A stretch of DNA of 64,000 nt, taken from Glaciihabitans sp. Its GTDB lineage: Bacteria > Actinomycetota > Actinomycetes > Actinomycetales > Microbacteriaceae. The stretch is taken from NCBI GenBank assembly GCA_025465535.1, contig JAODMY010000098.1, positions 1 through 64,000 on the forward strand, read 5' to 3'. Position numbers and translations under genes: made by a program. Below the pieces are notes generated by a model, which saw nothing but the letters and a program-made list of their open reading frames with translations, did not search any database and was not told the DNA's origin. This document shows positions 1 through 64,000 of this stretch, piece after piece; position 1 is the stretch's first letter, and the number at the start of each line of letters is the position of its first letter.

Positions 1-60
1 CGCAACTGGAAAAAGGCAGTCACGCGCACATTCGACTGGGTCGACGACGACGTCGTGTGA
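1..60 (+). CDS. C-terminal end of an unidentified protein (partial)
   Basis: Reading from base 1 in frame 1 gives 19 residues (RNWKKAVTRTFDWVDDDVV) followed by a TGA at 58-60. The start lies outside the window. The charged, acidic tail is plausible as a protein end, but too little is present to assign a family. It could also be a chance open frame. Confidence 0.4.
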   Translation, partial: RNWKKAVTRTFDWVDDDVV

Positions 61-257
61 CCGTTTCGTGCCTGCGCATTTGTGCATGACACGCGGGTCT
101 CGCCTGCGCAATCCGCGCTGAGATACAGTCGCGCGATCCTGTCGGACCTTCGCGTGCACGTTTGTTCAGCCGGCTTGTGCGATTGTGCTCGCGCCCACTT
201 GAATCGACGCGCTGGCTTGACCAACGAACCAGAACCCAACAAAGGAGTAGGGACTCA
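61..257 (+). other. Non-coding leader region before the alpha/beta hydrolase
   Basis: No credible gene. The only clear signal is the ribosome binding site AAAGGAG at 241-247 serving the ATG at 258. A TACAGT at 124-129 could be a -10 element but has no convincing -35 partner. Confidence 0.4.
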
Positions 258-2105
258 ATGAAACGGCAATTCCTCAGAACGAACGCGTTCTGGCTCGTGC
301 TCTCGCTGGCACTCGCGCTGATATCAGCGGTCGGCGCGTCCATCGTCCAGACATCCGGTGGTGCGGTAAGCGAAAAGAACATCAGCTGGGTGACCTCATC
401 GGGTCTCACCATGAGCGCCATTCTGATGGTGCCAAACGGGGCGACAGCCTCGGACAAGCGCCCGGCCATTGTTCTCGCACACGGCTGGTGGAACGACAAG
501 GAAATGCAGGACTCCAACTACGTGGAGCTCGCACGTCGTGGCTACGTGGTTCTGTCGATTGACATGTACGGACACGGCAGCTCGTCGATCATGAAGGTCG
601 GCCACGAGATGGATGCCGCGACCGGCATGTACGACGGCGTCAAGTACATCGCGACCCTGCCATACGTCGACACGTCCGACATCGGGATCAGCGGGCACTC
701 GAACGGCGCCCGCGCGGCGAACTGGGCAATCCCGCTCGATGACGCGGCCAAGACAGAGCTCATCAAATCGGTCTACCTGGTCGACAACGACCCGATCTAC
801 ACCGATGCCAAGGGCAAGTTCATCAACTACTACGGCAATCGCGACGTCGGCGTCCAAGCTGACCAGTACGACGAGTTCTTCTTCCGCAGCTACTCGAAGA
901 CCGGGCAGGAAACCACGAACCCACGTGAGTTCATCACCACACCTCAGGCGCAGTCGTTCCTTGACTTCGGTGCGGCCCCGACCGGGAAGACCGTTCGCAA
1001 GTCGTACACGACCTACACGCAGACCGTCGATGGTCGACAGGCAATCCGCCAGATCAACAACCCGGCGCAGACCCACCCCTGGGGACCGACCTCAGCGCAG
1101 GAGGTCGACTCGCTCCTGACCTTCTTCAATAAGTCGTTGGGGACCCCGAACCCCATCGCGGTGAATTCTCAAATCTGGCAGATCAAGGAGGGGTTCAACG
1201 CTCTCGGCCTGGTTGCGTTCGCCATGTTCCTGCTCGCCTTCGCTCGTGCACTGCTCGGTACTCGGGCATTTGTCGGATTGAAGATTGCGCAGCCCATGAC
1301 TCTTGTCTCCCGTGATCGTCGTGGCCATGCGTGGTTCTGGGGAGCGCTCGCACTCTCGGCTCTGATTTCGGGCTTCAGCTACATCCTGCTCAGTCAGAAC
1401 GGAGCGGTGAGCGCGATCGCGTACACGGCTGCACCGCCGCTGATTCCTCAAGGAGCGGTATGGTTCATTGCACTCTGGGCCGCGATAAACGGCGTGACGA
1501 CGATCATCATCATGATCGTGTCCTACCTCTTGTTCGGCAAGAAGAACGGCGTGGATCTCCGGGAGGTTGGTGTGCTGCCGGGCTGGAAGAAGTTCTGGCA
1601 GGGCATTGCACTCGGTGCAATCGTGGTCGCGGCCGCCTACGGGATCGTGTTCGTACTCGCGTACTTCTTTAACACCGATTTCCGCTTGTGGGTCCTCGCA
1701 ATTCCGACGTTCACCGTCGATAAGTTCTGGGACGCCTTCCTTGTGGTCGGGTACTTCCTGGTCTACTTCCTGGCGAATTCAGTCGCGATCAACGCGTTCA
1801 ACCGCTTCAGTCTCCGTGGCAAAGAGTGGGGTAACACGGCTGTTCTCGCGTTGTTCAACGGACTGGCACCGATCATCCTGGTGATTGCCCAGTACACGCA
1901 CTTCTTCGTTACGGGCGACCTCATCACCGGTTTCGGCGGGATCTTCTCCATCTGGCTGTTCCCGATTGTTGTCATCCTCCCTGTGGCCGCGATCATCACC
2001 AGAAAGATCTATCGGGTGACGAACAATCCCTACATCGGTGGATTCATCATGGCTGCGGTCGTGACGCTGATCTCGGTTTCGAACACGCTGACCTACACCA
2101 ACTAG
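258..2105 (+). CDS. Alpha/beta hydrolase fused to a polytopic membrane domain
   Basis: A 615-residue protein. The ATG at 258 is chosen because AAAGGAG lies 10 bases upstream; the open frame extends further 5' without a ribosome site. Residues 10-30 form a hydrophobic anchor. An alpha/beta hydrolase domain follows: an HGWW oxyanion-type segment near residue 76 and the nucleophile elbow GHSNG near residue 153. After about residue 310 the sequence becomes strongly hydrophobic, with roughly seven to eight membrane helices to the C-terminus. The hydrolase part probably faces outward or is tethered at the membrane. Substrate unknown; acyl or ester hydrolysis is the family expectation. It is monocistronic, with a strong hairpin downstream. 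Confidence 0.85.
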   Translation: MKRQFLRTNAFWLVLSLALALISAVGASIVQTSGGAVSEKNISWVTSSGLTMSAILMVPNGATASDKRPAIVLAHGWWNDKEMQDSNYVELARRGYVVLSIDMYGHGSSSIMKVGHEMDAATGMYDGVKYIATLPYVDTSDIGISGHSNGARAANWAIPLDDAAKTELIKSVYLVDNDPIYTDAKGKFINYYGNRDVGVQADQYDEFFFRSYSKTGQETTNPREFITTPQAQSFLDFGAAPTGKTVRKSYTTYTQTVDGRQAIRQINNPAQTHPWGPTSAQEVDSLLTFFNKSLGTPNPIAVNSQIWQIKEGFNALGLVAFAMFLLAFARALLGTRAFVGLKIAQPMTLVSRDRRGHAWFWGALALSALISGFSYILLSQNGAVSAIAYTAAPPLIPQGAVWFIALWAAINGVTTIIIMIVSYLLFGKKNGVDLREVGVLPGWKKFWQGIALGAIVVAAAYGIVFVLAYFFNTDFRLWVLAIPTFTVDKFWDAFLVVGYFLVYFLANSVAINAFNRFSLRGKEWGNTAVLALFNGLAPIILVIAQYTHFFVTGDLITGFGGIFSIWLFPIVVILPVAAIITRKIYRVTNNPYIGGFIMAAVVTLISVSNTLTYTN

Positions 2106-2106
2106 A

Positions 2107-2153
2107 GGTTCACAACAGTTCGGTTTCGCAACAGCACGGATTCGCAACAAGAC
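2107..2153. repeat. Three degenerate 15-16 bp tandem repeats after the hydrolase stop
   Basis: Units at 2107-2121, 2122-2137 and 2138-2153 share the pattern GG-TTC-CAACA. The array starts directly after the TAG at 2103-2105. No coding function is visible. Confidence 0.6.
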
Positions 2154-2187
2154 AGATGCCCGGCCGATTTTCTCGGCCGGGCATCTG
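2153..2187 (+). terminator. Perfect 15-bp hairpin terminator
   Basis: Arms CAGATGCCCGGCCGA (2153-2167) and its exact complement (2173-2187) flank a 5-nt TTTTC loop, about 50 nt after the hydrolase stop. No U-tract follows, as is usual in actinobacteria. Confidence 0.8.
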
Positions 2188-2203
2188 TGTGTGGAGAGTA
2201 GAT

Positions 2204-2264
2204 GTCGAGTCGGGGCATTCGGCCCTACCCGACCACCGGGAAGGTCCGAATGCCCCGACTCGAC
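2204..2264. terminator. Second long inverted repeat between convergent genes
   Basis: Perfect 19-bp arms at 2204-2222 and 2246-2264 around a 23-nt centre containing CCC and GGG blocks. It lies between the hydrolase (+) and the small membrane gene (-). It most likely terminates the minus-strand gene ending at 2296, or acts in both directions. Confidence 0.6.
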
Positions 2265-2295
2265 GGAAAAGGTGAGGGCGGCTTGGGGCGCGCTG

Positions 2296-2664
2296 CTAGC
2301 TCAGGACGCGAATGCCGCTGACCAGTTTCAGCGTCGGCAGGATGACCGCGGCGATCACCGGCCCCATGATGCGCAGGAAATAGACCAGCAGGTGTGCCTG
2401 CGCGAGGTCGCCGAGAACGAAGAGTGCGGCGCCGACGACGCTGAGAACGAGGATCGCGGTGAAACCGGCGCGAGTGGCGACGAAAAGTCCGGCGGTTCCC
2501 GCGCAGGCGAACACGATCCCGATGTCAGCGATCAGTCCGCGAGGGCCCGGTTCGTTCGACACGTTGACGAGGCACCACGCCACGATCGCGACGGCCCAGA
2601 AAAGCAGGAACAGGAAGCCGGCGACTGCCTTGGGGACTGGGGGGCTAACGCGCTCTGCGGCCAT
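2296..2664 (-). CDS. Small four-helix membrane protein, unknown function
   Basis: A 122-residue protein with about four hydrophobic stretches (near residues 13-33, 44-64, 68-85 and 93-113). The start has a GAGGAG ribosome site eight bases upstream on the minus strand. I do not recognise the family; it resembles many small actinobacterial integral membrane proteins. It follows the LLM-class oxidoreductase gene on the same strand, about 50 bases downstream, so the two may be cotranscribed. Confidence 0.7.
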   Translation of the reverse strand: MAAERVSPPVPKAVAGFLFLLFWAVAIVAWCLVNVSNEPGPRGLIADIGIVFACAGTAGLFVATRAGFTAILVLSVVGAALFVLGDLAQAHLLVYFLRIMGPVIAAVILPTLKLVSGIRVLS

Positions 2665-2715
2665 GAAGAAACTCCTCGAACTGGTGTGAGAAAATTGTAT
2701 CCTGCGGGGGGAGCG

Positions 2716-3828
2716 CTAGTTGAGCGCCTCGAGCATCGCCCTGACTGCAGCGACCGATTGGATGCGCCCGGCAGCGGTCGGCGCGATTGGCTGCACGATG
2801 ATCGTGGTCGCGCCCGCGTCTCGGAGGGCGGTGAGACGCTCCCGCAGATGGGATTCCGTGCCGATGAGCGACGTGGCGGTCACGATGTCGTCGGGCAGCG
2901 CTTCCGCCGCGGCGATCTTGTCGCCCGCGAGGTAGAGGTCCTGGACGCGCGCGGCCTCCTCGCCATATCCGTATCTGGTCGCAAGGTCGTTGTAGAAGTT
3001 GGCGCCGCGCGCGCCCATTCCTCCGACGTAGAGCGCGATGCGTTGGCGATAGGCGTCGAGGAACGGATCGACGTGTTCGCCGATGAACAGTGGCACGGTC
3101 ACGATCGTGTCGAGCGCGCCGAGTGAGGGATCCCGCTTGGCCGCGCCACTGGCGAGAGCCTCGGACCATGCCGCCGCCGCGCGCTCCGGATGGAAGAACA
3201 GGGGCATCCAGCCGTTGGCGATCTCCGCGGTCTGTGCAACGGCCTTCTGGGTGAGCGCCGCGATCCCGATCGGGATCGACTCGCGAACTGGCGTGTTGAT
3301 GATCTTCAGCGGTTTGCCGAGTCCGGTGCCAAGCCCGGCAGGCAACGGGATGCTGTAGTTGCGGCCGACGTGTTCGACGCGCTCGCGTCGCCACACGGAC
3401 CGGCAGATCTCGATGGTCTCGCGGATGTGCCCGAGCGGGGCGGTAAACGGAACGCCGTGGAATCCCTCGATGACCTGGGCTCCCGAGGTCCCGATCCCGA
3501 GTTCGAATCGGCCGCCGGACACCGAGTCCAGTCCCGCGGCCGTCATCGCCAACAGCGTCGGCGTGCGCGAATAGATCGGCAGGATGCCCGACATGAGGGT
3601 GATGGTCGAGGTGACGGCGGCGAGGTAGCCGAGTCTGCTGACCGCGTCGAAGGAGTATGCCTCCGAGACGGCCACGACGTCCGCACCGGCTCGTTCGAAT
3701 TCCGGGACCTCCGCGGCTGCCGTCGCGAAATCGGCCGCGTAGTCGAGTGCGACACCGAGTCGTGGGTGCCGCGGAGTTGCTGGCGAGGGGGCAGCGTTCG
3801 ACGACGCGACTGACGGGGAAACTGTCAT
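2716..3828 (-). CDS. LLM-class (luciferase-like) flavin-dependent oxidoreductase
   Basis: A 370-residue protein of the luciferase-like monooxygenase superfamily, which uses FMN or F420. The N-terminal HPRLGVALDYAADF strand, the VAVSEAYSFD segment, the TLMSGILPIYSR region and the GRFELGIGTSG glycine-rich stretch follow the TIM-barrel layout of F420-dependent actinobacterial members. The start at MTVSPS (3828) is preferred over an upstream ATG at 3897 that would overlap the divergent gene. The substrate cannot be told from sequence. It sits divergent to the alpha-hydroxy-acid dehydrogenase gene. Confidence 0.85.
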   Translation of the reverse strand: MTVSPSVASSNAAPSPATPRHPRLGVALDYAADFATAAAEVPEFERAGADVVAVSEAYSFDAVSRLGYLAAVTSTITLMSGILPIYSRTPTLLAMTAAGLDSVSGGRFELGIGTSGAQVIEGFHGVPFTAPLGHIRETIEICRSVWRRERVEHVGRNYSIPLPAGLGTGLGKPLKIINTPVRESIPIGIAALTQKAVAQTAEIANGWMPLFFHPERAAAAWSEALASGAAKRDPSLGALDTIVTVPLFIGEHVDPFLDAYRQRIALYVGGMGARGANFYNDLATRYGYGEEAARVQDLYLAGDKIAAAEALPDDIVTATSLIGTESHLRERLTALRDAGATTIIVQPIAPTAAGRIQSVAAVRAMLEALN

Positions 3829-3895
3829 GTCGCCCAGTCTTTCAGAACGGCCATCGCTGCAAACGCGCCAATCTCCCGGCGATACGATGACGACC

Positions 3896-4936
3896 ATGTC
3901 AACGTGGATTCGCGAGCTCGAACTCGCTTCAGATCAACTACTGCCGAGTCATGTGCGTGAGTACTTTTCGGCCAGTGCTTCGGACACGGCGGTCGCCGCG
4001 GCCGCGCTCGGCGAGTGGGATGCCGTGCGGTTTCGTCCGCGCGCTTTTGTGAGCGAGCGCTCGCTCGACCTTTCGACTTCGGTGCTCGGAACCTCCCTTG
4101 CGAGCCCGATCCTGGTCGCACCGATGGCGCAGCAGGTCGCGGCGAACCCGGCGGGCGAGCGCGCGGTCGCGGATGCCGTCGCGCGCCTTGGGACGCTGCT
4201 CGCGGTGTCGACCAACAACGCCATCCCGTTCCCGACGATTCGCGATGCCGGGGCGCCCTGGTGGTTCCAGGTCTACCTGCTTCCTGATCGTGGCGTCACG
4301 CGCGCCCTGGTCGAGCGGGCGGTCGCTGCGGGAGCGGGCGCACTCGTTTTCACCGTCGACACCACACGCCTGCTCATGACGGATCCGGGAGTCGAGCCGA
4401 CCGAGTGGCCCGCGGGTCCGGCGCGCGCTCGACTGACGAACCTGACCGACGACGAACGCGCGATCCTTGAGGCAAGCACCGTGGTCGAATCGCCGACCCT
4501 GGGCGACATCGCCTGGCTGCGCGATATCAGCGGAGGGCTCCCGGTCATCGTGAAGGGAATCCTGCGAGCGGATGACGCGGTCGCCGCGGTCGACGCCGGT
4601 GCGTCCGCTGTGCTCGTCTCGACCCACGGCGGACGGCGGATGGGCGCATCCGTCACCTCGCTCGCGGCGTTGCCCGAGGTCGTCGCCGCCGTCGGAGATC
4701 GGGTCGAGGTCTACCTCGACAGCGGCATCCGCTCCGGCGCGCACGCGTTCACCGCCCTCGCCCTCGGCGCGCGTGCGGTCTTCGTCGGCAGGCCGGTCAT
4801 GTGGGGGCTGGCGACAGGGGGAGCGGATGGCGTCGAAGCCGTGCTCACCCGGCTGACGGAAGAGCTGACGGTCGCGCTCGACCAGAGCGGTGCCGGTGGC
4901 CTCGGCAAGCTGTCGCCGGACCTCGTGGTGCGCTAG
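3896..4936 (+). CDS. FMN-dependent alpha-hydroxy-acid dehydrogenase/oxidase family protein
   Basis: A 346-residue protein of the glycolate oxidase/lactate dehydrogenase/IPP-isomerase-2-like fold. Visible marks are the FMN-barrel strands (ILVAPMAQQVAANPAGE, WWFQVYLLPDR), the VIVKGIL lysine strand near residue 216, the catalytic histidine in STHGGRR near 241, and phosphate-binding VYLDSGIRSG and AVFVGRPVMWG. Start choice: TACGAT at 3883-3888 is exactly 7 nt before the ATG at 3896, the leaderless layout seen across this window. An in-frame ATG at 3887 falls inside that hexamer and is rejected. The substrate is unknown. Its stop overlaps the convergent TetR gene by 4 bp. Confidence 0.88.
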   Translation: MSTWIRELELASDQLLPSHVREYFSASASDTAVAAAALGEWDAVRFRPRAFVSERSLDLSTSVLGTSLASPILVAPMAQQVAANPAGERAVADAVARLGTLLAVSTNNAIPFPTIRDAGAPWWFQVYLLPDRGVTRALVERAVAAGAGALVFTVDTTRLLMTDPGVEPTEWPAGPARARLTNLTDDERAILEASTVVESPTLGDIAWLRDISGGLPVIVKGILRADDAVAAVDAGASAVLVSTHGGRRMGASVTSLAALPEVVAAVGDRVEVYLDSGIRSGAHAFTALALGARAVFVGRPVMWGLATGGADGVEAVLTRLTEELTVALDQSGAGGLGKLSPDLVVR

Positions 4937-5484
4937 CGACCCTCGAACAGTCGGCTGGTGAGGTCTTTCGCACTGTCGTTGTTCAACGAATCCGGCAGGA
5001 AGATCACGCGGTAGACGATGGGCGCGACGAGTCCGTCGATCACCTCGTCCACGGTCAGCGGGCTCGACGCACCGTAGCGTTCGACGAGCATTCCGGCCTC
5101 GGCGCGACGGTTGCGCAGGCAGTCCGACTGGGTGTCGCCGGCGGATGCCGCACCGCCTCGCAGGATGGCCGCGTTCGTCGGGTTGCTGTAGTGCTCGATG
5201 ATTTCGCGGGCCCACTCGGTGAGGTCCGACCTGAGGTCACCGGTCTCGGGAATGGGCCGCTTGGGATCGAGCCGATAGGTAGCGATGTCGTTGATCATGG
5301 TCTGCAAGTCGCCCCAGCGACGGTAGACGCTCGTCGGGTTGACGCCGGCGCGCTCGGCAACCATGGGAATAGTTACCCGCTCGCGACCCTTCTCCTTGAC
5401 GAGCTCTTCGACCGCGTTCCTCACCGAGGTCAGGACCGCTGCGCTGCGGCCACCGGGGCGCTTCTGGACTGGGCTCGTGCTCAT
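4933..5484 (-). CDS. TetR/AcrR-family transcriptional regulator
   Basis: A 183-residue protein with an N-terminal helix-turn-helix (about residues 12-58: VTIPMVAERAGVNPTSVYRRWGD is the recognition unit) and a C-terminal ligand domain rich in helices. It is divergent from the MFS gene starting at 5575. The 90-bp gap holds two matching GCAA-N6-TTGC palindromes, so it most likely represses itself and the MFS-NTF2 operon, with derepression by a transported compound. Ligand unknown. Confidence 0.9.
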   Translation of the reverse strand: MSTSPVQKRPGGRSAAVLTSVRNAVEELVKEKGRERVTIPMVAERAGVNPTSVYRRWGDLQTMINDIATYRLDPKRPIPETGDLRSDLTEWAREIIEHYSNPTNAAILRGGAASAGDTQSDCLRNRRAEAGMLVERYGASSPLTVDEVIDGLVAPIVYRVIFLPDSLNNDSAKDLTSRLFEGR

Positions 5485-5494
5485 GTAGTTATGC

Positions 5495-5517
5495 TAACGC
5501 AATTCGAGTTGCATTTA
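5495..5517. promoter_or_regulatory. TetR operator box 1
   Basis: TAAC-GCAA-TTCGAG-TTGC-ATTTA. The core palindrome GCAA-N6-TTGC is at 5499-5512, immediately upstream of the regulator start. It shares TAACGCAA...TTGC-TTTA context with box 2. Confidence 0.65.
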
Positions 5518-5542
5518 CGGAAAGATCGGTATAGCTTTCTGA

Positions 5543-5564
5543 TAACGCAAATATTATTGCTTTA
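5543..5564. promoter_or_regulatory. TetR operator box 2
   Basis: TAAC-GCAA-ATATTA-TTGC-TTTA. The core palindrome is at 5547-5560, centred 48 bp from box 1. It is directly followed by the AGGAGAG ribosome site (5564-5570) of the MFS gene. Confidence 0.65.
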
Positions 5565-5574
5565 GGAGAGTCGC

Positions 5575-6813
5575 ATGAGCGCCGCAACGAACACCTGCAC
5601 GGCACCGATTCCGGTGATTCGTACCGTGCGGGCTCGCCGCGTCCTGCCGCCCACCGCAGCGTTTGTCGGCGCGGCTCTTGGGTTCGCTGGAATATACCTT
5701 GCGTCCGGGGCACCGACTTCCCTCCTCGTCCAGTACCAGGCCGCGTGGGGCTTTCCGGAATGGATGCTGACGGTTGCGTTCGCTGCCTACGCGTTCGGCC
5801 TGGTCGCGGCGCTGCTGGTTACCGGCTCACTCTCCGACATCCTCGGCCGGCGTCCGGTGCTCATCGCCTCACTCGCGGGGGAACTCGCGGCCATGTTGCT
5901 CTTCGTCTTCGCGCCGAACATCGGCTGGGTCATCGCAGCTCGGATCGTCCAGGGCGTCGCCACCGGTGCGGCGACGAGCGCGTTTACCGCGACGCTCGGC
6001 GAGCTCGCTCCCGAGCGGCACAAGAAGCTCGCGGCAATCATCGGGGGAGCGGCTCCCGCGGGCGGCCTTGGACTCGGCGCGCTGCTGAGTGGGATCGCGG
6101 TGCAGTTCAGCTCGTCGGCAAGCGTGATCGTGTTCGTGTCGCTGGCCGTGATCATGGTGCTCGCCGGGCTGGTCGCCGTCTTCTCGCAGGAGACCGTGAG
6201 CCGTCGCGGTGGGGCACTCCGTTCGCTCGTGCCGCGGGTGGTCGTTCCCCGCAACGCACGCCGAGAGTTCGGCTCGGTCATCCCGGTTCTGCTGGCCTCG
6301 TGGATGCTTGCCGCACTGTTCCTCGGTCTTGTCCCCACGATCATCCGCACCATCTTCGGCATTGACAGCGGACTAGTCAGCGGGGTGACCGTCTTTCTCG
6401 AGCCCGGTGCCGCCGCGCTCGCGGGCTTTGTGCTCGGCCGCTTCACCTCGCGTAGCACCGTGGTCGTGGGCGGGGTGTCGGTTTTGGTCGGGACGGCCGT
6501 CATCGTGGGCGCCATCGCGCTCCATTTGTTGCCGCTGGTGTGGGTAGGCGCCGTCATCGGCGGGGTCGGTTTCGGTGCCTCGTTCTCCGGATCGATGCGC
6601 ATCCTCGCTCCGCTCGCGCAGCCGACCGAGCGGGCCGGGCTGTTCGCGGCAGTGTTTCTGGTCGCCTACCTTTCGTTCGGGGTGCCGGCCATCGTCGCCG
6701 GGCAACTCGTCGGGCCGGTCGGACTCCTCGCCACCGTGCTCGGCTACGGCGTGGTCATCCTGCTGATCGCCGTCGTCGCGATCCTCGCGCAGCTTCGCCT
6801 CGCCCGTTCCTGA
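5575..6813 (+). CDS. MFS transporter (12-helix efflux type)
   Basis: A 412-residue major facilitator. The loop 2-3 signature is GSLSDILGRRPVLI near residues 84-97, and the helix-4 RIVQG motif follows near 123-127. About twelve hydrophobic segments span the whole length. AGGAGAG precedes the ATG. It is divergent from and probably repressed by the TetR protein, and cotranscribed with the NTF2-like gene 63 bases downstream. The likely role is export of a small toxic compound; the substrate is unknown. Confidence 0.9.
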   Translation: MSAATNTCTAPIPVIRTVRARRVLPPTAAFVGAALGFAGIYLASGAPTSLLVQYQAAWGFPEWMLTVAFAAYAFGLVAALLVTGSLSDILGRRPVLIASLAGELAAMLLFVFAPNIGWVIAARIVQGVATGAATSAFTATLGELAPERHKKLAAIIGGAAPAGGLGLGALLSGIAVQFSSSASVIVFVSLAVIMVLAGLVAVFSQETVSRRGGALRSLVPRVVVPRNARREFGSVIPVLLASWMLAALFLGLVPTIIRTIFGIDSGLVSGVTVFLEPGAAALAGFVLGRFTSRSTVVVGGVSVLVGTAVIVGAIALHLLPLVWVGAVIGGVGFGASFSGSMRILAPLAQPTERAGLFAAVFLVAYLSFGVPAIVAGQLVGPVGLLATVLGYGVVILLIAVVAILAQLRLARS

Positions 6814-6876
6814 TTCTTCCGTTCGCCTCAGAACCGCCGTCCGCCCCAGATCCATCGAATCCGAAGGAGACCAACC

Positions 6877-7212
6877 ATGGCCTACAAGAAACTCCCCGAA
6901 GCAATCACTGACTTCCTCGAGGGACTCATCGCGGGCGACCTCGACCTCGCGACCAGCGGCGTCGCCCTCAGCGCCGTCGGCGTCGAGGACGTCACGAGCT
7001 ACAGCGGCAGCGACGGCATCCGCCGACTGCTCGATTCCCGCCCCGCGCTCGGTCTCGGCAGCACCTGGCGCGTGGACTACTCCATGGACACCGAGTTCAT
7101 CGTGACGGACGACGCCGGGCTGCAGTTGCAGTTCCTGCTCGACTGCGGGCGAATCTCGTACCTGCACATCGATTCGACCTACGCGAAGTCAGAGCCGCGC
7201 GCCGCTGCCTGA
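6877..7212 (+). CDS. NTF2-like/SnoaL-like small protein
   Basis: A 111-residue protein that looks like a cone-shaped NTF2-like fold: an N-terminal helix (PEAITDFLEGLIAGDLD), a middle GIRRLLDS helix and C-terminal strands ending LDCGRISYLHIDST. GAAGGAG precedes the ATG. It follows the MFS gene and probably belongs to the TetR-controlled operon, perhaps binding or modifying the exported compound. The family call rests on pattern only. The last 24 bp overlap the convergent gluconokinase. Confidence 0.55.
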   Translation: MAYKKLPEAITDFLEGLIAGDLDLATSGVALSAVGVEDVTSYSGSDGIRRLLDSRPALGLGSTWRVDYSMDTEFIVTDDAGLQLQFLLDCGRISYLHIDSTYAKSEPRAAA

Positions 7213-7737
7213 GAGGCCGAGTTCATCGAGGATGTGTCGAACGACTGTCGGTGCCTCGGGGCCGATGCCGACCCGGATCGCGGGCTCGTCGGCCCCGGGC
7301 TCCTCGAGTGCCGCGAATTGGCTGTCCAGCAGCGACGGCGGCATGAAATGGCCCGTCCGGTGGGCGAGTTGAGCGGCGATCTCGGCGCGGGTTCCCACGA
7401 GGTAGACGAATTCGACGCCGTTGCCCCGACGGTTGATGAGGTCACGGTACGAGCGCTTGAGGGCCGAGCAGGTGATGATGCCGCTTCCGCCGGAATCGAG
7501 GCGTGCCTCCACCCAGTCGGCGACCTTCTCGAGCCAGGGCAGCCGGTCGGCGTCATCGAGCGGATGTCCGGCCGCCATCTTCGCGACGTTGGCCGCCGGA
7601 TGCAGTGAGTCGCCCTCCTCGAACGGCCAGCCGAGACGGTCGGACAGCAGCTGCGCGATCGTCGACTTGCCGCATCCCGAAACGCCCATGATGACGAGGA
7701 CAACCGGAGCAACTGCGGGGTGATCGGTGTGGGGCAC
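7189..7737 (-). CDS. gntK: Gluconokinase
   Basis: A 182-residue P-loop kinase that phosphorylates gluconate to 6-phosphogluconate with ATP. Walker A GVSGCGKST is near residues 18-26, the acidic FEEGDSLHP segment and the HPLDDADRLPWL motif are characteristic of GntK, followed by CSALKRSYRD. Length is typical. The GTG start is placed by a leaderless promoter: the minus-strand hexamer GATAAT (7744-7749) is 6 nt upstream. It is back to back with the MFS gene at 7770, with only 32 bp between the start codons. Confidence 0.92.
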   Translation of the reverse strand: MPHTDHPAVAPVVLVIMGVSGCGKSTIAQLLSDRLGWPFEEGDSLHPAANVAKMAAGHPLDDADRLPWLEKVADWVEARLDSGGSGIITCSALKRSYRDLINRRGNGVEFVYLVGTRAEIAAQLAHRTGHFMPPSLLDSQFAALEEPGADEPAIRVGIGPEAPTVVRHILDELGLSGSGARL

Positions 7738-7743
7738 CCTCCG

Positions 7744-7763
7744 ATTATCACACCGGCTAATAT
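7744..7763. promoter_or_regulatory. Back-to-back leaderless promoters (gntK and MFS)
   Basis: The minus-strand -10 GATAAT occupies 7744-7749 and the plus-strand -10 TAATAT occupies 7758-7763. Each is exactly 6 nt from its start codon (7737 and 7770). The -35 regions would lie inside the opposing gene. Confidence 0.6.
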
Positions 7764-7769
7764 CGAAGC

Positions 7770-9176
7770 ATGACCGATCGTCGGCAGTTCGGTCTCACGC
7801 TGCTGGTCGCCGGCACGTTCTTCATGGAGATCCTCGACGGGACCATCCTGTCGACCGCGAGTCCCGCCATGGCGCGATCGTTCGGCGTCGCCTCGAACTC
7901 GATCAGCGTCGCCATCACCGCGTACCTGCTGACTCTCGCGGTTCTCATTCCGCTGAGTGGCTGGTTGACGGAGCGCTTCGGGGTGCGGCGGGTATTCCTC
8001 GTCGCGATTGCCATCTTCACAATCGCGTCCGCGGTGTGTGCCATCAGTACGTCGCTGCCCGAGCTGACGGCCATCAGGGTCGTGCAGGGCGTCGGCGGAG
8101 CGATGATGGTGCCGGTCGGCCGGCTCACGGTCTTGCGGAGCACCGGAAAAGCCGACCTCATCCGCGCGGTCGCCCTGCTCACCTGGCCGGCCCTCGTCGC
8201 CCCGATCGCGGCGCCGTTCGTCGGCGGACTCATCACCACCTACGCGAGCTGGCCGTGGATCTTCCTGATCAACGTGCCGCTCGGCGCCATCGCGTTTGTC
8301 GCGGCACTGCGTCTTGTCCCGCGGCAGGAACGCGGCGCCGTTCCCTCGCTGGACTGGCTCGGTTTCGTGCTGCTCGCGGTCGGGCTCGGCGCTCTCACCT
8401 ACCTCGGCTCGCTGCTGTCCGCACAGCGCATTGATGTCGTCGCCTCGATCGTCTCCGCTGTCGTCGGAGTCAGCGTTACGGCGGTCGCCATTCTGTACCT
8501 GCTGAGGGCGCGCCTGCCCCTTCTCGACCTTCGCAACCTCCGCATCGAGACGTTTCGGATCACGCACGCGGGGGGCTCGCTGTTTCGGCTGACCATCTCG
8601 GCCGTGCCGTTCCTGTTGCCGCTGTTCTTCCAGGATGCGCTTGGCTGGACGCCGCTCGAGGCCGGCTCGGTGGTGCTCGTGCTGTTCGTGGGCAACCTCG
8701 CGATCAAGCCGGCGACCACGCCGCTCCTGTTCCGCTTCGGGTTTCGCACCGTGCTCATCTGGTCGACCGCCGGTGCGGTCGTGAGCATGGTCCTCACCGC
8801 ACTCGTGACCGGCGTCACCCCGATTGCGATACTCGTCCTTCTGATGTTCTTCAGCGGAGTGACGAGGTCGCTCGGATTCACGGCCTACAACACGATCGCC
8901 TTCGCCGACATCCCGAGCGATCGGACGACGTCGGCCAACACGCTCGCGTCGACCGTCCAGCAGGTCGCAAGCGGTCTCGGCGTGGCAGTCGGCGCTGTCG
9001 CACTCCGCGCCGCCCAGCCGATCTCGGGACTGTGGGGAGCGAGGGATGCCGTCACCGACTTCCACGTCGCCTTCGTGATCCTCGCGGTGCTCGCACTGAT
9101 CGCGTTCGTGGAGGCGCTCCTGATTTCACGCACCGCGGGGGACAGCGTGCGACCCGCCCGGCCCGCGGCCGAGTAG
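7770..9176 (+). CDS. DHA2-family MFS drug-efflux transporter
   Basis: A 468-residue EmrB/QacA-type transporter. Helix 1 carries the family pattern MEILDGTILSTASPAM (the D-x-T-I-V/L-N-type motif C equivalent). GWLTERFGVRRVF is the loop 2-3 motif and RVVQGVGGAMM the helix-4 motif. It is probably a proton antiporter for hydrophobic compounds. The leaderless start is supported by TAATAT 6 nt upstream. No dedicated regulator adjoins it. Confidence 0.9.
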   Translation: MTDRRQFGLTLLVAGTFFMEILDGTILSTASPAMARSFGVASNSISVAITAYLLTLAVLIPLSGWLTERFGVRRVFLVAIAIFTIASAVCAISTSLPELTAIRVVQGVGGAMMVPVGRLTVLRSTGKADLIRAVALLTWPALVAPIAAPFVGGLITTYASWPWIFLINVPLGAIAFVAALRLVPRQERGAVPSLDWLGFVLLAVGLGALTYLGSLLSAQRIDVVASIVSAVVGVSVTAVAILYLLRARLPLLDLRNLRIETFRITHAGGSLFRLTISAVPFLLPLFFQDALGWTPLEAGSVVLVLFVGNLAIKPATTPLLFRFGFRTVLIWSTAGAVVSMVLTALVTGVTPIAILVLLMFFSGVTRSLGFTAYNTIAFADIPSDRTTSANTLASTVQQVASGLGVAVGAVALRAAQPISGLWGARDAVTDFHVAFVILAVLALIAFVEALLISRTAGDSVRPARPAAE

Positions 9177-9183
9177 GCGCGCT

Positions 9184-9735
9184 CTAGAACTTGCGCTGGA
9201 ACGGCAGGGGCGCCCGCATCCTGAGCAGCAGGATGAGCGGAACGAGAACGTACGCCCCGTTGTAGAGCAGGAACATTCCGGGATTGGGTGTGCGGTCGGC
9301 GGCCGGTCCGAAGAACTCGTCGCCGAAAATCGGGATGGCCGTCAGGCTGATGATCATCGTCGCGTAGATGACCGCGAAGATCTGGATGCGGTTCCAGCCC
9401 TTCGCGAGCGAGATGATCAGGATCACGTAGAACGGCAGGTAGAGGAACGCCGAGGTTCCCGAGATGAAGCGAAGCCACACCTGCTCACTCTGGTACAGCG
9501 GGTCGTAGTTCGATGCGTAGGTGTAATTCCACTGCGCGAGCAAATTGGTCGAGTGTGCGACCTGCGGGATGCCGAGACCTTCGACCGAGTCGCTGATGAT
9601 GCACGTGATGATGAACACGCTGAACACCACGATGAAGAAGATGTCGACCGGTCGTTTGCGTAGCGGAAGGTTCGTCGATTCGGCTGCGGTTATTGCTCGG
9701 GCCGATGTCGAGTTGCTCTTTGCGCTAGGGACCAC
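9184..9735 (-). CDS. EXPERA-like (TMEM97/EBP-type) membrane protein
   Basis: A 183-residue protein with four membrane helices (about residues 28-50, 95-115, 120-142, 157-173). The pattern RPVDIFFIVVF...DSVEG, then YLPFYVILIISL and YATMIISL, with acidic and aromatic residues inside helices, resembles the EXPERA fold of sterol isomerase/TMEM97 relatives. The GTG start at 9735 has a leaderless promoter: minus-strand TAAAGT (9742-9747) with 6 nt between. The function in bacteria is unknown. The family match is moderately sure. Confidence 0.6.
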   Translation of the reverse strand: MVPSAKSNSTSARAITAAESTNLPLRKRPVDIFFIVVFSVFIITCIISDSVEGLGIPQVAHSTNLLAQWNYTYASNYDPLYQSEQVWLRFISGTSAFLYLPFYVILIISLAKGWNRIQIFAVIYATMIISLTAIPIFGDEFFGPAADRTPNPGMFLLYNGAYVLVPLILLLRMRAPLPFQRKF

Positions 9736-9771
9736 GCGATTACTTTAGCCACGCGACGAGCTCGCCGCACG

Positions 9772-10581
9772 TCAGCGCTTGTGCGCGACGATTTCGAGCA
9801 CCGCGTCGTGTAGCACGCCGTTGGTCGCGAGCGCCGATTCGTGCCAGGGACCCTCGTCGCCGTCGACGGACGTGAAGCGCCCGCCCGCCTCCTCGATGAT
9901 CGGGATGAGGGCGGCCATGTCCCACGGTTTAAGGTCGAATTCGCCGGCGATGTCGATCGCGCCCTCGGCCAGCAGCATGTAGGCCCAGAGCTCGCCGACC
10001 GCGCGTGAGCGCCAGGTTGCGCGGGTGAGTGCGATGAGCTCGTCGAGTCGCCCCGCTTCATCCCAGCCCGGAAGGTTGTTGTAGTTGATGGATGCGTCAG
10101 CCAGGTTGGCGATGCCGCTCACGGCGAGCTTGACGGCAGCCTCGCCATTTGCGCCAGCGCCCGTGGTCTCGGTCCAGGCGCCGTGGCCCTTCGCGGCCCA
10201 CCAGCGCTTGCCGAGGGCGGGGGCGCTGACCACGCCGACGATCGGCACGCCATCGATCACAAGCGAGAGGAGTGTTCCCCAGATGGGAACGCCGCGGAGG
10301 AAGTTGGCTGTGCCATCGATCGGGTCGATGATCCACTGGCGTCCCGGTGTGCGCTCGCCGCCGTACTCCTCGCCGAGGACGGTGTCGTGCGGTCGCGACG
10401 CCTCGATTCGTTCCCGGATGAGGCGCTCGACGGCCTGGTCGGCATCCGTCACTGGCGTGCGATCGGGCTTCGTCGTCACGACGAGATCGAGCGCCCGATA
10501 GCGATCGAGCGAGATGAGGTCGGCATCGGCGGCGATCGCGAGGGCGACACTCAGGTCGTCTGCTGGGGTGAATTCTGGCAC
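9772..10581 (-). CDS. hisN: Histidinol-phosphatase (inositol-monophosphatase fold)
   Basis: A 269-residue Mg-dependent phosphatase. Metal-binding motifs are GEEYGG near residue 70 and IDPIDGTANF near 85-94, with the C-terminal metal site EFDLKPWDMAAL near 215. This subfamily in actinobacteria dephosphorylates histidinol-phosphate in histidine synthesis; inositol-1-phosphatase activity cannot be excluded. The GTG start is supported by minus-strand TAGGGT (10588-10593), 6 nt upstream. Confidence 0.85.
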   Translation of the reverse strand: MPEFTPADDLSVALAIAADADLISLDRYRALDLVVTTKPDRTPVTDADQAVERLIRERIEASRPHDTVLGEEYGGERTPGRQWIIDPIDGTANFLRGVPIWGTLLSLVIDGVPIVGVVSAPALGKRWWAAKGHGAWTETTGAGANGEAAVKLAVSGIANLADASINYNNLPGWDEAGRLDELIALTRATWRSRAVGELWAYMLLAEGAIDIAGEFDLKPWDMAALIPIIEEAGGRFTSVDGDEGPWHESALATNGVLHDAVLEIVAHKR

Positions 10582-10684
10582 GTCACAACCCTACCGATCG
10601 GCGGTTAACGCAGGGTGTCCAGCGTGCTTCCGTCGTCGGAGCCGCCGTCGCCCGGCCGCCGGTCAGCTGACGGCAGCGGGGCGG

Positions 10685-11425
10685 CTAGCGCTCGCTGAGC
10701 GTTTGCAGGACCGGGTAGTCGCTGTAATGCAGGGTGATGGCCTCGGTGACCGCGGCCATGTCTTTGTTGTGCACGGCGTCGGCAATCTTGAGGTGGACCG
10801 AAAGCGAATATGCGGCGCTCTCGTTCGTCTCTTTCGCGTGCGGGATCCACTGGTCGGTTGGATGGCTCTTGGTGAGGGTCGTGGTCAGTTCGAGCAGCGC
10901 GGGCGAATGTGCTGCGCTCGCGATGCTGAGGTGGAAGACCAGCGTCGCGGCGAGGTAACCGGTGAAGTCACCCTCTTCGAGGCGAGACTGCATGTCGAGG
11001 ACTGAAGCATCGATTCTGAGCAGGTCTGCCGGCGTGGCTCGATTGATGGCGAGACAGGCACAGGCGATTTCGAGGCCTTGCCGCACCTCAAGCCCATCGG
11101 CCTCGCTAAGCCCCGCCACGACGGATGCCGCCTCAAGGGACCTCGACATCGACTTGTTGATGCGAACGAAGCTTCCCTCGCTCAGCCGCGTGTCGATGTG
11201 CCCGGAAAGGTGCAGCGAGCGCAGGGCTTCGCGCACCACGCCTCGACTGACGCCGAATTCGATGGCGAAGCTGCGCTCGGAGGGAAGTTTGTCTCCGATT
11301 TGCCATTCTCCGCGTGCGAGCCTCTCGAGAATGAGCTCGACGATTCGATCAGATTTGCTGCCGGTGTCCCGCACGCCCACTCCAGGCAGGGCCGGAGCTG
11401 ATGTCCCGTATTCCCGATCCGACAC
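10685..11425 (-). CDS. FadR-type GntR-family regulator (FCD domain)
   Basis: A 246-residue regulator. The winged helix at about residues 20-88 carries the GntR signature (GDKLPSERSFAIEFGVSRGVVREALRSL), and an all-helical FCD ligand domain follows (LEVRQGLEIACACLA, then HLSIASAAHSP with a metal-type histidine). The GTG at 11425 is chosen because GGGGAGAG lies upstream; the longer frame to 11566 has no such site. It is divergent from the ABC-hydrolase-amidase operon and has a 13-bp palindrome 22 bases upstream of its own start. It therefore probably represses itself and the operon, with a carboxylic acid as inducer (typical of FCD domains). Confidence 0.88.
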   Translation of the reverse strand: MSDREYGTSAPALPGVGVRDTGSKSDRIVELILERLARGEWQIGDKLPSERSFAIEFGVSRGVVREALRSLHLSGHIDTRLSEGSFVRINKSMSRSLEAASVVAGLSEADGLEVRQGLEIACACLAINRATPADLLRIDASVLDMQSRLEEGDFTGYLAATLVFHLSIASAAHSPALLELTTTLTKSHPTDQWIPHAKETNESAAYSLSVHLKIADAVHNKDMAAVTEAITLHYSDYPVLQTLSER

Positions 11426-11446
11426 TTTGTACTCTCCCCAATCCAG

Positions 11447-11459
11447 CTGGTAGGACCAG
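11447..11459. promoter_or_regulatory. FadR-type operator, regulator side
   Basis: CTGGTAGGACCAG is a perfect palindrome around AGG and fits the T-GT-N3-AC-A operator class of FadR-type GntR proteins. It lies 22 bp upstream of the regulator start, suiting autorepression. Confidence 0.65.
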
Positions 11460-11624
11460 CCTGACCAAGTCAAGCATAGCCATTTGCTCGCCTCAATTTC
11501 AACCGGAGCACCGCGACACACCGGTGATTGAGCCCGAAATTGGGCGGCCAAGGCGTCCGGCATCAATTCACACGATCGAAACAGTTCAGAAACTTAAGTG
11601 TCCAAAAATCCGCTTACGCTTTAG

Positions 11625-11656
11625 CATGGTAGGACCGGATGAACCGGTAGTACTGG
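11625..11656. promoter_or_regulatory. Two FadR-type operators, operon side
   Basis: ATGGTAGGACCGG (11625-11637) and CCGGTAGTACTGG (11644-11656) match the regulator-side operator in the GGTAG-AC core. They lie just downstream of the likely -10 element, where a bound repressor would block transcription. Confidence 0.6.
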
Positions 11657-11671
11657 ATCGGTGAGGGAGCC

Positions 11672-12688
11672 ATGGAATCTGCATCAGCAACTGCGACAAC
11701 GGTCGCAACTGCAACAGCGACACCGACAGCGCCGAGAGAATCGGCTATCCAGCACGTGCTTCGCCACTACGGGGTGGTGATCGTCTGGATCGTTCTCATC
11801 GTTTTCTTCTCCATCATCGAGCCGGGCACGTTCTTCACCGCATCCAACTTCTCGGCGATGTTCAGTACCCAGTCCTCGCTTCTAATCCTCGCGTTGTCGC
11901 TCGTCGTCACACTCAGCGTTGGGGAGATGGACCTTTCGGTCGCCTCGGTGCTCGGGCTTACCGCGACGGTGACGGCCGTGCTCAACACGCAGGGTGGCTG
12001 GCCACTACCGCTCGCGGTTCTCGTCGGACTCGCCTGTGGCCCGATCATCGGTCTCATCAACGCGTTCTTTGCCGTGGTTCTCGAGATCAACGCCCTGATC
12101 GTCACCCTCGGCACGGGAACACTGGTGCTCGGCATCTCAGAGTTCATTAGCAACTCTTCCGCCATCGGAGGCGTCGATCCCCACCTCACGACCGTGGTCC
12201 TGTTCCGATTCCTCGGCATGCCGATGAGCTTCTGGATCGCGATCGTCTTCGTGGCCGTGGTTTGGTACATCCAGCAGTTCACGACCCTTGGGCGCTCGAT
12301 GCTCTTCACCGGACAGAACCACACGGTTGCCCGGCTGGCGGGAATTCGAGTCAACTCGGTACGAGTCGGCGCCTACGCCTTCGGTGGCCTCATCGCGGCG
12401 GTGGCCGGCGAGATCGTGCTTGGGACATCCGGCGGCATCGAAGCGTCGTCCACCCAGACCCTTCTGCTGCCGGCGTTCGCCGCGGCCTTTCTCGGGGCGG
12501 CCGTCATCCAACCCGGACGCTTCAACGCCTGGGGAGCGGCCGTTGCCGTGTTCTTCCTCATTACGGGAATCACCGGACTCCAGCTGCTGGGGCTCGCGGC
12601 GTGGATCCAGGACGCGTTCTATGGCGCGGCGCTTGTCGGCGCGGTCACCGCGTCTCGCCTGATGGCCCGCTCGCAACGCGAGCGATAA
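11672..12688 (+). CDS. ABC transporter permease, ribose/RbsC type (CUT2)
   Basis: A 338-residue inner-membrane permease with about nine to ten helices. The segment LSLVVTLSVGEMDLSVASVLGL is the CUT2 permease signature (normally GGIDLSVG), and GRSMLFTGQNHTVARLAGIRV is the cytoplasmic coupling loop. It forms the channel for the substrate bound by the lipoprotein encoded next, driven by the double ATPase gene at 14021. First gene of the operon. Confidence 0.9.
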   Translation: MESASATATTVATATATPTAPRESAIQHVLRHYGVVIVWIVLIVFFSIIEPGTFFTASNFSAMFSTQSSLLILALSLVVTLSVGEMDLSVASVLGLTATVTAVLNTQGGWPLPLAVLVGLACGPIIGLINAFFAVVLEINALIVTLGTGTLVLGISEFISNSSAIGGVDPHLTTVVLFRFLGMPMSFWIAIVFVAVVWYIQQFTTLGRSMLFTGQNHTVARLAGIRVNSVRVGAYAFGGLIAAVAGEIVLGTSGGIEASSTQTLLLPAFAAAFLGAAVIQPGRFNAWGAAVAVFFLITGITGLQLLGLAAWIQDAFYGAALVGAVTASRLMARSQRER

Positions 12689-12702
12689 CAACCAATGATC
12701 CG

Positions 12703-12720
12703 GAGCACGCGCTCGTGCTC
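12703..12720 (+). promoter_or_regulatory. Intra-operon hairpin between permease and binding-protein genes
   Basis: GAGCACG (12703-12709), a CGCT loop, and CGTGCTC (12714-12720). A hairpin here could stabilise the binding-protein mRNA or partly terminate; both are common in ABC operons. Confidence 0.45.
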
Positions 12721-12794
12721 GCTCTTTCCGCGTAGACCGGACCTGGACCTCCAGGAAGTCGACAAACCAACAGTGATCTGAAAGGGAGAAACAC

Positions 12795-13964
12795 ATGCAC
12801 AACGCAATTCGCCCCAAACCCAGAGTCCTCGGTGTGCTCGCTCTCGCAGCGAGCGCGCTGATCCTGACCGCGTGCAGCGCGACAACGGCGGGTTCGTCCG
12901 TGAGCAGCACGAAGACCGCAACGTCGGCCGCGGACATCACCTACGCGAAGGCGAGGATCGCGCAGTACAGCAAGCTGCCCATGACCGTACCCGCCGGTAA
13001 GGCATTCGACGCCAGCGTCGCCAAGGGCAAGACCGTCTGGTATATCCCACTGGTTGCCACGGTTGCGCCGATCCAGGCGATCGCGACGAATCTGAAGCGC
13101 GCACTGGCAACCGAGGGCGTGAAGATGCAGGAGTGTGACGGCAAAGGCAGCGTCGTCGGCTGGAATGGCTGCATTCAGCAGGCCGTGGCCCAGAAGCCGG
13201 GAGCGATCGTGCTCGAGTCGATCAATCCCACCCTGGTGAGCGCGAGTATTGCCAGCGCGAAGGCCGCGGGAATCCCCGTGCTGATCGACACTGCGACCGA
13301 CTCGACGTCGCCCTGGTACTCGAACGCGAGTGCCCAGGTCAGCTACGACTACACCCTCGGATCCCAGCTCGTCGCCGACTGGATCATCGCGGACTCGAAG
13401 GGCAAGGCGAACGTGCTTGTCATCGACACGAACGACCTCTCGCTGAAGACAGCAGTGACCAAGAATGGCTACCAGGCCGAGTTCGCGAAGCACTGCTCCG
13501 GATGCACGGTGACGGTCGACTCCGTCACCTCGAGTGCGGACTGGGGAACCATGGTTACGCCGCTGGTCACCTCCGCTCTCACGAAGAACCCGGCGATCAA
13601 CTACGTGGTGGCCGAATACGACCCGGAGGTCCCCGGCACCATCACGGCGCTGGCCCAACTCGGAAAACAGGGTTCCGTCAAGGTGGCCGCGTTCAACGCG
13701 AGCCTCGAGCAGATGCAGGACCTTGCCCAGAAGAACTACGTGTCGGTTGAGGTGGGAAGCGATCAGAACTCTCTCGGTTGGGCCGAGGCCGACCAGGTCC
13801 TGCGAGTTCTCGCGGGCAAGCCGCCCGTACAGCGGGAGGCAACCGGAACGCGAGTCTTCACGTCGTCGAATATCGGGTCGGTGAGCCTGAACACCGGCAA
13901 GTTCTACTCCGGAGCGTGGTACGGCAACAGCTTTGAAGCGGCCTACAAGCAGCTTTGGGGCTGA
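12795..13964 (+). CDS. ABC transporter substrate-binding lipoprotein (periplasmic-binding type 1)
   Basis: A 389-residue exported lipoprotein. Signal: basic N-terminus, hydrophobic stretch, lipobox LTAC with the cysteine near residue 27. The mature part has the sugar-binding-type fold of CUT2 systems (VWYIPLVATVAPIQAIATNLKRAL, then KPGAIVLESINPTLVSASIASAKAAGIPVLIDT, and a C-terminal SVEVGSDQNSLGWAEADQVLRVL). AAAGGGAG precedes the ATG. It delivers substrate to the adjoining permease. The ligand is unknown; the operon enzymes suggest an ester, lactone or amide rather than a plain sugar. Confidence 0.9.
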   Translation: MHNAIRPKPRVLGVLALAASALILTACSATTAGSSVSSTKTATSAADITYAKARIAQYSKLPMTVPAGKAFDASVAKGKTVWYIPLVATVAPIQAIATNLKRALATEGVKMQECDGKGSVVGWNGCIQQAVAQKPGAIVLESINPTLVSASIASAKAAGIPVLIDTATDSTSPWYSNASAQVSYDYTLGSQLVADWIIADSKGKANVLVIDTNDLSLKTAVTKNGYQAEFAKHCSGCTVTVDSVTSSADWGTMVTPLVTSALTKNPAINYVVAEYDPEVPGTITALAQLGKQGSVKVAAFNASLEQMQDLAQKNYVSVEVGSDQNSLGWAEADQVLRVLAGKPPVQREATGTRVFTSSNIGSVSLNTGKFYSGAWYGNSFEAAYKQLWG

Positions 13965-14020
13965 GCGACGGCCATCGCGTAACGCTCGTAGCCGTCGAAG
14001 AAGTTAGGGAAGGGGACATC

Positions 14021-15571
14021 ATGACCGACCAGGGACATGCGGCGCTCACAATCCGCGGAGTTTCGAAGACCTTTAGCGGGAACACGGTGCTGTCCGACTG
14101 TGCGATCGAGGTCAGCTCCGGTGAGATTCACGGATTGCTCGGCCAGAACGGTTCGGGCAAGTCGACGCTGGTCAAGATCCTGAGCGGGTTTCAGGCACCG
14201 GATGCCGGAGGCGAGCTCCTGCTCAGCGGCGTGTCGGTCCCCTTCCCCGTCTCGGCTTCCGTGGTCAAGGATCACGGTCTGGCGTTCGTCCACCAGGACC
14301 TCGCACTGGTGGACGAACTCAGCGTCCTCGACAACCTGTTTGTCGGGCACTACGAGGCGAAGTTCGGACAGCCGATCCCGAGGCGTCGACTGCTCGAGAA
14401 AGCGCGGGCGGCGCTCGCCGAGTTCGGGATGGTCGTCGACCCGGAGAAACCGGTGTCCCGGCTAACCTCGGGGGACAAGGCGTGTCTCGCGATCGTTCGT
14501 GCCTTTCTCGACGTCGAGGGTCACGAGACCCCGACCCTCGTGCTGGACGAGCCGACCGCGCGCCTGGACCGGGCCGAGGTCGGTCGACTCTTCGCTGCGA
14601 TGCGCGCGGCGGCTGCGCGTGGCGCCGGGATCCTCTTCATCAGCCATCGGCTCGAAGAGATCCTCACCATCACCGACCGCGTGACGGCGCTCCGCGGCGG
14701 AGTGGTGACGGGCCGTGCGGCGACCGCGGACTGCGACGAAGGATCCCTCATCGAGTTGATCCTCGGAGAGCGGCTGGCCTCCGTTTATCCTCCGTCGGAT
14801 GTCGAGCCCGGCGGAGTGGTCCTTTCGGTTAGGGGCCTGCACGGCACAAGTGTTCGAGGTCTCGACTTCGACATCCGTGGTGGTGAGATCGTCGGGTTGA
14901 CCGGTCTTCCGGGCTCGGGAGCCGAGTCGGTGCCCTACCTGCTGATGGGGGAGGAGAAGGGCACGGCAGCGTCAGCTGAGATCGAGGGCGTCCCGTTCGA
15001 TGTTTCCACGTTGTCGGTGAAGAAACGCATAGAGCTCGGGATGGCTCTCGTGCCCGGCGATCGTGCGCAGCAGGGCGCGGCCCTCGGGTTGACGGTGTCT
15101 GAGAATGTGTCGCTCCTGCGGCTCCGCGACTTTAGCCGGTTCAAGTTCATCAGCCCCCGGCGCCAAGCCCAGTCCGTGGTGCAGATGCTGGAAAAGTACG
15201 ATGTCCGACCGCGGCGGCCCAACGCCGTGATGGGCGTGCTGAGCGGTGGCAACCAGCAGAAGGCCGTCATGGCCAAGTGGCTCGCCACGAACCCCAGACT
15301 GGTCATCCTGCACGAGCCGACGCAGGGTGTGGATGTCGGCGCGCGTCGCTTGATCTTCTCGATCATTGCCGATCTCAGCCGAGCCGGAGCAGCCGTCCTG
15401 CTGGTATCGGTCGAGCACGAAGACCTCGCGAGACTCGCCCACCGCGTTCTGGTCTTGCGCGATGGGCAGGTGGGCGCCGAAATCTCGGGCTCCGACCTGT
15501 CGAAAGAAAAAATCACAGAGGAATCCCTCATCTCTGTGCGGGACCCAGCCACTGAGCCGTCCCGCGTTTAG
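14021..15571 (+). CDS. ABC transporter double ATP-binding protein, RbsA type
   Basis: A 516-residue tandem ATPase. The first half has an intact Walker A (GQNGSGKST near 38) and Walker B (PTLVLDEPTARLD) but an unusual signature LTSGDKACLAIV in place of LSxGQ. The second half has the degenerate Walker A usual in this family (GLPGSGAES) and an orthodox LSGGNQQKAVMAKWL signature. The ATG at 14021 follows GGGAAGGGGAC; the open frame upstream overlaps the binding-protein gene and is not used. It powers the permease-binding protein pair. Confidence 0.9.
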   Translation: MTDQGHAALTIRGVSKTFSGNTVLSDCAIEVSSGEIHGLLGQNGSGKSTLVKILSGFQAPDAGGELLLSGVSVPFPVSASVVKDHGLAFVHQDLALVDELSVLDNLFVGHYEAKFGQPIPRRRLLEKARAALAEFGMVVDPEKPVSRLTSGDKACLAIVRAFLDVEGHETPTLVLDEPTARLDRAEVGRLFAAMRAAAARGAGILFISHRLEEILTITDRVTALRGGVVTGRAATADCDEGSLIELILGERLASVYPPSDVEPGGVVLSVRGLHGTSVRGLDFDIRGGEIVGLTGLPGSGAESVPYLLMGEEKGTAASAEIEGVPFDVSTLSVKKRIELGMALVPGDRAQQGAALGLTVSENVSLLRLRDFSRFKFISPRRQAQSVVQMLEKYDVRPRRPNAVMGVLSGGNQQKAVMAKWLATNPRLVILHEPTQGVDVGARRLIFSIIADLSRAGAAVLLVSVEHEDLARLAHRVLVLRDGQVGAEISGSDLSKEKITEESLISVRDPATEPSRV

Positions 15572-15595
15572 CCCGAACTCGAATCGAAGGAAACT

Positions 15596-16678
15596 ATGTC
15601 CAAGACTGTGACGACTATCACGGGTCTCATCGACCCGGATGATCTCGGGCGGACGCTGATGCACGAGCATGTCTTCGTGGACCTGACCTGCAACTTCGTG
15701 ATGCCGGCCGGCGTAGTCTCGAGGCGCTACGCGCACAAGCCGGTCGATCTCGAGATGCTTCACCTGCTGAAGCGGCGGCCATTCAGCGTCTCGCTCGATA
15801 ACCTCATCCTCGACGACGAACAGCTGGCCATCGAAGAACTTCGCTACTTCATGGCGGCGGGCGGTCGCACGATCGTGGACTGCACGGTACCCGGGATAGG
15901 GCGCGACCCCGAGCCGTTGCGGCGGGTGTCGCTCGCGACGGGAGCGCAGGTCGTCCTCGGCACCGGGTTTTACGTGGAGATGGCGCATCCGGACTGGCTG
16001 GAGAACGCCGGGGTTGACGAGCTTACCGAGACGTTCGTGCGGGAGATCCGCGTGGGCATCGACGGCACAGACATGCGCGCCGGGATCATCGGCGAGATCG
16101 GCATCAGCGGAGTTCCGAAGTCGTCGACCGACTACGCACGAACGGGCTACATCACGCCGACGGAGGAGAAGGTGCTGCGCGCAGCCGGGGCCGCCTCCGC
16201 GGAGACGGGTGCCGCGGTGACCCTCCACTTGGATGTTCGTGGCGAATCGGGGGAGGCCGTGATCGACATCCTGGAATCCGAGGGCGCGAGGCCCGAACGA
16301 ATCGTCGCGGGGCACCTGGACGCCGTCCCGAACCTCGACTATCACCGTCGTCTCGCCGACCGCGGGGTGTACGTCGAATACGATGCGTTCGGCCGCGAGT
16401 ACTACGCGGAGGAGTTGGGCAAAACGTTCGGCTCCGACGAGCGCCGCGCTTCGCTGATGAAGGCGCTGATCGACGACGGCTACGTCAACCAGCTGATCAT
16501 CTCGTCGGATATCTGCATGAAGATGGACCTTCGCGCGTTCGGTGGATCGGGTTACGACCACATCTTCACCGATTGCCCGCCGCTCTTCGAGTCGGTGGGG
16601 ATCGCCGCATCCGACATCACGACAATCCTCGAAGCCAACCCACGATCGGTTCTTGCGTTTGAGGCGGTGGCATCGTGA
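15596..16678 (+). CDS. Phosphotriesterase-family metal-dependent hydrolase
   Basis: A 360-residue amidohydrolase-fold enzyme. Metal ligands visible in order: HEH (LMHEHVF, near 21-25), a glutamate in GIIGEIGISG near 166 where many members have a carboxylated lysine, histidines in VTLHLDV and IVAGHLDAV, and the aspartate of SSDIC. The family hydrolyses lactones, esters or phosphotriesters; the physiological substrate here is unknown. AAGGAA precedes the ATG. Its stop overlaps the next gene by 4 bp, so the two are translationally coupled. Confidence 0.88.
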   Translation: MSKTVTTITGLIDPDDLGRTLMHEHVFVDLTCNFVMPAGVVSRRYAHKPVDLEMLHLLKRRPFSVSLDNLILDDEQLAIEELRYFMAAGGRTIVDCTVPGIGRDPEPLRRVSLATGAQVVLGTGFYVEMAHPDWLENAGVDELTETFVREIRVGIDGTDMRAGIIGEIGISGVPKSSTDYARTGYITPTEEKVLRAAGAASAETGAAVTLHLDVRGESGEAVIDILESEGARPERIVAGHLDAVPNLDYHRRLADRGVYVEYDAFGREYYAEELGKTFGSDERRASLMKALIDDGYVNQLIISSDICMKMDLRAFGGSGYDHIFTDCPPLFESVGIAASDITTILEANPRSVLAFEAVAS

Positions 16679-18039
16679 ATTCAGACCACGCGGCGCCTCT
16701 CACTATTTCGGGTATGGCCGCCAGCCTGGCCGCCGGTGAGGTGAGCGCAGAGGACCTCGCCGTCCACGCTCTCGAAACCATTGACCGTCTCAATCCGTCG
16801 GTCAATGCTTTCGTCCATGTTGATGCGGACGGTGCGCTCGCGGCAGCCAGAGCCGCAGACGAGCGCCGACAGGGGTCGCGACGGCTCGGCGCCCTCGACG
16901 GGATTCCCCTCGGTATCAAGGACAACATCTATGTCGCGGGGATGCCGGCGACGTGGGGAAGCAGGCGCTGGCTGGATTTCAGGCCAGATCAGGACGACCT
17001 GTCCGTCGAGCGACTACAACAGCAGGGAGGCGTAATCCTCGGCAAGACCAACACGCCTGAGCTCGCCATGAGCTTTTACACCGATAACGCCGTGTTCGGC
17101 CTCACGAGGAACCCACACAATCTTTCTCTCACACCGGGTGGGTCGAGCGGAGGCTCGGCCGCGGCAGTCGCATCGGGAATGGTGCCCTTCGCCCTCGGCA
17201 CGGATGCGGGTGGATCGATCAGGACGCCGGCGAGCCTGACCGGGCTGTTCGGGATGCGCCCGACCAATGGCCGGATTCCCCGAGCGTACGGTTTCGACCC
17301 GCTCGCCCTCGACTTCCAGGCCATCGGGCTGCTGACGAAGACGCTCGCGGATCTGCGGCTGGTGTACTCGGCGGTATCGGGCCCGGACCTGCGGGATCCG
17401 GCGTCGCTGACGGTTCCGTCCCCGGGTGCGCCCTCGCCGATCCGGGTTGGCTGGTTCTCTCGAGTCGGAGAGGAGCTTGTCGATGACGTCGTGGTCGAGC
17501 GGGTTCAGCGTGCCGCCCGCTGGCTCGCGGGATCAGGCTGCATCGTCGAGGAGATGGAAGCGCCGTACGACGTGCGGGGGGTGCGCGCTATTTGGGGGAC
17601 TCTCACCACGGTCGGGGTCGCGCTCGCCGTCGATGGGGCCCCCGATGCCGCGGAAACGCTGACCGACGCGATCCGCTCGATGGTGGACGCCGGGCGTGGC
17701 GTGTCCGCCGCCGACTATGGCAAGGCGTGGATCGACCTGCAGGCACTGCGCCGTGAGATCAGTCTGGCGTGGGGCGAACACGACGTGCTCCTGCTGCCAA
17801 CGAGCCCGACAGCAGCGTGGGCAGCGGACGAGTCGGCGCCGGCGACGATCGGTGGCCGGGATGCGGCACCGAACGCGGTGAGCACTTACACGACCTGGGT
17901 GAACGCGGCGGGGCTTCCCGCGCTCAACGTTCCGGCCGGGACGTATCCGGACGGACGCCCGATCGGCGTGCAGCTCGTCGCGCGCGCCGGCCAGGAGGAA
18001 TCGCTGTTCCAGGTTGCGGAGCTGCTGGTCGGGAACTGA
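16675..18039 (+). CDS. Amidase (amidase-signature family), operon-linked
   Basis: A 454-residue amidase-signature hydrolase. The Ser-cisSer-Lys triad is visible: lysine in GIPLGIKDN near 82, serine in the GGSSGGSA motif near 157, nucleophile serine in TDAGGSIRTPAS near 182. The GTG start overlaps the preceding TGA (GTGA), typical of a tightly coupled operon. It probably cleaves an amide in the imported compound or in the hydrolase product. Last gene of the FadR-controlled operon. Confidence 0.88.
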   Translation: MNSDHAAPLTISGMAASLAAGEVSAEDLAVHALETIDRLNPSVNAFVHVDADGALAAARAADERRQGSRRLGALDGIPLGIKDNIYVAGMPATWGSRRWLDFRPDQDDLSVERLQQQGGVILGKTNTPELAMSFYTDNAVFGLTRNPHNLSLTPGGSSGGSAAAVASGMVPFALGTDAGGSIRTPASLTGLFGMRPTNGRIPRAYGFDPLALDFQAIGLLTKTLADLRLVYSAVSGPDLRDPASLTVPSPGAPSPIRVGWFSRVGEELVDDVVVERVQRAARWLAGSGCIVEEMEAPYDVRGVRAIWGTLTTVGVALAVDGAPDAAETLTDAIRSMVDAGRGVSAADYGKAWIDLQALRREISLAWGEHDVLLLPTSPTAAWAADESAPATIGGRDAAPNAVSTYTTWVNAAGLPALNVPAGTYPDGRPIGVQLVARAGQEESLFQVAELLVGN

Positions 18040-18065
18040 GTTCCGAATCGCGCGGGGGCGTGCGC

Positions 18066-19097
18066 TCAGGCGAGCGTCGTGAGCAGGCGTTGCAACGAGT
18101 CGAGACGCAAACGACCGATCTCGCCGAGATCGCCGCGGGCGGCGGCCTCGACGATCGCGCAGTCCGGCGCATCCGGAAGGTGGGTGCAGCCGCGGGGGCA
18201 GTCCTCGGCGATGGCCGCGAGGTCGGCGAAGGACTTCAGGATGTTGTCCGGATTGATGTGCCCGAGACCGAAGGAGCGCACGCCGGGGGTGTCGACGATC
18301 CAGCCTGAGCCGATTCGATAGGAGATCGTCGACGACGAGGTGTGCCTGCCGCGACCCGTGACGGTGTTGACGACGCCGACCGCGCGATTCGCATCGGGTA
18401 CGAGCGCGTTCACCAGCGTCGACTTGCCGACACCCGAGTGCCCGACCGCGACGGTCGTGTGGCCCTGCATCAGCTCCGTGAGTTCCTCAAGCGGGACCTC
18501 GTCCGAGCGGCTGCGAATGACCCGAAGCTCGAGACCGGCGAAGTTCGCGAGAAACTCGGTCGGGTCGGAGAGGTCGGTCTTCGTGACGACAAGGATGGGC
18601 GTGATGCCGGCGTCGAACGCGGCGACCAGGTACCGGTCTACCAGTCTCGGTCGCGGCTCGGGGTTCGCCGCGGCGACGACGATGAGCATCTGGTCGGCGT
18701 TGGCGACGATGATTCGCTCGACGGCATCCGAGTCATCCGCACTGCGACGAAGCAGCGTCGTGCGCTCCTGGACGCTCACGATTCGAGCGAGGCTGCCGTT
18801 GTCGCCCGTGGTGTCGCCGACGACATTCACGAAGTCGTTGGTGACGATCGAGTGCCTGCCGAGCTCGCGCGCCTTGGTCGCGATGATGGTGCGCTCCTCG
18901 AGCGTTCCCTCACCGACGAGGACGCTGAACCTGCCGCGATCCACCGCGTACACGCGGCCGATCACCGAGTCGTTGTGCTCGGGCCGCGTCTTCGTGCGCG
19001 GCTTGTTTGCCTTGGGATTGGGGCGGACCCGCGCCGAGGAGTCGTCATACTCGTCGTACTCGCGGAGGTCGTCGTCGTCATCCGTCAGCCAACTCAT
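18066..19097 (-). CDS. rsgA: Ribosome small-subunit-dependent GTPase A
   Basis: A 343-residue circularly permuted GTPase for 30S ribosome maturation. An OB-fold N-terminal half is followed by G4 (TKTDLSD near 170) ahead of G1 (GHSGVGKST near 219) and G3 ([10 protein letters not shown]), the order that defines RsgA/YjeQ. The C-terminal zinc module has [16 protein letters not shown]. Start ATG overlaps the aroA stop by 4 bp, so it is cotranscribed with aroA, an arrangement common in actinobacteria. Confidence 0.95.
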
Positions 19098-20524
19098 GGG
19101 GCGGGCAGCTCCAGCGTGGTCACAGCCGCATTCTTATCGGCGCCTTTGGCAGAGGCGATGCCGCGGAACGACTCTCCCGTCCAGAGGGCGGCAAACTGCG
19201 GCAGCGTCTTGGCCGTCGTCTCGATGTCGTCGATCTCGACGCCCGGGACCGCGAGGCCGATGATTGCGCCCGCGGTCGCCATCCGATGATCGGCGTAGCT
19301 GTGCCAGAGACCACCGTGCAGGGGAGCGGGACGGATGATGAGGCCGTCCTCGGTCTCCGTCACGTCGCCGCCGAGGGCATTGATCTCGGTGGCCAGCGCC
19401 TCGAGCCGGTTGGTCTCGTGGCCGCGCAGGTGCGCGATGCCGGTGAGAACTGTCTCGCTTCCCGCGAGGGCGGCGATCGCCGCGACGGTCGGTGCGAGCT
19501 CGCTCGACTCGTCGAGGACGATCCCCTCGATCTTTCCTGTGCCCGCGACCGTGAGATCGCCGATGCCATTGCCGGTCGGCTCATAGCTCACGACCCCGCC
19601 CATGTCGCCAAGGATCGTGCGCATCTGCGCGCCGACCTGGGTGGTCTTCTCCGGCCAGCCCGAGACGGTGACTGAGCCACCCGCGACGAGGGCGGCGACC
19701 AGGAATGGACCGGCGTTGGAAAGATCGGGCTCGATGTCGACGTCCCGTGCCCGGATAGTCGCGGCAGGCACGATCCACGTTCCCGGCTCGGGCGTCTCGA
19801 CCACGACGCCGCGCGCGGCAAGCGTGTCGATCGTCATCTCGATGTGGGGAAGGCTCGGCAGCCGGTCACCCGTGTGCCGCAGGGTCAGACCGCTTTCGAA
19901 GCGGGGCGCGACGAGCAGCAGGCCAGAGACGAACTGGCTGGATGCCGAGGCATCGATCGCGAGTTCGCCACCCTCGATCGTTCCGGTTCCGTAGAGGCTG
20001 AACGGCAGTGCGCCGCGTCCGTCGTCGTTGATGTCGACCCCGAGCGACCGCAGCGCGTTCAACATCGTGCGCATGGGCCGAGTTCGAGCCGCGGGGTCGC
20101 CGTCGAATGCGACGGGGCCGAGCGCAAGCGCTGCCAGCGGCGGAAGAAAGCGCATGACTGTTCCCGCGAGCCCGCAGTCGATCGAGACACCACCCTCGAG
20201 TTCGCCGGGGGTGACGAGCAGGTCGGCGCCGTAGTTGCCGGCGCCTTCCACCAGCTCGATGGTGACTCCCAGTGCCCGAAGCGCCTGGATCATGAGCGCC
20301 GTGTCGCGGGAGTGCAGCGGCGCCCGAAGCAGCGACGGGCCGTCCGCGAGGGCGGCGAGAATGAGCTCGCGATTGGTCAGGCTCTTGGATCCGGGAAGCT
20401 GGATCGTGGCGGCAAGAGGCCCCGATGCGAGCGGGGCGGCCCATGGACCGGATTGCTCCGCGGGTACGGGCGCGTCATCCCCGTACGGGTTGAACTGCGG
20501 CTGGGCGATCTTCGATATGGCCAT
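19094..20524 (-). CDS. aroA: 3-phosphoshikimate 1-carboxyvinyltransferase (EPSP synthase)
   Basis: A 476-residue shikimate-pathway enzyme joining shikimate-3-phosphate and phosphoenolpyruvate. [16 protein letters not shown] (substrate-binding signature) is near residue 41, [16 protein letters not shown] near 130 (family N-G-T-A-x-R region), and [16 protein letters not shown] and [16 protein letters not shown] follow. Start [11 protein letters not shown] (20524) is chosen over an upstream frame that would run into the sigR promoter. A TACGCT lies 9 nt upstream. It heads the aroA-rsgA operon, divergent from sigR. Confidence 0.93.
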
Positions 20525-20562
20525 CGAGAAACAAGCGTACCGAACGTGCCGCGGAGGCTCGC

Positions 20563-20591
20563 GGAATAGCTGGCCGATCTCGACGGTTGTT
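20563..20591 (+). promoter_or_regulatory. SigR-type promoter of sigR
   Basis: -35 GGAATA at 20563-20568 and -10 GTTGTT at 20586-20591. There are 18 bases between GGAAT and GTT, matching the known GGAAT-N18/19-GTT consensus of SigR/SigH. It implies autoregulation. Transcription would start near 20598, before the ATG at 20623. Confidence 0.75.
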
Positions 20592-20622
20592 CCGGTGTGG
20601 CAGTGATCAGGAAGAGCCAGCA

Positions 20623-21324
20623 ATGAGCGCGGCAGCGACTCTCTCAGAGAGCGGCATCATAGACGACCTAGAATTGGCTGTGATGAGTGACACCACCGAG
20701 ACTGACGTAGAAGAGCCCGCGGATCCTAAAGCCCTGTTCGAAGAACAGGCGCTTCCTTTCATGGACCAGCTCTACGCCGCAGCCATGCGCCTGACCCGCA
20801 ACCCTGCGGATGCGGCAGATCTCGTGCAGGAGACATTCGTCAAGGCATACCAGGCCTTCGGACAGTTCCAGCAGGGCACGAACCTCAAGGCCTGGCTGTA
20901 CCGCATCCAGACCAACACGTTCATCAACAACTACCGCAAGAATCAGCGGAACCCGTATCAGGGGACAATCGACGACCTCGAGGACTGGCAGCTCGGGGGC
21001 GCGGAATCGGTGACACAGTCGACGTCGACTCAGTCAGCCGAGGCCGAAGCAATAGATCACCTGCCAGACAGCGATGTCAAAGACGCACTGCAGTCCATCC
21101 CGGAAGACTTCCGGATGGCGGTGTACTTCGCTGACGTCGAGGGCTTCTCCTACCAGGAGATCGCCGACATCATGAAAACCCCCGTTGGTACCGTCATGAG
21201 CCGCCTGCACCGCGGTCGACGGATGCTGCGGGAACTGCTTTCGGATTACGCGCGCGATCGCGGAATTGTCGTCCCAGAGACGACCGCATCCGGAGCAAAG
21301 AGTCTCTCAAGGAGTACAAAATGA
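20623..21324 (+). CDS. sigR: ECF sigma factor SigR/SigH (thiol-oxidative stress)
   Basis: A 233-residue group IV sigma factor. Region 2 runs from [34 protein letters not shown] to [17 protein letters not shown]; region 4 has [44 protein letters not shown]. An N-terminal extension of about 30 residues is present; a shorter start at 20683 is also possible. AGGAAG precedes the ATG at 20623. It recruits RNA polymerase to disulfide-stress genes and is held inactive by the anti-sigma factor encoded next. Confidence 0.93.
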
Positions 21325-21341
21325 GCGAGAGTACAAAATGA
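21312..21341 (+). repeat. 17-bp-spaced repeat forming a six-codon linker ORF
   Basis: GAGTACAAAATGA occurs at 21312-21324 and 21329-21341. The first copy makes an ATG overlapping the sigR stop (ATGA, 21321-21324). The mini-frame reads MSESTK and stops at 21339-21341, overlapping the rsrA ATG (21338). Confidence 0.6.
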
Positions 21342-21574
21342 CCGACTGCGGATGCGACAAGGCAAAAGCCGAACTCGAGGAATACCTGCACCGCGAGCTG
21401 AGCGAGCAGGACTTCGTCGACATCAGCGACCACCTCTCGACCTGCGTCGACTGCTCGTCAGAGCACCTCGTTGGGCTTGCCCTTAGCGAGAAGGTGCGCA
21501 AAGCGTGCCAGGAAAAGGCCCCCGATGATCTTCGCGCCGCGGTGATAGGCCGCCTCGAGCAGTTGCAGCACTGA
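21338..21574 (+). CDS. rsrA: Zinc-binding redox anti-sigma factor RsrA
   Basis: A 78-residue ZAS-family protein. The defining H-x3-C-x2-C motif is HLSTCVDC near residues 34-41, with a CGC pair at residues 4-6. It binds and inactivates SigR when reduced with zinc bound; disulfide formation releases the sigma factor. The start at MTDCGC is set by the sigR junction; it can be reached by translational coupling through the six-codon linker. Confidence 0.9.
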   Translation: MTDCGCDKAKAELEEYLHRELSEQDFVDISDHLSTCVDCSSEHLVGLALSEKVRKACQEKAPDDLRAAVIGRLEQLQH

Positions 21575-21612
21575 GCCGTTAAGCACTGAGCCGTTAGCTG
21601 AGCAGTTACACC
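21568..21612 (+). repeat. Tandem TGAGC-GTTA repeats starting at the rsrA stop codon
   Basis: Units TGAGCCGTTAAGCAC (21572-21586), TGAGCCGTTAGC (21587-21598) and TGAGCAGTTACACC (21599-21612). Each begins with TGA in the rsrA frame, giving three consecutive in-frame stops. Confidence 0.65.
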
Positions 21613-21629
21613 GTTGGCGAGGATTTCAC

Positions 21630-24269
21630 CTAGCCACCGTTGCCGCCGCCACCGTTGCCGTCTCCTGTAGTACACGGGGTCGATTGACCGATGTTGACGA
21701 CGATCGGGACGCTCGATTTGGCGATCGTGCCAGCCGGCGGCGAGGTTGACACGGCGAAGGTGTCCTGGCTTGGGTCGGTGACTTCAGCGCAACCCCGGGA
21801 CACGATGGTGAACCCGGCCTTGGTCAGTATTGCCACGGCAGCCTGATAACTGTTCCCGCCGCTGCCGACCACGTTGGGCACGGTCATCAGCGCCCCATTG
21901 CTCGGGTAGATGGTGATCTGGTAGCCCCTCGAGAGCCGACTGCCAACGCCGGGGCTGACCCTGGCGACAGTGCCCTTACTGAGCGGGAACGACACCGAGC
22001 TTCCGACCCTGACCGTGAATCCGGATGCCTCGAGCATGCTGGTCGCTGCGGCCGTCGACTGTCCGATGACGTTCGGGACTTTCGTTCCCTTGCCGTTCAG
22101 GAGGCTTGAATTCGGGATCGGGAATGAAGCGGCGGGGTGATATGAGCGGTCGATGGCTTGCTCAATTGGTTTGAAAACAGCGTGTCGCAGGACCGACGCC
22201 TGCATCCCGCTGATGTAGGTCGCACGAAGCGGCACCTTTCCGGAGATGTTGCCGACCCAGACCGCCGTTGCGACCTTACTGTTTCCCCCAACAACCCAGC
22301 TCTGCAGGGAATCGTTGGTAGTACCGGTCTTGCCGAACACCGCAGTGCCGTCCCTCGGATTGGAGGCGGCACCGGTTCCCGCGCCGGCGGCCGGGCCTCC
22401 GCCGAGCGGTCCCTGCAGGGCATAGACGGCGGCGTCGGCGATATCGGTGGGGATGGCCTGGGCACACTGTTTCGGCTGTCCCGGAAGTTTCTCACCCGTG
22501 GGCGAGGTGATCGAGTCGATCGCGATCGGCGCACAGTACGTACCGTGGTTGCCAATCCCGGCGTACGCCGCGGCCATCGTCAGCGGCGAGACCAGGTTGA
22601 CGCCGAGCACGGATGCCGGGTTGGTCATCGGGTCGTCACCGACAACGCCATCGAACGGGTTGGTGTAGGTGGCGGCGGTGCGCACTCCGAGAGATTCGGC
22701 GACGTTGCGGATGTCGCAGAGGTTCAGCTGCTGCGCCATCGAGATGAACCCAGCGTTGATCGATGCCGCGGTTGCCGTCATGACGCTGACGGGGCCGCGA
22801 GTTTGCCCCACGTCATTTTGGAACTTGTACGCTCCGACGAACGGTCCATCGGGACAGGTGTTCGCAAAGGATGCCTGGTCGACAGTTCTCGCGTTTCCGT
22901 TCACGTACTCGTTGAGACCGTGACCGTTTTTCAGCCAGTCGATCAGCGTGAACGCCTTGTAGGTCGACCCACCCTGGAACCCGCCGGAGCCACCGTAGGC
23001 GTAATTGGTGTTGAGGTTGACGGCGGATGCCGTATTGCCGCCGCCCTTCGCGGTGTTGTTGAATTTCTTGTTCTCAGCCATTGTGATTATTCGGCCGGTC
23101 CCCATTTCGACGCTCGTGGAGGCGCCACCGAGGTTGAGTAGGGGGGTGTGGGCGGGGACGTATTGCGAAACGGTTCGCTGGGCCACACCCTGAAGGTCCA
23201 GGTTCAACGTCGTATAGATGTCGTAACCGCCGCGCGCCCAGTCCTGGGTGCGCTGGTTTTTGGTCGCGCCAAGCGAGGTGAGTTCCGGGATGAGCTTCGT
23301 CACGTAGTCGCAGAACCAGTTTGTATTGTGCATCGCGGCGATACACCCGTTGTTCGGCGAGATGTTCTTGACCGTCTTGGGGGATTCGACAACCGCTTTC
23401 CCTGCGGTGGCCTGCGCTTTGGTGATGTCACCGGCAGTTGCCATCGCATCAAGGATGTGGTCGCGTCGGGCGGTGTTTTGGGCGTACCCGGCGGCGCTGA
23501 TCGGAGCGCGCGAGGTGGGCTTCTGCACGATGGCCATGATCGTTGCGGACTGCACAATGTCCAGGTCCTTGGCGTGGATGCCGTAATACCGTTGGGCTGC
23601 GGACTCGATTCCGTAGGTCGTGCCGTTGAAGCCGGCAATGTTCAGATAGGCGAGAAGCACCTCGTTTTTCGTGTACTTCTTCTCCAGCGAGATCGCGAGT
23701 TTCATCTCCTTGAGCTTGCGAGAGAGCGTGGTTGCCTGTGCCGCAGCAATGGCAGCCTTCTGCGCCGCCGCCGTGGCCTCGGGCGTCGACTTCTGGATCT
23801 GCAACGCGTTCTGGATCAGGATGTTCTTCACCAGTTGCTGGGCGATGGTCGAGGCACCCTGGGTGCTGCCACCGCTGGCGTTGGAGATTACAGCGCGAAG
23901 CACGCCCGTCGGATCCACGCCGCCGTGGCTGTAGAAACGGCGATCCTCACCGTCGACGGCGGCATCCTTCGCATACTGCGAAACGTTGTCCCAGGTGACC
24001 TCCTGGCGGTTCTGATCGAAGATGGTCGCGATCTGGACTTCCTTGCCCTTGGACTTCGCATAGATCTTGTTTTGGGCGGCCTGGGTACCGATCTCGATGT
24101 AGGTCGGCAGATTGTTGAAAATATCGATACCGCTCTGCGCGGTCACCGAAGTGACAGCGATGACGGGAGCCAGCAGGGCAGTGACCAGAATTCCAGCGAA
24201 CACGCTAAACGCGAGAGTGCCAATGATCGCGGTGAGGACACCTCGGCGCGGGGGGTTTTTGGCGGACAT
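21630..24269 (-). CDS. Class A penicillin-binding protein with two PASTA domains
   Basis: An 879-residue bifunctional cell-wall synthase. One N-terminal membrane helix (about 12-40). The GT51 glycosyltransferase has the catalytic EDRRFYSHGG near 106 and GASTIAQQLVKN. The transpeptidase has SxxK as STYK near 435 and KTGTTND near 646. Two PASTA repeats (VPNVIGQ near 729, VPNVVGSG near 794) and a Gly-rich tail follow. It polymerises and cross-links peptidoglycan outside the membrane. Leaderless promoter: minus-strand TACCGT (24277-24282), 7 nt from the ATG. The PonA1/PonA2 assignment is left open. Confidence 0.93.
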   Translation of the reverse strand: MSAKNPPRRGVLTAIIGTLAFSVFAGILVTALLAPVIAVTSVTAQSGIDIFNNLPTYIEIGTQAAQNKIYAKSKGKEVQIATIFDQNRQEVTWDNVSQYAKDAAVDGEDRRFYSHGGVDPTGVLRAVISNASGGSTQGASTIAQQLVKNILIQNALQIQKSTPEATAAAQKAAIAAAQATTLSRKLKEMKLAISLEKKYTKNEVLLAYLNIAGFNGTTYGIESAAQRYYGIHAKDLDIVQSATIMAIVQKPTSRAPISAAGYAQNTARRDHILDAMATAGDITKAQATAGKAVVESPKTVKNISPNNGCIAAMHNTNWFCDYVTKLIPELTSLGATKNQRTQDWARGGYDIYTTLNLDLQGVAQRTVSQYVPAHTPLLNLGGASTSVEMGTGRIITMAENKKFNNTAKGGGNTASAVNLNTNYAYGGSGGFQGGSTYKAFTLIDWLKNGHGLNEYVNGNARTVDQASFANTCPDGPFVGAYKFQNDVGQTRGPVSVMTATAASINAGFISMAQQLNLCDIRNVAESLGVRTAATYTNPFDGVVGDDPMTNPASVLGVNLVSPLTMAAAYAGIGNHGTYCAPIAIDSITSPTGEKLPGQPKQCAQAIPTDIADAAVYALQGPLGGGPAAGAGTGAASNPRDGTAVFGKTGTTNDSLQSWVVGGNSKVATAVWVGNISGKVPLRATYISGMQASVLRHAVFKPIEQAIDRSYHPAASFPIPNSSLLNGKGTKVPNVIGQSTAAATSMLEASGFTVRVGSSVSFPLSKGTVARVSPGVGSRLSRGYQITIYPSNGALMTVPNVVGSGGNSYQAAVAILTKAGFTIVSRGCAEVTDPSQDTFAVSTSPPAGTIAKSSVPIVVNIGQSTPCTTGDGNGGGGNGG

Positions 24270-24330
24270 ACACTAAACGGTACGCGCTCGCAAATTGAGA
24301 GCAAGGGCACTCGCCTGCTACGGCCAAGTT

Positions 24331-24363
24331 TGTGGTCCCGCGCCAACGGGCGCGGGACCCACA
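24331..24363 (-). terminator. Strong hairpin terminator after kgd
   Basis: A 14-bp G+C-rich stem with one bulge (24331-24344 against 24349-24363), starting 1 base past the kgd stop. It separates kgd from the PBP gene downstream on the same strand. Confidence 0.75.
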
Positions 24364-24364
24364 A

Positions 24365-27300
24365 CTACAGGGTTAGTGCTTGCTCGATGAGGTTGGCCTG
24401 CTCCTGCGCGCTGCGCTTTGAGGAACCCGTCGCGGGAGACGCGGATGCCGGACGCGACGCGACCGAGATCGTCCTGCCCTGAACTCGGCCGAGTTCGAAC
24501 TGGAGGTAGGGCCACGCGCCCTGGTTCTCCGGCTCATCCTGGGCCCAGACCAGATCGGCGTTGGGGTATCCCGCCAGCGCCGCAGTCAACCCGGCTTCGG
24601 GAAGCGGGTAGAACTGCTCGAGGCGAACGACCGCGACATCCTTCTGCTCACGCTTGTCGAGCTCGGCGAGAAGGTCGTAGTAGATCTTCCCCGAGGTCAG
24701 GACCACGCGACGAATCGCGGCCTTGTCGGTGACGCGAGCATCATCGATGACGGGCTCGAACTTGCCGGACGTGAAGTCGGCGACGCTGCTGCTCGCACCG
24801 CGCAACCGCAACATGGCCTTCGGCGTGAACACGATCAGCGGTCGACGCGGACGCGCATACGCCTGGCGACGCAGCAGGTGGAAGTACGACGCCGGGGTCG
24901 ACGGCCGCGCGACGGTCATGTTGTTCTCGGCGCACAGCTGGAGGTAGCGCTCGATGCGCGCGGAGGAGTGGTCCGGTCCCTGTCCCTCGTAGCCGTGCGG
25001 CAGCAGCAGGACAACGCTCGAGCGCTGGGCCCACTTCTGCTCGGAACTCGAGATGAACGTGTCGATCACCGTCTGGCCGCCGTTGGCGAAGTCGCCGTAC
25101 TGTGCCTCCCAGAGGACGAGCGCATCCGCACGTTCGACCGAGTAGCCGTACTCGAATCCCATGGCCGCATACTCTGAGAGCAACGAGTCATAGATCCAGA
25201 ATCGAGCCTGGTTCTCGCGGAGGTTTGCCAGCGGCAGCCATTCCTGCCCGTTTGCGCGGTCGTGCAGGACGGCGTGGCGCTGCACGAAGGTTCCGCGGCG
25301 CGTGTCCTGGCCAACCATCCGCACCGGCGTGCCCTCGACGAGCACGGAACCGAGCGCGAGGAGCTCGGCGAAAGCCCAGTCGATCGAGCCGTTGCGGCTC
25401 ATTTCGACGCGCTTGTTGAGCACGAGCTGCACCTTCGGGTGGACCGTGAATCCCGCCGGTGGATTGGCGTGCGCGTCACCGATGAGCGCGATGACCTCGG
25501 AACTCACACCCGTGGTCGCCGGCTCGCCAACCGTGTCATCCTGCTGCGAGTCGGGCCGTTCGAGATCTGCGACTGCACCGCCGTCGGCCGTGATCACCGG
25601 AATCGTTCCGGTCTGTGCGGCGTGGGTCTCGGCAAACGCGCGCTCGAGGCTGTCCTGGAAGTCGCGGTGGCTGGCTTCGTACTCCTCGCGCGTGATGTCG
25701 CCGCGGCCGACGAGGGCCTCGGTGTACAGGGTGCGCACCGATCGCTTGGCCTCGATCAGGTTGTACATCAGGGGCTGCGTCATCGAGGGATCGTCGCCCT
25801 CGTTGTGCCCACGGCGGCGGTAGCAGACGAGGTCGATGACCACGTCGCGGTGGAACTCCTGGCGGTACGCGAAGGCGAGGTGGGCCACCCGCGTCACGGC
25901 CTCGGGGTCATCACCGTTGACGTGGAAGATCGGAGCCTGGATGGTCTTGGCGACATCCGTCGAGTAGACCGACGAGCGGCCCTCACCGGGGGAGGTCGTG
26001 AAGCCAACCTGGTTGTTGATGTTCACGTGCACGGTTCCGCCCGTGCGGTATGCCCGCAACTGCGACATCTGCAGGACCTCGACGATGATGCCCTGGCCGG
26101 CCATGGCAGCGTCTCCGTGGACCATGAGCGGCAGGACGGTGTACGAGCCGATGGGATGGCGATCCTGCTTGGCGCGGACGATGCCCTCCATGACGCCGTC
26201 CACGACCTCGAGGTGGGACGGGTTCGCGGCGAGGTAGACGGGAATCTGCTTGCCGTCGGCCGCGGTGAACGTGCCCTCTGTGCCGAGGTGGTACTTGACG
26301 TCGCCGGATCCGTGGACCGTGCGCGGGTCCTGGGTTCCCTCGAACTCGCGGAAGATCTGGCCATACGTCTTACCGGCGATGTTCGCGAGGACGCTCAGTC
26401 GACCTCGGTGGGCCATCGCGATGGCGACCTCGTCGAGGTCGGCCTCCGCCGCCTTCTGGATGGTCGCATCCAGAAGGGCGATCGTGGACTCTCCGCCCTC
26501 GAGCGAGAATCGCTTCTGGCCGACGTACTTGGTCTGCAGGAAGGTCTCGAATGCCTCTGCCTCGTTGAGCTTGCCGAGGATGCGCATCTGCTCATCGTGG
26601 GTCGGCTTCAGGTAGGGCTTCTCGACGTGGTCCTGGATCCACTTGCGCTGCACCGGATCCTGGATGTGCATGTACTCGATGCCGATGGTGCGGCAGTACG
26701 CGTCGCGGAGCGTGCCGAGGATGTCGCGAAGCAGCGCCACCTTCTTCGAGCCGAAACCGCCCGTGACGAACTCGCGGTCGAGGTCCCAGAAGGTGAGGCC
26801 GTGGCTTGCGATGTCGAGGTCGGGGTGTGAGCGCTGGCGGTACTCGAGCGGATCGATGTCCGCCATCAGGTGTCCGCGGACGCGGAAGGAGTTGATGAGT
26901 TCCTGGACGCGAGCCGTCTTGCCGACCTCGTCCGTGAGGTCGACAGAGATGTCGGAGGCCCAGTGGATCGGGTCGTATGGGATGCGGAGCGCCGCGAAGA
27001 TGTTCTCGTAGAAGTCGCGCTGCCCGATGAGCAGTTCGTGCACCTTCTTCAGGAACTCGCCGGAACCCGCGCCCTGGATGACACGGTGGTCGTAGGTGCT
27101 CGTGAGCGTGATGGTCTTGCCGATGCCGAGCTCGGCGAGTGTCTTCACGGACGCGCCCTGGAACTCCGCCGGATACTCGAGCGCGCCAGCGCCGATGATG
27201 CTGCCCGCGCCCTTCATCAAACGGGGAACGGAGTGCTCGGTGCCGATGCCGCCGGGGTTCGTCAGCGAGATGGTGTTGCCCTGGTAGTCCGCCATCGTGA

Positions 27301-28159
27301 GCTTGTTATCCCGTGCGCGGGAGACGACATCCTCGTAGGCGATAAGGAATTCGCCGAACCCCATGGTGTCGGTGCGCTTGATGCCAGGGACCACCAGGCT
27401 GCGCGTTCCGTCGGGCTTCGGCAGGTCGATCGCGATACCGAGGTTGATGTGTGCGGGAGTCACAACAGAAGGCTTGCCTCCGACCTCGTCGTAGAAGACG
27501 TTCTGGCTCGGGAACTCCTTGAGCGTCTCGACGATGGCCCATGCGATGAGGTGGGTGAAGGAGACCTTGCCACCGCGAGCGCGCTTCAGGTGATTGTTGA
27601 TCACGATGCGGTTGTCGATCATGAGCTTGGCCGGGATGGTACGAACGCTCGTAGCGGTCGGAACCGTGAGGCTGATGTCCATGTTCGCCGCGAGGCTCTT
27701 CGCGACACCCTTGAGCGTCGCGACCGAGTTCTCGGGCTCGGGCTCGGGCGCGCTGTCCGGAGAGGCCACAGAGGTGGGGGATGTCGCGGGAGCGTCTGCC
27801 GGGATCGGCTGGGGGCGCGCCTGCACCGACGTGGTCTTCGCGACCGGCTGGGTCGGCGCTTGCGCCGGCGTCGAGTTGGTCGGTTCTGCGTCGTCAACCT
27901 GCTCTGACGGAGCGCTCTGGTCGACCGTGGCGGCGGGCAGCGCGGACTCCTGCTGCGGCGTCGCATCCTGGATGGGAATGGCTGTCGTCGGAGTCGGATC
28001 GATCGCCGTCGGCTTGTAGCTCTCGAGAATCGGCCACCAGGTCGGATCCACCGAATTCTTATCGACGATGTATCTCTCGTACATTTCGTCTACGAGCCAT
28101 TCATTGGCTCCGAATTCGCCCGAGGCACCATCCTCGATACCGGTCACTTGGCTTGACAC
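24365..28159 (-). CDS. kgd: Multifunctional 2-oxoglutarate decarboxylase/dehydrogenase (E1 plus E2-like)
   Basis: A 1264-residue TCA-cycle enzyme of the actinobacterial Kgd/OdhA type. Order: short N-terminal motif (FGANEWLVDEMYERYIVDK), an Ala/Pro/Thr-rich linker (about 50-140), an acyltransferase E2-like domain with STYDHRVIQGAGSG near 352, then the thiamine-diphosphate E1 domain (AIAMAHRGRLSVLAN, HGDAAMAGQG near 680, NNQVGFTTSPGEGRSS) and the C-terminal transketolase-type domain. No lipoyl domain is visible. It decarboxylates 2-oxoglutarate and passes succinyl groups to a separate complex partner. GTG start. Known relatives are inhibited by the FHA protein GarA/OdhI. Confidence 0.96.
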   Translation of the reverse strand: MSSQVTGIEDGASGEFGANEWLVDEMYERYIVDKNSVDPTWWPILESYKPTAIDPTPTTAIPIQDATPQQESALPAATVDQSAPSEQVDDAEPTNSTPAQAPTQPVAKTTSVQARPQPIPADAPATSPTSVASPDSAPEPEPENSVATLKGVAKSLAANMDISLTVPTATSVRTIPAKLMIDNRIVINNHLKRARGGKVSFTHLIAWAIVETLKEFPSQNVFYDEVGGKPSVVTPAHINLGIAIDLPKPDGTRSLVVPGIKRTDTMGFGEFLIAYEDVVSRARDNKLTMADYQGNTISLTNPGGIGTEHSVPRLMKGAGSIIGAGALEYPAEFQGASVKTLAELGIGKTITLTSTYDHRVIQGAGSGEFLKKVHELLIGQRDFYENIFAALRIPYDPIHWASDISVDLTDEVGKTARVQELINSFRVRGHLMADIDPLEYRQRSHPDLDIASHGLTFWDLDREFVTGGFGSKKVALLRDILGTLRDAYCRTIGIEYMHIQDPVQRKWIQDHVEKPYLKPTHDEQMRILGKLNEAEAFETFLQTKYVGQKRFSLEGGESTIALLDATIQKAAEADLDEVAIAMAHRGRLSVLANIAGKTYGQIFREFEGTQDPRTVHGSGDVKYHLGTEGTFTAADGKQIPVYLAANPSHLEVVDGVMEGIVRAKQDRHPIGSYTVLPLMVHGDAAMAGQGIIVEVLQMSQLRAYRTGGTVHVNINNQVGFTTSPGEGRSSVYSTDVAKTIQAPIFHVNGDDPEAVTRVAHLAFAYRQEFHRDVVIDLVCYRRRGHNEGDDPSMTQPLMYNLIEAKRSVRTLYTEALVGRGDITREEYEASHRDFQDSLERAFAETHAAQTGTIPVITADGGAVADLERPDSQQDDTVGEPATTGVSSEVIALIGDAHANPPAGFTVHPKVQLVLNKRVEMSRNGSIDWAFAELLALGSVLVEGTPVRMVGQDTRRGTFVQRHAVLHDRANGQEWLPLANLRENQARFWIYDSLLSEYAAMGFEYGYSVERADALVLWEAQYGDFANGGQTVIDTFISSSEQKWAQRSSVVLLLPHGYEGQGPDHSSARIERYLQLCAENNMTVARPSTPASYFHLLRRQAYARPRRPLIVFTPKAMLRLRGASSSVADFTSGKFEPVIDDARVTDKAAIRRVVLTSGKIYYDLLAELDKREQKDVAVVRLEQFYPLPEAGLTAALAGYPNADLVWAQDEPENQGAWPYLQFELGRVQGRTISVASRPASASPATGSSKRSAQEQANLIEQALTL

Positions 28160-28294
28160 AGCCGACCGCCCACTCTCGTTCGCTCGTATTTTTCAGCTCT
28201 TGCGACGCGCGCTTACTGTGGTCGCGCCACCGTTAACCCTAACGCTCCGTTCTACGCCACGCTGTCGCCCGTACAAGGGTCTAGCGTTAATTTC

Positions 28295-29734
28295 ATGGAG
28301 TTTTATGAGACGGTCCCAGTGCACGACCTCACGTACTCCGACGTGTTCCTCGTTCCGGATCGTTCGGCCGTTACCAGCCGTCTCGACGTGTCCCTTGCAC
28401 CTGGCGACGGCACTGGCGCGAACATCCCGATCGTGGCGGCAAACATGAACTCGGTGACCGGTCCGCGGCTGGCCGCTACGCTCGCTCGCCGTGGGGGTTT
28501 GGGCGTTCTCCCGCAGGACATGCATTTCGATGACCTGCGGGATGCGATTCGGTGGGTCAAGGAGCAACCGATCCGCTGGGACACGCCCCTGTCGCTGTCT
28601 CCCGACGACAACGCAGCATCCGCCCTGCGGCGCATCCCAGCGGTCGACGGCCACGGGATCGTGCTGCACGACTCGGACGGTACCTACCTCGGCACCATCC
28701 AGGCGGCACGGCTCGCGACCGCACTTCCGGATGCGCGTCTCGGCGACCTGCTGCATGGCACGATCGCATCCCTCGACGCCGAAGCCCTCGACGGGCCGCG
28801 TGCCGCGTTCGACCTGATGGTCGCCGCGAATCTCGAATTCGCGCCAGTCCTCGATCGCGGTGTCGTCGTCGGAACCCTGAGCCGTCGCAGCGCCCTGCGC
28901 TCCACTCTCTACCAACCCGCGCTCGATGACTCCGGGCGGCTGCGCGTCGCTGCCGCAATCGGCATCAATGGGGATGTCGCGAGCAAGGCCCGCGCGCTCG
29001 CCGCGGCCGGTGTCGACGTCCTGGTCATTGACACGGCGCACGGTCACCAGGAGGGGATGCTCCGCGCGATCAGGACCGTCGCGGACCTGAAGCTCGGGCT
29101 CCCGATCGTCGCGGGCAACGTCGTGACCTCCGCCGGCGTACGCGACCTTGTGGACGCCGGCGCCAACATCATCAAGGTCGGGGTCGGACCCGGTGCCATG
29201 TGCACAACGCGGATGATGACCGCGGTCGGTCGCCCGCAGTTCTCGGCCGTGCTTGAGACCTCGGCTGTCGCGCGCGAACTCGGTGCGCATGTCTGGGCGG
29301 ATGGCGGCGTTCGCTACCCGCGCGACGTGGCGCTCGCGCTTGCCGCGGGTGCGGCATCCGTCATGGTCGGATCCTGGTTCGCCGGCACGATCGAGGCGCC
29401 GGGAACGCTGAACACGGACGCGTCCGGCCGGCTCTACAAGGAGAGCTGGGGGATGGCATCCACCAAGGCCGTCAAGGAGCGCTTCGAGGACCTCGACCCC
29501 TACGAGTTGGCGCGGAAGACGCTGTTCGCCGAGGGGATCTCGAGCTCGAAGATCTATCTCGACCCGCTGCGGCCGTCGCTTGAGGACCTCCTCGACATGA
29601 TCACCTCGGGAGTTCGCAGTTCATTCACCTACGCCGGTGCGACGACGGTGGACGAGTTCTACGAACGGGCGCTGGTCGGAATCCAGAGCGCGGCAGGCTA
29701 CGAAGAGGGCAAGGCGCTGCCGGTATCCTGGTGA
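28295..29734 (+). CDS. guaB1: GuaB1-family IMP dehydrogenase-related protein / GMP reductase
   Basis: A 479-residue protein of the IMPDH/GMPR fold. IVAANMNSVTG, a CBS-domain insert (about 95-210), DTAHGHQEGMLRAI, and the active-site loop GVGPGAMCTTRMMTAVG with the catalytic cysteine near 307 are visible. This actinobacterial subfamily is distinct from guaB and is regarded as a GMP reductase, returning GMP to IMP. Leaderless: TAGCGT (28282-28287), 7 nt before the ATG. Divergent from kgd. Confidence 0.88.
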   Translation: MEFYETVPVHDLTYSDVFLVPDRSAVTSRLDVSLAPGDGTGANIPIVAANMNSVTGPRLAATLARRGGLGVLPQDMHFDDLRDAIRWVKEQPIRWDTPLSLSPDDNAASALRRIPAVDGHGIVLHDSDGTYLGTIQAARLATALPDARLGDLLHGTIASLDAEALDGPRAAFDLMVAANLEFAPVLDRGVVVGTLSRRSALRSTLYQPALDDSGRLRVAAAIGINGDVASKARALAAAGVDVLVIDTAHGHQEGMLRAIRTVADLKLGLPIVAGNVVTSAGVRDLVDAGANIIKVGVGPGAMCTTRMMTAVGRPQFSAVLETSAVARELGAHVWADGGVRYPRDVALALAAGAASVMVGSWFAGTIEAPGTLNTDASGRLYKESWGMASTKAVKERFEDLDPYELARKTLFAEGISSSKIYLDPLRPSLEDLLDMITSGVRSSFTYAGATTVDEFYERALVGIQSAAGYEEGKALPVSW

Positions 29735-29935
29735 CGATTGCGGGCCCTGCGGCGCCGTGGAGCTGAGGCGCGGGGCGAGCTGACACTTGTGGTCGTCTCA
29801 TCCCGGCGGTGGCGACCATAACTGTCAACCGCTCAGCTGTTGGTTGTCTTGGCCCCTCCTTGCGCGCTACCGGGATAACAACAATTAGGATTGGTCAGAT
29901 AATGGACGACCCTCCTAGTCGCCGCATCGGCAGCC
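29735..29935. other. Intergenic region with one long hairpin
   Basis: A 201-bp gap without a gene. A stem of 13 paired bases plus one G-U (29781-29795 with 29813-29827, 17-nt loop) is flanked by a weaker outer pairing (29761-29770 with 29830-29838). It may terminate guaB1 or be a structured RNA. A GATAAT near 29898 may be the -10 for the next gene. Confidence 0.4.
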
Positions 29936-31255
29936 ATGTCTGAGTGGATCCTGCTCGGCATCGGCATTCTGCTGACCATCGGCACGGGCTTCTTCGTCGC
30001 CTCGGAGTTCGCCCTCGTCAACCTCGATCGCTCAGATCTCGAGGTGCGGCAGGAGCGGGGTGAGCACAATCTTGGGATCACGATCCGCGCGCTCAAGATC
30101 ACCTCGACCCACCTCTCGAGCGCTCAGCTCGGCATCACACTGACAACACTCCTCACCGGTTACACCCTCGAGCCGGCGTTCGCCGACTTCCTGACGCCGG
30201 CCCTCGGCGGCTGGGACTGGTCGAAGGCGGTCGTGGCGGTGGTCGCATCCATCGTCGCGGTCGCGATTGCCACGTTGATCTCGATGATCCTCGGGGAACT
30301 CGTGCCGAAGAACATCGCGCTGGCGCTTCCGCGCGAGACCGGCAAGATCGTCATCCCGTTCCAGGTCGGCTTCACCTTGGTGTTCAGGCCTGCGGTGCGG
30401 CTGCTCGGGGCCACGGCCAACGGCATTCTTCGACTCGTCGGAATCGAGCCGAAAGAGGAGTTGAGTTTCGCGCGCACCGCCGAGGAACTCACCTCCCTTG
30501 TGCGCAGATCCGCACGCGAGGGCAGCCTCGACAACGACACCGCGACCCTGCTCGCGCGCACGCTCGCATTTTCCGACCTGACCGCGCAGGATGTCATGAC
30601 GCCTCGGCCGCGAGTCGCGAGCGTCGAGCGCACGGCGTCCGCGCATGATGTCGTCCTGCTCGCGATCCGCACGGGCCTGTCGCGCTTCCCGGTGATCGAT
30701 GAGGGCATCGACGATGTCGTCGGGCTGGTGCACGTCAAGCAGGCCGTTGCGGTGCCGCGTGAGAAGCGCGGTGAGGTGCCGGTGACGGCGCTGCTGAGCG
30801 AGGCGCTGCGGGTTCCGGAGACCATGAAGCTCGACCTGCTGCTCGGTGAGCTGCGCGGACGCGGTTACCAGATGGCCGTCGTGGTCGACGAGTACGGCGG
30901 AACCGCCGGGGTCGCAACCCTCGAGGACCTGGTCGAGGAACTCGTCGGTGAGGTCTCCGACGAGCACGATCGATCGAAGCCGGATGTCGTGCGCTCACGG
31001 GACTGGTTCACGTTCCCCGGCATCCTTCGTCCTGATGAACTGCTCGAGCGCACGAACGTGAATGTGCCGGAAGACGGACCATACGAGACTGTTGCGGGCT
31101 GGCTGATGAGCGAGCTCGGCCGACTGCCAGCCGTCGGCGACACCGTCACGGTCAACGGGGGAGAGTTTCGGATCGAGCGACTCGACGGTCGTCGCATCGA
31201 TCGTGTGCGATACACGCCCAACACCCAACCTTCCGAGGGCGGTGACGGGCAGTGA
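29936..31255 (+). CDS. CNNM/CorC-family membrane protein with CBS pair (full length)
   Basis: A 439-residue 'hemolysin family' (UPF0053) protein. DUF21/CNNM membrane domain at residues 1-200 (FFVASEFALVNLDRSDLEVRQERG, LGELVPKNIALALPRET), tandem CBS domains at about 215-335 (VMTPRPRVASVERTAS), then a C-terminal CorC/HlyC FAD-like domain (VRSRDWFTFPGILRPDEL...GGEFRIERLDGRRIDRV). Relatives transport or regulate Mg2+ or Co2+. It overlaps the next gene by 4 bp. Confidence 0.9.
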   Translation: MSEWILLGIGILLTIGTGFFVASEFALVNLDRSDLEVRQERGEHNLGITIRALKITSTHLSSAQLGITLTTLLTGYTLEPAFADFLTPALGGWDWSKAVVAVVASIVAVAIATLISMILGELVPKNIALALPRETGKIVIPFQVGFTLVFRPAVRLLGATANGILRLVGIEPKEELSFARTAEELTSLVRRSAREGSLDNDTATLLARTLAFSDLTAQDVMTPRPRVASVERTASAHDVVLLAIRTGLSRFPVIDEGIDDVVGLVHVKQAVAVPREKRGEVPVTALLSEALRVPETMKLDLLLGELRGRGYQMAVVVDEYGGTAGVATLEDLVEELVGEVSDEHDRSKPDVVRSRDWFTFPGILRPDELLERTNVNVPEDGPYETVAGWLMSELGRLPAVGDTVTVNGGEFRIERLDGRRIDRVRYTPNTQPSEGGDGQ

Positions 31256-32292
31256 GCGACTGGTGGGGCATCGGCTGGCTGGCGATACTTCTCGTCATCA
31301 ACGCGTTCTTCGTCGGCGCCGAGTTCTCGATTATTTCGGCGAGGCGCTCGCAGATCGAGCCGCGTGCGGACCGTGGATCGCGCTCGGCGAAGACGGCGAT
31401 CTGGGCCATGGAACACGCGACGCTCATGCTCGCGACGACGCAGTTGGGCATCACCGTCTGCTCGCTGTTGATCCTGAATGTGTCAGAGCCGGCCATCCAC
31501 GACCTGATTTCAAAGCCCCTGGATGCGCTCGGCTGGGCGGTCGAAGTCGTCGAGGTGCTGTCGTTCATCATCGCGCTGGTGATCGTGTCGTTCCTGCACG
31601 TCGTCGTCGGCGAGATGGTGCCGAAGAACCTTTCGTTCTCCGTGCCCGAGCGCGCGGTGCTCGTGCTTGCTCCGCCGCTCGTGTTCTTCGCGACGATCTT
31701 CCGGCCGATCATCGTGGCGCTGAATGCAACATCCAACGGCATCGTTCGGCTCTTCGGGATCGTGCCTCGAAGCGAAGCGAACACCGCGTACACGGTCGAT
31801 GAGGTGGCGAACATCGTCGCGCAGTCCACCCGCGAGGGAGTTCTGACCGACTACACCGGCACCCTCAGCGCCGCGTTCGAGTTCTCGACCAAGCGCGCGG
31901 AGGACGTCGCCATCGGCGTCGCCAAGCTCGTCACCCTTCCCGAGGATGCGACACCGGCCGACGTCGAGAAGGCCGTGGCCCAGCGCGGATTCTCGCGCTA
32001 TGTCCTCGTGAACGAGGAGATGGAGCCGACCGGATATCTTCACCTCAAGGACGTCATCGATCTCGACGAAGACGAATATCTCGAGCCCGTGCCGCCCAAG
32101 CGCATCCGCCAGCTCATCTCGATATTCCGTTCGACCGACCTCGAGGATGCTCTCGCAACCATGCGTCGAACGGGCGTGCACGTCGCGCGCGTGTTCGATG
32201 AGGAGGGCGCGACCCGGGGTGCCCTGTTCCTCGAGGACATCATCGAGGAACTGGTCGGCGAGGTTCAGGATGCGACCAGGCGGAATCCGTAG
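31252..32292 (+). CDS. CNNM-family membrane protein lacking the CorC domain
   Basis: A 346-residue paralogue of the preceding gene: CNNM membrane domain (FFVGAEFSIISARRSQIEPRAD, VGEMVPKNLSFSVPERAV) and CBS pair (ending LFLEDIIEELVGEVQD), but no C-terminal CorC/HlyC domain. The GTG start sits in GTGA overlapping the upstream stop. The pair probably acts together as one membrane system, perhaps a heterodimer. Divalent-cation handling is the family expectation. Confidence 0.88.
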   Translation: MSDWWGIGWLAILLVINAFFVGAEFSIISARRSQIEPRADRGSRSAKTAIWAMEHATLMLATTQLGITVCSLLILNVSEPAIHDLISKPLDALGWAVEVVEVLSFIIALVIVSFLHVVVGEMVPKNLSFSVPERAVLVLAPPLVFFATIFRPIIVALNATSNGIVRLFGIVPRSEANTAYTVDEVANIVAQSTREGVLTDYTGTLSAAFEFSTKRAEDVAIGVAKLVTLPEDATPADVEKAVAQRGFSRYVLVNEEMEPTGYLHLKDVIDLDEDEYLEPVPPKRIRQLISIFRSTDLEDALATMRRTGVHVARVFDEEGATRGALFLEDIIEELVGEVQDATRRNP

Positions 32293-32355
32293 GTCCCTGC
32301 TGACCTTCGCCACTAGTTCTGTCGTTGTGAGCTCAGGGCGATCGCGGCCAGAATC

Positions 32356-32364
32356 TTATCCACA
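32356..32364 (+). other. Isolated DnaA-box match
   Basis: TTATCCACA is a perfect match to the DnaA box, upstream of the HNH gene. No cluster of boxes or AT-rich unwinding region is present, so an origin is not claimed. Confidence 0.25.
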
Positions 32365-32379
32365 GATTTGACTAAACCT

Positions 32380-32395
32380 TCGAAACTTTGTTCGA
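32380..32395. promoter_or_regulatory. LexA-type SOS box upstream of the HNH gene
   Basis: TCGAAACTTTGTTCGA matches the actinobacterial SOS box TCGAAC-N4-GTTCGA with one mismatch. It covers the region where the -35 should be; GAGAAT at 32403-32408 is 6 nt before the ATG at 32415. Confidence 0.65.
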
Positions 32396-33590
32396 ACTCT
32401 GCGAGAATGGGTTCATGGAAAACCTGGGTCTCGCGCTGGTGGAATCGGCTTCTGCCGTTGCCGCGCTTGGCTGTTCCCGGGCCGCGATCGAGTCGCTGGA
32501 TGACGCGTCGGTTCTGGCCGGGATGACATTGGTGCGCGAGCACCAGCAGCACCTGCAGACCTACCAGTTGTGGCTCGCCGCCGCGATTTCGCGGCGGTCC
32601 GATCACGAGTTCGGCGACGGCGGGCTTGCTCGCAGGAACGGCTCCGCGACACCGCGCGACCTGATCCAGCAGCTCACCGGTGCCAGCTTCATCGATGCCG
32701 CGAAGCTGGCCAACCTTGGGGCGATGGCGGTTGCCGCAGAGGATGCGGCCAAGATCGCCGCCGCGACCGCTGGCGGAAATGCTGGGGCGGTCGACGGTGG
32801 CTTCGAGACAGGAATCGCGCCGGTCGTGTCGGCATTGACAGCGGGTGAGCTGTCGCTGGATGCGGCGGATGCGATCCGTCGAGGGCTCGGCCGTGCTGAT
32901 GCTGCCGTCACCGACGAGCAATTGCGAGAGGCAGCCATCGAGCTGGTCGCTCGGGCGGGTTTGGTGCCGCCAGAGGCACTGTTGCGGCTGGCGCGGCAGG
33001 CGCGCAACGACCTGGATCTCGCGGCAGTGGAGCGCGGGCAGAAGCAGCGTGCTGATCTTCGATACGTGCGCCGGTTACGTCGGGATGGGATGTGCGGCGG
33101 ATCGTGGCTGCTCCCCGAAGAAGACGGCGGCCTCGAGATCGACAACGCACTGCAGCTATTGCTCGCGAGCCGTACCGGCGGCCCACGGTTTCCCGCAACC
33201 GACCGCGACGGCAACCCGATCGATCGGTCGCGGGCTAATGCAACCGCCGACGAGGTGTCCCCGGAATCGGCTCGCACGAACGAACAGGTTCTCGCTGACG
33301 GATTCGCACAGGTGTTCCACAACGGCATCACCGCCGACCCGTCCGTCATCCCCGGCGCCCAGCGCGCGGCCGTGCGAGTGATTGTCACCGAGGAGGTGCT
33401 CGCTACCGGTCTTGACACCGGAGCCGGTGCTGGTGCTGGTGGCGGTGCTGGTGGCGGTGGCGGTGGCGATATTGGTACCTCCGGTGGTGGGGGTTCGGCG
33501 CTCCTCGAAGAGACCCTCACGGCAATCACGTTCGGCAAGCTTGCCGAGTACCTCTGTGAAGGCGGAACCGTTGACGTGATGTTCGACGGC

Positions 33591-33626
33591 ACCGATAGCA
33601 CCGATAGCACCGATAGCACCGATGAC
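33591..33626 (+). repeat. Four in-frame 9-bp repeats in the HNH gene
   Basis: ACCGATAGC three times, then ACCGATGAC, encoding Thr-Asp-Ser repeats in the linker before the HNH module. The array can change length without shifting frame. Confidence 0.75.
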
Positions 33627-33821
33627 ACCGACGGCACAGACGACTCAGGCAATCGTGGCATTCTCAACGTCGGGCGCGAGCATCGGCTCTTTACCGCCCG
33701 GCAGCGAACGGCTCTTGCGGTCAGGGACGGCGGATGCCGGTTCCCCGGCTGCCAGAAACCCCCGTCCTGGACCGAGGCCCATCACGTCGAACACTGGGTT
33801 CGGGATCGCGGCAAGACAGAC

Positions 33822-33832
33822 ATCGCAAACGG
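33822..33832. other. Left attachment site core
   Basis: ATCGCAAACGG, identical to 37960-37970. A further ATCGCAAA follows at 33838-33845, 16 bp downstream inside the element. Confidence 0.8.
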
Positions 33833-33853
33833 GACAAATCGCAAATACATCCC

Positions 33854-33865
33854 CGATGTACATCG
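33854..33865. promoter_or_regulatory. 12-bp palindrome inside the left end
   Basis: CGATGTACATCG is a perfect palindrome 21 bp inside the element. It is a candidate binding site for the recombinase, a directionality factor or a regulator. Confidence 0.35.
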
Positions 33866-33945
33866 CGATAAGGAAGCGCAGGTGAAGAGTCGTGCCGCAG
33901 TGAGTTTAAGTCGTTCTTCGCAGTAAAGTTCAGTCGGAGGAACGA

Positions 33946-35226
33946 ATGACCACGACGCAACAAGTCAAGTCCAAGGCGGTCGTCTCAACCAGATCGACGC
34001 CAACGCGTGCGTCCACGAAGACAGCGGTGTCCCCGACAGCAAAAACGCGAGAAAAGGACGAGTCGGTCTACATCGCTCGAATGGCGGTGGCGCTCCTTTG
34101 CATGCCTGACAAAACCGAACCGCTTTTCACAGTTCCGGCTGCTCGACTGCTTGCGTCAGAGGTAGAGCTCAAATTTCGCGAGGCACTCAAAGGCGACCTA
34201 CGTGTCTTGGACGTGCTCCTGCCCGGCGATAAGGACGAGGATACGGACAACGCTACGGTCATGCGGTATCTGCAGATGGACGAGAGCGAATCCAACATTC
34301 AGGACGCGGTGAGACGAGTCCCCGTCATGCGCCTGAACTCTCCGATCAGATTTCGCGTGCGCGTACCAGCAAAGAACCAGCCGAAGTATCGGAGTCGCGA
34401 CGATGTCCCATCGGACGACTATCTCGTGTGGTGGAACGGGATCGTCGTGGTCGTTCAATGGGAAATGAAAGAACCACGTGCGACGGGCTCTGGCGGGCAC
34501 ATAGTTCTGCAGATACTGGAAGAAGTCGGTTCGAAGGTCGGACACCCGGTAGAAATAGTGCCTTGTTCGACAGGCTGTCACCATAGATTCATCCACGGTG
34601 ACTTCGTAACGTTTGCAGGTACCAAAGCACCGGATCACTTTTACATATCTGGGGAAACGCCTGTCGGAAAGACCGTCATAACGCCGTTCGTTAAGCCGGC
34701 GAACGATCTGACCGCGCTAAATCAGGCGTCAGGCTTGACGGAAACCTTGATCGAGTACTTCGCGCGGGCAAAGACGTTTCTCGACGCGATTTGGTTCTTG
34801 GAGCATCGAGCGCGAGACGGCTCCGACAAGATATTGGAGATTGCGTATGCGCGCGCGCGAAAGCGTAGATTCCCGCATCTCTTGGGCTGGACGGCCGATA
34901 CGTTCGCTCTAATCGGCTCGCGCCGTGAGACGAAAGCGTTGGTTGCAGAGTTATGGCTTGCACTCATCTCAATCGACAACTTCAAAGTCAACTGGCGTAC
35001 GAGCGAAACTAGCTTTCGGCACCAGCTCGATGACACTCCGTTGGCTGCCCTTGATGAACTGTTTGATACGGGTCGAGCATATGTTGAAAGTCTTGACCTC
35101 GATCTAATCCGCTCGTCCTTGCAGGAGGTCAGTACTCGAATGGATGGCCGAATGATTGCAATAGCGACCATCGCAGGTGGCATCGCCGGAATCGCGGGCG
35201 CCGCGCTAGCGGCGCTCTTTACTTGA
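33946..35226 (+). CDS. Unrecognised cargo protein with C-terminal membrane segment
   Basis: A 426-residue protein with a good GGAGG ribosome site 5 nt before the ATG. I do not recognise the family. Seen: a Thr/Ser/Lys-rich N-terminal tail (1-35), a soluble alpha/beta-looking region (about 40-240) with a CSTGCHHRF Cys/His cluster near 208, a helical region (260-390), and a final hydrophobic Gly-zipper-like segment (MIAIATIAGGIAGIAGAALA, about 400-426) likely to insert in a membrane. Two hand-counted 60-base lines (34081 and 34561) have 57% and 50% G+C, lower than the flanks, suggesting separate origin. As the only large non-mobility gene it is the cargo. An anti-phage or toxic role is a guess. 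Confidence 0.8.
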   Translation: MTTTQQVKSKAVVSTRSTPTRASTKTAVSPTAKTREKDESVYIARMAVALLCMPDKTEPLFTVPAARLLASEVELKFREALKGDLRVLDVLLPGDKDEDTDNATVMRYLQMDESESNIQDAVRRVPVMRLNSPIRFRVRVPAKNQPKYRSRDDVPSDDYLVWWNGIVVVVQWEMKEPRATGSGGHIVLQILEEVGSKVGHPVEIVPCSTGCHHRFIHGDFVTFAGTKAPDHFYISGETPVGKTVITPFVKPANDLTALNQASGLTETLIEYFARAKTFLDAIWFLEHRARDGSDKILEIAYARARKRRFPHLLGWTADTFALIGSRRETKALVAELWLALISIDNFKVNWRTSETSFRHQLDDTPLAALDELFDTGRAYVESLDLDLIRSSLQEVSTRMDGRMIAIATIAGGIAGIAGAALAALFT

Positions 35227-35591
35227 ATTAGCAACATAACTCGGGAGCCCGGCAGGGCGATCGAGGGCAAGTGATTGAGGCGCCGAAGGCGGCGAAATCG
35301 CGCGGCAGGAAATGGGGGGGGGTAGACGGGGGTAATGACATGCGTGTAGTTCCCCGCTATAAATGACATAGAGCAAGTCACGGATGCTGCACAGTGTGCC
35401 GCTATTTTACAAAAGGTATGAGGGGCCCGGTTTCGGGCCGAGCGGCGCTAGAAGGCCAGTGTCCCCCGCTCGAACCAGATCGATGAAGAGGCCAGACCCG
35501 GTTGAATTCCGGGCACTGAAGCAGCGCGCGGTCTCCTCGGTGATTGTCGTTGAGTTCAGTGATTCCTGTCGGCATCTAACTCTGGGCTTCA
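35227..35591 (+). other. Non-coding region before the initiator gene; candidate replication origin
   Basis: 365 bp without a convincing gene. It holds a G-run (near 35316-35323), a CGCC-GAA-GGCG hairpin (35281-35291), two AATGACAT copies (near 35335 and 35362) and a GGCCCG-GTTT-CGGGCC hairpin (35424-35439). Rolling-circle double-strand origins usually lie next to rep and contain such hairpins, so this is the best origin candidate. Confidence 0.35.
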
Positions 35592-36371
35592 ATGCAATCT
35601 CTTTCAGCGCCTTCGACTCTCGCGCAGTTGTCGCGTCCGGATGCCGGATGGATGTTCTCGCTTTATCCGGATGCGGGGGAGGGCGGCGGTTCGTTCCGTA
35701 GCTCGATCCGGCGGGTTCCAAGCTATGTCTCGCGGGGTTTCGCGGCTGCCCCTGAGCGGTCAATGGCTGAGGCTGGCAGGCGTGCACGCGGTCGGCTGCG
35801 CCGGTATTGTGCCGCGAACCGGTTGAACCGGCTTGGCACGCTGACCTATCGGGGTGACGGATGTCACGATCCTGAACTGGTGCGTGCACATCTGGGCGAT
35901 TTCTTCCGTGGGTTGCGGGTGGCGACCGGTGGCAAGGCGTTCCCGTATGTGTGGGTGCCGGAGTGGCACAAGACTGGGCACGGATTGCATGCCCATTTCG
36001 CGGTCGGCCGATATGTCAATCGTTCGCTGATCGCGTCGGCGTGGGGCCACGGCTTTGTGCACATCAAGATGCTTGGCGATCTCCCGGTGGGGTCGGGGGC
36101 ACTGTCAGAGGCACGCCGAGCGGCGGGATATCTGTCGAAGTATGTGGCGAAGACTTTCACTGATCCGACCACACGCGTGTTGGGGCTGCACCGGTACGAC
36201 GTAGCGCAGGGTTTCAAACCGCGCCCGGTGGCGCTGTCAGGTCGCAGCTCCGATGATGTCCTGTCGCAGGCATCGGCGGTGCTGGGATCGGGGCCGTCGT
36301 TCGAATGGTCGTCTTCTTCGGTGAAGGACTGGCAAGGGCCACCGTCGATTTGGGCACAGTGGGGTGCCTGA
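35592..36371 (+). CDS. HUH-type rolling-circle replication initiator
   Basis: A 259-residue Rep-like protein. Motif I is LGTLTYR (81-87), motif II HUH is H133-A-H135 in HGLHAHF, and motif III YLSKYVAK supplies the catalytic tyrosine (Y180 or Y184). Such enzymes nick one strand at an origin and stay covalently attached to the 5' end; here it would replicate or mobilise the excised circle. No clear ribosome site is seen before the ATG, so the start is uncertain. Its TGA overlaps the ATG of the next small gene (TGATG). Confidence 0.8.
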   Translation: MQSLSAPSTLAQLSRPDAGWMFSLYPDAGEGGGSFRSSIRRVPSYVSRGFAAAPERSMAEAGRRARGRLRRYCAANRLNRLGTLTYRGDGCHDPELVRAHLGDFFRGLRVATGGKAFPYVWVPEWHKTGHGLHAHFAVGRYVNRSLIASAWGHGFVHIKMLGDLPVGSGALSEARRAAGYLSKYVAKTFTDPTTRVLGLHRYDVAQGFKPRPVALSGRSSDDVLSQASAVLGSGPSFEWSSSSVKDWQGPPSIWAQWGA

Positions 36372-36655
36372 TGAGCGTGGATCGCGAAGCGGTGCGGGCA
36401 TGGCTCGAAGCTTCCTGCCGTACGCAGGGTGTCCCGGTGCTGGTCACCGATGCTGGGGTCGTGTCGCAGGTGCGGACACTGCTGGCCGGTCGGGATGCTG
36501 CGGGGATTCGCGGAGCGGGTCCCGCAGCGCCCGCCCGGTCAGTGGCTCCACGTCGGCACGATTCGGGACGGGTCAACGCCTTGGGCCCCTTGGACGCCCG
36601 GGCCGATGGTGGCGAAATCGAGGACGGCTCCCACGATCGCCGCTTGGCGGGATAG
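36371..36655 (+). CDS. Small protein translationally coupled to the Rep gene
   Basis: A 94-residue protein starting MSVDREAVRAWLEASCRTQGV, with ATG inside the rep stop (TGATG), indicating coupling. The first 45 residues look like a compact helical domain; the tail is Arg/Gly-rich and overlaps the recombinase gene antisense by 117 bp. The family is unrecognised. It could be an accessory replication or directionality protein, but no excisionase motif is visible. Confidence 0.55.
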   Translation: MSVDREAVRAWLEASCRTQGVPVLVTDAGVVSQVRTLLAGRDAAGIRGAGPAAPARSVAPRRHDSGRVNALGPLDARADGGEIEDGSHDRRLAG

Positions 36656-37939
36656 GTTCAGGGTCGACCAGCTCGTGCGGAGCGCGTCACCATTGCCGAC
36701 TAGCCCGGTGAGGGCGCTGTGCCCGGTGAGCTGGTCAATCTGACGGCTGATGTTGTAGATGCGGGCCTCGATTGGTTCCCGTGCGACCTTCCACTCTGCC
36801 GGGGAAATCTCCCGGTTGCCCATCATCCCGGCAAGTTCGGCCATGAGCGCCTGGTCGGATTGAAGCTCGAGCAGTAGCGCCGCATGTCGGTCGTCGGCGG
36901 CGGCCCGGCCCGCGAGAGCGTCGGCCATCGCAGGGCTGTCGAGTCGGATCAGTACCGCCTCGGCGATCCATTCCTCGACTGGCGCGGCCACGATCGTCAA
37001 TCTGCCGCAGCCACCATGATCTGGGCCCGACATGCAGACGTATCGGCGCCGTTCGCCGCGCACGGAACTGAAGAGCTTGTTGCCACACTTCCCACACCGC
37101 AGCATCCCCGACAAGAGGTAGCGTCGGGCCACACGCCGCCCGGTGCTTGCCTTCCGCGCGAACGCTGCAACAAGTTGCTCGTGGGTTGCGGGTGTGATGA
37201 TCGCGGGCCATACGGCCGTCGCGACAACGACGCCGTTGTGAGCGCGTAACCCCGCGATGCGGGGGTTGGTGAGCGTCTGTCGGAGGGTGGTCGTCCGCCA
37301 CGGCAGCCCGGCGACCGACAGCACGCCCTGATCCTGCAACCACCCGGTTAGCGACATCAGGGACTCGCCCGCGAGGTAGCGGTCGGCAAGTTGCCGGATC
37401 ACCGTCGCCTCAGACTCCACGACCGTCAACTGATCCTTCTCGTATCCGAAAGGCCGCAGATGGCCGCCGTTGGGTTTGCCCGCCTCGGCAGTTTCTTGCG
37501 CCTTCCGTTTCAGCCGGGCCGACTTCCGGGCCGATTCCTTCGCCGCCACGATCGACAGAATCCGGGCCATGAACAGGCCATCGTCGTTACCTAAGTCGAT
37601 ATCCGCGGTAACGGTGGCGAACTGTTGCAATCCAGCCCGCTCACACACCTGCACGAACTGCTCAAGCTCGATCGGTCGTCGGGTCAACCTGTCCGTGTGA
37701 TAAACGACAACCGCGTCACGCTGACCCGCCTCGATGTCCTCGATCATCCGCTGGTAGCTCGGGCGACGCTTGCCCTTGTAGGCGGAAATGTCGTTGTCGA
37801 CGTACTCCTCAGCGACGATCCACCCGCGTTTCGCAGCAAGGGTTCGGCAGTCGTCGAGCTGGCGCTCGACGCCTAATCCTTCGCCCGTTGCGTCGCGGGA
37901 AATGCGGGCATAAATCGCGGCACGAACGGGAATCTGCAT
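36539..37939 (-). CDS. Large serine recombinase (integrase) of the element
   Basis: A 466-residue large serine recombinase. The resolvase domain has the nucleophile serine S14 in YARISRD, the conserved R-Q-x2-D-C segment (GVERQLDDC), DNDISAYKGKRRPSY and DRLTRRPIELE. The recombinase domain and a zinc ribbon (CGKCGNKLFSS...VCMSGPDHGGCG) follow, then a coiled-coil-like tail. It catalyses att recombination through a Ser-DNA link without host ligase. Start at MQIPVRA: minus-strand TAATAT (37947-37952) is exactly 7 nt upstream. The gene ends the element 21 bp from the att core. Confidence 0.93.
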   Translation of the reverse strand: MQIPVRAAIYARISRDATGEGLGVERQLDDCRTLAAKRGWIVAEEYVDNDISAYKGKRRPSYQRMIEDIEAGQRDAVVVYHTDRLTRRPIELEQFVQVCERAGLQQFATVTADIDLGNDDGLFMARILSIVAAKESARKSARLKRKAQETAEAGKPNGGHLRPFGYEKDQLTVVESEATVIRQLADRYLAGESLMSLTGWLQDQGVLSVAGLPWRTTTLRQTLTNPRIAGLRAHNGVVVATAVWPAIITPATHEQLVAAFARKASTGRRVARRYLLSGMLRCGKCGNKLFSSVRGERRRYVCMSGPDHGGCGRLTIVAAPVEEWIAEAVLIRLDSPAMADALAGRAAADDRHAALLLELQSDQALMAELAGMMGNREISPAEWKVAREPIEARIYNISRQIDQLTGHSALTGLVGNGDALRTSWSTLNLSRQAAIVGAVLDFATIGPGVQGAQGVDPSRIVPTWSH

Positions 37940-37946
37940 GGGGGTC

Positions 37947-37970
37947 ATATTAGCAATTGATCGCAAACGG
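37947..37970 (-). promoter_or_regulatory. Integrase -10 element and right attachment core
   Basis: Minus-strand -10 TAATAT at 37947-37952; att core ATCGCAAACGG at 37960-37970. In the integrated state the hexamer 17 bp upstream of the -10 is CAGGCC (poor). In the joined circle it becomes TTGTCC. Confidence 0.6.
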
Positions 37971-38163
37971 CCTGCTGCTCTGCCGGTACCACCACATGCT
38001 GATCCATAACAACGGCTGGGAGGTCCGGCGCGGTGACGACCGAAGCCGCAGCTCCTATTGGCTCAAACCTCCGCCGAGTATCGACCCGAGGCAGGAGTTG
38101 ATCGAAATGCGCAGCAGGAACCCGCTGCTCACGGCGGCGCGCCAGATCCAGGATGCGGGCTGA
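37960..38163 (+). pseudogene. DUF222/HNH endonuclease, 3' part
   Basis: 67 codons in the frame of the 5' part: IANGLLLCRYHHMLIHNNGW carries the HNH second half (C-RYHH-LIHNNGW), then a variable tail ending ARQIQDAG. It has no start of its own in the original gene. A TTG at 37957 and an upstream antisense promoter give no evidence that it is expressed while the element is present. Confidence 0.85.
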
Positions 38164-38197
38164 GCTGCCGAGCGGGCCAGGTCGCAGGTTCGACTAA

Positions 38198-38257
38198 ACC
38201 AGTGAGCGACTCGTTGGCGATCCGTATCCGACGGATTGCGGCTGGGCAATCACTGGT
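38198..38257. terminator. Nested inverted repeat after the HNH gene
   Basis: ACCAGTGA (38198-38205) pairs with TCACTGGT (38250-38257) around an inner ATCCGT/ACGGAT stem (38220-38236). It lies between the HNH remnant and the convergent flavoprotein gene, so a two-way terminator is likely. Confidence 0.4.
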
Positions 38258-38335
38258 CGGTTCTTTTCCATCCACAGTTGGTGATCGCGCGGAGCCCCAA
38301 CGGCAGGATGTGGCCTCAGCCAGGCGCCTGCCCCA

Positions 38336-39415
38336 CTACCGCCACTGGGCCCGAAGGTACTGCTGCGGCCAGTAGTCGAGCTCGACACCCAGTTCGTGCG
38401 CGGCACGAAGCGGCCAGTGCGGATCCCGAAGAAGCTCGCGAGCCAACATCACGACATCCGCCTTGCCGGACGCGATGATCTCCTCCGCCTGCCGCGGCTC
38501 CGTAATCAGACCGATCGCACTAGTGGCGACACCGGCGTGCTCGCGAACATAGTCAGAGAAGGGAACCTGGTATCCGGGAGCGAGCGGGATCTTCGCGTCG
38601 GCGACGTTGCCACCGGTCGAGATATCGAAGAAGTCAGCACCCGCCTCTTTCGCCCAGCCGGCAACGGTGGCCGTCTGCTGCTCGTCCCATCCACCCTCGG
38701 TCCAGTCGGTAGCCGAGAAACGAACCAGAACGGGAAGCTCGTCCCCGAGAGCCGAACGAATCTCGCGAACGATACGAAGAAGAAGACGAGCTCGATTCTC
38801 GAGACTGCCACCGAACTCATCCGTGCGCTCGTTGCTCAGCGGCGACAGGAACTGGTGCAGAAGGTAACCGTGAGCAGCGTGCAGCTCGACCAGGTCGAAC
38901 CCCGCCGCGACCGCACGGTGGGCCCCGGCAACGAAGGCAGCAACGACGGCATCGATGCCGTCGGAATCGAGAGCCGAGGGGGTGTCGTACCCGGCGAACG
39001 GAACAGCGGATGGCGCGACAGTCTGCCAGCCGCGCTCGGCGGCCGGCACGGTTCCGTTCTGCGAGAAGCCCCAGGCTGGATAGCTGGATGCCTTGCGACC
39101 GGCGTGCGCGAGCTGGATGCCCGCAGCCGCACCCTGCGAATGGATGAAGTCGACGATGGGTCGCCACGCGTCACGCTGCGTGTCATTCCAGATACCGGTG
39201 TCGCGCGGCGTGATGCGTCCCTCGGCAGTCACCGCGGTCGCCTCGGTGATGACGAGAGCGGAACCGCCCGTGGCCAGAGCCCCGAGGTGGACCTGGTGCC
39301 ACGTGGTCGGAACGCCGTCCTCATCGAAAACGGAGTACTGGCACATCGGCGAAACCCAGATGCGATTGCGAAGAGTCAGGTTTCGAACGGTGAAGGGTTG
39401 GAACAGGGCGGACAC
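38336..39415 (-). CDS. Old-yellow-enzyme family NADH:flavin oxidoreductase (NamA/YqjM type)
   Basis: A 359-residue FMN TIM barrel that reduces activated C=C bonds. WVSPMCQYS carries the YqjM-type cysteine, HLGALATGGSALVITEATAV, the LAHAGRKAS substrate pair (H-A-G-R), ELHAAHGYLLHQFLSPLSNERTDEFGGSLENR, and KADVVMLARELLRDPHWPL (phosphate site). The GTG at 39415 (VSALFQPF) is preferred to a TTG at 39424 on homology of the N-terminus. Physiological substrate unknown; probably xenobiotic enone or nitro reduction. Confidence 0.9.
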   Translation of the reverse strand: MSALFQPFTVRNLTLRNRIWVSPMCQYSVFDEDGVPTTWHQVHLGALATGGSALVITEATAVTAEGRITPRDTGIWNDTQRDAWRPIVDFIHSQGAAAGIQLAHAGRKASSYPAWGFSQNGTVPAAERGWQTVAPSAVPFAGYDTPSALDSDGIDAVVAAFVAGAHRAVAAGFDLVELHAAHGYLLHQFLSPLSNERTDEFGGSLENRARLLLRIVREIRSALGDELPVLVRFSATDWTEGGWDEQQTATVAGWAKEAGADFFDISTGGNVADAKIPLAPGYQVPFSDYVREHAGVATSAIGLITEPRQAEEIIASGKADVVMLARELLRDPHWPLRAAHELGVELDYWPQQYLRAQWR

Positions 39416-39438
39416 GGAATCCAATCGATTGTGGTGGT

Positions 39439-40056
39439 CTAGCTGGCGAGCGAGGTCAAGAACTTCCGTAGCCCCCCGGCTCCGGTGAAGTGGTGAACCG
39501 TGATGCCGAGAGCGGCGGCAGCATCCGTGTTGATGCTCTTGTTGTCAATGAACACCATCGCCTCCGGCGTAATTCCGAGCTCGGAGGCAACTTCAAGGTA
39601 GATCGCGGGCTCGGGCTTCAGCGCATCCATCTCGGCGCTGACGAAGACGCGCTCGAAATACCGGCCGGCGGGGGAGAAGCGAAGCGGGCTACCGAAATCG
39701 AAACCGGCGTTGGAGAGAATTGCGAGGCGCGTTCCGCCGTGCGAGAGTTCGGCTATCAGCTCGACAGTCGCCGGCTCGGCAGTGATCCAGGTGCGAAAGT
39801 CGACCGACCAGAGGTTGTGGATCTCGGCGGCGCTCCACGTCACCCCGATGTCGCTCGCGATCTGCTGCCAGTAGTCGGTGACGCCAAGAGTCCCTCGGTC
39901 GAGAGCGTCACGATGCCTGTCGTAGGCGGGCCAGAGCCGATCCCCGGGAACTCCGGCGGCCCCGACGAGCGCAGCTCGATCGGCGGCGGACGGGATCGCG
40001 GAGATGACCTCCCCGTAATCGAAGACGACAACACGACCGGGGATAGTGAGAGCCAC
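39439..40056 (-). CDS. HAD-superfamily hydrolase
   Basis: A 205-residue HAD phosphatase-like protein. Motif I is VVFDYGEVI (nucleophile Asp, with Gly instead of the second Asp as in YihX-like enzymes), motif II LAILSNAGFD, motif III lysine in DALKPEPAIY, motif IV FIDNKSINTDAAAALG. The GTG start at 40056 is set by minus-strand TAGTTT (40064-40069), exactly 7 nt upstream. Substrate unknown; sugar phosphates are typical. Confidence 0.85.
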   Translation of the reverse strand: MALTIPGRVVVFDYGEVISAIPSAADRAALVGAAGVPGDRLWPAYDRHRDALDRGTLGVTDYWQQIASDIGVTWSAAEIHNLWSVDFRTWITAEPATVELIAELSHGGTRLAILSNAGFDFGSPLRFSPAGRYFERVFVSAEMDALKPEPAIYLEVASELGITPEAMVFIDNKSINTDAAAALGITVHHFTGAGGLRKFLTSLAS

Positions 40057-40063
40057 GACACCC

Positions 40064-40073
40064 AAACTATCGT
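40064..40073. promoter_or_regulatory. Overlapping divergent -10 elements (HAD gene and nnrD)
   Basis: Minus-strand TAGTTT occupies 40064-40069 and plus-strand TATCGT occupies 40068-40073; they share two bases. Each lies 7 nt from its start codon (GTG 40056, ATG 40081). Confidence 0.65.
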
Positions 40074-40080
40074 GAGACGT

Positions 40081-40926
40081 ATGGCCATCCACTCATCAGC
40101 GATTCATCTGCGCTACACGAAATGGACCAGCAGGGATGCGGCGGCTCACATCGCGGTTCCGAAGGAGGACGACGACAAATACTCCCGTGGCGTCCTCGGA
40201 ATCATCACGGGGAGCACCGAGTACCCCGGAGCCGCCGTCCTCGGCGTCGAGGCCGCGCTCCGAACAGGTGTTGGCATGGTCCGCTACCTCGGACCGCCGC
40301 GCGCGAGCGATCTCGTGCTGGCGCGGCGACCCGAGACGGTGACCGCCAACGGTCGCGTACAGGCGTGGCTGATCGGATCCGGCATGGATGCCGTGATCGG
40401 CGGCGGCGAGTCGACGGCCGCCATGAAGGATGCTGTCGGGCAGGCCGTGCCGATCATCCTCGACGGCGGCGCGCTCGACCTTCACTCGTCGGCCAAAGGG
40501 CCAACCGTGATCACCCCGCACTTCCGCGAACTGGCCCGCCTGATCGGGGGAGACGTCGAAGCAATCGCGAACGACCCGGCAACCGCGGCAGCGAAAGCGG
40601 CGGACACGCTCGGCATCACGGTGCTGCTCAAGGGACACACGACCTACGTCGCGGCCCCGGACGGCACGCGGCTGATGACGACTTCCGGTCCGACCTGGCT
40701 TGCAACCGCCGGTTCCGGAGACGCTCTCGGCGGGGTGCTCGGCGCGCTCGTGGCCACTCACGCAAGCGAGATCGCCGCCGATCACGGCGACCTTGCGCGA
40801 CTCGCGGCGACGGCAGCGGTGATTCACGGTCTCGCCGGAAAGCGCGCGTCGAAGGGTGGCCCGATCACCATCCTCGATCTGACGGGCGCCCTTCCCGCCG
40901 TTATCGCCAGCCTCCTCGAGTCCTGA
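40081..40926 (+). CDS. nnrD: ADP-dependent (S)-NAD(P)H-hydrate dehydratase
   Basis: A 281-residue YjeF C-terminal/ribokinase-like repair enzyme that turns hydrated NAD(P)H back to NAD(P)H using ADP. Visible: GVLGIITGSTEYPGAAVLGVEAALRTGVGMVR, VITPHFRELARLIG, VLLKGHTT and the anion-hole/base loop ATAGSGDALGGVLGAL. The N-terminal epimerase half is absent, as in stand-alone NnrD. Leaderless ATG with TATCGT 7 nt upstream. A longer open frame 5' overlaps the HAD gene and is rejected. Confidence 0.9.
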   Translation: MAIHSSAIHLRYTKWTSRDAAAHIAVPKEDDDKYSRGVLGIITGSTEYPGAAVLGVEAALRTGVGMVRYLGPPRASDLVLARRPETVTANGRVQAWLIGSGMDAVIGGGESTAAMKDAVGQAVPIILDGGALDLHSSAKGPTVITPHFRELARLIGGDVEAIANDPATAAAKAADTLGITVLLKGHTTYVAAPDGTRLMTTSGPTWLATAGSGDALGGVLGALVATHASEIAADHGDLARLAATAAVIHGLAGKRASKGGPITILDLTGALPAVIASLLES

Positions 40927-40962
40927 GTCGCGGCCGGTGCCGTGCCGGATACGCTTGGGCGC

Positions 40963-42357
40963 ATGACTGCAGTCCGGCCAGCACGATGGAGAACCGTGCT
41001 CGCCAGTCTCCCGGAGAGCCGGCTCGCGCTCTGGCTGGCGTTCGTCATCGCCCATCTCTGGCTCGGGTTTCTCAATCTGAACGCACAGGGACTTCCGCTC
41101 GGCGACGTCACCTTCAACTACCAGTACTGGGCGCAGCAGGCTGATTTCGGGACGTACTACGTCGGCATCGACAGCGTCTGGGTCTACCCGATCGTCGCCC
41201 TCGTGCCGATGGTCGTGGTCGGTATCTTCGGATTTCAGAACTACGCCGGGGCCTGGCTGAGCCTGATTTTCGTGCTGGATGCTGTCGCCTTCCTCGTGAT
41301 GGTGGGCTGGCGGCGGGGAGGAACCGGCTCTCGTTCGACCACGATCGGCTGGTGGTGGATCGCGTTCCTGCTCCTGCTCGGGCCGATCGCGATGGGGCGC
41401 ATCGACTCCGTGACTATTCCGATCGCCATCGTCGCCGTGCTCTTTGTCGCGGTTCGCCCGCGCCTGGCATCCGTATTGCTTACGCTCGCGACCTGGATCA
41501 AAGTCTGGCCGGCAGCGCTCATCGCCGCGATCCTGATCGCGAGCAAGGCGCGCGTGCGGGTATTCGTCGCTGCGGCGATCACGAGCGTCGTGATCATCGC
41601 TGTGGCCCTCGCGCTCGGGAGCGGTGCGAACGTCTTCAGTTTCATCACCCAGCAAACGGGTCGCGGACTCCAGGTCGAGGCTCCGATCAGCACCCTGTGG
41701 ATGTGGCTGTCCTACGCCGGGGTGCCCGGCGCGTTCGTCTACTACGACCAGGACATCCTGACGTTCCAGGTCGCTGGACCGGGAACGGAGGTTGCCGCGA
41801 GCGTCATGTCGCCGCTCCTTGGCGTCGCGATCCTCGCCATCGCGGCCCTCGGGATCCTCGCGGCTCGACGTCGAGCGCCCGTGACCGAGTTGCTCGCACC
41901 GCTGTCGCTCGCACTGATCACGGGGTTCATCGGTTTCGACAAGGTCGGTTCACCGCAGTACATGACCTGGCTCGCAGTACCGGTGATCCTCGGACTTGCC
42001 ACGAACGCGATGGGCCACGGCCGGTCGTTTCGAACGCCGGCGATCCTGGCCCTGGTTATCGGCGCTCTCACGCAGACGTTCTACCCGTACCTCTACACGA
42101 GCCTGCTCGAGCTGGACCCGACCATGCTCATGGTCCTGACCGCTCGGAACATTCTGATTTTTGTGCTGCTCATCTGGTCGATCGGCGTGCTCTGGGAGCT
42201 TTCGCGACCGACCCTGGTTCACGAGCCGCTGGCGGATGCCGATGCCTGGCTCCCGGTTGTCTGGCCCTTTGGCGAGCGAGCGGATCCCTGGACAGTGGCC
42301 CGCGCGGAGGCGGAGGCGGAGTACGGAAGGCCGCGAACCGCGCCGAGCGACGAGTAA
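40963..42357 (+). CDS. GT87/DUF2029-like polytopic membrane glycosyltransferase
   Basis: A 464-residue membrane protein with about ten to eleven helices and no soluble domain. An acidic motif (LPLGDVTFNYQYW) lies in the first outer loop, as in GT-C enzymes of the polyprenyl-phosphate-mannose-dependent GT87 family. Its role is likely transfer of a sugar outside the membrane to a lipoglycan; family call moderate. Leaderless start: TACGCT (40950-40955), 7 nt before the ATG. Confidence 0.7.
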   Translation: MTAVRPARWRTVLASLPESRLALWLAFVIAHLWLGFLNLNAQGLPLGDVTFNYQYWAQQADFGTYYVGIDSVWVYPIVALVPMVVVGIFGFQNYAGAWLSLIFVLDAVAFLVMVGWRRGGTGSRSTTIGWWWIAFLLLLGPIAMGRIDSVTIPIAIVAVLFVAVRPRLASVLLTLATWIKVWPAALIAAILIASKARVRVFVAAAITSVVIIAVALALGSGANVFSFITQQTGRGLQVEAPISTLWMWLSYAGVPGAFVYYDQDILTFQVAGPGTEVAASVMSPLLGVAILAIAALGILAARRRAPVTELLAPLSLALITGFIGFDKVGSPQYMTWLAVPVILGLATNAMGHGRSFRTPAILALVIGALTQTFYPYLYTSLLELDPTMLMVLTARNILIFVLLIWSIGVLWELSRPTLVHEPLADADAWLPVVWPFGERADPWTVARAEAEAEYGRPRTAPSDE

Positions 42358-42413
42358 CGTCGATGGTGACGAAATTCTCGAGGAAGATCGTCGGGATCGA
42401 AGGGTAATAAGTC

Positions 42414-42716
42414 ATGTTGGTTGCATTTTCGGTGGCACCTAGTGGTGCCGACGACGGATCGGATTCCGTCCACGACGCGGTCGCAGCGGCAGTGAAGATC
42501 GTGCGTGAGTCCGGGCTGCCGAATCACACCGACTCCATGTTCACGACCATCGAGGGCGAGTGGGACGAGGTCTTCGACGTTGTCAAGCGGGCGACGGATG
42601 CGGTGGGTGCTTTCGGGCCGCGGGTCTCGCTGGTGCTCAAGGCCGACATCCGGCCGGGTCACACCGGAGAGCTGACCGGCAAGGTGGAGCGCCTGGAGAA
42701 GGTTCTCAAAGGCTGA
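42414..42716 (+). CDS. MTH1187/YqgV-family thiamine-binding protein
   Basis: A 100-residue ferredoxin-fold protein of the DUF77/MTH1187 family (LVAFSVAPSG at the start, FTTIEGEWDEVFDVVKRA and VSLVLKADIRPG). Members bind thiamine or thiazole-type ligands and form tetramers. It stands alone, and its 3' end merges into a 19-bp repeat array. Role in thiamine handling is inferred. Confidence 0.85.
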   Translation: MLVAFSVAPSGADDGSDSVHDAVAAAVKIVRESGLPNHTDSMFTTIEGEWDEVFDVVKRATDAVGAFGPRVSLVLKADIRPGHTGELTGKVERLEKVLKG

Positions 42717-42804
42717 GCGGGTTCTGGGCGGCTTGGCAGGTCGACAAAGGCTGAGCCGATTCTCAAAGGCTGAGCGGGTTCTGGGCGGCTGAGCCGAGAC
42801 GAGG
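42695..42804 (+). repeat. 19-bp tandem repeat array starting in the last codons of the thiamine-binding gene
   Basis: Five 19-bp units from 42695, 42714, 42733, 42752 and 42771, plus a partial unit at 42790. Four of the six begin TGAGC, and all complete units end GGC. Units 42714 and 42771 are identical; a 31-bp stretch recurs exactly (42703-42733 and 42760-42790). The first unit is coding; the stop TGA opens the second. Confidence 0.75.
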
Positions 42805-42883
42805 CACGCTCGCCAATAGGATTGATGTGCTCGATGGTGAGCCCGTCCGCTTTCCCGCAACATCACGATCGGCTCGCCTCGCA

Positions 42884-44164
42884 ATGACTCTTGTTTCAAC
42901 CCTGCCCGCCCACGGCCTGAGCCCCGCAAGGGTTCGACTCGCACTGCTCGCACTGGCGCTCGGTGGATTCGCCATCGGCTGTACAGAATTTGTGGCCATG
43001 GGTCTGCTGCCGAACATTGCCAGCAACCTGCTGCCCGGTCTGTACAGGGCGTCCGCGGCGGGAGCCAACGCTCACGCCGGTCTGCTCATATCGGCCTACG
43101 CTGCGGGAGTCGTTGTTGGCGCACCGACGATCGCGGCCCTGTCCGCGCGGTTCGCCCGCAAGACCCTTTTGTTATGGCTGCTGGTCGCGTTCACGGTGTT
43201 CACCATCGCCTCCGCCGTCCTTCCAACCTTCGGCCTCGTACTCGCGGCGCGCTTCCTCGCCGGCCTGCCGCACGGAGCGTACTTCGGGGTCGCGTCGCTC
43301 GTTGCGGCGTCTCTCATGGGCCCGGGCAATCGGGGCAAGGGGATCGCGCTCGTGATGGGCGGGTTGTCGATCGCCAACATCCTCGGCGTTCCCGCCATCA
43401 CGCTGCTCGGCCAGGTTGCCGGCTGGCGCGTGGCCTACCTCGCGGTGGCGGCGCTATTCGCACTGACCTTCGTTGCGGTGTGGTTTGTCGTCCCGCGCCA
43501 GCCCGGAGACCCCGCCGCGACACTGCGTCGCGAGCTGACGGTGTTCCGCCGCCCGCAGGTGTGGTTCGCCCTCGCGATCGGATCGGTCGGATTCGGTGGC
43601 TTCTTCGCCGTGTACACGTACGTTGCGCCGATCGTGGTAACGATCACCAAGCAGGGGGAGGGATTCGTGCCCATTGCCCTGATCGTGGCGGGAATCGGCA
43701 TGACGGTCGGCAATTTCCTCGGTGGACACTCGGCCGACACGAGTCTCAAACGGGGCCTGTTCATCGCGTTCGGCGTCTTCGCAATCGCGCTCACCGGCCT
43801 GGCCCTCACGGCGAGTAACGTCGTCGGCCTCGTGATCTTCCTGTTCCTGATTGGCGCGTCGGCGTCCGCGATGGCGCCGGCCATCCAGACGAGACTCATG
43901 GATGTCGCCGGTGACAGCCAGACCCTTGCGGCCGCGATAAACCATGCCTCGCTCAACATCGGCAACAGCATCGGAGCCGCACTCGGTGGCATCGTCGTTG
44001 CTGCCGGCCTCGGCTATCTCTCGGCCGCCTGGGTCGGGCTGGTGCTCGCCTTTCTCGGGGTGACCATCGCGATCGTGAGCTTCACGGCCGAGCGGCGCTC
44101 GCTACAGCGGGCCAGGGGCCTCGCTCTGCAGGAGGATGCCGTCCTGGATAGCGCGCTTTCGTAG
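42884..44164 (+). CDS. MFS transporter (AraJ/sugar-efflux-like)
   Basis: A 426-residue 12-helix transporter. Helix 1 has the DHA1/AraJ pattern LALGGFAIGCTEFVAMGLLPNIA, followed by ALSARFARKTLLLW (loop 2-3) and RFLAGLPHGAYFGVASLVAASLMGPGNRGKGIA. Start uncertain: ATG 42884 leaves a normal tail before helix 1, but GTG 42827 sits 4 nt after a TAGGAT and is possible. The last 63 bp overlap the convergent response-regulator gene. Confidence 0.87.
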   Translation: MTLVSTLPAHGLSPARVRLALLALALGGFAIGCTEFVAMGLLPNIASNLLPGLYRASAAGANAHAGLLISAYAAGVVVGAPTIAALSARFARKTLLLWLLVAFTVFTIASAVLPTFGLVLAARFLAGLPHGAYFGVASLVAASLMGPGNRGKGIALVMGGLSIANILGVPAITLLGQVAGWRVAYLAVAALFALTFVAVWFVVPRQPGDPAATLRRELTVFRRPQVWFALAIGSVGFGGFFAVYTYVAPIVVTITKQGEGFVPIALIVAGIGMTVGNFLGGHSADTSLKRGLFIAFGVFAIALTGLALTASNVVGLVIFLFLIGASASAMAPAIQTRLMDVAGDSQTLAAAINHASLNIGNSIGAALGGIVVAAGLGYLSAAWVGLVLAFLGVTIAIVSFTAERRSLQRARGLALQEDAVLDSALS

Positions 44165-44773
44165 CGCAACCTTGGTCCCGACGTCGATCCCGGCCACGCG
44201 GTACTTCTCGCGGATTCGCTTGAGGTAGCTCTTGGCGGTCTCCTCGGAGATCCCGAGCTGGAACGCGACGGCCTTGACCGGTTCGCCACCTCCGTAGAGT
44301 GCCATCACGCGACGCTCCTGGGCGCTGAGCTTGGGGGCGCCGCCGACCTCGGCACCGTTGAGCGCAAGGTCGAGTTCCGCGGAGACGAACGATTCGCCGA
44401 CGGCCGCTGCACGGATCGCCTCGACGATCATGCTCGCGTCCTCGCTCTTCACGAGATAGCCGAGGGCGCCGGCCGCGAGCGCCTCGCGCACGACATTGGG
44501 CTCGGAGTAGGTACTCATGAGAACGACGCGAACGCCGGTCGTCTTGAGGGTCGAGATCTTCAGCGAGACCGGGATGTTGTCTTTGAGGTCGAGGTCGAGG
44601 AGCACGACCCCGACGGGGAACTCCGGGTGGGTGAGGAGCTCGGGCCAGGAGGCGACCGCGGCGACCATGTCGATGTCTGGCGCGGCACTGCGGACCCACT
44701 CGGTGAGAGCGCCGAGGAGCATCCTGTGGTCGTCGACAATGGCAAGTCTGATGCGGTCTTCTGCTGGGGTCAC
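44102..44773 (-). CDS. Response regulator with receiver and LuxR-type HTH domains
   Basis: A 223-residue NarL-like regulator. Receiver domain at about 8-130: acid pair DDH, phospho-acceptor Asp in VVLLDLDLKD, MST and GYLVKSED (Lys). C-terminal HTH LSAQERRVMALYGGGEPVKAVAFQLGISEETAKSYLKRIREKYR, followed by a conserved AGIDVGTKVALRKRAIQDG tail. Third gene of the kinase operon, probably phosphorylated by the kinase at 46094-47257. Confidence 0.9.
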   Translation of the reverse strand: MTPAEDRIRLAIVDDHRMLLGALTEWVRSAAPDIDMVAAVASWPELLTHPEFPVGVVLLDLDLKDNIPVSLKISTLKTTGVRVVLMSTYSEPNVVREALAAGALGYLVKSEDASMIVEAIRAAAVGESFVSAELDLALNGAEVGGAPKLSAQERRVMALYGGGEPVKAVAFQLGISEETAKSYLKRIREKYRVAGIDVGTKVALRKRAIQDGILLQSEAPGPL

Positions 44774-44804
44774 GATAAAGCCTCTTGGTTTCTCTGAGGG
44801 ACGA

Positions 44805-46097
44805 TTACTGGTCTGCGGGGTTGTCTACGATGCATTCGATGTCGACTCGCAAGCTGGAGTTCTCGGTGGAGTCACTGTAACGCCCCACTCGAGAGAGTGA
44901 GGCCCAGATAGCGGGATCAACCCGATTGCGCGGCACGTCGGTGGTCGTCACGACGATCGGTATCGTGATCTTGTTGTTGGCCAGGTTTCCGATTGAACCA
45001 CCTCCGATCGAACCGGCTCCGGGATGCGGAGCGACGATCGGTCCGAGAGTGAGCTGCACGGTGCGCGTGGCCGCCTGCTTCATTGTGTCGCTCATGAGCA
45101 ACCAGACACCGGAGAGCAGGCCGTCCCGCTGGCTCGGGTCGAGGAGGCCCGCAAGAGACCCGCGGTCCGTGAGTGTCACCGCCTTGCCGAGCATCTCTGA
45201 TTCGGAGACCGCGTGATAGAGCCAGGTCTCGCGGCGTCCCTCGATCAGGTGCAGGCGAAGCTCGGTCGCAAGCGACGCCGCAACCGACGCGGTCTTCGGG
45301 TCGAGCTTCAGCGCGGTGCGGCCGGTAGCCACGGATTCGAGCAGGTCCTCTGCCGCGAGGTCGAGACGGGCGAGCTCCTCCGAGGCGAGCATCCCCACGG
45401 CGAAGCGGGGAGCCGAGACCGTGCTCTGGACGAGCACGCGGTCGAGTTCCTGTTGCACCATCCTGCGGAATCCACGGACGACGAAGACGCCGAGAACAGC
45501 GGGAAGAACGGCGAGCGAAATGGTGGTGAGCTGGGTCGGGATCGTGGTCGCGTCGAGCTTCGTGTCAAGGAAGATGGCCGCGATGAACGCGAGTCCGAGA
45601 GTTCCCGCGGCGCTGATCACTTCTCGCCCGCCACGGAGGGTGACCACGAGCATGAGGCCGAACCCCGCGGACACGGATACCGTCGCGTACTTTCCGATGT
45701 CGCCCGTTGGCCAGATGCTGATGAAGTCGAGTGCGACGGTTCCGGCAAGGGCGACGAGATAGACGACGAACACCCACGCCGGCAGTCGATCGCCGAGCAC
45801 CGAAACAGTGATCAGGGCCGCGACGAACGCGATGATGTAGATGAGCCAGCCGATGATGACAGGCAACGGGTCGTTGTAGGCACCCTCGCCAAGGTGCACG
45901 GCGAAGAGGCTGAGTCCGTAGAGCGCCTCGATTGCGCTGAGCACGCCGGCCCCGACACCCAGATAGCTCGTTCCAAGCGTCGCGCCACGAGCGCTCGCCT
46001 GGCGAAGTGCTTTGGCGACGCCGGGAGGTCCCCCCTTGCTGCGGCGGCCGAGGATGACGCCGAGGGTGTTCTCTTCCGGCCTGAGGAAACTGCTCAC
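44805..46097 (-). CDS. Membrane partner protein of the sensor-kinase operon
   Basis: A 430-residue protein with about six to eight membrane helices in the first 215 residues and a soluble C-terminal half (VLVQSTVSAPRFAVGMLASEELARL..., then RVDIECIVDNPADQ). No histidine-kinase H-box or ATP-binding motif is visible. GTG start in GTGA overlaps the kinase stop by 4 bp. Its place between kinase and regulator suggests a sensory or modulatory role. I do not recognise a named family. Confidence 0.75.
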   Translation of the reverse strand: MSSFLRPEENTLGVILGRRSKGGPPGVAKALRQASARGATLGTSYLGVGAGVLSAIEALYGLSLFAVHLGEGAYNDPLPVIIGWLIYIIAFVAALITVSVLGDRLPAWVFVVYLVALAGTVALDFISIWPTGDIGKYATVSVSAGFGLMLVVTLRGGREVISAAGTLGLAFIAAIFLDTKLDATTIPTQLTTISLAVLPAVLGVFVVRGFRRMVQQELDRVLVQSTVSAPRFAVGMLASEELARLDLAAEDLLESVATGRTALKLDPKTASVAASLATELRLHLIEGRRETWLYHAVSESEMLGKAVTLTDRGSLAGLLDPSQRDGLLSGVWLLMSDTMKQAATRTVQLTLGPIVAPHPGAGSIGGGSIGNLANNKITIPIVVTTTDVPRNRVDPAIWASLSRVGRYSDSTENSSLRVDIECIVDNPADQ

Positions 46098-47257
46098 TTG
46101 GGCACCTCGAGTACGACGGTCGTGCCGGATCCGGGGCTCGAGAACAGGCGCGCGTTGCCGCCGACCTCGCGCAGGCGCCCGATGACCGACTCCTTGAAGC
46201 CCAGCTTGTCCTCGTCGATTCCCTTGAGATCGAAACCGACGCCGGAATCGGTGACCATGGCGCGAACGGTCGTTGAGTCGTCCGTGATCGTCACGTGCGC
46301 CTGAGTTACCCCGGAGTGTCTTCGAACGTTCTCGAGGCACTCGGCGAGTGAGAGCAGGAAGGCATCGAGAACGTCGCTCGGCAGCAGGACCTGACCGGTT
46401 CCGTGCCAACTCACCTCGAGTCCCATCCGGCCGAAACGGTGCTTGACCGACTCGAGTGTCGTGCCGAGCTGAGTCTCCTCGACCGGTGTGAGGTTGTAGC
46501 TGCCGGAGCCCTGTGGCGTCGGTGTCGCCCCGAGCCGCAGCTGCCGAAGCAGCCGCGCATCCTCCGATGCCTGCTGGCGAAGCGCCTCCGGAGCGACTCC
46601 CACGCCAGAATGAGCGAGCAGCGTGAGGGTGGCAAGCACCGTGTCGTGCAGCAGTCGTGCGCCCTGGCGGCGCTGCGCCTCGGTCTCGCTCGCCTGGCGC
46701 TCCGCCCGGTGAGCCTTACCGATGCTGTAGATGCGGCGGGCTGCCCGCGGAACACTCGCGCTAAGCCAGTAGCCGAGAACCGCGGTAAGCACCCAGCCGA
46801 GGATGACCGAGAGCGCAGTTGACGACAGTGCACCGTCGGACCGGCTCGCGAACTGGACGAGGAACGTGCTCAGCAGCGCCCCGAGCAACATGAGGAGGAT
46901 GCGGGGAAGGCTTGAAACCAGCACGAGGGCGAAGCAGGCGATGCCGGCGCCCGCGAGCGGGGTGAGTGCCTCGGAGAGACCGAGCGAGGGCGTCGCCCCG
47001 AACGGAAGACGCGCAACGATGAGCGCACCAACTCCGGCGAGGATGCCGAGAGATGCCCAAATGGCCGCGAGGCTTCTCGCAACCATGACGTGGCTGAAGG
47101 CAAGAACAGCCAGCAGGGGGAGGGTGGCGAGGTAGGTGGAAACGGGAACAACACCGGGCACGCTGAGGCTGACGAGCGTGATAATTGTGCCGATCAGGCC
47201 AAGAAATCGCGCAGTGCGCTGCAGTAGGCGATCCCTCTCCTTGGCAATGAGTTCCAT
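46094..47257 (-). CDS. Sensor histidine kinase (NarL/DesK-like)
   Basis: A 387-residue membrane kinase. About five or six helices in residues 15-165, then the dimerisation/phospho-acceptor segment RRQGARLLHDTVLATLTLLA with the His near 205, N-box AECLENVRRHS near 302, G1 VTDSGVGFDLKG and G2 GSGTTVVLEVP at the end. It probably autophosphorylates on that His and passes phosphate to the LuxR-type regulator. First gene of a three-gene operon. The signal is unknown. Confidence 0.9.
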   Translation of the reverse strand: MELIAKERDRLLQRTARFLGLIGTIITLVSLSVPGVVPVSTYLATLPLLAVLAFSHVMVARSLAAIWASLGILAGVGALIVARLPFGATPSLGLSEALTPLAGAGIACFALVLVSSLPRILLMLLGALLSTFLVQFASRSDGALSSTALSVILGWVLTAVLGYWLSASVPRAARRIYSIGKAHRAERQASETEAQRRQGARLLHDTVLATLTLLAHSGVGVAPEALRQQASEDARLLRQLRLGATPTPQGSGSYNLTPVEETQLGTTLESVKHRFGRMGLEVSWHGTGQVLLPSDVLDAFLLSLAECLENVRRHSGVTQAHVTITDDSTTVRAMVTDSGVGFDLKGIDEDKLGFKESVIGRLREVGGNARLFSSPGSGTTVVLEVPK

Positions 47258-47594
47258 ATTGCTTCACATGGTCGCAGACTGTCACCACAAATGGGGGTGC
47301 CACACCGGATTAAACGGGGACAAAAATGCAGATAAAGTCGACAGTGAAACAGAGGGGCGCGTCGCAGGAAACTGCGCTGTCACAGAAACAAAGCCGCATG
47401 ATGAGATCGAGAGCCTCATGTGGAACGGCGTCTCACCCGATTGAACGACGTCGGGCACGGTTCACCTCAGGTGTGGGCCAGCTTGACCGGGGGGTTAGCA
47501 ACGGGGTCGCTGCATAGACAGCGACCCCCGCACCCCGCCCTCTGCATTCGATTCGGCACACTCGGTGCTGCCGTGGCGACTCTGCTCGCGGCCC
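47258..47594. other. Intergenic region between the kinase operon and orphan regulator
   Basis: 337 bp with no credible gene. The right part holds a 10-bp-stem hairpin (47503-47528). No clear -10/-35 pair for the kinase operon was identified. Confidence 0.45.
47503..47528 (-). terminator. Hairpin terminator after the orphan response regulator
   Basis: GGGGTCGCTG (47503-47512) and CAGCGACCCC (47519-47528) with a six-base loop, 67 bp past the regulator stop on the minus strand. Confidence 0.65.
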
Positions 47595-48254
47595 TCACTC
47601 CGGCGTGAGCCATCCCTCGCGAATGGCGTGGCGACGCAACAGGATTCGGGTTCCGACATCCACACCCACCTCGCGATACTTACGGCGCCCACGCTTGATG
47701 TACGACTTGACGGTCTCTTCGGTGGTCGACATTTCGGCTGCCACCTCTTTGATTGATCGTCCGGCTGCGTAGAGGACCAGCGCGCGCTGTTCCTGGCGGC
47801 CGAGGCCGGGATCCGGTGTCGAGGAGTACCCGGCGATTGCCGCGGCGAGCGGTGCGGAGAGGTGTTGTGTGCTGGCCGCCGCCGAACGGATGGCAGCAGT
47901 GAGCTCTGCAGCTGACTCCGTCTTGGGCACGAACCCCATCGCCCCGCCGCGCATTGCCGCGGTGACCGATGCGGAATCCGCATGCCTGCTCATCACTACC
48001 GCAGCCGTCCCGATGGTCCCGAGGGCGCGAAGTTTGGTGCCGACGGGGATTCCGTCTTCGAGGTGCAGGTCGAGGACGACGACGTCGACAGGAAATTCCG
48101 GGTGTGCGATGAGTCCGGCCCAGGTCGTCTCGGTCATGACGATGGACAGGCCGCCCTCGGGGTCATGAAGTCGTGCAGCGAGGCCATCGAGCACGAGCCG
48201 ATGGTCGTCGACAATGGCCACTCTGATCGGCGCCGGCAATTGCGACTGTCCCAT
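47595..48254 (-). CDS. Second LuxR-type response regulator (orphan)
   Basis: A 219-residue paralogue of the regulator at 44102. Receiver with DDH, phospho-acceptor Asp in VVVLDLHLED and GFVPKTES (Lys); HTH LGRQEQRALVLYAAGRSIKEVAAEMSTTEETVKSYIKRGRRKYR and the same VDVGTRILLRRHAIREG tail. AGGGGGC precedes the ATG. Separated from the kinase operon by a terminator, it may share that kinase or respond to an unlinked one. Confidence 0.9.
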   Translation of the reverse strand: MGQSQLPAPIRVAIVDDHRLVLDGLAARLHDPEGGLSIVMTETTWAGLIAHPEFPVDVVVLDLHLEDGIPVGTKLRALGTIGTAAVVMSRHADSASVTAAMRGGAMGFVPKTESAAELTAAIRSAAASTQHLSAPLAAAIAGYSSTPDPGLGRQEQRALVLYAAGRSIKEVAAEMSTTEETVKSYIKRGRRKYREVGVDVGTRILLRRHAIREGWLTPE

Positions 48255-48354
48255 TGCTGCCCCCTGTCTGGCTCAGCATATCGATTACTGATACAGACTC
48301 GTTTGTACAGGGATATTGGACGGCGTGGGTGACACTGATTCACTTTCTCGGAGT

Positions 48355-48402
48355 GTCGGGTACCCCCAAAACGGGACGGGCAGGTTGTCCGGGGTACCCG
48401 AC
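48355..48402 (-). terminator. metX terminator
   Basis: Perfect 12-bp arms GTCGGGTACCCC (48355-48366) and GGGGTACCCGAC (48391-48402). The stem begins at the last base of the metX stop codon on the minus strand. Confidence 0.7.
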
Positions 48403-49607
48403 TATGCGCTGAGGAGTCGTCTGAGGTGCGTTCCGACTATGTCGTGCTCGATCAGGAACCCGTCGTGGCCGAACGGGGACGAGATGATGACGGCCGCGCC
48501 TGCGTCGATGGTCGACGGCAGAAGCCTCGCGATGAGCTCCTGGTGGTTCACCGGGAACAGTCGATCGGAGTCGATCCCCAGGACGAGGGACTTCGCGCTG
48601 ACGCGACCGAGCGCCGCGGCGATTCCGCCGCGATCGCGGCCGAGATCGTGCGAGTTCATGGCATTCAGAAGAGTGATGTAGCTGTTCGCGTCGAAGCGTC
48701 TTGTGAACTTGTTACCGTGAAAATCGAGGTAGCTCTCGACCGCGTACCGGCCACCGCTGCCGAGCGGGCTGATTCCGCTCTGCCAGCTGCGCTCGAATCG
48801 ATCGTTGAGCTCGGTGGGGGAGCGATAGTTGAGCAGGGCCATCCGGCGGGCGAGGGCTAGACCGCGATACGGCCCCTCGCCGTCCGTGGCGCCGTAGTAC
48901 TCGCCGCCCACGAAGCGGGGATCGAGTTGGATGGCATCCATCTGCACGGAGTTCAGGGCGATCGAGTCGGCGCTCGAGAGTGCGGGAGCGGCAAGGACTC
49001 CGACTCGCTCGAGGCGTTCCGGGTGGCCGACGGCCCACTCGAGCGCCTGCATTCCGCCCATCGACCCACCGATGACGGCGCCCCAGCGGTCGATGCCGAT
49101 CTTGTCCGAGAACGCGACCTGCGCGGCGACCTGGTCGCGGATGGTGACGAACGGGAAGTCCGCGCCCCACTCCGTGCCAGAGGGGGAGAAGGACGACGGA
49201 CCGGTGGTGCCCTGGCAGCCGCCCAGCATGTTGGGAGCGACGACGAACCACTCGTCGGTGTCGATGTATTTGCCCGGCCCGACGAAGTCTCCCCACCAGC
49301 CGGCCGTCGGATGCCCGGGGCCGGAATCACCGATCACGTGGCTGTCGCCCGTGACCGTGTGCAGCGCGAGGATGGCGTTGCTCTTCGTCGCGTTGAGCGT
49401 GCCGAAGGTCTCGTAGGCGATTCGGACCGAGGGCAGCTGACCTCCCCGTTCGAGGTCGAGCGCCCCGATCGAGACGAACTGGCGGTTACCGGCGGGATCG
49501 CCCTCTCGCCACGCCCCTGACGCCGGGGGCTTGCCAAGGAGCGCCCGCGCGTTCGCTTCCGTGATGAAGGCCGAGGGGACGTTGTCTTCGGGGGTCTGCC
49601 AGTCCAT
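48402..49607 (-). CDS. metX: Homoserine O-acetyltransferase
   Basis: A 401-residue alpha/beta-hydrolase-fold enzyme that acetylates homoserine from acetyl-CoA, first committed step to methionine by the direct sulfhydrylation route. Nucleophile elbow GGSMGGMQALEWA near 171, NMLGGCQGTTGPSS (oxyanion region), catalytic Asp in LGIDSDRLFP and His in SSPFGHDGFLIE. It follows metY on the same strand, but a terminator intervenes. Confidence 0.94.
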   Translation of the reverse strand: MDWQTPEDNVPSAFITEANARALLGKPPASGAWREGDPAGNRQFVSIGALDLERGGQLPSVRIAYETFGTLNATKSNAILALHTVTGDSHVIGDSGPGHPTAGWWGDFVGPGKYIDTDEWFVVAPNMLGGCQGTTGPSSFSPSGTEWGADFPFVTIRDQVAAQVAFSDKIGIDRWGAVIGGSMGGMQALEWAVGHPERLERVGVLAAPALSSADSIALNSVQMDAIQLDPRFVGGEYYGATDGEGPYRGLALARRMALLNYRSPTELNDRFERSWQSGISPLGSGGRYAVESYLDFHGNKFTRRFDANSYITLLNAMNSHDLGRDRGGIAAALGRVSAKSLVLGIDSDRLFPVNHQELIARLLPSTIDAGAAVIISSPFGHDGFLIEHDIVGTHLRRLLSA

Positions 49608-49637
49608 GTCAGCCTTAAGTATTACGAAATGACGAAC

Positions 49638-49667
49638 GCGCCGCTGCTCTGTTACGAGCAGCGGCGC
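49638..49667 (-). terminator. metY terminator
   Basis: Perfect 12-bp arms GCGCCGCTGCTC (49638-49649) and GAGCAGCGGCGC (49656-49667), six-base loop, 16 bp after the metY stop. It lies only 30 bp before the metX start, so it may also act as an attenuator for metX. Confidence 0.7.
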
Positions 49668-49682
49668 GCGCGGTGGAAATGG

Positions 49683-51002
49683 TTACGCGGAGGTACTCGC
49701 GTTCGCGCCAGCCGTGCGAGCCGCGGCGAGTCCAGCCTCGAGGTCAGCCTTGAGGTCGGCGACGTTCTCGAGTCCGACCGAGAGGCGAACGAGTCCCGGC
49801 GTTACTCCCGTGGTGAGCTGCTGCTCTGGCGTGAGCTGCGAGTGCGTCGTCGACGCGGGGTGGATGATCAGGCTGCGAACATCACCGATGTTGGCGAGGT
49901 GGCTGAACAGCGAGACGTTCTCGACGAGCGCGCGACCGGCATCCACTCCGCCCTTGAGCTCGAACGAGACCACGGCACCGACGCCCTTTGGCGAGTACTT
50001 GTTGGCCGCCGCATACCACGGGCTCGACGGGAGTCCTGAGTAGTTGACCGAGGCGACGTCCGGGTGGTTTTCGAGCCACTCGGCGATCTCCTGCGTGTTC
50101 TGCACGTGACGCTCGATGCGCAGGCTGAGCGTCTCGATGCCCTGGATGAGCGCGAACGCGCTGTCCGGTGAGAGCGAGGCACCCGTGTCGCGAAGCAACT
50201 GGACGCGCGCCTTGATGACGTAGGCAATCCCGTCGCCGAGGACGGTCGTGTAGCTTGCGCCGTGGTACGACGGGTCGGGTTCGGTGAGCCCGGGGAACTT
50301 CGCCGCGAGCCTGGTCCACGGGAACTTGCCGCCGTCGACGATGAGGCCGGCGATGACCGTTCCGTGTCCGCCGAGGAACTTCGTTGCGGAGTGCACGACG
50401 ATGTCGGCACCGAACTCGAACGGGCGGATGAGGTACGGGGTGGCGATCGTGTTGTCGACGATGAGTGGCACGTCGTTGTCGTGTGCGACCTTGGCAACGG
50501 CCTCGATGTCGAGGATGTTGATCTTCGGGTTTCCGATGGTCTCGGCGAAGAACAGCTTGGTGTTCGGGCGAACGGCGGCAGCCCACTCGTCGGCGTCATC
50601 CTGGTCCTCGACAAACGTGACCTCGATGCCGAGCTTCGCCAGCGTGTACTTGAACAGGTTGTACGTTCCGCCGTAGATCGAGGACGACGAGACGAGGTGA
50701 TCGCCGGCCTGGGCGATGTTCAGGACTGCGTAGGTGATGGCTGATGAACCGGATGCGACGGCGAGCGCGGCGGTTCCGCCCTCGAGCGCGGCGATGCGCT
50801 GTTCGACGACGTCGTTCGTCGGGTTCATGATTCGCGAGTAGATGTTGCCGAACTCGGCAAGGGCGAACAGGTTCTTCGCGTGCTCCGTGCTGTTGAAGAC
50901 GTAGGACGTGGTCCGGTAGATCGGCGTAGCGCGAGCGTTGGTGGTGGGGTCCGGAGCTGCACCGGAATGGATCTGCTTGGTTTCGAACTGCCAGTCGGCC
51001 AT
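49683..51002 (-). CDS. metY: O-acetylhomoserine sulfhydrylase
   Basis: A 439-residue PLP enzyme of the Cys/Met-metabolism family joining O-acetylhomoserine and sulfide into homocysteine. [69 protein letters not shown] with the PLP-binding lysine near 214, and the C-terminal [12 protein letters not shown] are visible. AAGGAG precedes the ATG. It uses the metX product; together they make homocysteine without cystathionine. Confidence 0.94.
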
Positions 51003-51119
51003 GGGATGCTCCTTGAAATCGGGATTGGGTGGACAATCTTCGGCAGGCGGACCAGTGCCTACTCGCCGTCAGCCTAGGCAGGCGACCTCAGAGCAACAAT
51101 GGTTTTGGAAACACGACGT

Positions 51120-51151
51120 AACACTCCCGCGATGCCAGACTGGGGAGTGTT
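51120..51151 (+). promoter_or_regulatory. Leader hairpin upstream of the DHA2 transporter
   Basis: AACACTCCC (51120-51128) pairs with GGGAGTGTT (51143-51151), followed by CGTTTG. It lies about 56 bp before the ATG at 51207 and could terminate or attenuate. Confidence 0.4.
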
Positions 51152-51206
51152 CGTTTGCCTCGTGAGCCGGCATCGTTGCCGAGTCGGCACGAAAGGATCA
51201 CCGATC

Positions 51207-52766
51207 ATGTCCGACCACGCCGCAGACCCCGCCGCAGACACTTCCGCAGGCACTTCTCCCTCTCCCGCGGAATCCGCTTCCCCGGCGGCGTGGCGAGCGC
51301 TCGTCGTGCTCCTCATCGGGATGTTCATGGCGCTGCTGGATACGACCATTGTCAATGTCGCGCTGCCGACCATCCGCGACAACGTCAACGGTGCGGGCAG
51401 CCAACCGGCGGGCGACGACATCCTGTCCTGGGTCATCTCCGGCTACGCGCTCGCATTCGGAATCGCTCTCATCCCCGCGGGAAGGCTCGGCGATCGGTTC
51501 GGACACAAGTGGATATTTTTCTCTGGCCTCGCTCTGTTCACGGTCGCGAGCCTCGCCTGCGGCCTCGCCCAGTCAGATATCCAGCTCGTCATCGCCCGCG
51601 TTGTGCAGGGTCTTGCCGGCGGCATCTTCCTGCCGGCCGTCACCGCGTTCATCCAGATACTGTTCCCCGGTCGCGTACGGGGCAAGGCGTTCGCCATCAT
51701 GGGCGCGGTCATCGGAGTCTCGAGCGCGCTCGGTCCCATCGTCGGCGGCCTGATCATCCAGGCCTTCGGGACGGCAAACGGTTGGCGTCTCGTCTTCGGT
51801 GTGAACCTGCCGATCGGTGTCGTCGCGCTGGTTCTCGCGATCATTCTCATTCCGGGCAACGAGCGCGTGGGGGAGATCACGGCGCGGACATCGGTCCGGG
51901 GCAGATCCGGCGGGGTCGACTGGATCGGCCTGATCCTGCTGACCGGCGGACTCGTCGCAATCCTCGTTCCCCTGATCGAGGGACAGACCGTCAACTGGAA
52001 GCCGTGGACCTACGAGACGCTGGCTGGCGGCGCGCTCCTGATCGTCCTGTTCGGGATCTGGGAGGTCTTCTACACGCGGCGCGGGCGCAGTCCGCTCGTG
52101 CCGCCGCACCTGTTCAGCCACCCGGCGTTCACGGGCGGAACGATTCTCGCGCTGGTCTACTTCGCCGCCTTCACGAGCATCTTCTTCACGATCTCGTTGC
52201 TCTGGCAGGCAGGACTTGGCCACACGGCGCTCGAGTCCGGGCTCGTCTCTGTTCCGTTTGCGATCGGATCCATCATCGGTTCGTCACAGAGCAACCGGCT
52301 CGCGCAGCGCCTCGGTCGCACCGTGTTGATCATCGGCACGGGCCTGGTCGCAGCCAGCCTGCTCGTGATCTGGATCATCCTTCTGAACGTGGATGGCAGG
52401 GATCTCACCAACTGGGATCTGCTCGCGCCGCTGTTCTTCGCGGGTCTCGGCAATGGAATGTTCATCGCTCCGAACGCGCAGTTCATTGTCGCGACCGTCG
52501 ATCCGTCGGAGGCCGGGGCGGCCAGCGGCGTGATCGCAACCATGCAGCGAGTGGGCGCGGCGATCGGCATCGCCGTCATCGGCAGCGTGCTGTTCACCCT
52601 GGTTGCGAACGTGGCGCCATCCATCCACAGCCAGGCGGATCTCGGGACGGCGTTCACGAACGCATCGGCGGGTGCAATCGGGGTGAGTGTCATCTTCGCG
52701 GTGGTCGCATTCGCTCTCGTGTTCGCGCTTCCGCGGCGCCTTTCGCAGCAGCGGCCAGCACACTAA
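51207..52766 (+). CDS. DHA2-family MFS drug-efflux transporter (14-helix)
   Basis: A 519-residue EmrB/QacA-type pump. Helix 1 has FMALLDTTIVNVALPTI (family motif), AGRLGDRFGHKWIF (loop 2-3) and RVVQGLAGGIFLPAV. About fourteen helices. Start ATG 51207 follows AAAGGA; upstream codons are not conserved in style and contain the leader hairpin. An Ala/Pro/Ser-rich N-terminal tail of 30 residues is typical. Confidence 0.92.
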   Translation: MSDHAADPAADTSAGTSPSPAESASPAAWRALVVLLIGMFMALLDTTIVNVALPTIRDNVNGAGSQPAGDDILSWVISGYALAFGIALIPAGRLGDRFGHKWIFFSGLALFTVASLACGLAQSDIQLVIARVVQGLAGGIFLPAVTAFIQILFPGRVRGKAFAIMGAVIGVSSALGPIVGGLIIQAFGTANGWRLVFGVNLPIGVVALVLAIILIPGNERVGEITARTSVRGRSGGVDWIGLILLTGGLVAILVPLIEGQTVNWKPWTYETLAGGALLIVLFGIWEVFYTRRGRSPLVPPHLFSHPAFTGGTILALVYFAAFTSIFFTISLLWQAGLGHTALESGLVSVPFAIGSIIGSSQSNRLAQRLGRTVLIIGTGLVAASLLVIWIILLNVDGRDLTNWDLLAPLFFAGLGNGMFIAPNAQFIVATVDPSEAGAASGVIATMQRVGAAIGIAVIGSVLFTLVANVAPSIHSQADLGTAFTNASAGAIGVSVIFAVVAFALVFALPRRLSQQRPAH

Positions 52767-52865
52767 GCGCTCACACGGACACTCGGGCTTCGCCCAGGAA
52801 GAATTGAGCTTGCGGCCAGCCGGGCGATAGGCGAATGCCCAGTGAGCCCAAGTTAGATTTATGGC

Positions 52866-53642
52866 ATGGCAAACAAGCGTGTGGTTGTGACGGGTGCGAG
52901 TTCAGGGATTGGGGCCGCGACCGTGCGACTCTTCCGTAAGCACGGATGGGATGTCGTGGGCGTCGCCCGCCGCAAGGACCGCCTCGACGCGCTCGCCGCG
53001 GAGACCGGTGCGGCCGTTTTCGTGGCCGACCTGACCAAACAGGACGACGTGGATGCCCTGCGCGACTGGCTGGCCACAACCGGTGAGGTCCACGCGCTCG
53101 TCAACAACGCGGGAGGCGCGTTCGGCCTCGATTCAGTCGAGTCCAGCGACGCTGACGACTGGATCCGCATGTACGACATCAACGTGATCGCGGTGAAGCG
53201 AGTGGTCAGCGCGCTGCTTCCGCTGCTGCGCAAGGGCGCCGTCGACCGCGGTGTCGCCGACATCATGACCGTCACCTCGATCGCCGGTCACATCGCCTAC
53301 GAGGGCGGGGGCGGTTACAACGCCGCGAAGTTCGCCGCGCACGCGGTCGTCGCGGTCCTCCGGCTCGAGCTCGCGGGCGAACCGATCCGGGTGCTCGAGA
53401 TCGCTCCGGGCATGGTCAAGACCGACGAGTTCTCGCTCGTCCGTTTCGGTGGCGACCAGGCTCGTGCTGACGCCGTCTACGACAACGTGCCCGACCCCCT
53501 CGTCGCCGAGGACATCGCCGAGACGATCGTGCTCACGATGGAACTTCCGAATCACGTCAACCTCGACCTGGTGACGATCAAGCCGGTCGCCCAGGCGGCC
53601 CCGCACAAGGTGATCCGCGCTGAGCTGAAGCCGAAGCTGTAA
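52866..53642 (+). CDS. Short-chain dehydrogenase/reductase (YdfG-like)
   Basis: A 258-residue SDR. NAD(P) motif TGASSGIGAAT near 8-18, LVNNAGGAFG near 79, catalytic Ser in TVTSIAGHIAYEGGGGYNAAKFA with Tyr and Lys of the YxxxK motif. The closing segment (VNLDLVTIKPVAQ) is like YdfG-type serine/3-hydroxy-acid dehydrogenases. Leaderless: TAGATT (52854-52859), 6 nt before ATG. Substrate unproven. Confidence 0.9.
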   Translation: MANKRVVVTGASSGIGAATVRLFRKHGWDVVGVARRKDRLDALAAETGAAVFVADLTKQDDVDALRDWLATTGEVHALVNNAGGAFGLDSVESSDADDWIRMYDINVIAVKRVVSALLPLLRKGAVDRGVADIMTVTSIAGHIAYEGGGGYNAAKFAAHAVVAVLRLELAGEPIRVLEIAPGMVKTDEFSLVRFGGDQARADAVYDNVPDPLVAEDIAETIVLTMELPNHVNLDLVTIKPVAQAAPHKVIRAELKPKL

Positions 53643-53654
53643 CCGTCGGGGTAG

Positions 53655-55115
53655 CTATTCGCTGTCCGCGAAGGCGAGCCTTGGCACCATGAACAGCAGC
53701 AGCGCGGCGAGCAGTGCGCCGCATCCGCAGATCGAGAACACGGTCAGGTAGCCGCCGAGACTCGGCACATTCTCGCCAAGGAATGCGACGCTGCTCCCCG
53801 CGAGCACGATGGCGAATGTCGACGACGCGAAAGATCCGCCGATCGTCTTCGTCGTGTTTGTCAGTGCCGTTGCGACGCCAGTCTGACCGCGGGGGGCGGC
53901 GGCAGCGGCGGCCGACGGGAGCGCACCGACCAGGGCGCCCGAGCCGAGTCCCGCGACGATCATGTTGGCAAGGGTCTCGATTTCGGTCGAGTGCAACAGC
54001 AGGAAGTCGAGGTATCCGGCCGCCACAAAGAACGTCGCGATGATGAGCGCGACGCGGGGCGACGTCCAGTTCGACAGGAACGGGAAGAGTACCGCGCCGA
54101 CGATGAGCGAAATCAGGTAGACGCCGACCACGACCGAAATGCCGCCGGAGCTGAGCCCGAGACCAGCCCCGGACTTGGGATCAGCCCCCGCGAACGTTGA
54201 CAGTGGCGCCTGCGCGCCGAGCAGGCTGATACCGACAAGACCCGCGGTGATCTGCACCGGCCACATGTTCGGCTGGCGAAAAACGCGGATGTCGATGGCG
54301 GGATCCGGGCGCCGCAGCTCGAAGCGAGTCCACGGGATGAACACGAGAATTCCCGCGGCCATCATCGCGTAGACCCACCACGCACCGGGACCGGCGATCC
54401 GCAGGAATGCGAGGCCGACTGTGACAAGCAGCAGTCCAATGGTGAGCAGGATGAATCCCCGCCCATCGAGCGAGCGACCAGGCAGTGGCTGGGACTCCGG
54501 AACGCCGAAGAAGATGGCAAAGAAGACGAGGGTGACCGCGATGGCCGGCACGGTGAGCGTCAGCGCGACGTTGTGCCCGAACACGTCGATGAGGTTTCCG
54601 CCCGCCAGGTCTCCGATGATCGCCCCGGCCTCGAGGGCGACGACCAGGAAGCCGGCGGCGCGCCTCGTTTGGGACGGGCCACGCCCGGTCTGGCGTCCGC
54701 GGTCGAAGATCAGGGCGACCTCGAGTGGGAGCCAGACCACGTAGAAGCCCTGAAGCGCGAACGCGATCAGGAACGTCGGAAACGTGTCGGCGAACGCGAG
54801 CCACCAGGTCGCGCCCGCGGTCAGCACCGTCGAGATGAGCAGGATGCGCTTGTGCCCGAACATGTCGCCGAGCTTGGCGAGAAACGGAACAACGAGCGCC
54901 GAGAGCAGCAGCTGCGCGGCCTCGAACCAGTTATAGCTCGCGGTCTCGATGCCAAGATGCCTGACCAGCGTCGGAATCAGCGGAACGTAGTAGCCCTGCA
55001 GGATGCCGCTGACCAGCTCGACCAGGAACAGGAATCCGACCAGGCCGAACGTGATGGCTCCCGCGCGACCCCGTGCATCGAAGATTGGGGCAGCGTTCGG
55101 GACAGCCTTTGACAT
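53655..55115 (-). CDS. MFS transporter
   Basis: A 486-residue transporter with about 12-14 helices. LAKLGDMFGHKRILLI is the loop 2-3 motif; the DHA2-like ELVSGILQGYYVPLIPTLVRHLG opens helix 1. The small charged loop FDRGRQTGRGPSQTRRAAG falls between helices 4 and 5. Leaderless start: minus-strand TAACAT (55122-55127), 6 nt upstream. Substrate unknown. Confidence 0.88.
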   Translation of the reverse strand: MSKAVPNAAPIFDARGRAGAITFGLVGFLFLVELVSGILQGYYVPLIPTLVRHLGIETASYNWFEAAQLLLSALVVPFLAKLGDMFGHKRILLISTVLTAGATWWLAFADTFPTFLIAFALQGFYVVWLPLEVALIFDRGRQTGRGPSQTRRAAGFLVVALEAGAIIGDLAGGNLIDVFGHNVALTLTVPAIAVTLVFFAIFFGVPESQPLPGRSLDGRGFILLTIGLLLVTVGLAFLRIAGPGAWWVYAMMAAGILVFIPWTRFELRRPDPAIDIRVFRQPNMWPVQITAGLVGISLLGAQAPLSTFAGADPKSGAGLGLSSGGISVVVGVYLISLIVGAVLFPFLSNWTSPRVALIIATFFVAAGYLDFLLLHSTEIETLANMIVAGLGSGALVGALPSAAAAAAPRGQTGVATALTNTTKTIGGSFASSTFAIVLAGSSVAFLGENVPSLGGYLTVFSICGCGALLAALLLFMVPRLAFADSE

Positions 55116-55192
55116 GATCGGATGTTAGTGCCCGCGGCACGGAAGCGGAGCGATGCAACACGCGCGTAACCCGCTGCCATTAGCGTAGGTGC

Positions 55193-55684
55193 GTGGAAAA
55201 GGTCGCCGACGAACGCGAAATACTGGGTTGGCTCGAATTCGGCGAGGCGGCAAGGCATCTTGCCGCGGATGTCCTGCACGACGATTTCGTTCCGGAGGTC
55301 GTGATCGCGATCGCGCGCGGTGGCCTCCTGCTTGCCGGCGCGATCGCCTACGCGCTCGACATCAAGAGCTGCGGCAGCCTGAACGTCGAGTTCTATACCG
55401 ACGGCCACTCGAGGCTCGAGCGTCCCGTGGTGCTCCCGCCGCTGCTCGATCAGCCCTCGCTCGCGGGCAAGCGTGTCCTGCTCGTGGATGACGTCTCAGA
55501 CTCCGGTCGGACCCTCGCGATGGTCGTCGAGCTGCTTGGCACCATCGCGGAGGAGGTGCGGACCGTCGTGCTCTACACGAAGCCAGGAACCCTTCACGTC
55601 CCCGACTACAGCTGGAGGCGCACCGATCGCTGGATCGCGTTTCCCTGGTCGTCCCAGCCTCCCGTCACGGCGGAGACGGTATGA
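55193..55684 (+). CDS. Phosphoribosyltransferase-family protein
   Basis: A 163-residue type I PRTase. PRPP loop is [17 protein letters not shown] near 96-112 and the N-terminal [18 protein letters not shown] gives the hydroxyl-binding loop. Resembles xanthine/hypoxanthine-guanine PRTases, so purine salvage is likely but the base is not determined. GTG start with TAGCGT (55181-55186), 6 nt upstream. Its stop overlaps ung by 4 bp (ATGA), so the two are coupled. Confidence 0.88.
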
Positions 55685-56391
55685 CGCCGACAGCCAGTTC
55701 TCCGCCCGCTGGTTCGGCTCGGCCGCTGACCGAGCCCATCGACGCGGGCTGGGCCGAGGCGCTTGCTCCGGCCTCGGCCGAGATCGCACGCCTCGGCGAT
55801 TTTCTTCGGGCCGAGACCGCGGCCGGGCGCGGCTACCTCCCGAGCGGAGCGAACGTGCTTCGGGCGTTCGCCTACCCGCTGGCAGACGTGCGCGTGCTGA
55901 TCGTCGGGCAGGATCCATATCCGACTCCCGGGCATCCAGTTGGGCTCTCGTTTGCGGTCGACCCCGACGTGCGGCCCATCCCGCGAAGCCTGCAAAACAT
56001 CTACCGCGAGCTGCACGACGATCTCGGCCTGACCCCGCCCGAAAATGGCGACCTCACGCCGTGGGCGCAGCACGGGATCATGCTGCTCAACCGGGTACTG
56101 ACCGTTCGCGCCGGTGCGTCCGGCTCGCACCGCGGCATCGGCTGGGAGGCCGTGACCGAGCTGGCGATTCGCGCGCTCGTTGCCCGGGGAACACCGCTGG
56201 TCGCCATCCTGTGGGGGAGGGATGCCGGGACGCTGCGGCCGCTCCTCGGGAACACGCCGATCGTGGCTTCCGCGCATCCGAGTCCACTGTCTGCCAGCGG
56301 CGGTTTCTTCGGTTCGAAACCGTTCAGTCGCGCGAACGAGTTGTTGGCCGAGCTCGGCGCCGAGCCGGTCGACTGGTCGCTCACGGCGTAG
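55681..56391 (+). CDS. ung: Uracil-DNA glycosylase
   Basis: A 236-residue family-1 UDG that removes uracil from DNA. Catalytic [16 protein letters not shown] near 77 (family GQDPYH, here with Tyr-Pro), [11 protein letters not shown] near 138 and the minor-groove loop [21 protein letters not shown] near 200. The N-terminal 30 residues are variable. Coupled to the PRTase gene. Confidence 0.93.
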
Positions 56392-56434
56392 GCTCATCGC
56401 GGTTCATCCGATGGCCAGGGAAAGGAACACGTCG

Positions 56435-57013
56435 GTGCTAGAAGAGGAATACCAGGAGCGCAGGCAACTGCCGCAGCACCTTCGGCCGGTGCCCGAGCCC
56501 GAGCCCGGTTTCGAATACACGATCCGGCCGGCGACCGTGGCCGACCTGCCGAGCGTTCGTGAGATCTACAACCACTACGTGCGAAATTCGACCGTCACCT
56601 TCGACGAGAAGGCGATCTCACTCGCCGAGCTGCGCCGCAAGTTCGCTCACATCCAAAAGTTGAAGATGCCCTACCTCGTCGCCGAGAATCCGCGCGGTGA
56701 GATCCTCGGATACGCCTACGTCTACCCGTGGAAAGAGAAGGCGGCCTACCGGTTCACGGTCGAGAACTCCATTTACCTCGGCCCCGCCGCGACCAGCAAG
56801 GGGCTCGGCAAGGCGCTGCTTGCTGAGCTGATTGCGGCGTCGAAGGCCGCCGGCATCAAGGAGATCATCGCGGTGATTGCTGACAAGGGCGCCGACGCAT
56901 CCATCCAGATGCACAAGAATTTCGGCTTCAAGGAGATCGGCCACATGGGCAAGGTCGGATTCAAGTTCGACCGCTGGCTCGGCACCGTGCTCATGCAGAA
57001 GTCACTGAAATAG
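56435..57013 (+). CDS. GNAT-family N-acetyltransferase (PAT-like)
   Basis: A 192-residue acetyltransferase. RPATVADLPSVREIYNHYVRNSTVTFDE is the phosphinothricin-acetyltransferase-type start, with acetyl-CoA loop SKGLGKALLAELIAAS, then MHKNFGFKEIGHMGKVGFKFDRWLGTVLMQK. GTG 56435 is preferred because AAAGGA lies 9 bases upstream; an ATG at 56411 is also in frame. PAT relatives acetylate methionine-sulfoximine-type amino acids; the substrate is not fixed by sequence. Confidence 0.87.
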   Translation: MLEEEYQERRQLPQHLRPVPEPEPGFEYTIRPATVADLPSVREIYNHYVRNSTVTFDEKAISLAELRRKFAHIQKLKMPYLVAENPRGEILGYAYVYPWKEKAAYRFTVENSIYLGPAATSKGLGKALLAELIAASKAAGIKEIIAVIADKGADASIQMHKNFGFKEIGHMGKVGFKFDRWLGTVLMQKSLK

Positions 57014-57040
57014 CAAACACAGCACTAGCAAAAACAGCGG
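57011..57040 (+). repeat. 15-bp tandem duplication starting at the GNAT stop codon
   Basis: TAGCAAACACAGCAC (57011-57025) and TAGCAAAAACAGCGG (57026-57040). Both open with TAG in the same frame, giving two in-frame stops 15 bp apart. Confidence 0.7.
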
Positions 57041-57044
57041 CTGG

Positions 57045-57383
57045 TCACCGAACGGCGTGCTTAACGCCGCCGACTTCGAGGAGGGCGACTCCGCCCGCGA
57101 CGAGAGCCATCCCGAGTAGCTGCTGCCAGCTGAGGGTCTCGTGGAACACCAGCCAGCTGATGACGGCGACCACCACGACGCCGACTCCGGCCCAGATCGC
57201 GTAGGCGATTCCCAGCGGAACGCCGGCCCGCAGGGTCAGGGAAAGCAGCGTGAAGGATGCGACGTAGCCGACTCCGACGATGGCGTAGGCCCACCAGGCA
57301 CTCTTCGGTCCGCTCGCGAATTTCAGGAAGCTCGTGGCAATGACTTCGCTGAGAATTGCGAACGCGAGGTAGAGATAACCCAT
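57045..57383 (-). CDS. Small multidrug resistance (SMR) efflux protein
   Basis: A 112-residue four-helix protein: MGYLYLAFAILSEVIATSFLKFASG with the essential helix-1 glutamate (E13), AYAIWAGVGVVVVAVISWLVFHETLSW and a final helix. Works as a dual-topology dimer exchanging protons for cationic compounds. Start MGYLYLA (57383) is preferred over an ATG three codons upstream by family comparison. Confidence 0.92.
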   Translation of the reverse strand: MGYLYLAFAILSEVIATSFLKFASGPKSAWWAYAIVGVGYVASFTLLSLTLRAGVPLGIAYAIWAGVGVVVVAVISWLVFHETLSWQQLLGMALVAGGVALLEVGGVKHAVR

Positions 57384-57414
57384 GAGGATCATTCTGGCTG
57401 ACTAGTGTTGACGA

Positions 57415-57780
57415 ATGGCTGAAGCTCTTCGCGACCGTCCCCACGTCGCCACGGTTTTGCGCTCCTTTTCCGACTTCGTCTCGGCCGATGACGACACCGT
57501 CTTCGCCGCGCTCACGAAGCGTCTCGGCGCGGACGTCCACGCCGCATCCTTCTCGCTCGTCGACCCGGTCGAGCGACTCATCGTCGTGCAGGGCGACTGG
57601 TGGTATCGCGGGGAGTGGCGGGTGACCCGCGATCCGGCCGGCAGCGACATCGAGTACGAGATTCTGAACGTCGCTCGGCGTGCCCGCTGGGTTGGAAAGC
57701 TGACCGGTCGGCGCGCTGTTCGGGACTCATCGGGCGTCTTCTCCGCCGTGGTCGAGTCGGTTCGCGCCGAGGTCGAGTAG
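57415..57780 (+). CDS. Conserved-looking hypothetical protein
   Basis: A 121-residue soluble protein, unrecognised. A helical start (VATVLRSFSDFVSADDDTVFAALTKRLGADV) is followed by strands (FSLVDPVERLIVVQGDWWYRGEWRVTRDP). The leaderless promoter TAGTGT (57403-57408), 6 nt before the ATG, supports it as a real gene. It may be cotranscribed with the amidase 9 bp downstream. Confidence 0.7.
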   Translation: MAEALRDRPHVATVLRSFSDFVSADDDTVFAALTKRLGADVHAASFSLVDPVERLIVVQGDWWYRGEWRVTRDPAGSDIEYEILNVARRARWVGKLTGRRAVRDSSGVFSAVVESVRAEVE

Positions 57781-57789
57781 CTCCCGGTC

Positions 57790-59205
57790 GTGTTCGAACT
57801 CCATCACCTCACCGCCCAGGAGCAGTGGGACTGGCTGCACCGCGGCGAGATCACACCGCTCGAACTCGTCACCCACTATCTCGAGCGCATCGAGAGGCTG
57901 AATCCGGAGCTCGGCGCGTTCACGACCGTGACGCCGGATGCGGCGCTCGAGCGGGCGGGGCACCTCGCCGCCCGCGTGCCGAAGACCGCGCCGCTCTGGG
58001 GGATTCCGCTCGGTGACAAAGACCTGGCGAGGCGAGCCGGCGTGCGAACCACGTTCGGCTCCCGGTTGTTCGAGCACTTCGTTCCCGATTTCTCCGACGA
58101 GCTCGTCGAGGTCCTTGATGCCGCGGGTGGAATCAGCCTGGGCAAGACCAACGCACCCGAATTCGGCCTGCCGAGCTACACCGAATCCCTCGTCGCCTCT
58201 CCCGCCCGCAACCCTTGGGATCTCGAGCTTGGAGCCGGTGGCAGCAGCGGGGGAGCGGCGGTGGCGGTGGCCGCCGGCCTACTTCCGGTGGCGCCGGGAT
58301 CGGATGGCGGCGGTAGCATCCGCATCCCCGCCGCGGCCACCGGGCTTGTCGGGGTCAAGCCGAGCCGCGGTGTCGTCCCCGCGGGAACCGGGCTGACGAC
58401 TCTCGCCGGGCTCGTCACGGTTGGACCGCTCGCGCGAACCGTCGCCGACGCAGCCATGCTGCTCGACGCCATGATCGCGGGGTCGGAGTATCCGTACACC
58501 GTCCGCGCTCCGTCGTGGGATGGCGGCCCGCTCCTCGGCGCCGCAACTCGCGGCGAGGGGCGATTCCAGCTCGGCGTCATGACGACGTCCCCCTGGGACC
58601 TGGCCTACGACATCCAGATCTCGCCGGAGGCGCACGCCGCCCTGAACTTCGCTCTCGGCGAGCTCAGCGCAATCGGCCACGGCATCGAAGAGATCGCGCT
58701 CGAGCCCGATGACAGCTACGCGCCCGCGTTTCGCACCATCTGGCAGGCCGGTGCGGCTGGTATTCCCGCGGAGGGCAAAGAGCTCGAACTGCTCGAGCCG
58801 CTCACCCGCTGGCTGGTCGAGCGCGGACGCGAACTATCCGCACGCACGCTCGCAGAGGCGCTGGTCGCGCTCACGGCTTACGAGCGTTGGGTCATCCGCC
58901 AGTTCCGTGGATTCGATGCGATCGTCACCCCTGCCGTCGCTCTGACACCGCGACCGATCGGCTGGTATTCGCGTGAGGACCCGGAGCTCAACTTCGCGCA
59001 ACAGTGCCAGTACACGCCGTTCACCTCCTTCGCGAATGTGACCGGCCTGCCGGCGATTACGCTTCCGGTCGCGGCCACCGACGAGGGCCTGCCGATGGGA
59101 ATCCAACTGCTGGGTCGACCGGGCGGCGAATCCACGCTGCTGTCGATCGGTGCGCAGCTCGAGCGCCGGATCGGCTGGCAGCGCAGGCATCCGCCCGGCT
59201 GGTAG
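57790..59205 (+). CDS. Amidase (amidase-signature family), second copy
   Basis: A 471-residue amidase-signature enzyme. Lysine in GIPLGDKD near 76, serine in GAGGSSGGAAVAVAAG near 154, nucleophile serine in GSDGGGSIRIPAAATG near 177. GTG start. Distinct from the operon-linked amidase at 16675; this one has no transporter neighbours. GatA-like function is unlikely because gatB/gatC are absent here. Substrate unknown. Confidence 0.88.
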   Translation: MFELHHLTAQEQWDWLHRGEITPLELVTHYLERIERLNPELGAFTTVTPDAALERAGHLAARVPKTAPLWGIPLGDKDLARRAGVRTTFGSRLFEHFVPDFSDELVEVLDAAGGISLGKTNAPEFGLPSYTESLVASPARNPWDLELGAGGSSGGAAVAVAAGLLPVAPGSDGGGSIRIPAAATGLVGVKPSRGVVPAGTGLTTLAGLVTVGPLARTVADAAMLLDAMIAGSEYPYTVRAPSWDGGPLLGAATRGEGRFQLGVMTTSPWDLAYDIQISPEAHAALNFALGELSAIGHGIEEIALEPDDSYAPAFRTIWQAGAAGIPAEGKELELLEPLTRWLVERGRELSARTLAEALVALTAYERWVIRQFRGFDAIVTPAVALTPRPIGWYSREDPELNFAQQCQYTPFTSFANVTGLPAITLPVAATDEGLPMGIQLLGRPGGESTLLSIGAQLERRIGWQRRHPPGW

Positions 59206-59216
59206 CCGCTGATCGC

Positions 59217-59261
59217 GCGTTACTGGCTCGTGCGCTACTGGGCCGTGCGCTACTGGTCCGG
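59217..59261 (-). repeat. Three 15-bp tandem repeats at the lipoprotein stop codon
   Basis: Units at 59217-59231, 59232-59246 and 59247-59261 (GCG-TACTGG-CC). On the minus strand each contains CAGTAG or CAGTAA, so the lipoprotein frame meets stops at 59250, 59235 and 59220. Confidence 0.7.
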
Positions 59262-59849
59262 GGTCGCGAACACGTTGTCGACGATCAGTTCGAGCAGCGA
59301 GTTCGTCGAGGCGTAGAACCAGTAGCCGTTGATGAACAGGTAGGTGTCGGGATAGTCGGCGGTGTCAGAGTTGACGAAGACCGTTCCATTGTATTTCGGG
59401 GTTCCGGAGTACCCGTTGTTCGCCAGCGAAGCCTGCTCGGTCGTCGTCTGCTGCGCAGTGATGGCCGAGAACCCGTAGTCGACACTTTGCTGGGTGTTCG
59501 GATAGGCCCACTGGCAGAGAATCCCGCCCCATTCGGCGAACTGCGAGAGGTCGGAGGAGAAGTTTCGGACGCGCTCGACATAGTCCTTTTGCAGCGTGAA
59601 GCCGGCTGAGGCCTTGCCGTCGAAGACCGCGAGGGTCGTCGGCGGAAGAATGCTTCTGCAGGTATATGCCTTGGCAACGAACGTCGGTGTCGGTGTCGGA
59701 GTCGGTGCGGATGTCGTCGGTGCCGTCGCCGGAGTGGACGCGCTGGTCGGCGAGCTCGTCTTGTGCGACGTGCATCCCGTGATCGAGGCGACCACGATGA
59801 TGGCGATCACACCGAGCAGCGTTGGCGCGGCAATCGGGCGGCGGGACAT
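59250..59849 (-). CDS. Putative secreted lipoprotein, unknown function
   Basis: A 199-residue protein with lipoprotein signal (hydrophobic LLGVIAIIVVASITGC, lipid Cys near 26) and a Thr/Pro/Ser-rich spacer to about 57. The mature domain has two conserved-looking Cys (YTCRSILPP, GILCQWAYP) and resembles a class of small actinobacterial lipoproteins with no known role. GAGGGG precedes the ATG. Confidence 0.8.
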   Translation of the reverse strand: MSRRPIAAPTLLGVIAIIVVASITGCTSHKTSSPTSASTPATAPTTSAPTPTPTPTFVAKAYTCRSILPPTTLAVFDGKASAGFTLQKDYVERVRNFSSDLSQFAEWGGILCQWAYPNTQQSVDYGFSAITAQQTTTEQASLANNGYSGTPKYNGTVFVNSDTADYPDTYLFINGYWFYASTNSLLELIVDNVFATPDQ

Positions 59850-59925
59850 CTGGACCCCTCATGGTTCAGGCTGACAGGACACCGGCTCGGGGCATCCGTG
59901 CAGTCAATGCTAGATCAGAGCGAAC

Positions 59926-60753
59926 TCAGTTCGAGGCGACCGGCAGTCCCAGAATGCCGGCGGTCGCGTCCCAGAGTTCGGCCGCGAGTCTCGGGTCGTT
60001 CGCCTCCGGTTTCGTCGCACCGTTCGGCTTCAGCCCGTCGAAGTAAGTTCCGCTCGGCGCCTGGATCTCCGGGTCGGCGGCGAGCTGGATGAGTGGAACG
60101 GCGCCGGCTTCCGGGGTGATCTGGGTGGCGGATGCCAGCCGCATCGCGAAGCGCCCGAAGGCGGTATCCGTTCCGAAGGCGGTCCGGACGGATCCCGGGT
60201 GAAACGAGTACGCGGTCAGCGGGGTGCGCTTCGCGAGTTCCTTGGTGAAGAGAATCGTCTCGAGCTTCGACGTTCCGTACGCGCGCCAGCCGCCGAGGTA
60301 TGGCCGACGCTTCGAGTCGAGATCGGCGAGGTTGATCTTGCCGAACCGGTTCGCGACGCTTGCGGAGTTGATCACGCGGGCGTCGCTTGAGATGAGTCGC
60401 TCGAGCAGGAGGTTGGTCAGCAGAAAGGGCGCGAGGTGGTTGTGTTGGAAGGTGCGCTCGTGCCCGTCCGCGGTCAGCCCGCGCTTGCCGACGAGTCCAC
60501 CAGCGTTGTTCGCGAGGACGTCGATGGTCGGGTACGTCGACAGAAGTGTCGCGGCCAGGGCTCGCACGTCATCCAGCCGGTCGTAGTCGGCGAGGAACGC
60601 CGTGCCGCCGACACGCGCCGCAACTGCCCTGGTGCGCTCTGGATTCCTGCCGACGACGGCGACGTCCCATCCGGCGCTGGCGAGCTCGGACGCAGCAATC
60701 GCCCCGATCCCCGAACTCGCGCCCGTCAACACAATGGTTTTGTTCGCAGCCAT
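59926..60753 (-). CDS. Short-chain dehydrogenase/reductase (retinol-dehydrogenase-like)
   Basis: A 275-residue SDR. TGASSGIGAIAASELASAGW near 10-30, DVLANNAGGLVGKRG near 83, FQHNHLAPFLLTNLLLERL, catalytic SVANRF and Tyr-Lys in YGTSKLETILFTKELAKR. The long C-terminal part is like WW-domain/retinol dehydrogenase types. Start MAANKTIVLTG (60753) follows a weak GGTGGG. Divergent from the glycosyltransferase gene. Substrate unknown. Confidence 0.88.
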   Translation of the reverse strand: MAANKTIVLTGASSGIGAIAASELASAGWDVAVVGRNPERTRAVAARVGGTAFLADYDRLDDVRALAATLLSTYPTIDVLANNAGGLVGKRGLTADGHERTFQHNHLAPFLLTNLLLERLISSDARVINSASVANRFGKINLADLDSKRRPYLGGWRAYGTSKLETILFTKELAKRTPLTAYSFHPGSVRTAFGTDTAFGRFAMRLASATQITPEAGAVPLIQLAADPEIQAPSGTYFDGLKPNGATKPEANDPRLAAELWDATAGILGLPVASN

Positions 60754-60797
60754 GTTTTCCCACCATCCGCTAGTTATTTGCACAATACAGTGACTGT

Positions 60798-62027
60798 ATG
60801 AGGCCTGGCGTTCGACGGATTGCGATGGTGTCGATGCACACCTCGCCCGCCGCGACGCCCGGGCGAGGAGACGCCGGCGGGATGAACGTCGCGATCCTGG
60901 CTCTCGCCTCCTCCCTTGCGAGTCGAGGGATCGAAGTCGACCTTCTCACCCGCGCGTCCGATACGCCGATCGAGAAGCAGCTGAGCGAGGGCGTGATGCT
61001 GCGGACGCTGGCGGCCGGGGCGCCCATCCCCATGCCCAAGGGAAGGCTCGTGGATGTCGCCGACGAGTTCGGCGAGGCCGTCGCGACCCTGGTCGGCAGG
61101 CAGGCGCCCCGCTATGACCTGCTTCACGCGCACTACTGGCTGAGCGGGCTGGCGACGCTGCCCGTCGCGATCGAGCTCGGATTGCCGTTCGTTCAGAGTT
61201 TCCACACGCTCGGCGCGATGAAGAACAGGGAGCTGGCTCCCGGGGACGAACCAGAGCCGGAGGGGAGGCTGCGCGGCGAGGCATTCCTCGGATCGCAGGC
61301 CGACGCGATCGTCGCGGGTTCCGCCGCGGAGGTCTCCGCGCTGATCGACGATCTTCGGGCGCCACCGGATCGCCTGTGGGTGATTCCACCCGGCGTCGAC
61401 ACCGAGCTCTTCACGCCGGGCAGGGTGGCCAACGACTCTGATGTGCGCAAGTACCTCGGGCTGGAAACGGGACGACCGCTTCTCGTCGTCGCCGGCCGCA
61501 TCCAGCCGCTCAAGGACCAGGAACTCGCCATCCGGGTGCTCGCCGAGGTGCACGCGAGTCGTGGCTGGGCGCCGCTGCTCGTCATCGCGGGTGAGGCGGC
61601 GGACGATGAATACCGGCGCCGACTCGAACGGGTCGCGGCAGACCTCGGGGTCGCAGCCGACGTGCGGTTCGTGGGTGCACTGGATCGCGAGACGCTCGCC
61701 GACCTGCTCGCCGCAGCAACGCTGACCCTCGTGACCTCGCACTCAGAGACGTTCGGGCTCGTCGCTCTGGAATCCGCCGCGAGTGGCACGCCGGTCATTG
61801 GTTTCCGCGGCACGGGACTGGTCGAGTCGATCGCGGACGGCGAGTCCGGCACTTTGGTCGATAGCCGCGAGCCTCGGGACTGGGCGATCGTTGCGTCGTC
61901 GCTCCTCGATGACGCGGCGCGGCTCGAAAGGCTGGGGATCTCGGCAAGGGTGCACGCCGAGGGTTTCACCTGGGCGACGGCAGCCGCCTCGCTTCTCGGG
62001 GTCTACGAGAGCCTCAAGCGCCGCTAG
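60798..62027 (+). CDS. GT4 glycosyltransferase, MshA-like
   Basis: A 409-residue GT-B enzyme. The opening VSMHTSPAATPGRGDAGGMNVAI is close to the UDP/inositol-phosphate loop of MshA, the first enzyme of mycothiol synthesis. Donor-site E-x7-E is HSETFGLVALESAASGTPVIG near 318. Mycothiol use would fit the SigR-RsrA pair in this window. It could also be a related sugar transferase. Leaderless: TACAGT (60786-60791), 6 nt before ATG. Confidence 0.8.
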   Translation: MRPGVRRIAMVSMHTSPAATPGRGDAGGMNVAILALASSLASRGIEVDLLTRASDTPIEKQLSEGVMLRTLAAGAPIPMPKGRLVDVADEFGEAVATLVGRQAPRYDLLHAHYWLSGLATLPVAIELGLPFVQSFHTLGAMKNRELAPGDEPEPEGRLRGEAFLGSQADAIVAGSAAEVSALIDDLRAPPDRLWVIPPGVDTELFTPGRVANDSDVRKYLGLETGRPLLVVAGRIQPLKDQELAIRVLAEVHASRGWAPLLVIAGEAADDEYRRRLERVAADLGVAADVRFVGALDRETLADLLAAATLTLVTSHSETFGLVALESAASGTPVIGFRGTGLVESIADGESGTLVDSREPRDWAIVASSLLDDAARLERLGISARVHAEGFTWATAAASLLGVYESLKRR

Positions 62028-62303
62028 TCGTGATGGTTGCTGGTTGAGTGGCGCGGTGGAGCTGTGGCAATCGCGCCAGCGATTACGCGACCCCAGCTGA
62101 CCACTCGTGCTGAAACTTCATGCGCGTGCTAAAAACGAAGGAGATTCGGCCTTCCAACAGGTTGAACCTATCGTTCAAACGGCTTTTTGCCCAAGACTCC
62201 TTCGTTTTCGGCGGGGATCAGCGCGCAGACTGAGCCAGCGAAGTAGGGCCACGAGGGACGACCTATACGGCTGCTCCTGCGTCGCGGCCTACCCAACCAG
62301 CGG
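62028..62303. other. Intergenic region with a large nested inverted repeat
   Basis: 276 bp without a gene, between convergent genes. AAAACGAAGGAG (62132-62143) pairs perfectly with CTCCTTCGTTTT (62197-62208), enclosing a small TTGAAC-CTATC-GTTCAA hairpin. The outer arms end in A/T runs on both sides, so a bidirectional terminator is the simplest reading. Confidence 0.5.
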
Positions 62304-63710
62304 TTACTGTGGTCTCCCATAGGTCTCGAGCAGCCGCAACCAGATCTCGTTCATGGTCGGATACGCGGGAACCCCGTGCCACAGCCGATCCAGCGGAATC
62401 TCACCGACGATGGCGAACGTCGCCGCCTGCAGCATCTCGCTGACGTCCTGACCGACGAAGGTCACACCGAGAATGATTCCGCGTTTCTCGTCGACGACCA
62501 TTCGCGCTTTGCCCTGGTAATCATCCGCCTGCACGGCCGAGCCGGCCAGCCAGGCCATGTCGTAGTCGACGACTCGGATGTCGTAACCGGCCCTCTCGGC
62601 AGCGGCAGCCGTGAGCCCGACGGAGGCGATCTCCGGGTCGGTGAACGTCACCTGTGGCACGGCTTCGTGATCTGCGGTGGCGACGTGTGCGCCCCACCTG
62701 CCGTCGTCAACGGGCTTGCCAAGAGCCCGGGCTACGATCACGTCTCCGGCGGCGCGGGCCTGGTACTTGCCCTGGTGGGTGAGCAGGGCTCGGTGGTTGA
62801 CGTCGCCGGTCGCGTACAGCCAGTCGAAGCCACGCACCTTCATGGTGTCGTCGACGTCGAGCCAGTCGCCGTCCTCCAAACCGATGCTCGGGAGCCCGAG
62901 GTCGATGCTGCGGGGGACGCGCCCGCTCGCGACGAGCAGTTCGTCCGCGGTCACCGAGGCTCCGTTGTCCAGCTCGATCACGAAGGAGCCGTCGATCTTG
63001 GATACCCCCGTCGGTGAGACCCCGAGGTGAACACTCGCGCCGAGCTCCTTCAGGGATTCCTCGACGAGTTCGCCGGCGAAGGGCTCCTGCCCCGCGAGAA
63101 GGCCGCCGCGTGCCAGGAGCGTGACCCTCGTGCCGAAGCTTGCGTACGCCGTCGCCATTTCGGCCGCGACGACCCCACCGCCGATGATGGCGAGGCTCTC
63201 GGGGGCCGACTTCGCACTGGTCGCGTCCCGACTCGTCCAAGGCTGCGAATCCTTCAGCCCAGGGATGTCCGGAAGCAGGGCCGCCGATCCGGTGGAGACG
63301 CAGACCGCGTGGCGAGCCGTGTACACCGTGTCACCGACGGTGACCTCCCTCTCGCCCGTGATGCGTGCCCAGCCTCGAACGAGGTCGATTCCGGCGCCCT
63401 TCAGCCAGTCGACCTGGCTCGTGTCGTCCCAGTTGTGGATGATGCTGTCGCGCCTGGCAAATACGGCAGCGACATCCAGCTCGCCGGTGATTGCCTCCCT
63501 CGCCCCGCCGACCTTCTGGGCGGCGCGGTACACGATTCCGCTTCGGAGCAGCGTCTTGGACGGCATGCAGGCCCAGTACGAGCACTCGCCGCCGACCAGT
63601 TCCGCCTCGACGATGAGTGTGGTCAGGCCGCCCTGGACCGTGCGATCCGCGACGTTTTCACCGATCGCGCCCGCACCGATAACGATGACGTCGTACTGCG
63701 TGGTAGTCAT
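62304..63710 (-). CDS. E3-like NAD(P)/FAD-dependent disulfide oxidoreductase
   Basis: A 468-residue class I flavin disulfide reductase. FAD motif GAGAIGENVADR near 12, redox pair in GGECSYWACMPSK near 41-53, NAD motif IIGGGVVAAEMATAYASFG near 175, and DWLYATGDVN for the second FAD contact. The C-terminal dimer motif reads AYPTMNE rather than the usual HPTxxE, so the catalytic His is a Tyr. Probably not a classical lipoamide dehydrogenase. TACAGT (63717-63722) lies 6 nt upstream of the ATG. Confidence 0.85.
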   Translation of the reverse strand: MTTTQYDVIVIGAGAIGENVADRTVQGGLTTLIVEAELVGGECSYWACMPSKTLLRSGIVYRAAQKVGGAREAITGELDVAAVFARRDSIIHNWDDTSQVDWLKGAGIDLVRGWARITGEREVTVGDTVYTARHAVCVSTGSAALLPDIPGLKDSQPWTSRDATSAKSAPESLAIIGGGVVAAEMATAYASFGTRVTLLARGGLLAGQEPFAGELVEESLKELGASVHLGVSPTGVSKIDGSFVIELDNGASVTADELLVASGRVPRSIDLGLPSIGLEDGDWLDVDDTMKVRGFDWLYATGDVNHRALLTHQGKYQARAAGDVIVARALGKPVDDGRWGAHVATADHEAVPQVTFTDPEIASVGLTAAAAERAGYDIRVVDYDMAWLAGSAVQADDYQGKARMVVDEKRGIILGVTFVGQDVSEMLQAATFAIVGEIPLDRLWHGVPAYPTMNEIWLRLLETYGRPQ

Positions 63711-63737
63711 TTCTCCACTGTAGTAATCGGGCCTCGC

Positions 63738-64000
63738 TCAGCGCCCGACGAATTTGGCCTCGGTACGCGAGAGGAACGCCTGCATGCCGAGGGCGACATC
63801 CTCTGTCTGCATCAGGCGAACCAGCTCGGGCTGCAGCTGCGCCTCCGCGGCCTGATCGCCCTCGCGAATCGCGAGCTTCGCGTTGGTGAGCGCGGACTGC
63901 ACGGCAAGCGGAGCCTGGGCAGCAATCCGCTCGGCGATCTCGAGAGCTCGCCGGTACTGCGTGCCGTCCGCGACGACCTCCTGCACGAGCCCCATCCGCA
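63738..64000 (-). CDS. Enoyl-CoA hydratase/isomerase family protein, C-terminal part
   Basis: The final 87 or so codons of a crotonase-fold protein; the 5' end lies beyond 64000. Visible: GLVQEVV, ERIAAQAPLAVQSALTNAKLAI and the C-terminal trimerisation helices TEDVALGMQAFLSRTEAKFVGR. Hydration of enoyl-CoA is the usual family activity. The active-site glutamates lie outside the window. Confidence 0.85.
   Translation of the reverse strand, partial: RMGLVQEVVADGTQYRRALEIAERIAAQAPLAVQSALTNAKLAIREGDQAAEAQLQPELVRLMQTEDVALGMQAFLSRTEAKFVGR

Follow-up and report, generated by a model that had tools for sequence, protein, structure and literature searches.

Three predicted operators of an adjacent GntR/FCD regulator upstream of a transporter/hydrolase operon in Glaciihabitans sp.

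The 246-bp region between a gene for a GntR/FCD (FadR-type) regulator and a divergent transporter/phosphotriesterase-family/amidase operon of Glaciihabitans sp. contains three similar 13-mers, O1, O2 and O3 (Table 1), which are very probably operators of that adjacent regulator. It is predicted to be a local, autoregulated repressor, with O1 as its own operator and O2 and O3 as those of the operon. Bound as a dimer at O1, immediately past its own promoter, the regulator would prevent transcription of its own gene; bound at O2 and O3, sites that lie across the predicted operon start or immediately after it, it would block the operon. The ligand of the FCD domain, which would cause the release of DNA, would be a small molecule and probably either the substrate taken up or one of its breakdown products. 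The preliminary description had proposed both autorepression and operon repression; the type of regulator, the placement of the sites and the local regulon all agree with this proposal, and repression itself (as opposed to activation) is what we infer from the sequence, together with binding, start sites and effector.

Table 1. Features of the regulator–operon locus (positions in the window, i.e. the whole 64-kb stretch of DNA that was analysed)
Feature	Position	Strand	Sequence or remark
Operator O1 (predicted)	11447-11459		CTGGTAGGACCAG; perfect 5-bp arms flanking 3 bp
Operator O2 (predicted)	11626-11638		ATGGTAGGACCGG; palindrome limited to GGT/ACC
Operator O3 (predicted)	11644-11656		CCGGTAGTACTGG; centre 18 bp from O2
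GntR/FCD (FadR-type) regulator gene	10685-11425	-	GTG start at 11425, chosen by eye
Regulator promoter, probable	11473-11502	-	TTGAAA-18-TATGCT
Operon -10, probable	11615-11627	+	TACGCT (11615-11620) or TAGCAT (11622-11627)
12-codon mini-ORF	11626-11664	+	MVGPDEPVVLDR; ATG 11626 to TGA 11664; overlaps O2 and O3; function doubtful
ABC permease, sugar type	11672-12688	+	PF02653; best NCBIfam models AraH, GguB and LsrD, all under cut-off
Substrate-binding protein	12795-13964	+	Peripla_BP_4
ABC ATPase	14021-15571	+	Two ABC stretches, RbsA/AraG-like (Pfam/NCBIfam scan of 14024-15568)
Phosphotriesterase-family hydrolase	15596-16678	+	PF02126, E 8.5e-65
Amidase-signature hydrolase	16675-18039	+	PF01425, E 2.1e-105

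The three 13-mers, all of which share a GGTAG-AC core, lie exactly at the positions originally reported for them. Measured from centre to centre, O1 is 179 bp from O2 and 197 bp from O3, two values that replace the single spacing of about 185 bp given earlier, and the centres of O2 and O3 are 18 bp apart. The core GGTAGNAC occurs seven times in the window (2.0 expected), and three of these copies fall within the 246-bp region, where dinucleotide shuffles contain 0.015 on average and none of 20000 reached three; GGTAGNAC was derived from the sites after they had been seen, so that this test is post hoc. With the looser core GGTNNNAC, five matches were found in the region, a number equalled by 8 of 20000 shuffles, and with GTNNNAC six (189 of 5000 shuffles). 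A search that assumed no pattern found a largest family of three 13-mers at up to three mismatches, of four at up to four and of six at up to five, and these sizes were equalled by 43, 153 and 292 of 300 shuffles, respectively. Because shuffled sequence so often matches it even at three mismatches, the likeness of O1–O3 is by itself weak evidence. The sites rise above chance because they are conserved in a second genome and because O1 agrees exactly with the operator consensus of the FadR subfamily.

This published consensus, TKGT-N3-ACMA with GT and AC 3 nt apart (PMC4494728), is independent of the sites described here. O1 matches it in full and is its single occurrence in the window; O2 has one mismatch and O3 has three. 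When a spacer of either 2 or 3 nt is allowed, the consensus occurs twice in the window, at positions 777 and 11447. The regulator itself consists of an N-terminal GntR winged helix (PF00392, E 9.1e-15, 54.5 bits with a cut-off of 27) and a C-terminal FCD domain (PF07729, E 3.5e-18, 66.7 bits with a cut-off of 24.3), which bears out its earlier designation as FadR-type; by its domains and by O1, it is a member of the FadR subfamily. The best NCBIfam models were LldR and PdhR, and the best solved relatives include 9jpj, a pyruvate dehydrogenase complex repressor, and 2di3, which is Corynebacterium glutamicum LldR according to PMC4494728. Assignment to LldR or PdhR proper was rejected, as the scores of 75.2 and 71.1 bits compare with cut-offs of 311 and 330 bits. 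The PSER stretch in the regulator HTH aligns with PSER of 2di3, and by our own mapping the Arg of this P-x-E-R stretch would correspond to HTH position 28 of PMC4494728, where Arg is described as going together with G/C in the operator.

The second Glaciihabitans genome that carries this locus (G003) encodes a regulator ortholog with 89% identity and the five operon proteins with 80–95% identity. An alignment of the two intergenic regions, in which gap positions of the window were scored as misses, showed all 39 operator bases to be identical, as opposed to 144 of the 207 other positions (70%). Fisher's exact test gave p = 4e-6 with positions treated as independent, for one genome pair, the only two genomes in which the regulator was found. 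On the operon side, the identity forms an unbroken block of 32 bases that runs from the first base of O2 to one base past O3 and takes in the 5-bp spacer between them. The spacings in G003 are 180 bp for O1–O2, 198 bp for O1–O3 and 18 bp for O2–O3.

The regulator promoter in Table 1 was the only sigma-70-like match in 11400–11700 (9/12; 0.1 in shuffles). Both its hexamers and the distance between them are kept in G003, where the spacer sequence is partly changed and O1 sits 1 nt closer to the regulator -10 than in the window. The regulator transcript would start near 11466, which would place O1 at about +8 to +20. On the operon side, a consensus promoter scan of 11400–11700 detected no promoter and no good -35. 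Two -10 candidates were read by eye from the sequence and the alignment; TACGCT is identical in G003, and TAGCAT reads TACGAT there. Either candidate would place O2 at or over the operon start, and O3 just downstream. Such positions, at or downstream of probable promoters, are suited to repression by exclusion or road-block. The domains, the conservation and the genome-wide search support the original view, with a single site before the regulator gene and a pair where the operon would start. Several points count against a repressor with these operators: the three mismatches of O3 to the consensus, the limited palindrome of O2, the operon promoter lacking a good -35, the possibility that the identity of O2–O3 is partly of coding origin (see the mini-ORF below) and the fact that one of the 14 other FCD-domain regulators could bind O1–O3.

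The motif search proposed earlier as a means of defining the regulon returned a local one. The degenerate pattern YGGTAGKACYRG, which fits all three sites, has seven matches in the 3.1-Mb genome, three of which are the sites described here; the other four lie inside open frames of at least 231 codons, although in DNA this rich in GC the presence of an open frame says little about whether there is a gene. G003 has five matches, three of them at the ortholog and two in frames of at least 323 codons, and the four congeners in which no regulator was detected (at E 1e-20) have one, one, seven and five. All 20 non-operator matches were judged by stop-to-stop frames alone; in the genome studied, none beyond the three sites is likely to be intergenic. 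The control pattern for YGGTAGKACYRG had 37 matches in the genome. Likewise, TGGTAGNACCNG with up to one mismatch had 107 matches, compared with 429 for its backwards control (among the matches listed, the exact copies are O1, O2 and a third at 22316), and NNGGTAGTACYGG had five, as did its control. None of these three patterns was enriched genome-wide over its control, and a genome-wide regulon was rejected on these counts. As far as YGGTAGKACYRG can tell, the regulon does not appear to extend beyond the cassette.

The preliminary description also raised the possibility of looping, in which dimers on O1 and on O2/O3 would join over about 180 bp and tie the two promoters together. We consider this improbable. 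The O1–O2 distances of the two genomes do correspond to nearly whole numbers of turns (about 17.0 and 17.1 at 10.5 bp per turn), and AraR, from another GntR subfamily, uses cooperativity and looping, judging from a title cited in PMC4494728. However, O1–O3 corresponds to 18.8 turns, and the entire alignment has only three gap columns, so that a constant spacing offers no independent test. In addition, where a FadR-type divergon includes a regulator gene and has two sites, PMC4494728 mostly describes these as independent, with a common pair in 29 of 100 and separate sites in 71. The suggestion of looping therefore found no positive evidence.

It is slightly less likely still that the sites are genuine and are read by another FCD regulator, or that the adjacent regulator acts there as an activator. 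The genome encodes 15 FCD domains, i.e. 14 besides that of the adjacent regulator, and a CTGGT half-site (CTGGTTGACCAG) is found upstream of one of them. Against a different regulator stands the fact that the adjacent one and the sites share a divergent region and occur together in both genomes despite the changed location of the cassette, and the placement of the sites, level with the probable promoters or beyond them, is one suited to repression. Consensus sites were found in the 470 bp upstream of 2 of the 14 other FCD genes, compared with about 0.2 expected from the density in the window, the start codons of these genes not having been located. One case (L090) precedes the FCD gene at G000:C33:7310-7672 and is a pair, ATTGTCTAACAAT and ATTGTCAGACAAC, separated by 20 bp, which perhaps are that gene's own operators. 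Since this pair has a different half-site, TTGT, the FCD paralogs do not all recognise one and the same operator. The other case is CTGGTTGACCAG itself, which carries the O1 half-site with a 2-nt spacer (L091, upstream of the FCD gene at G000:C108:14928-15302); the C108 regulator is a possible cross-talk partner.

A further reading, which we regard as similarly unlikely, is that O2–O3 also forms part of a transcribed leader, either as a leaderless mini-ORF coupled to the permease gene or as a hairpin (ACCGG-AUGAA-CCGGU). The mini-ORF MVGPDEPVVLDR starts at the first base of O2, 5 nt past TACGCT, and ends with a TGA 7 bases before the permease ATG. The TACGCT -10 would place the transcript start at or near the ATG of the mini-ORF. 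The G003 frame encodes these 12 residues and then another three, and its TAA shares one base with the permease ATG. Ten of its codons are identical in the two genomes, and the next two differ silently (GAT/GAC and CGG/AGG), all but one base of these two codons lying outside the operators. These two substitutions alone favour a peptide, and only slightly. In the permease gene, third positions are 61% identical and only 3 of 315 windows of ten codons show no change. A run of ten identical codons is unusual for coding sequence at this locus, and the identity of O2–O3 therefore appears to reflect constraint at the DNA level. Moreover, O1 bears the same motif on the opposite transcript, and no ribosome-binding site is visible before the mini-ORF. 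An RNA leader was rejected because the fold energies of the hairpin are ordinary (z -1.0 and -0.2) and Rfam matches stay below the gathering score, the best being a sub-threshold mir-133 match (E 0.24). We regard it as unlikely that O2–O3 doubles as a leaderless leader ORF, with translation beginning at the very first transcribed base and coupling to the permease; if it did, one 32-bp stretch would be read by both repressor and ribosome. Finally, a chance likeness within GC-rich intergenic DNA, for which the equally similar trios in shuffled sequence speak, is very hard to reconcile with the complete conservation of the operator bases and with an exact family consensus adjoining a regulator of that same family.

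The predicted repressor and its operators appear to belong to a cassette. Homology to G003 extends from 10684 to 18031, limits that are close to the outer ends of the regulator and amidase genes. In the window, this cassette sits between rsgA and an IMPase gene; in G003 (L075 5264–12526), it lies several genes further on, beyond the counterparts of window positions 9796–10582 (IMPase), 9184–9672, 7236–7707 and 4993–6764, and rsgA and the IMPase gene adjoin each other. These two genes also adjoin in four other genus members, in which none of the operon genes was found within the 2.9–4.0 kb examined at rsgA/IMPase. The presence of the cassette at two different places in two genomes suggests that its arrival or relocation involved the whole unit, regulator and operators included, barring assembly error (the assembly studied has 3.10 Mb in 152 contigs, with the window on contig C96). 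Because homology ends near their outer limits even though the cassette lies elsewhere, the regulator, operators and operon evidently stay together.

Too few orthologs were found for the intergenic comparison to be extended beyond this genome pair. The regulator was detected in 2 of 6 Glaciihabitans genomes (E 1e-20) and, with its own genome included, in 2 of 398 genomes of the family (E 1e-45); a search of genome contigs returned one locus, on a contig of G003. The substrate-binding protein had matches in 11 of 396 genomes of the order (E 1e-30, own included). Eleven loci for this protein from the ten other genomes were inspected, and ten had no regulator match at E 1e-4; the remaining one had a distant match (31.6%). 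For the phosphotriesterase-family protein, 2 of 396 genomes of the phylum (E 1e-90) and 1 of 391 of the order (E 1e-75) had matches, own included in both. The gene thus seems rare, the sole further match, in the phylum sample, having 44% identity; in the region around it, the ATPase was matched weakly, and no counterpart of the regulator, permease, binding protein or amidase was detected. The order and phylum samples missed at least one carrier, since G003 has these genes and is absent among their matches. Plasmid relatives of the regulator (about 34%) and of the binding protein (about 29%) are too distant to decide the substrate. The best solved relatives of the phosphotriesterase-family protein, 3k2g and 9efa, are both named phosphotriesterase-related, and it is because of this name that N-acetyltaurine, as described for PTER (PMC11374699), was considered; as a substrate, it is a guess.

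The arrangement of regulator and operators is ordinary for the well-known GntR/FCD family. As in the FadR-subfamily divergons of Suvorova et al. (2015; PMC4494728), a GntR HTH is combined with an FCD domain and a TKGT-N3-ACMA palindrome, and the regulator gene is divergent from the operon with sites near each promoter; the locus resembles a separate-site divergon with a doubled operon site. In contrast to the one or two sites described in that survey, there are three here, the GGTAG core has an asymmetric centre, and O3 departs from the consensus. The regulator is similar to the FadR-type repressors LldR and PdhR in its best models and solved relatives; unlike them, it scores far under the equivalog cut-offs, and Pfam reveals no lactate or pyruvate dehydrogenase gene in the operon. 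Escherichia coli NanR, another FadR-subfamily member, also has more than one site at a single promoter, all placed beyond where the polymerase binds, and is reported to bind cooperatively through an N-terminal extension (PMC8012715). Its sites are described there as close GGTATA repeats, whereas those of the present operon are quasi-palindromes with centres 18 bp apart. Literature searches found no paper on Glaciihabitans together with GntR and none that combines GntR and FCD with this consensus as an exact string, and among the matches listed for FadR/operator and looping none names Glaciihabitans or the regulator in its title or the start of its abstract.

The locus provides a testable regulator–operator pair for an uncharacterised catabolic cassette that combines a transporter with a phosphotriesterase-family hydrolase and an amidase, and the substrate of this cassette could be sought by following when the regulator comes off O1.

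What the first reader, a model, noticed from the sequence alone, without database searches (positions are those of the whole stretch)
32415..38163. A 4.1-kb serine-integrase element splits an SOS-type DUF222/HNH gene and is reversible in frame
Both gene halves share the 11-bp core ATCGCAAACGG (33822 and 37960), the codon phase is identical, and joining them restores the HNH motif (HHVEHW...CRYHH..LIHNNGW). Excision would therefore switch a 536-residue nuclease gene back on. The known phiRv1 prophage of M. tuberculosis uses DUF222/HNH repeats (REP13E12) as target, so a family of unrelated small elements may exploit the same multicopy gene family in Microbacteriaceae.
Basis: partly seen in the sequence, partly recalled or inferred. 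Interest (0 to 1): 0.85.

Follow-up and report, generated by a model that had tools for sequence, protein, structure and literature searches.

The report
Tiny defence-cassette islands inside HNH genes
A 4.1-kb mobile element sits exactly in the catalytic asparagine codon of a DUF222/HNH nuclease gene, and it belongs to a widespread actinobacterial family of tiny elements that share one replication/integration backbone while swapping a single, mostly anti-phage-like cargo gene.

Summary
ATCGCAAACGG occurs at 33822 and 37960. Joining the halves gives an open 536-aa DUF222/HNH gene, and a same-genus genome has the syntenic gene uninterrupted. The 11-bp length is not the conserved feature: 27 relatives with both gene halves share only the two bases at the start of the HNH Asn codon (AA, rarely GA).

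The element is one of at least 40 related mini-elements (about 3.3-5.9 kb), almost all in Actinomycetota. All sit in the same codon of DUF222/HNH genes. The backbone is constant: attP, serine integrase, a coupled small ORF (candidate directionality factor), an HUH Rep, and a conserved origin-like motif CTTnACTTGAAnnAGCAACRTAACTCG. Between attP and that motif lies one exchangeable cargo slot, often TIR, SIR2, AIPR, PIN, OLD-like ATPase, STAND or RelA/SpoT proteins. Near-identical backbones carry unrelated cargos, with homology starting at the motif.

The window's cargo (426 aa, C-terminal hydrophobic helix) is an uncharacterised family that recurs in three sister elements. Mycobacterial relatives of the integrase carry RepSA and FtsK, so they look like AICEs. 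I read the mini-elements as Tra-less AICE kin that disperse defence-type cassettes. Excision, replication, transfer and defence are inferred, not shown.

The parts
32380..32395 (+). SOS/LexA-type box upstream of the interrupted host gene
   Evidence: TCGAAACTTTGTTCGA, 1 mismatch to TCGAACN4GTTCGA; perfect boxes at the same offset in the sister loci L034 and L036
32415..33832 (+). N-terminal part of host DUF222/HNH gene, up to the Asn-Gly codons of the HNH motif
   Evidence: Pfam PF02720; reads on 31 codons into the element before a stop
33822..33854 (+). attL: crossover region plus element P' arm (ACAAATCGCAAATACATCCCC, 33834-33854)
   Evidence: 11-bp repeat; arm conserved in 27 elements
33946..35226 (+). 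Cargo gene, 426 aa, C-terminal hydrophobic helix, no known family
   Evidence: No Pfam, PHROG or PADLOC hit; homologues are the cargo of sister elements L048, L040, L104
35196..35217 (+). GC-rich hairpin directly before the origin-like motif
   Evidence: Fold energy z = -4.4; clear hairpins precede many but not all of 38 motifs
35217..35243 (+). Conserved motif CTTTACTTGAATTAGCAACATAACTCG, putative rolling-circle double-strand origin (nick site inferred)
   Evidence: Same motif in 39 loci; inter-element homology restarts exactly here
35592..36371 (+). HUH replication initiator, 259 aa
   Evidence: PF23343 REP_ORF2-G2P E=4e-16 and phrog_3419 rolling-circle initiation; conserved HxH and YxxKY motifs in 51 homologues
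36371..36655 (+). Small ORF, 94 aa, overlapping the Rep stop by one base; candidate recombination directionality factor
   Evidence: Core VRAWLEASCxxQGVPVxVTD found between rep and int in 60 loci, including RepSA-type relatives; no Pfam hit
36539..37948 (-). Large serine integrase (likely start ATG at 37948; open frame extends to TTG 37966)
   Evidence: PF00239, PF07508, PF13408; phrog_95 integrase E=3e-103
37941..37970 (+). attR: element P arm (GGGGTCATATTAGC...) plus crossover region
   Evidence: Arm conserved in 41 right junctions
37971..38163 (+). C-terminal part of host DUF222/HNH gene
   Evidence: In frame with the N-terminal part; HNH remainder LLLCRYHHMLIHNNGW

Best explanation
It is a minimal site-specific integrating element. 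The serine integrase recombines attP with the most conserved codons of a multicopy DUF222/HNH gene, crossing over at the first two bases of the HNH Asn codon; this splits the gene and inactivates that copy (integration shown by comparison, mechanism inferred). After excision, helped perhaps by the small ORF, the circle would be copied by the HUH Rep from the conserved motif upstream of rep (inferred). With no Tra, capsid or other transfer gene, it must reach new cells with help, for example from a co-resident AICE, or by transformation (inferred). Its selective value is one cargo cassette between attP and the origin-like motif, most often a defence-type protein. The window's cargo is probably an uncharacterised, possibly membrane-associated anti-phage or abortive-infection factor (inferred by association). 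Cassettes are exchanged between backbones with breakpoints at attP and the motif (shown by comparison).
For: Exact repeat and in-frame join; empty syntenic site in the same genus. Integrase relatives of 48-76% identity with the DUF222/HNH halves ending and restarting at HMM columns 425-430, 27 elements with both halves. att arms conserved. HUH Rep in 51 loci with HxH and YxxKY motifs. Motif in 39 loci. Small ORF in 60 loci. Cargo Pfam: TIR x2, ThsB_TIR, CAP12/Pycsar TIR, SIR2_2 x2, AIPR x2, PIN_8, AAA_15/AAA_21 x2 (one with DUF3226), RelA_SpoT, AAA/STAND, DUF4062 x2; flanking control genes give mainly housekeeping Pfams. Backbones 86% identical at DNA level with unrelated cargos, homology starting at the motif (L048/L049); cargo more similar than integrase (AIPR 68% versus 57%). 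RepSA and FtsK in mycobacterial relatives. Excision of a serine-recombinase AICE that disrupts a putative endonuclease gene was detected by PCR in Frankia (PMC3218068).
Against: No direct evidence of excision, replication, transfer or defence for any member. The window cargo has no recognised family, a homologue sits outside any such element (G432), and its structure model is poor (pLDDT 52). About a third of the cargos scanned have no informative hit. Some homologous integrases use other target genes. Motif and Rep could serve mobilisation rather than replication.
Confidence: 0.8

Rival explanations
1. Remnant of a larger AICE or prophage that lost its transfer or virion genes; the small size is decay and the element is no longer mobile.
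For: Mycobacterial relatives of the integrase carry RepSA and FtsK/SpoIIIE. Some copies have broken integrase or rep (L104, L107, L022/L031). Ghinet et al. describe rep- or tra-less 'remnant AICEs' (PMC3218068).
Against: The same compact order (cargo-motif-rep-small ORF-int) recurs in many genera with intact att sites and intact genes, cargos are swapped between near-identical backbones, and one genome can hold two different members (L034 and L036 in Lacisediminihabitans profunda). Decay would not give a uniform layout.
Confidence: 0.12
2. Phage satellite: the element is mobilised by packaging into the capsids of a helper phage, with the cargo as anti-helper or anti-competitor weapon.
For: Size, serine integrase of phage type (phrog_95), defence-like cargo and HUH Rep would fit; the SOS box of the host gene could couple it to induction.
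Against: No terminase, cos or pac, or capsid-redirecting gene. No close integrase relative in IMG/VR and no motif match there. No Rep relative in 50,697 phage records; phage integrases are at most about 38% identical.
Confidence: 0.1
3. Programmed gene switch like skin, SPbeta or active lysogeny: the host uses excision to turn the DUF222/HNH nuclease back on, for example during the SOS response.
For: SOS box upstream of the host gene; restored frame on excision.
Against: Frame restoration is automatic. The interrupted gene is one of at least six DUF222 loci in this genome, is absent from the syntenic position in two sister genomes, and most other host genes lack the SOS box. No conserved association with one orthologous gene.
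Confidence: 0.04
4. Two native neighbouring genes or an assembly chimera.
For: The window genome is a draft of 152 contigs at 90% completeness.
Against: Both flanks are syntenic with same-genus genomes, and the same junction structure recurs in independent assemblies.
Confidence: 0.01

Closest known systems
[quoted passage not shown] in particular Frankia Faln2929 and the mycobacterial AICEs with serine recombinases (Ghinet et al. 2011, PMC3218068)
   Same: Serine integrase convergent with rep; rolling-circle-type replication gene; insertion in a putative endonuclease gene (Faln2929); some integrase relatives here carry RepSA and FtsK and share the small ORF.
   Different: No FtsK/SpoIIIE Tra; a different, short HUH Rep (REP_ORF2-G2P); 3.3-5.9 kb; one cargo slot with mostly defence-type genes.
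phiRv1 prophage of M. tuberculosis in REP13E12 (cited in PMC9317374)
   Same: Serine recombinase and a repeated target containing the DUF222/HNH family (the latter from general knowledge).
   Different: Phage-like with genes for virus-like particles; its attB codon was not compared here; the window integrase's nearest annotated phage integrases are at most about 38% identical.
Integrative and mobilizable elements (IMEs)
   Same: Small, integrase plus a Rep-like HUH protein, dependent on outside transfer machinery (inferred).
   Different: No oriT, relaxase role or helper shown.
Defence-cargo carriers such as P4-like satellites, PICIs and Tn7-like transposons (PMC8649781)
   Same: Fixed backbone with a variable, defence-rich cargo slot.
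   Different: Different recombinase, no packaging or transposition genes, usually one cargo gene, target always the HNH Asn codon in this clade.
Large serine recombinases that converge on one conserved gene site (Durrant et al. 2022, PMC10083194)
   Same: Diverse integrases using one conserved coding-sequence site.
   Different: HNH and DUF222 are not named in that paper's main text; the element family and its cargo slot are not described there.

Membership tests
Large serine recombinase integrase family | Resolvase catalytic domain plus Recombinase and zinc-ribbon domains | tested here: met
   PF00239, PF07508 and PF13408 all above cut-off
Large serine recombinase integrase family | attP next to int, attB and attP sharing a crossover dinucleotide, att sites bounding the element | tested here: met
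   Junctions of 27 elements; AA (or GA) shared in all
AICE | FtsK/SpoIIIE (TraB-type) transfer protein | tested here: not met
   Only cargo, Rep, small ORF and Int are encoded
AICE | RepSA, RepAM or Prim-Pol replication protein | tested here: not met
   Rep is REP_ORF2-G2P; RepSA is found only in relatives such as L051
AICE | Site-specific integrase and integration with flanking att sites | tested here: met
Temperate phage or phiRv1-like prophage | Virion or packaging genes | tested here: not met
   None among the ORFs of the 4.1-kb element
Phage satellite | Packaging by a helper phage | not testable with these tools
   No relative in phage records or IMG/VR, but packaging was not assayed
Rolling-circle replicon | HUH initiator with HxH and YxxK motifs | tested here: met
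   GLHxHF and YLSKYV conserved in 51 homologues; phrog_3419
Rolling-circle replicon | Functional double-strand origin nicked by Rep | not testable with these tools
   Candidate motif in 39 loci; nicking needs an assay
DUF222/HNH (13E12-type) gene as target | DUF222 domain plus HNH motif in one frame after joining | tested here: met
   own genome has six DUF222 loci
Anti-phage defence cargo | Cargo of this element belongs to a known defence family | tested here: not met
   P0004 has no Pfam, PHROG or PADLOC hit
Anti-phage defence cargo | Cargos of sister elements are defence-type proteins | tested here: met
   About half of the 30 cargo proteins scanned, plus L036 (TIR effector model)

The most novel reading that the evidence does not exclude
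The element family is a modular system for shuffling defence genes. When two elements sit in tandem at one att site, Rep would start at the origin of one and stop at the origin of the next, giving a circle with backbone 1 and cargo 2. Serine integrase and rolling-circle initiator together would then act as a precise single-gene cassette exchange machine, with breakpoints at attP and the nick site as observed.
Probability: 0.2. Interest if true: 0.85.

Novelty: new variant of a known kind. Interest (0 to 1): 0.66.

Why it matters
It defines a compact element family, not found described in the papers searched, with an exact insertion site (the catalytic Asn codon of a multicopy HNH gene), a fixed backbone and a single swappable slot. 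The slot is a ready place to look for unknown defence genes: the window's 426-aa protein, the recurrent 350-aa family (L069, L079, L101) and other orphan cargos become testable candidates. It also offers one reason why DUF222/HNH genes may be found broken in Actinobacteria, supplies a large set of serine integrases with inferred attB and attP pairs, and gives a candidate directionality factor for them.

Tried and rejected
(1) 11-bp core as the integrase core: rejected, relatives share only two bases in common. (2) Chance repeat or two native genes: rejected by synteny and recurrence. (3) Phage origin: close integrase relatives, Rep and motif are absent from viral collections. (4) Plasmid origin: Rep found on only two plasmid records, weakly. 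(5) Structure of the cargo: AlphaFold with three sequences gave pLDDT 52, so no fold search was run; no related solved structure by sequence; further homologues are rare (1 other in 396 genomes) and none in IMG/VR. (6) Hairpin before the motif as an obligatory part: not universal (13 of 38 with z < -2). (7) Tandem arrays of mini-elements, which the exchange model would predict, were not seen; only L086 (mycobacterial) holds two same-strand integrases. (8) First control set of flanking ORFs was contaminated by antisense ORFs and was replaced. (9) PADLOC counts on the pooled cargo set were not cleanly interpretable because models overlap (142 versus 42 models matched in cargo versus control).
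Full report
CHECK OF THE OBSERVATION. The repeat ATCGCAAACGG is exact at 33822 and 37960, 4,138 bp apart. A third copy at 52254 lies within an ORF that reads like an MFS transporter and is taken as chance. The joined frame is 536 aa and open. The left half is DUF222 by Pfam; the HNH parts fall below cut-off while split. The interior has a 426-aa cargo ORF without any known family, a 259-aa HUH Rep (PF23343; phrog_3419), a 94-aa ORF overlapping the Rep stop, and a convergent large serine integrase.

EMPTY SITE. In same-genus genome G004 the order is CBS-domain gene, intact DUF222/HNH gene (50% aa identity over the length), NemA-like gene, HAD gene; the frame runs through ...RTDIADGILLCRYHH.... 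G002 also has the HNH region unbroken next to the same CBS gene. In G001 and G005 CBS and NemA are neighbours with no DUF222 gene.

FAMILY. An integrase alignment found 125 relatives in 84,980 species genomes, of which 80 loci were kept, and only five weak ones in IMG/VR. With all loci turned the same way, the left DUF222/HNH half ends and the right half restarts at the same HMM columns 425-430, the D-x-x-N-G-x-L-L-C part of the HNH motif. Twenty-seven non-duplicate elements have both halves and 14 more show the right junction alone. Right arm consensus (upper case at least 80%): a.ggGGtCA.AtTAgCgA...gt....AAC; left arm: AACg.cgCaa.T....AAt.c..CC. The arms resemble an imperfect inverted repeat, as in serine-integrase attP sites. 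The shared run between the two junctions varies from 2 to 11 bp, and its only constant part is the first two bases of the Asn codon (AA, or GA on both sides in L034 and L036). I infer this to be the crossover dinucleotide. So the 11-bp match in the window is partly fortuitous.

BACKBONE. Rep homologues (51) keep HxH and YxxKY motifs. Upstream of rep lies CTTnACTTGAAnnAGCAACRTAACTCG in 39 loci, often behind a GC-rich hairpin. Position, conservation and the HUH Rep suggest a rolling-circle origin with a CTTG^A nick; this resemblance to pC194-type origins is from memory and untested. The small ORF (VRAWLEASCxxQGVPVxVTD core) is found between rep and int in 60 loci, including mycobacterial relatives with a different Rep. 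It therefore travels with the integrase, which makes it a candidate directionality factor.

CARGO SLOT. Between attP and the motif each element has one or two genes. Pfam finds TIR (L037, G068/L031), ThsB_TIR (L078), CAP12/Pycsar TIR (L092), SIR2_2 (L083, L099), AIPR (L044, L055), PIN_8 (L039), OLD-like ATPases (L045, L054 with DUF3226), RelA_SpoT (L033), AAA/STAND (L034 and, weakly, L075 and L084) and DUF4062 (L065, L070). PADLOC adds a TIR effector model for L036. Flanking control genes gave mainly housekeeping families in the 25 of 101 listed, so the control is supportive but not exhaustive. The closest clade to the window integrase (L033-L036, 65-76% identity, 100/99 support) carries five different cargos. 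Microbacterium L048 and L049 have 86% identical backbones from the motif through rep and int, yet unrelated cargos; homology restarts exactly at the motif in L048/L049, window/L034 and L038/L039. AIPR cargos of L044 and L055 are 68% identical although the integrases are 57%. In 27 of 30 elements the main cargo is co-directional with the host gene (sign test 8e-6, elements treated as independent). Genomes can hold two members with different cargos (Lacisediminihabitans profunda L034 and L036; Blastococcus MG754426 L064 and L075).

THE WINDOW'S CARGO. P0004 is homologous to the cargos of L048, L040 and L104, and one isolated chromosomal copy exists in G432. A C-terminal hydrophobic helix is predicted, but the model is poor. 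A defence role is inferred from its company only.

RELATION TO KNOWN ELEMENTS. The mycobacterial clade of the same integrase carries RepSA and FtsK/SpoIIIE (tested on L051), the marks of AICEs, and the right flank in L059, L067 and L086 encodes the HNH region in the opposite orientation. Ghinet et al. (PMC3218068) reported a Frankia AICE with a convergent serine recombinase that disrupts a putative endonuclease gene and whose circular form was detected by PCR although no RDF was recognised. The mini-elements lack Tra and RepSA, so they are not AICEs by definition, but they are plausibly Tra-less kin. No phage genes are present, no Rep relative was found in phage records, and IMG/VR gave no motif match and only weak integrase relatives. 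Durrant et al. (PMC10083194) show that diverse serine recombinases converge on single conserved gene sites; DUF222 and HNH are not named in its main text. Searches for DUF222 plus integrase and for 13E12 returned nothing describing this family. The library holds open-licence papers only, so novelty is not proven.

PREVALENCE. The Rep occurs in 10 of 400 Microbacteriaceae and 5 of 396 Actinomycetota genomes, counts including the window's own genome.

STATUS OF STEPS. Shown by sequence: insertion, empty site, common target codon, conserved backbone, cargo exchange boundaries, defence-type domains in many cargos. Inferred: excision and its factor, replication from the motif, helper-dependent transfer, defence by the window cargo, and the tandem rolling-circle model for cassette exchange, which has no direct support (no tandem mini-elements seen).

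Noticed in passing
L104 (Homoserinibacter gongjuensis) 5247-5405 and 9425-10605 on the reversed locus: A member inserted in the opposite orientation in a DUF222/HNH gene at almost the same site (shared ATCGACGA); its integrase and its P0004-like cargo both look frameshifted.
   Followed up: partly
L051-L061, L067, L086 (Mycobacteriaceae): AICE-like relatives with FtsK/SpoIIIE and RepSA, the same integrase clade and mostly the same small ORF, apparently inserted in opposite orientation in the HNH region; L086 has two integrases on one strand.
   Followed up: partly
L079, L082, L106 right junctions: Homologous integrases sit in another gene, at a Walker A-like motif (GKTTLLNCLAA) that looks like a CpaF/TadA-type ATPase: a second conserved catalytic motif used as target.
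   Followed up: no
L069, L079, L101 (and L049, weaker): A recurrent cargo family of about 350 aa with no Pfam (L069, L049) or PADLOC (L101, L049) hit: another orphan defence candidate.
   Followed up: no
L050, L055, L063, L084, between cargo and rep: A small conserved gene (about 120 aa) that looks like a helix-turn-helix protein, present in only some elements.
   Followed up: no
L043: A member with a DUF222/HNH junction whose putative Rep resembles the mycobacterial RepSA-type proteins (44-46%) instead of the G2P-like Rep: possible module exchange.
   Followed up: no
G000 contig C52 (L032:7777-9228): A second large serine recombinase in the same genome (43% identical over 290 aa), next to ORFs that may be phage-like.
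   Followed up: no
G001 and G005 at the locus syntenic to window 32300-38200: The DUF222/HNH gene is absent between the CBS and NemA genes, so the host gene itself is an accessory gene; the window genome has six DUF222 loci.
   Followed up: yes
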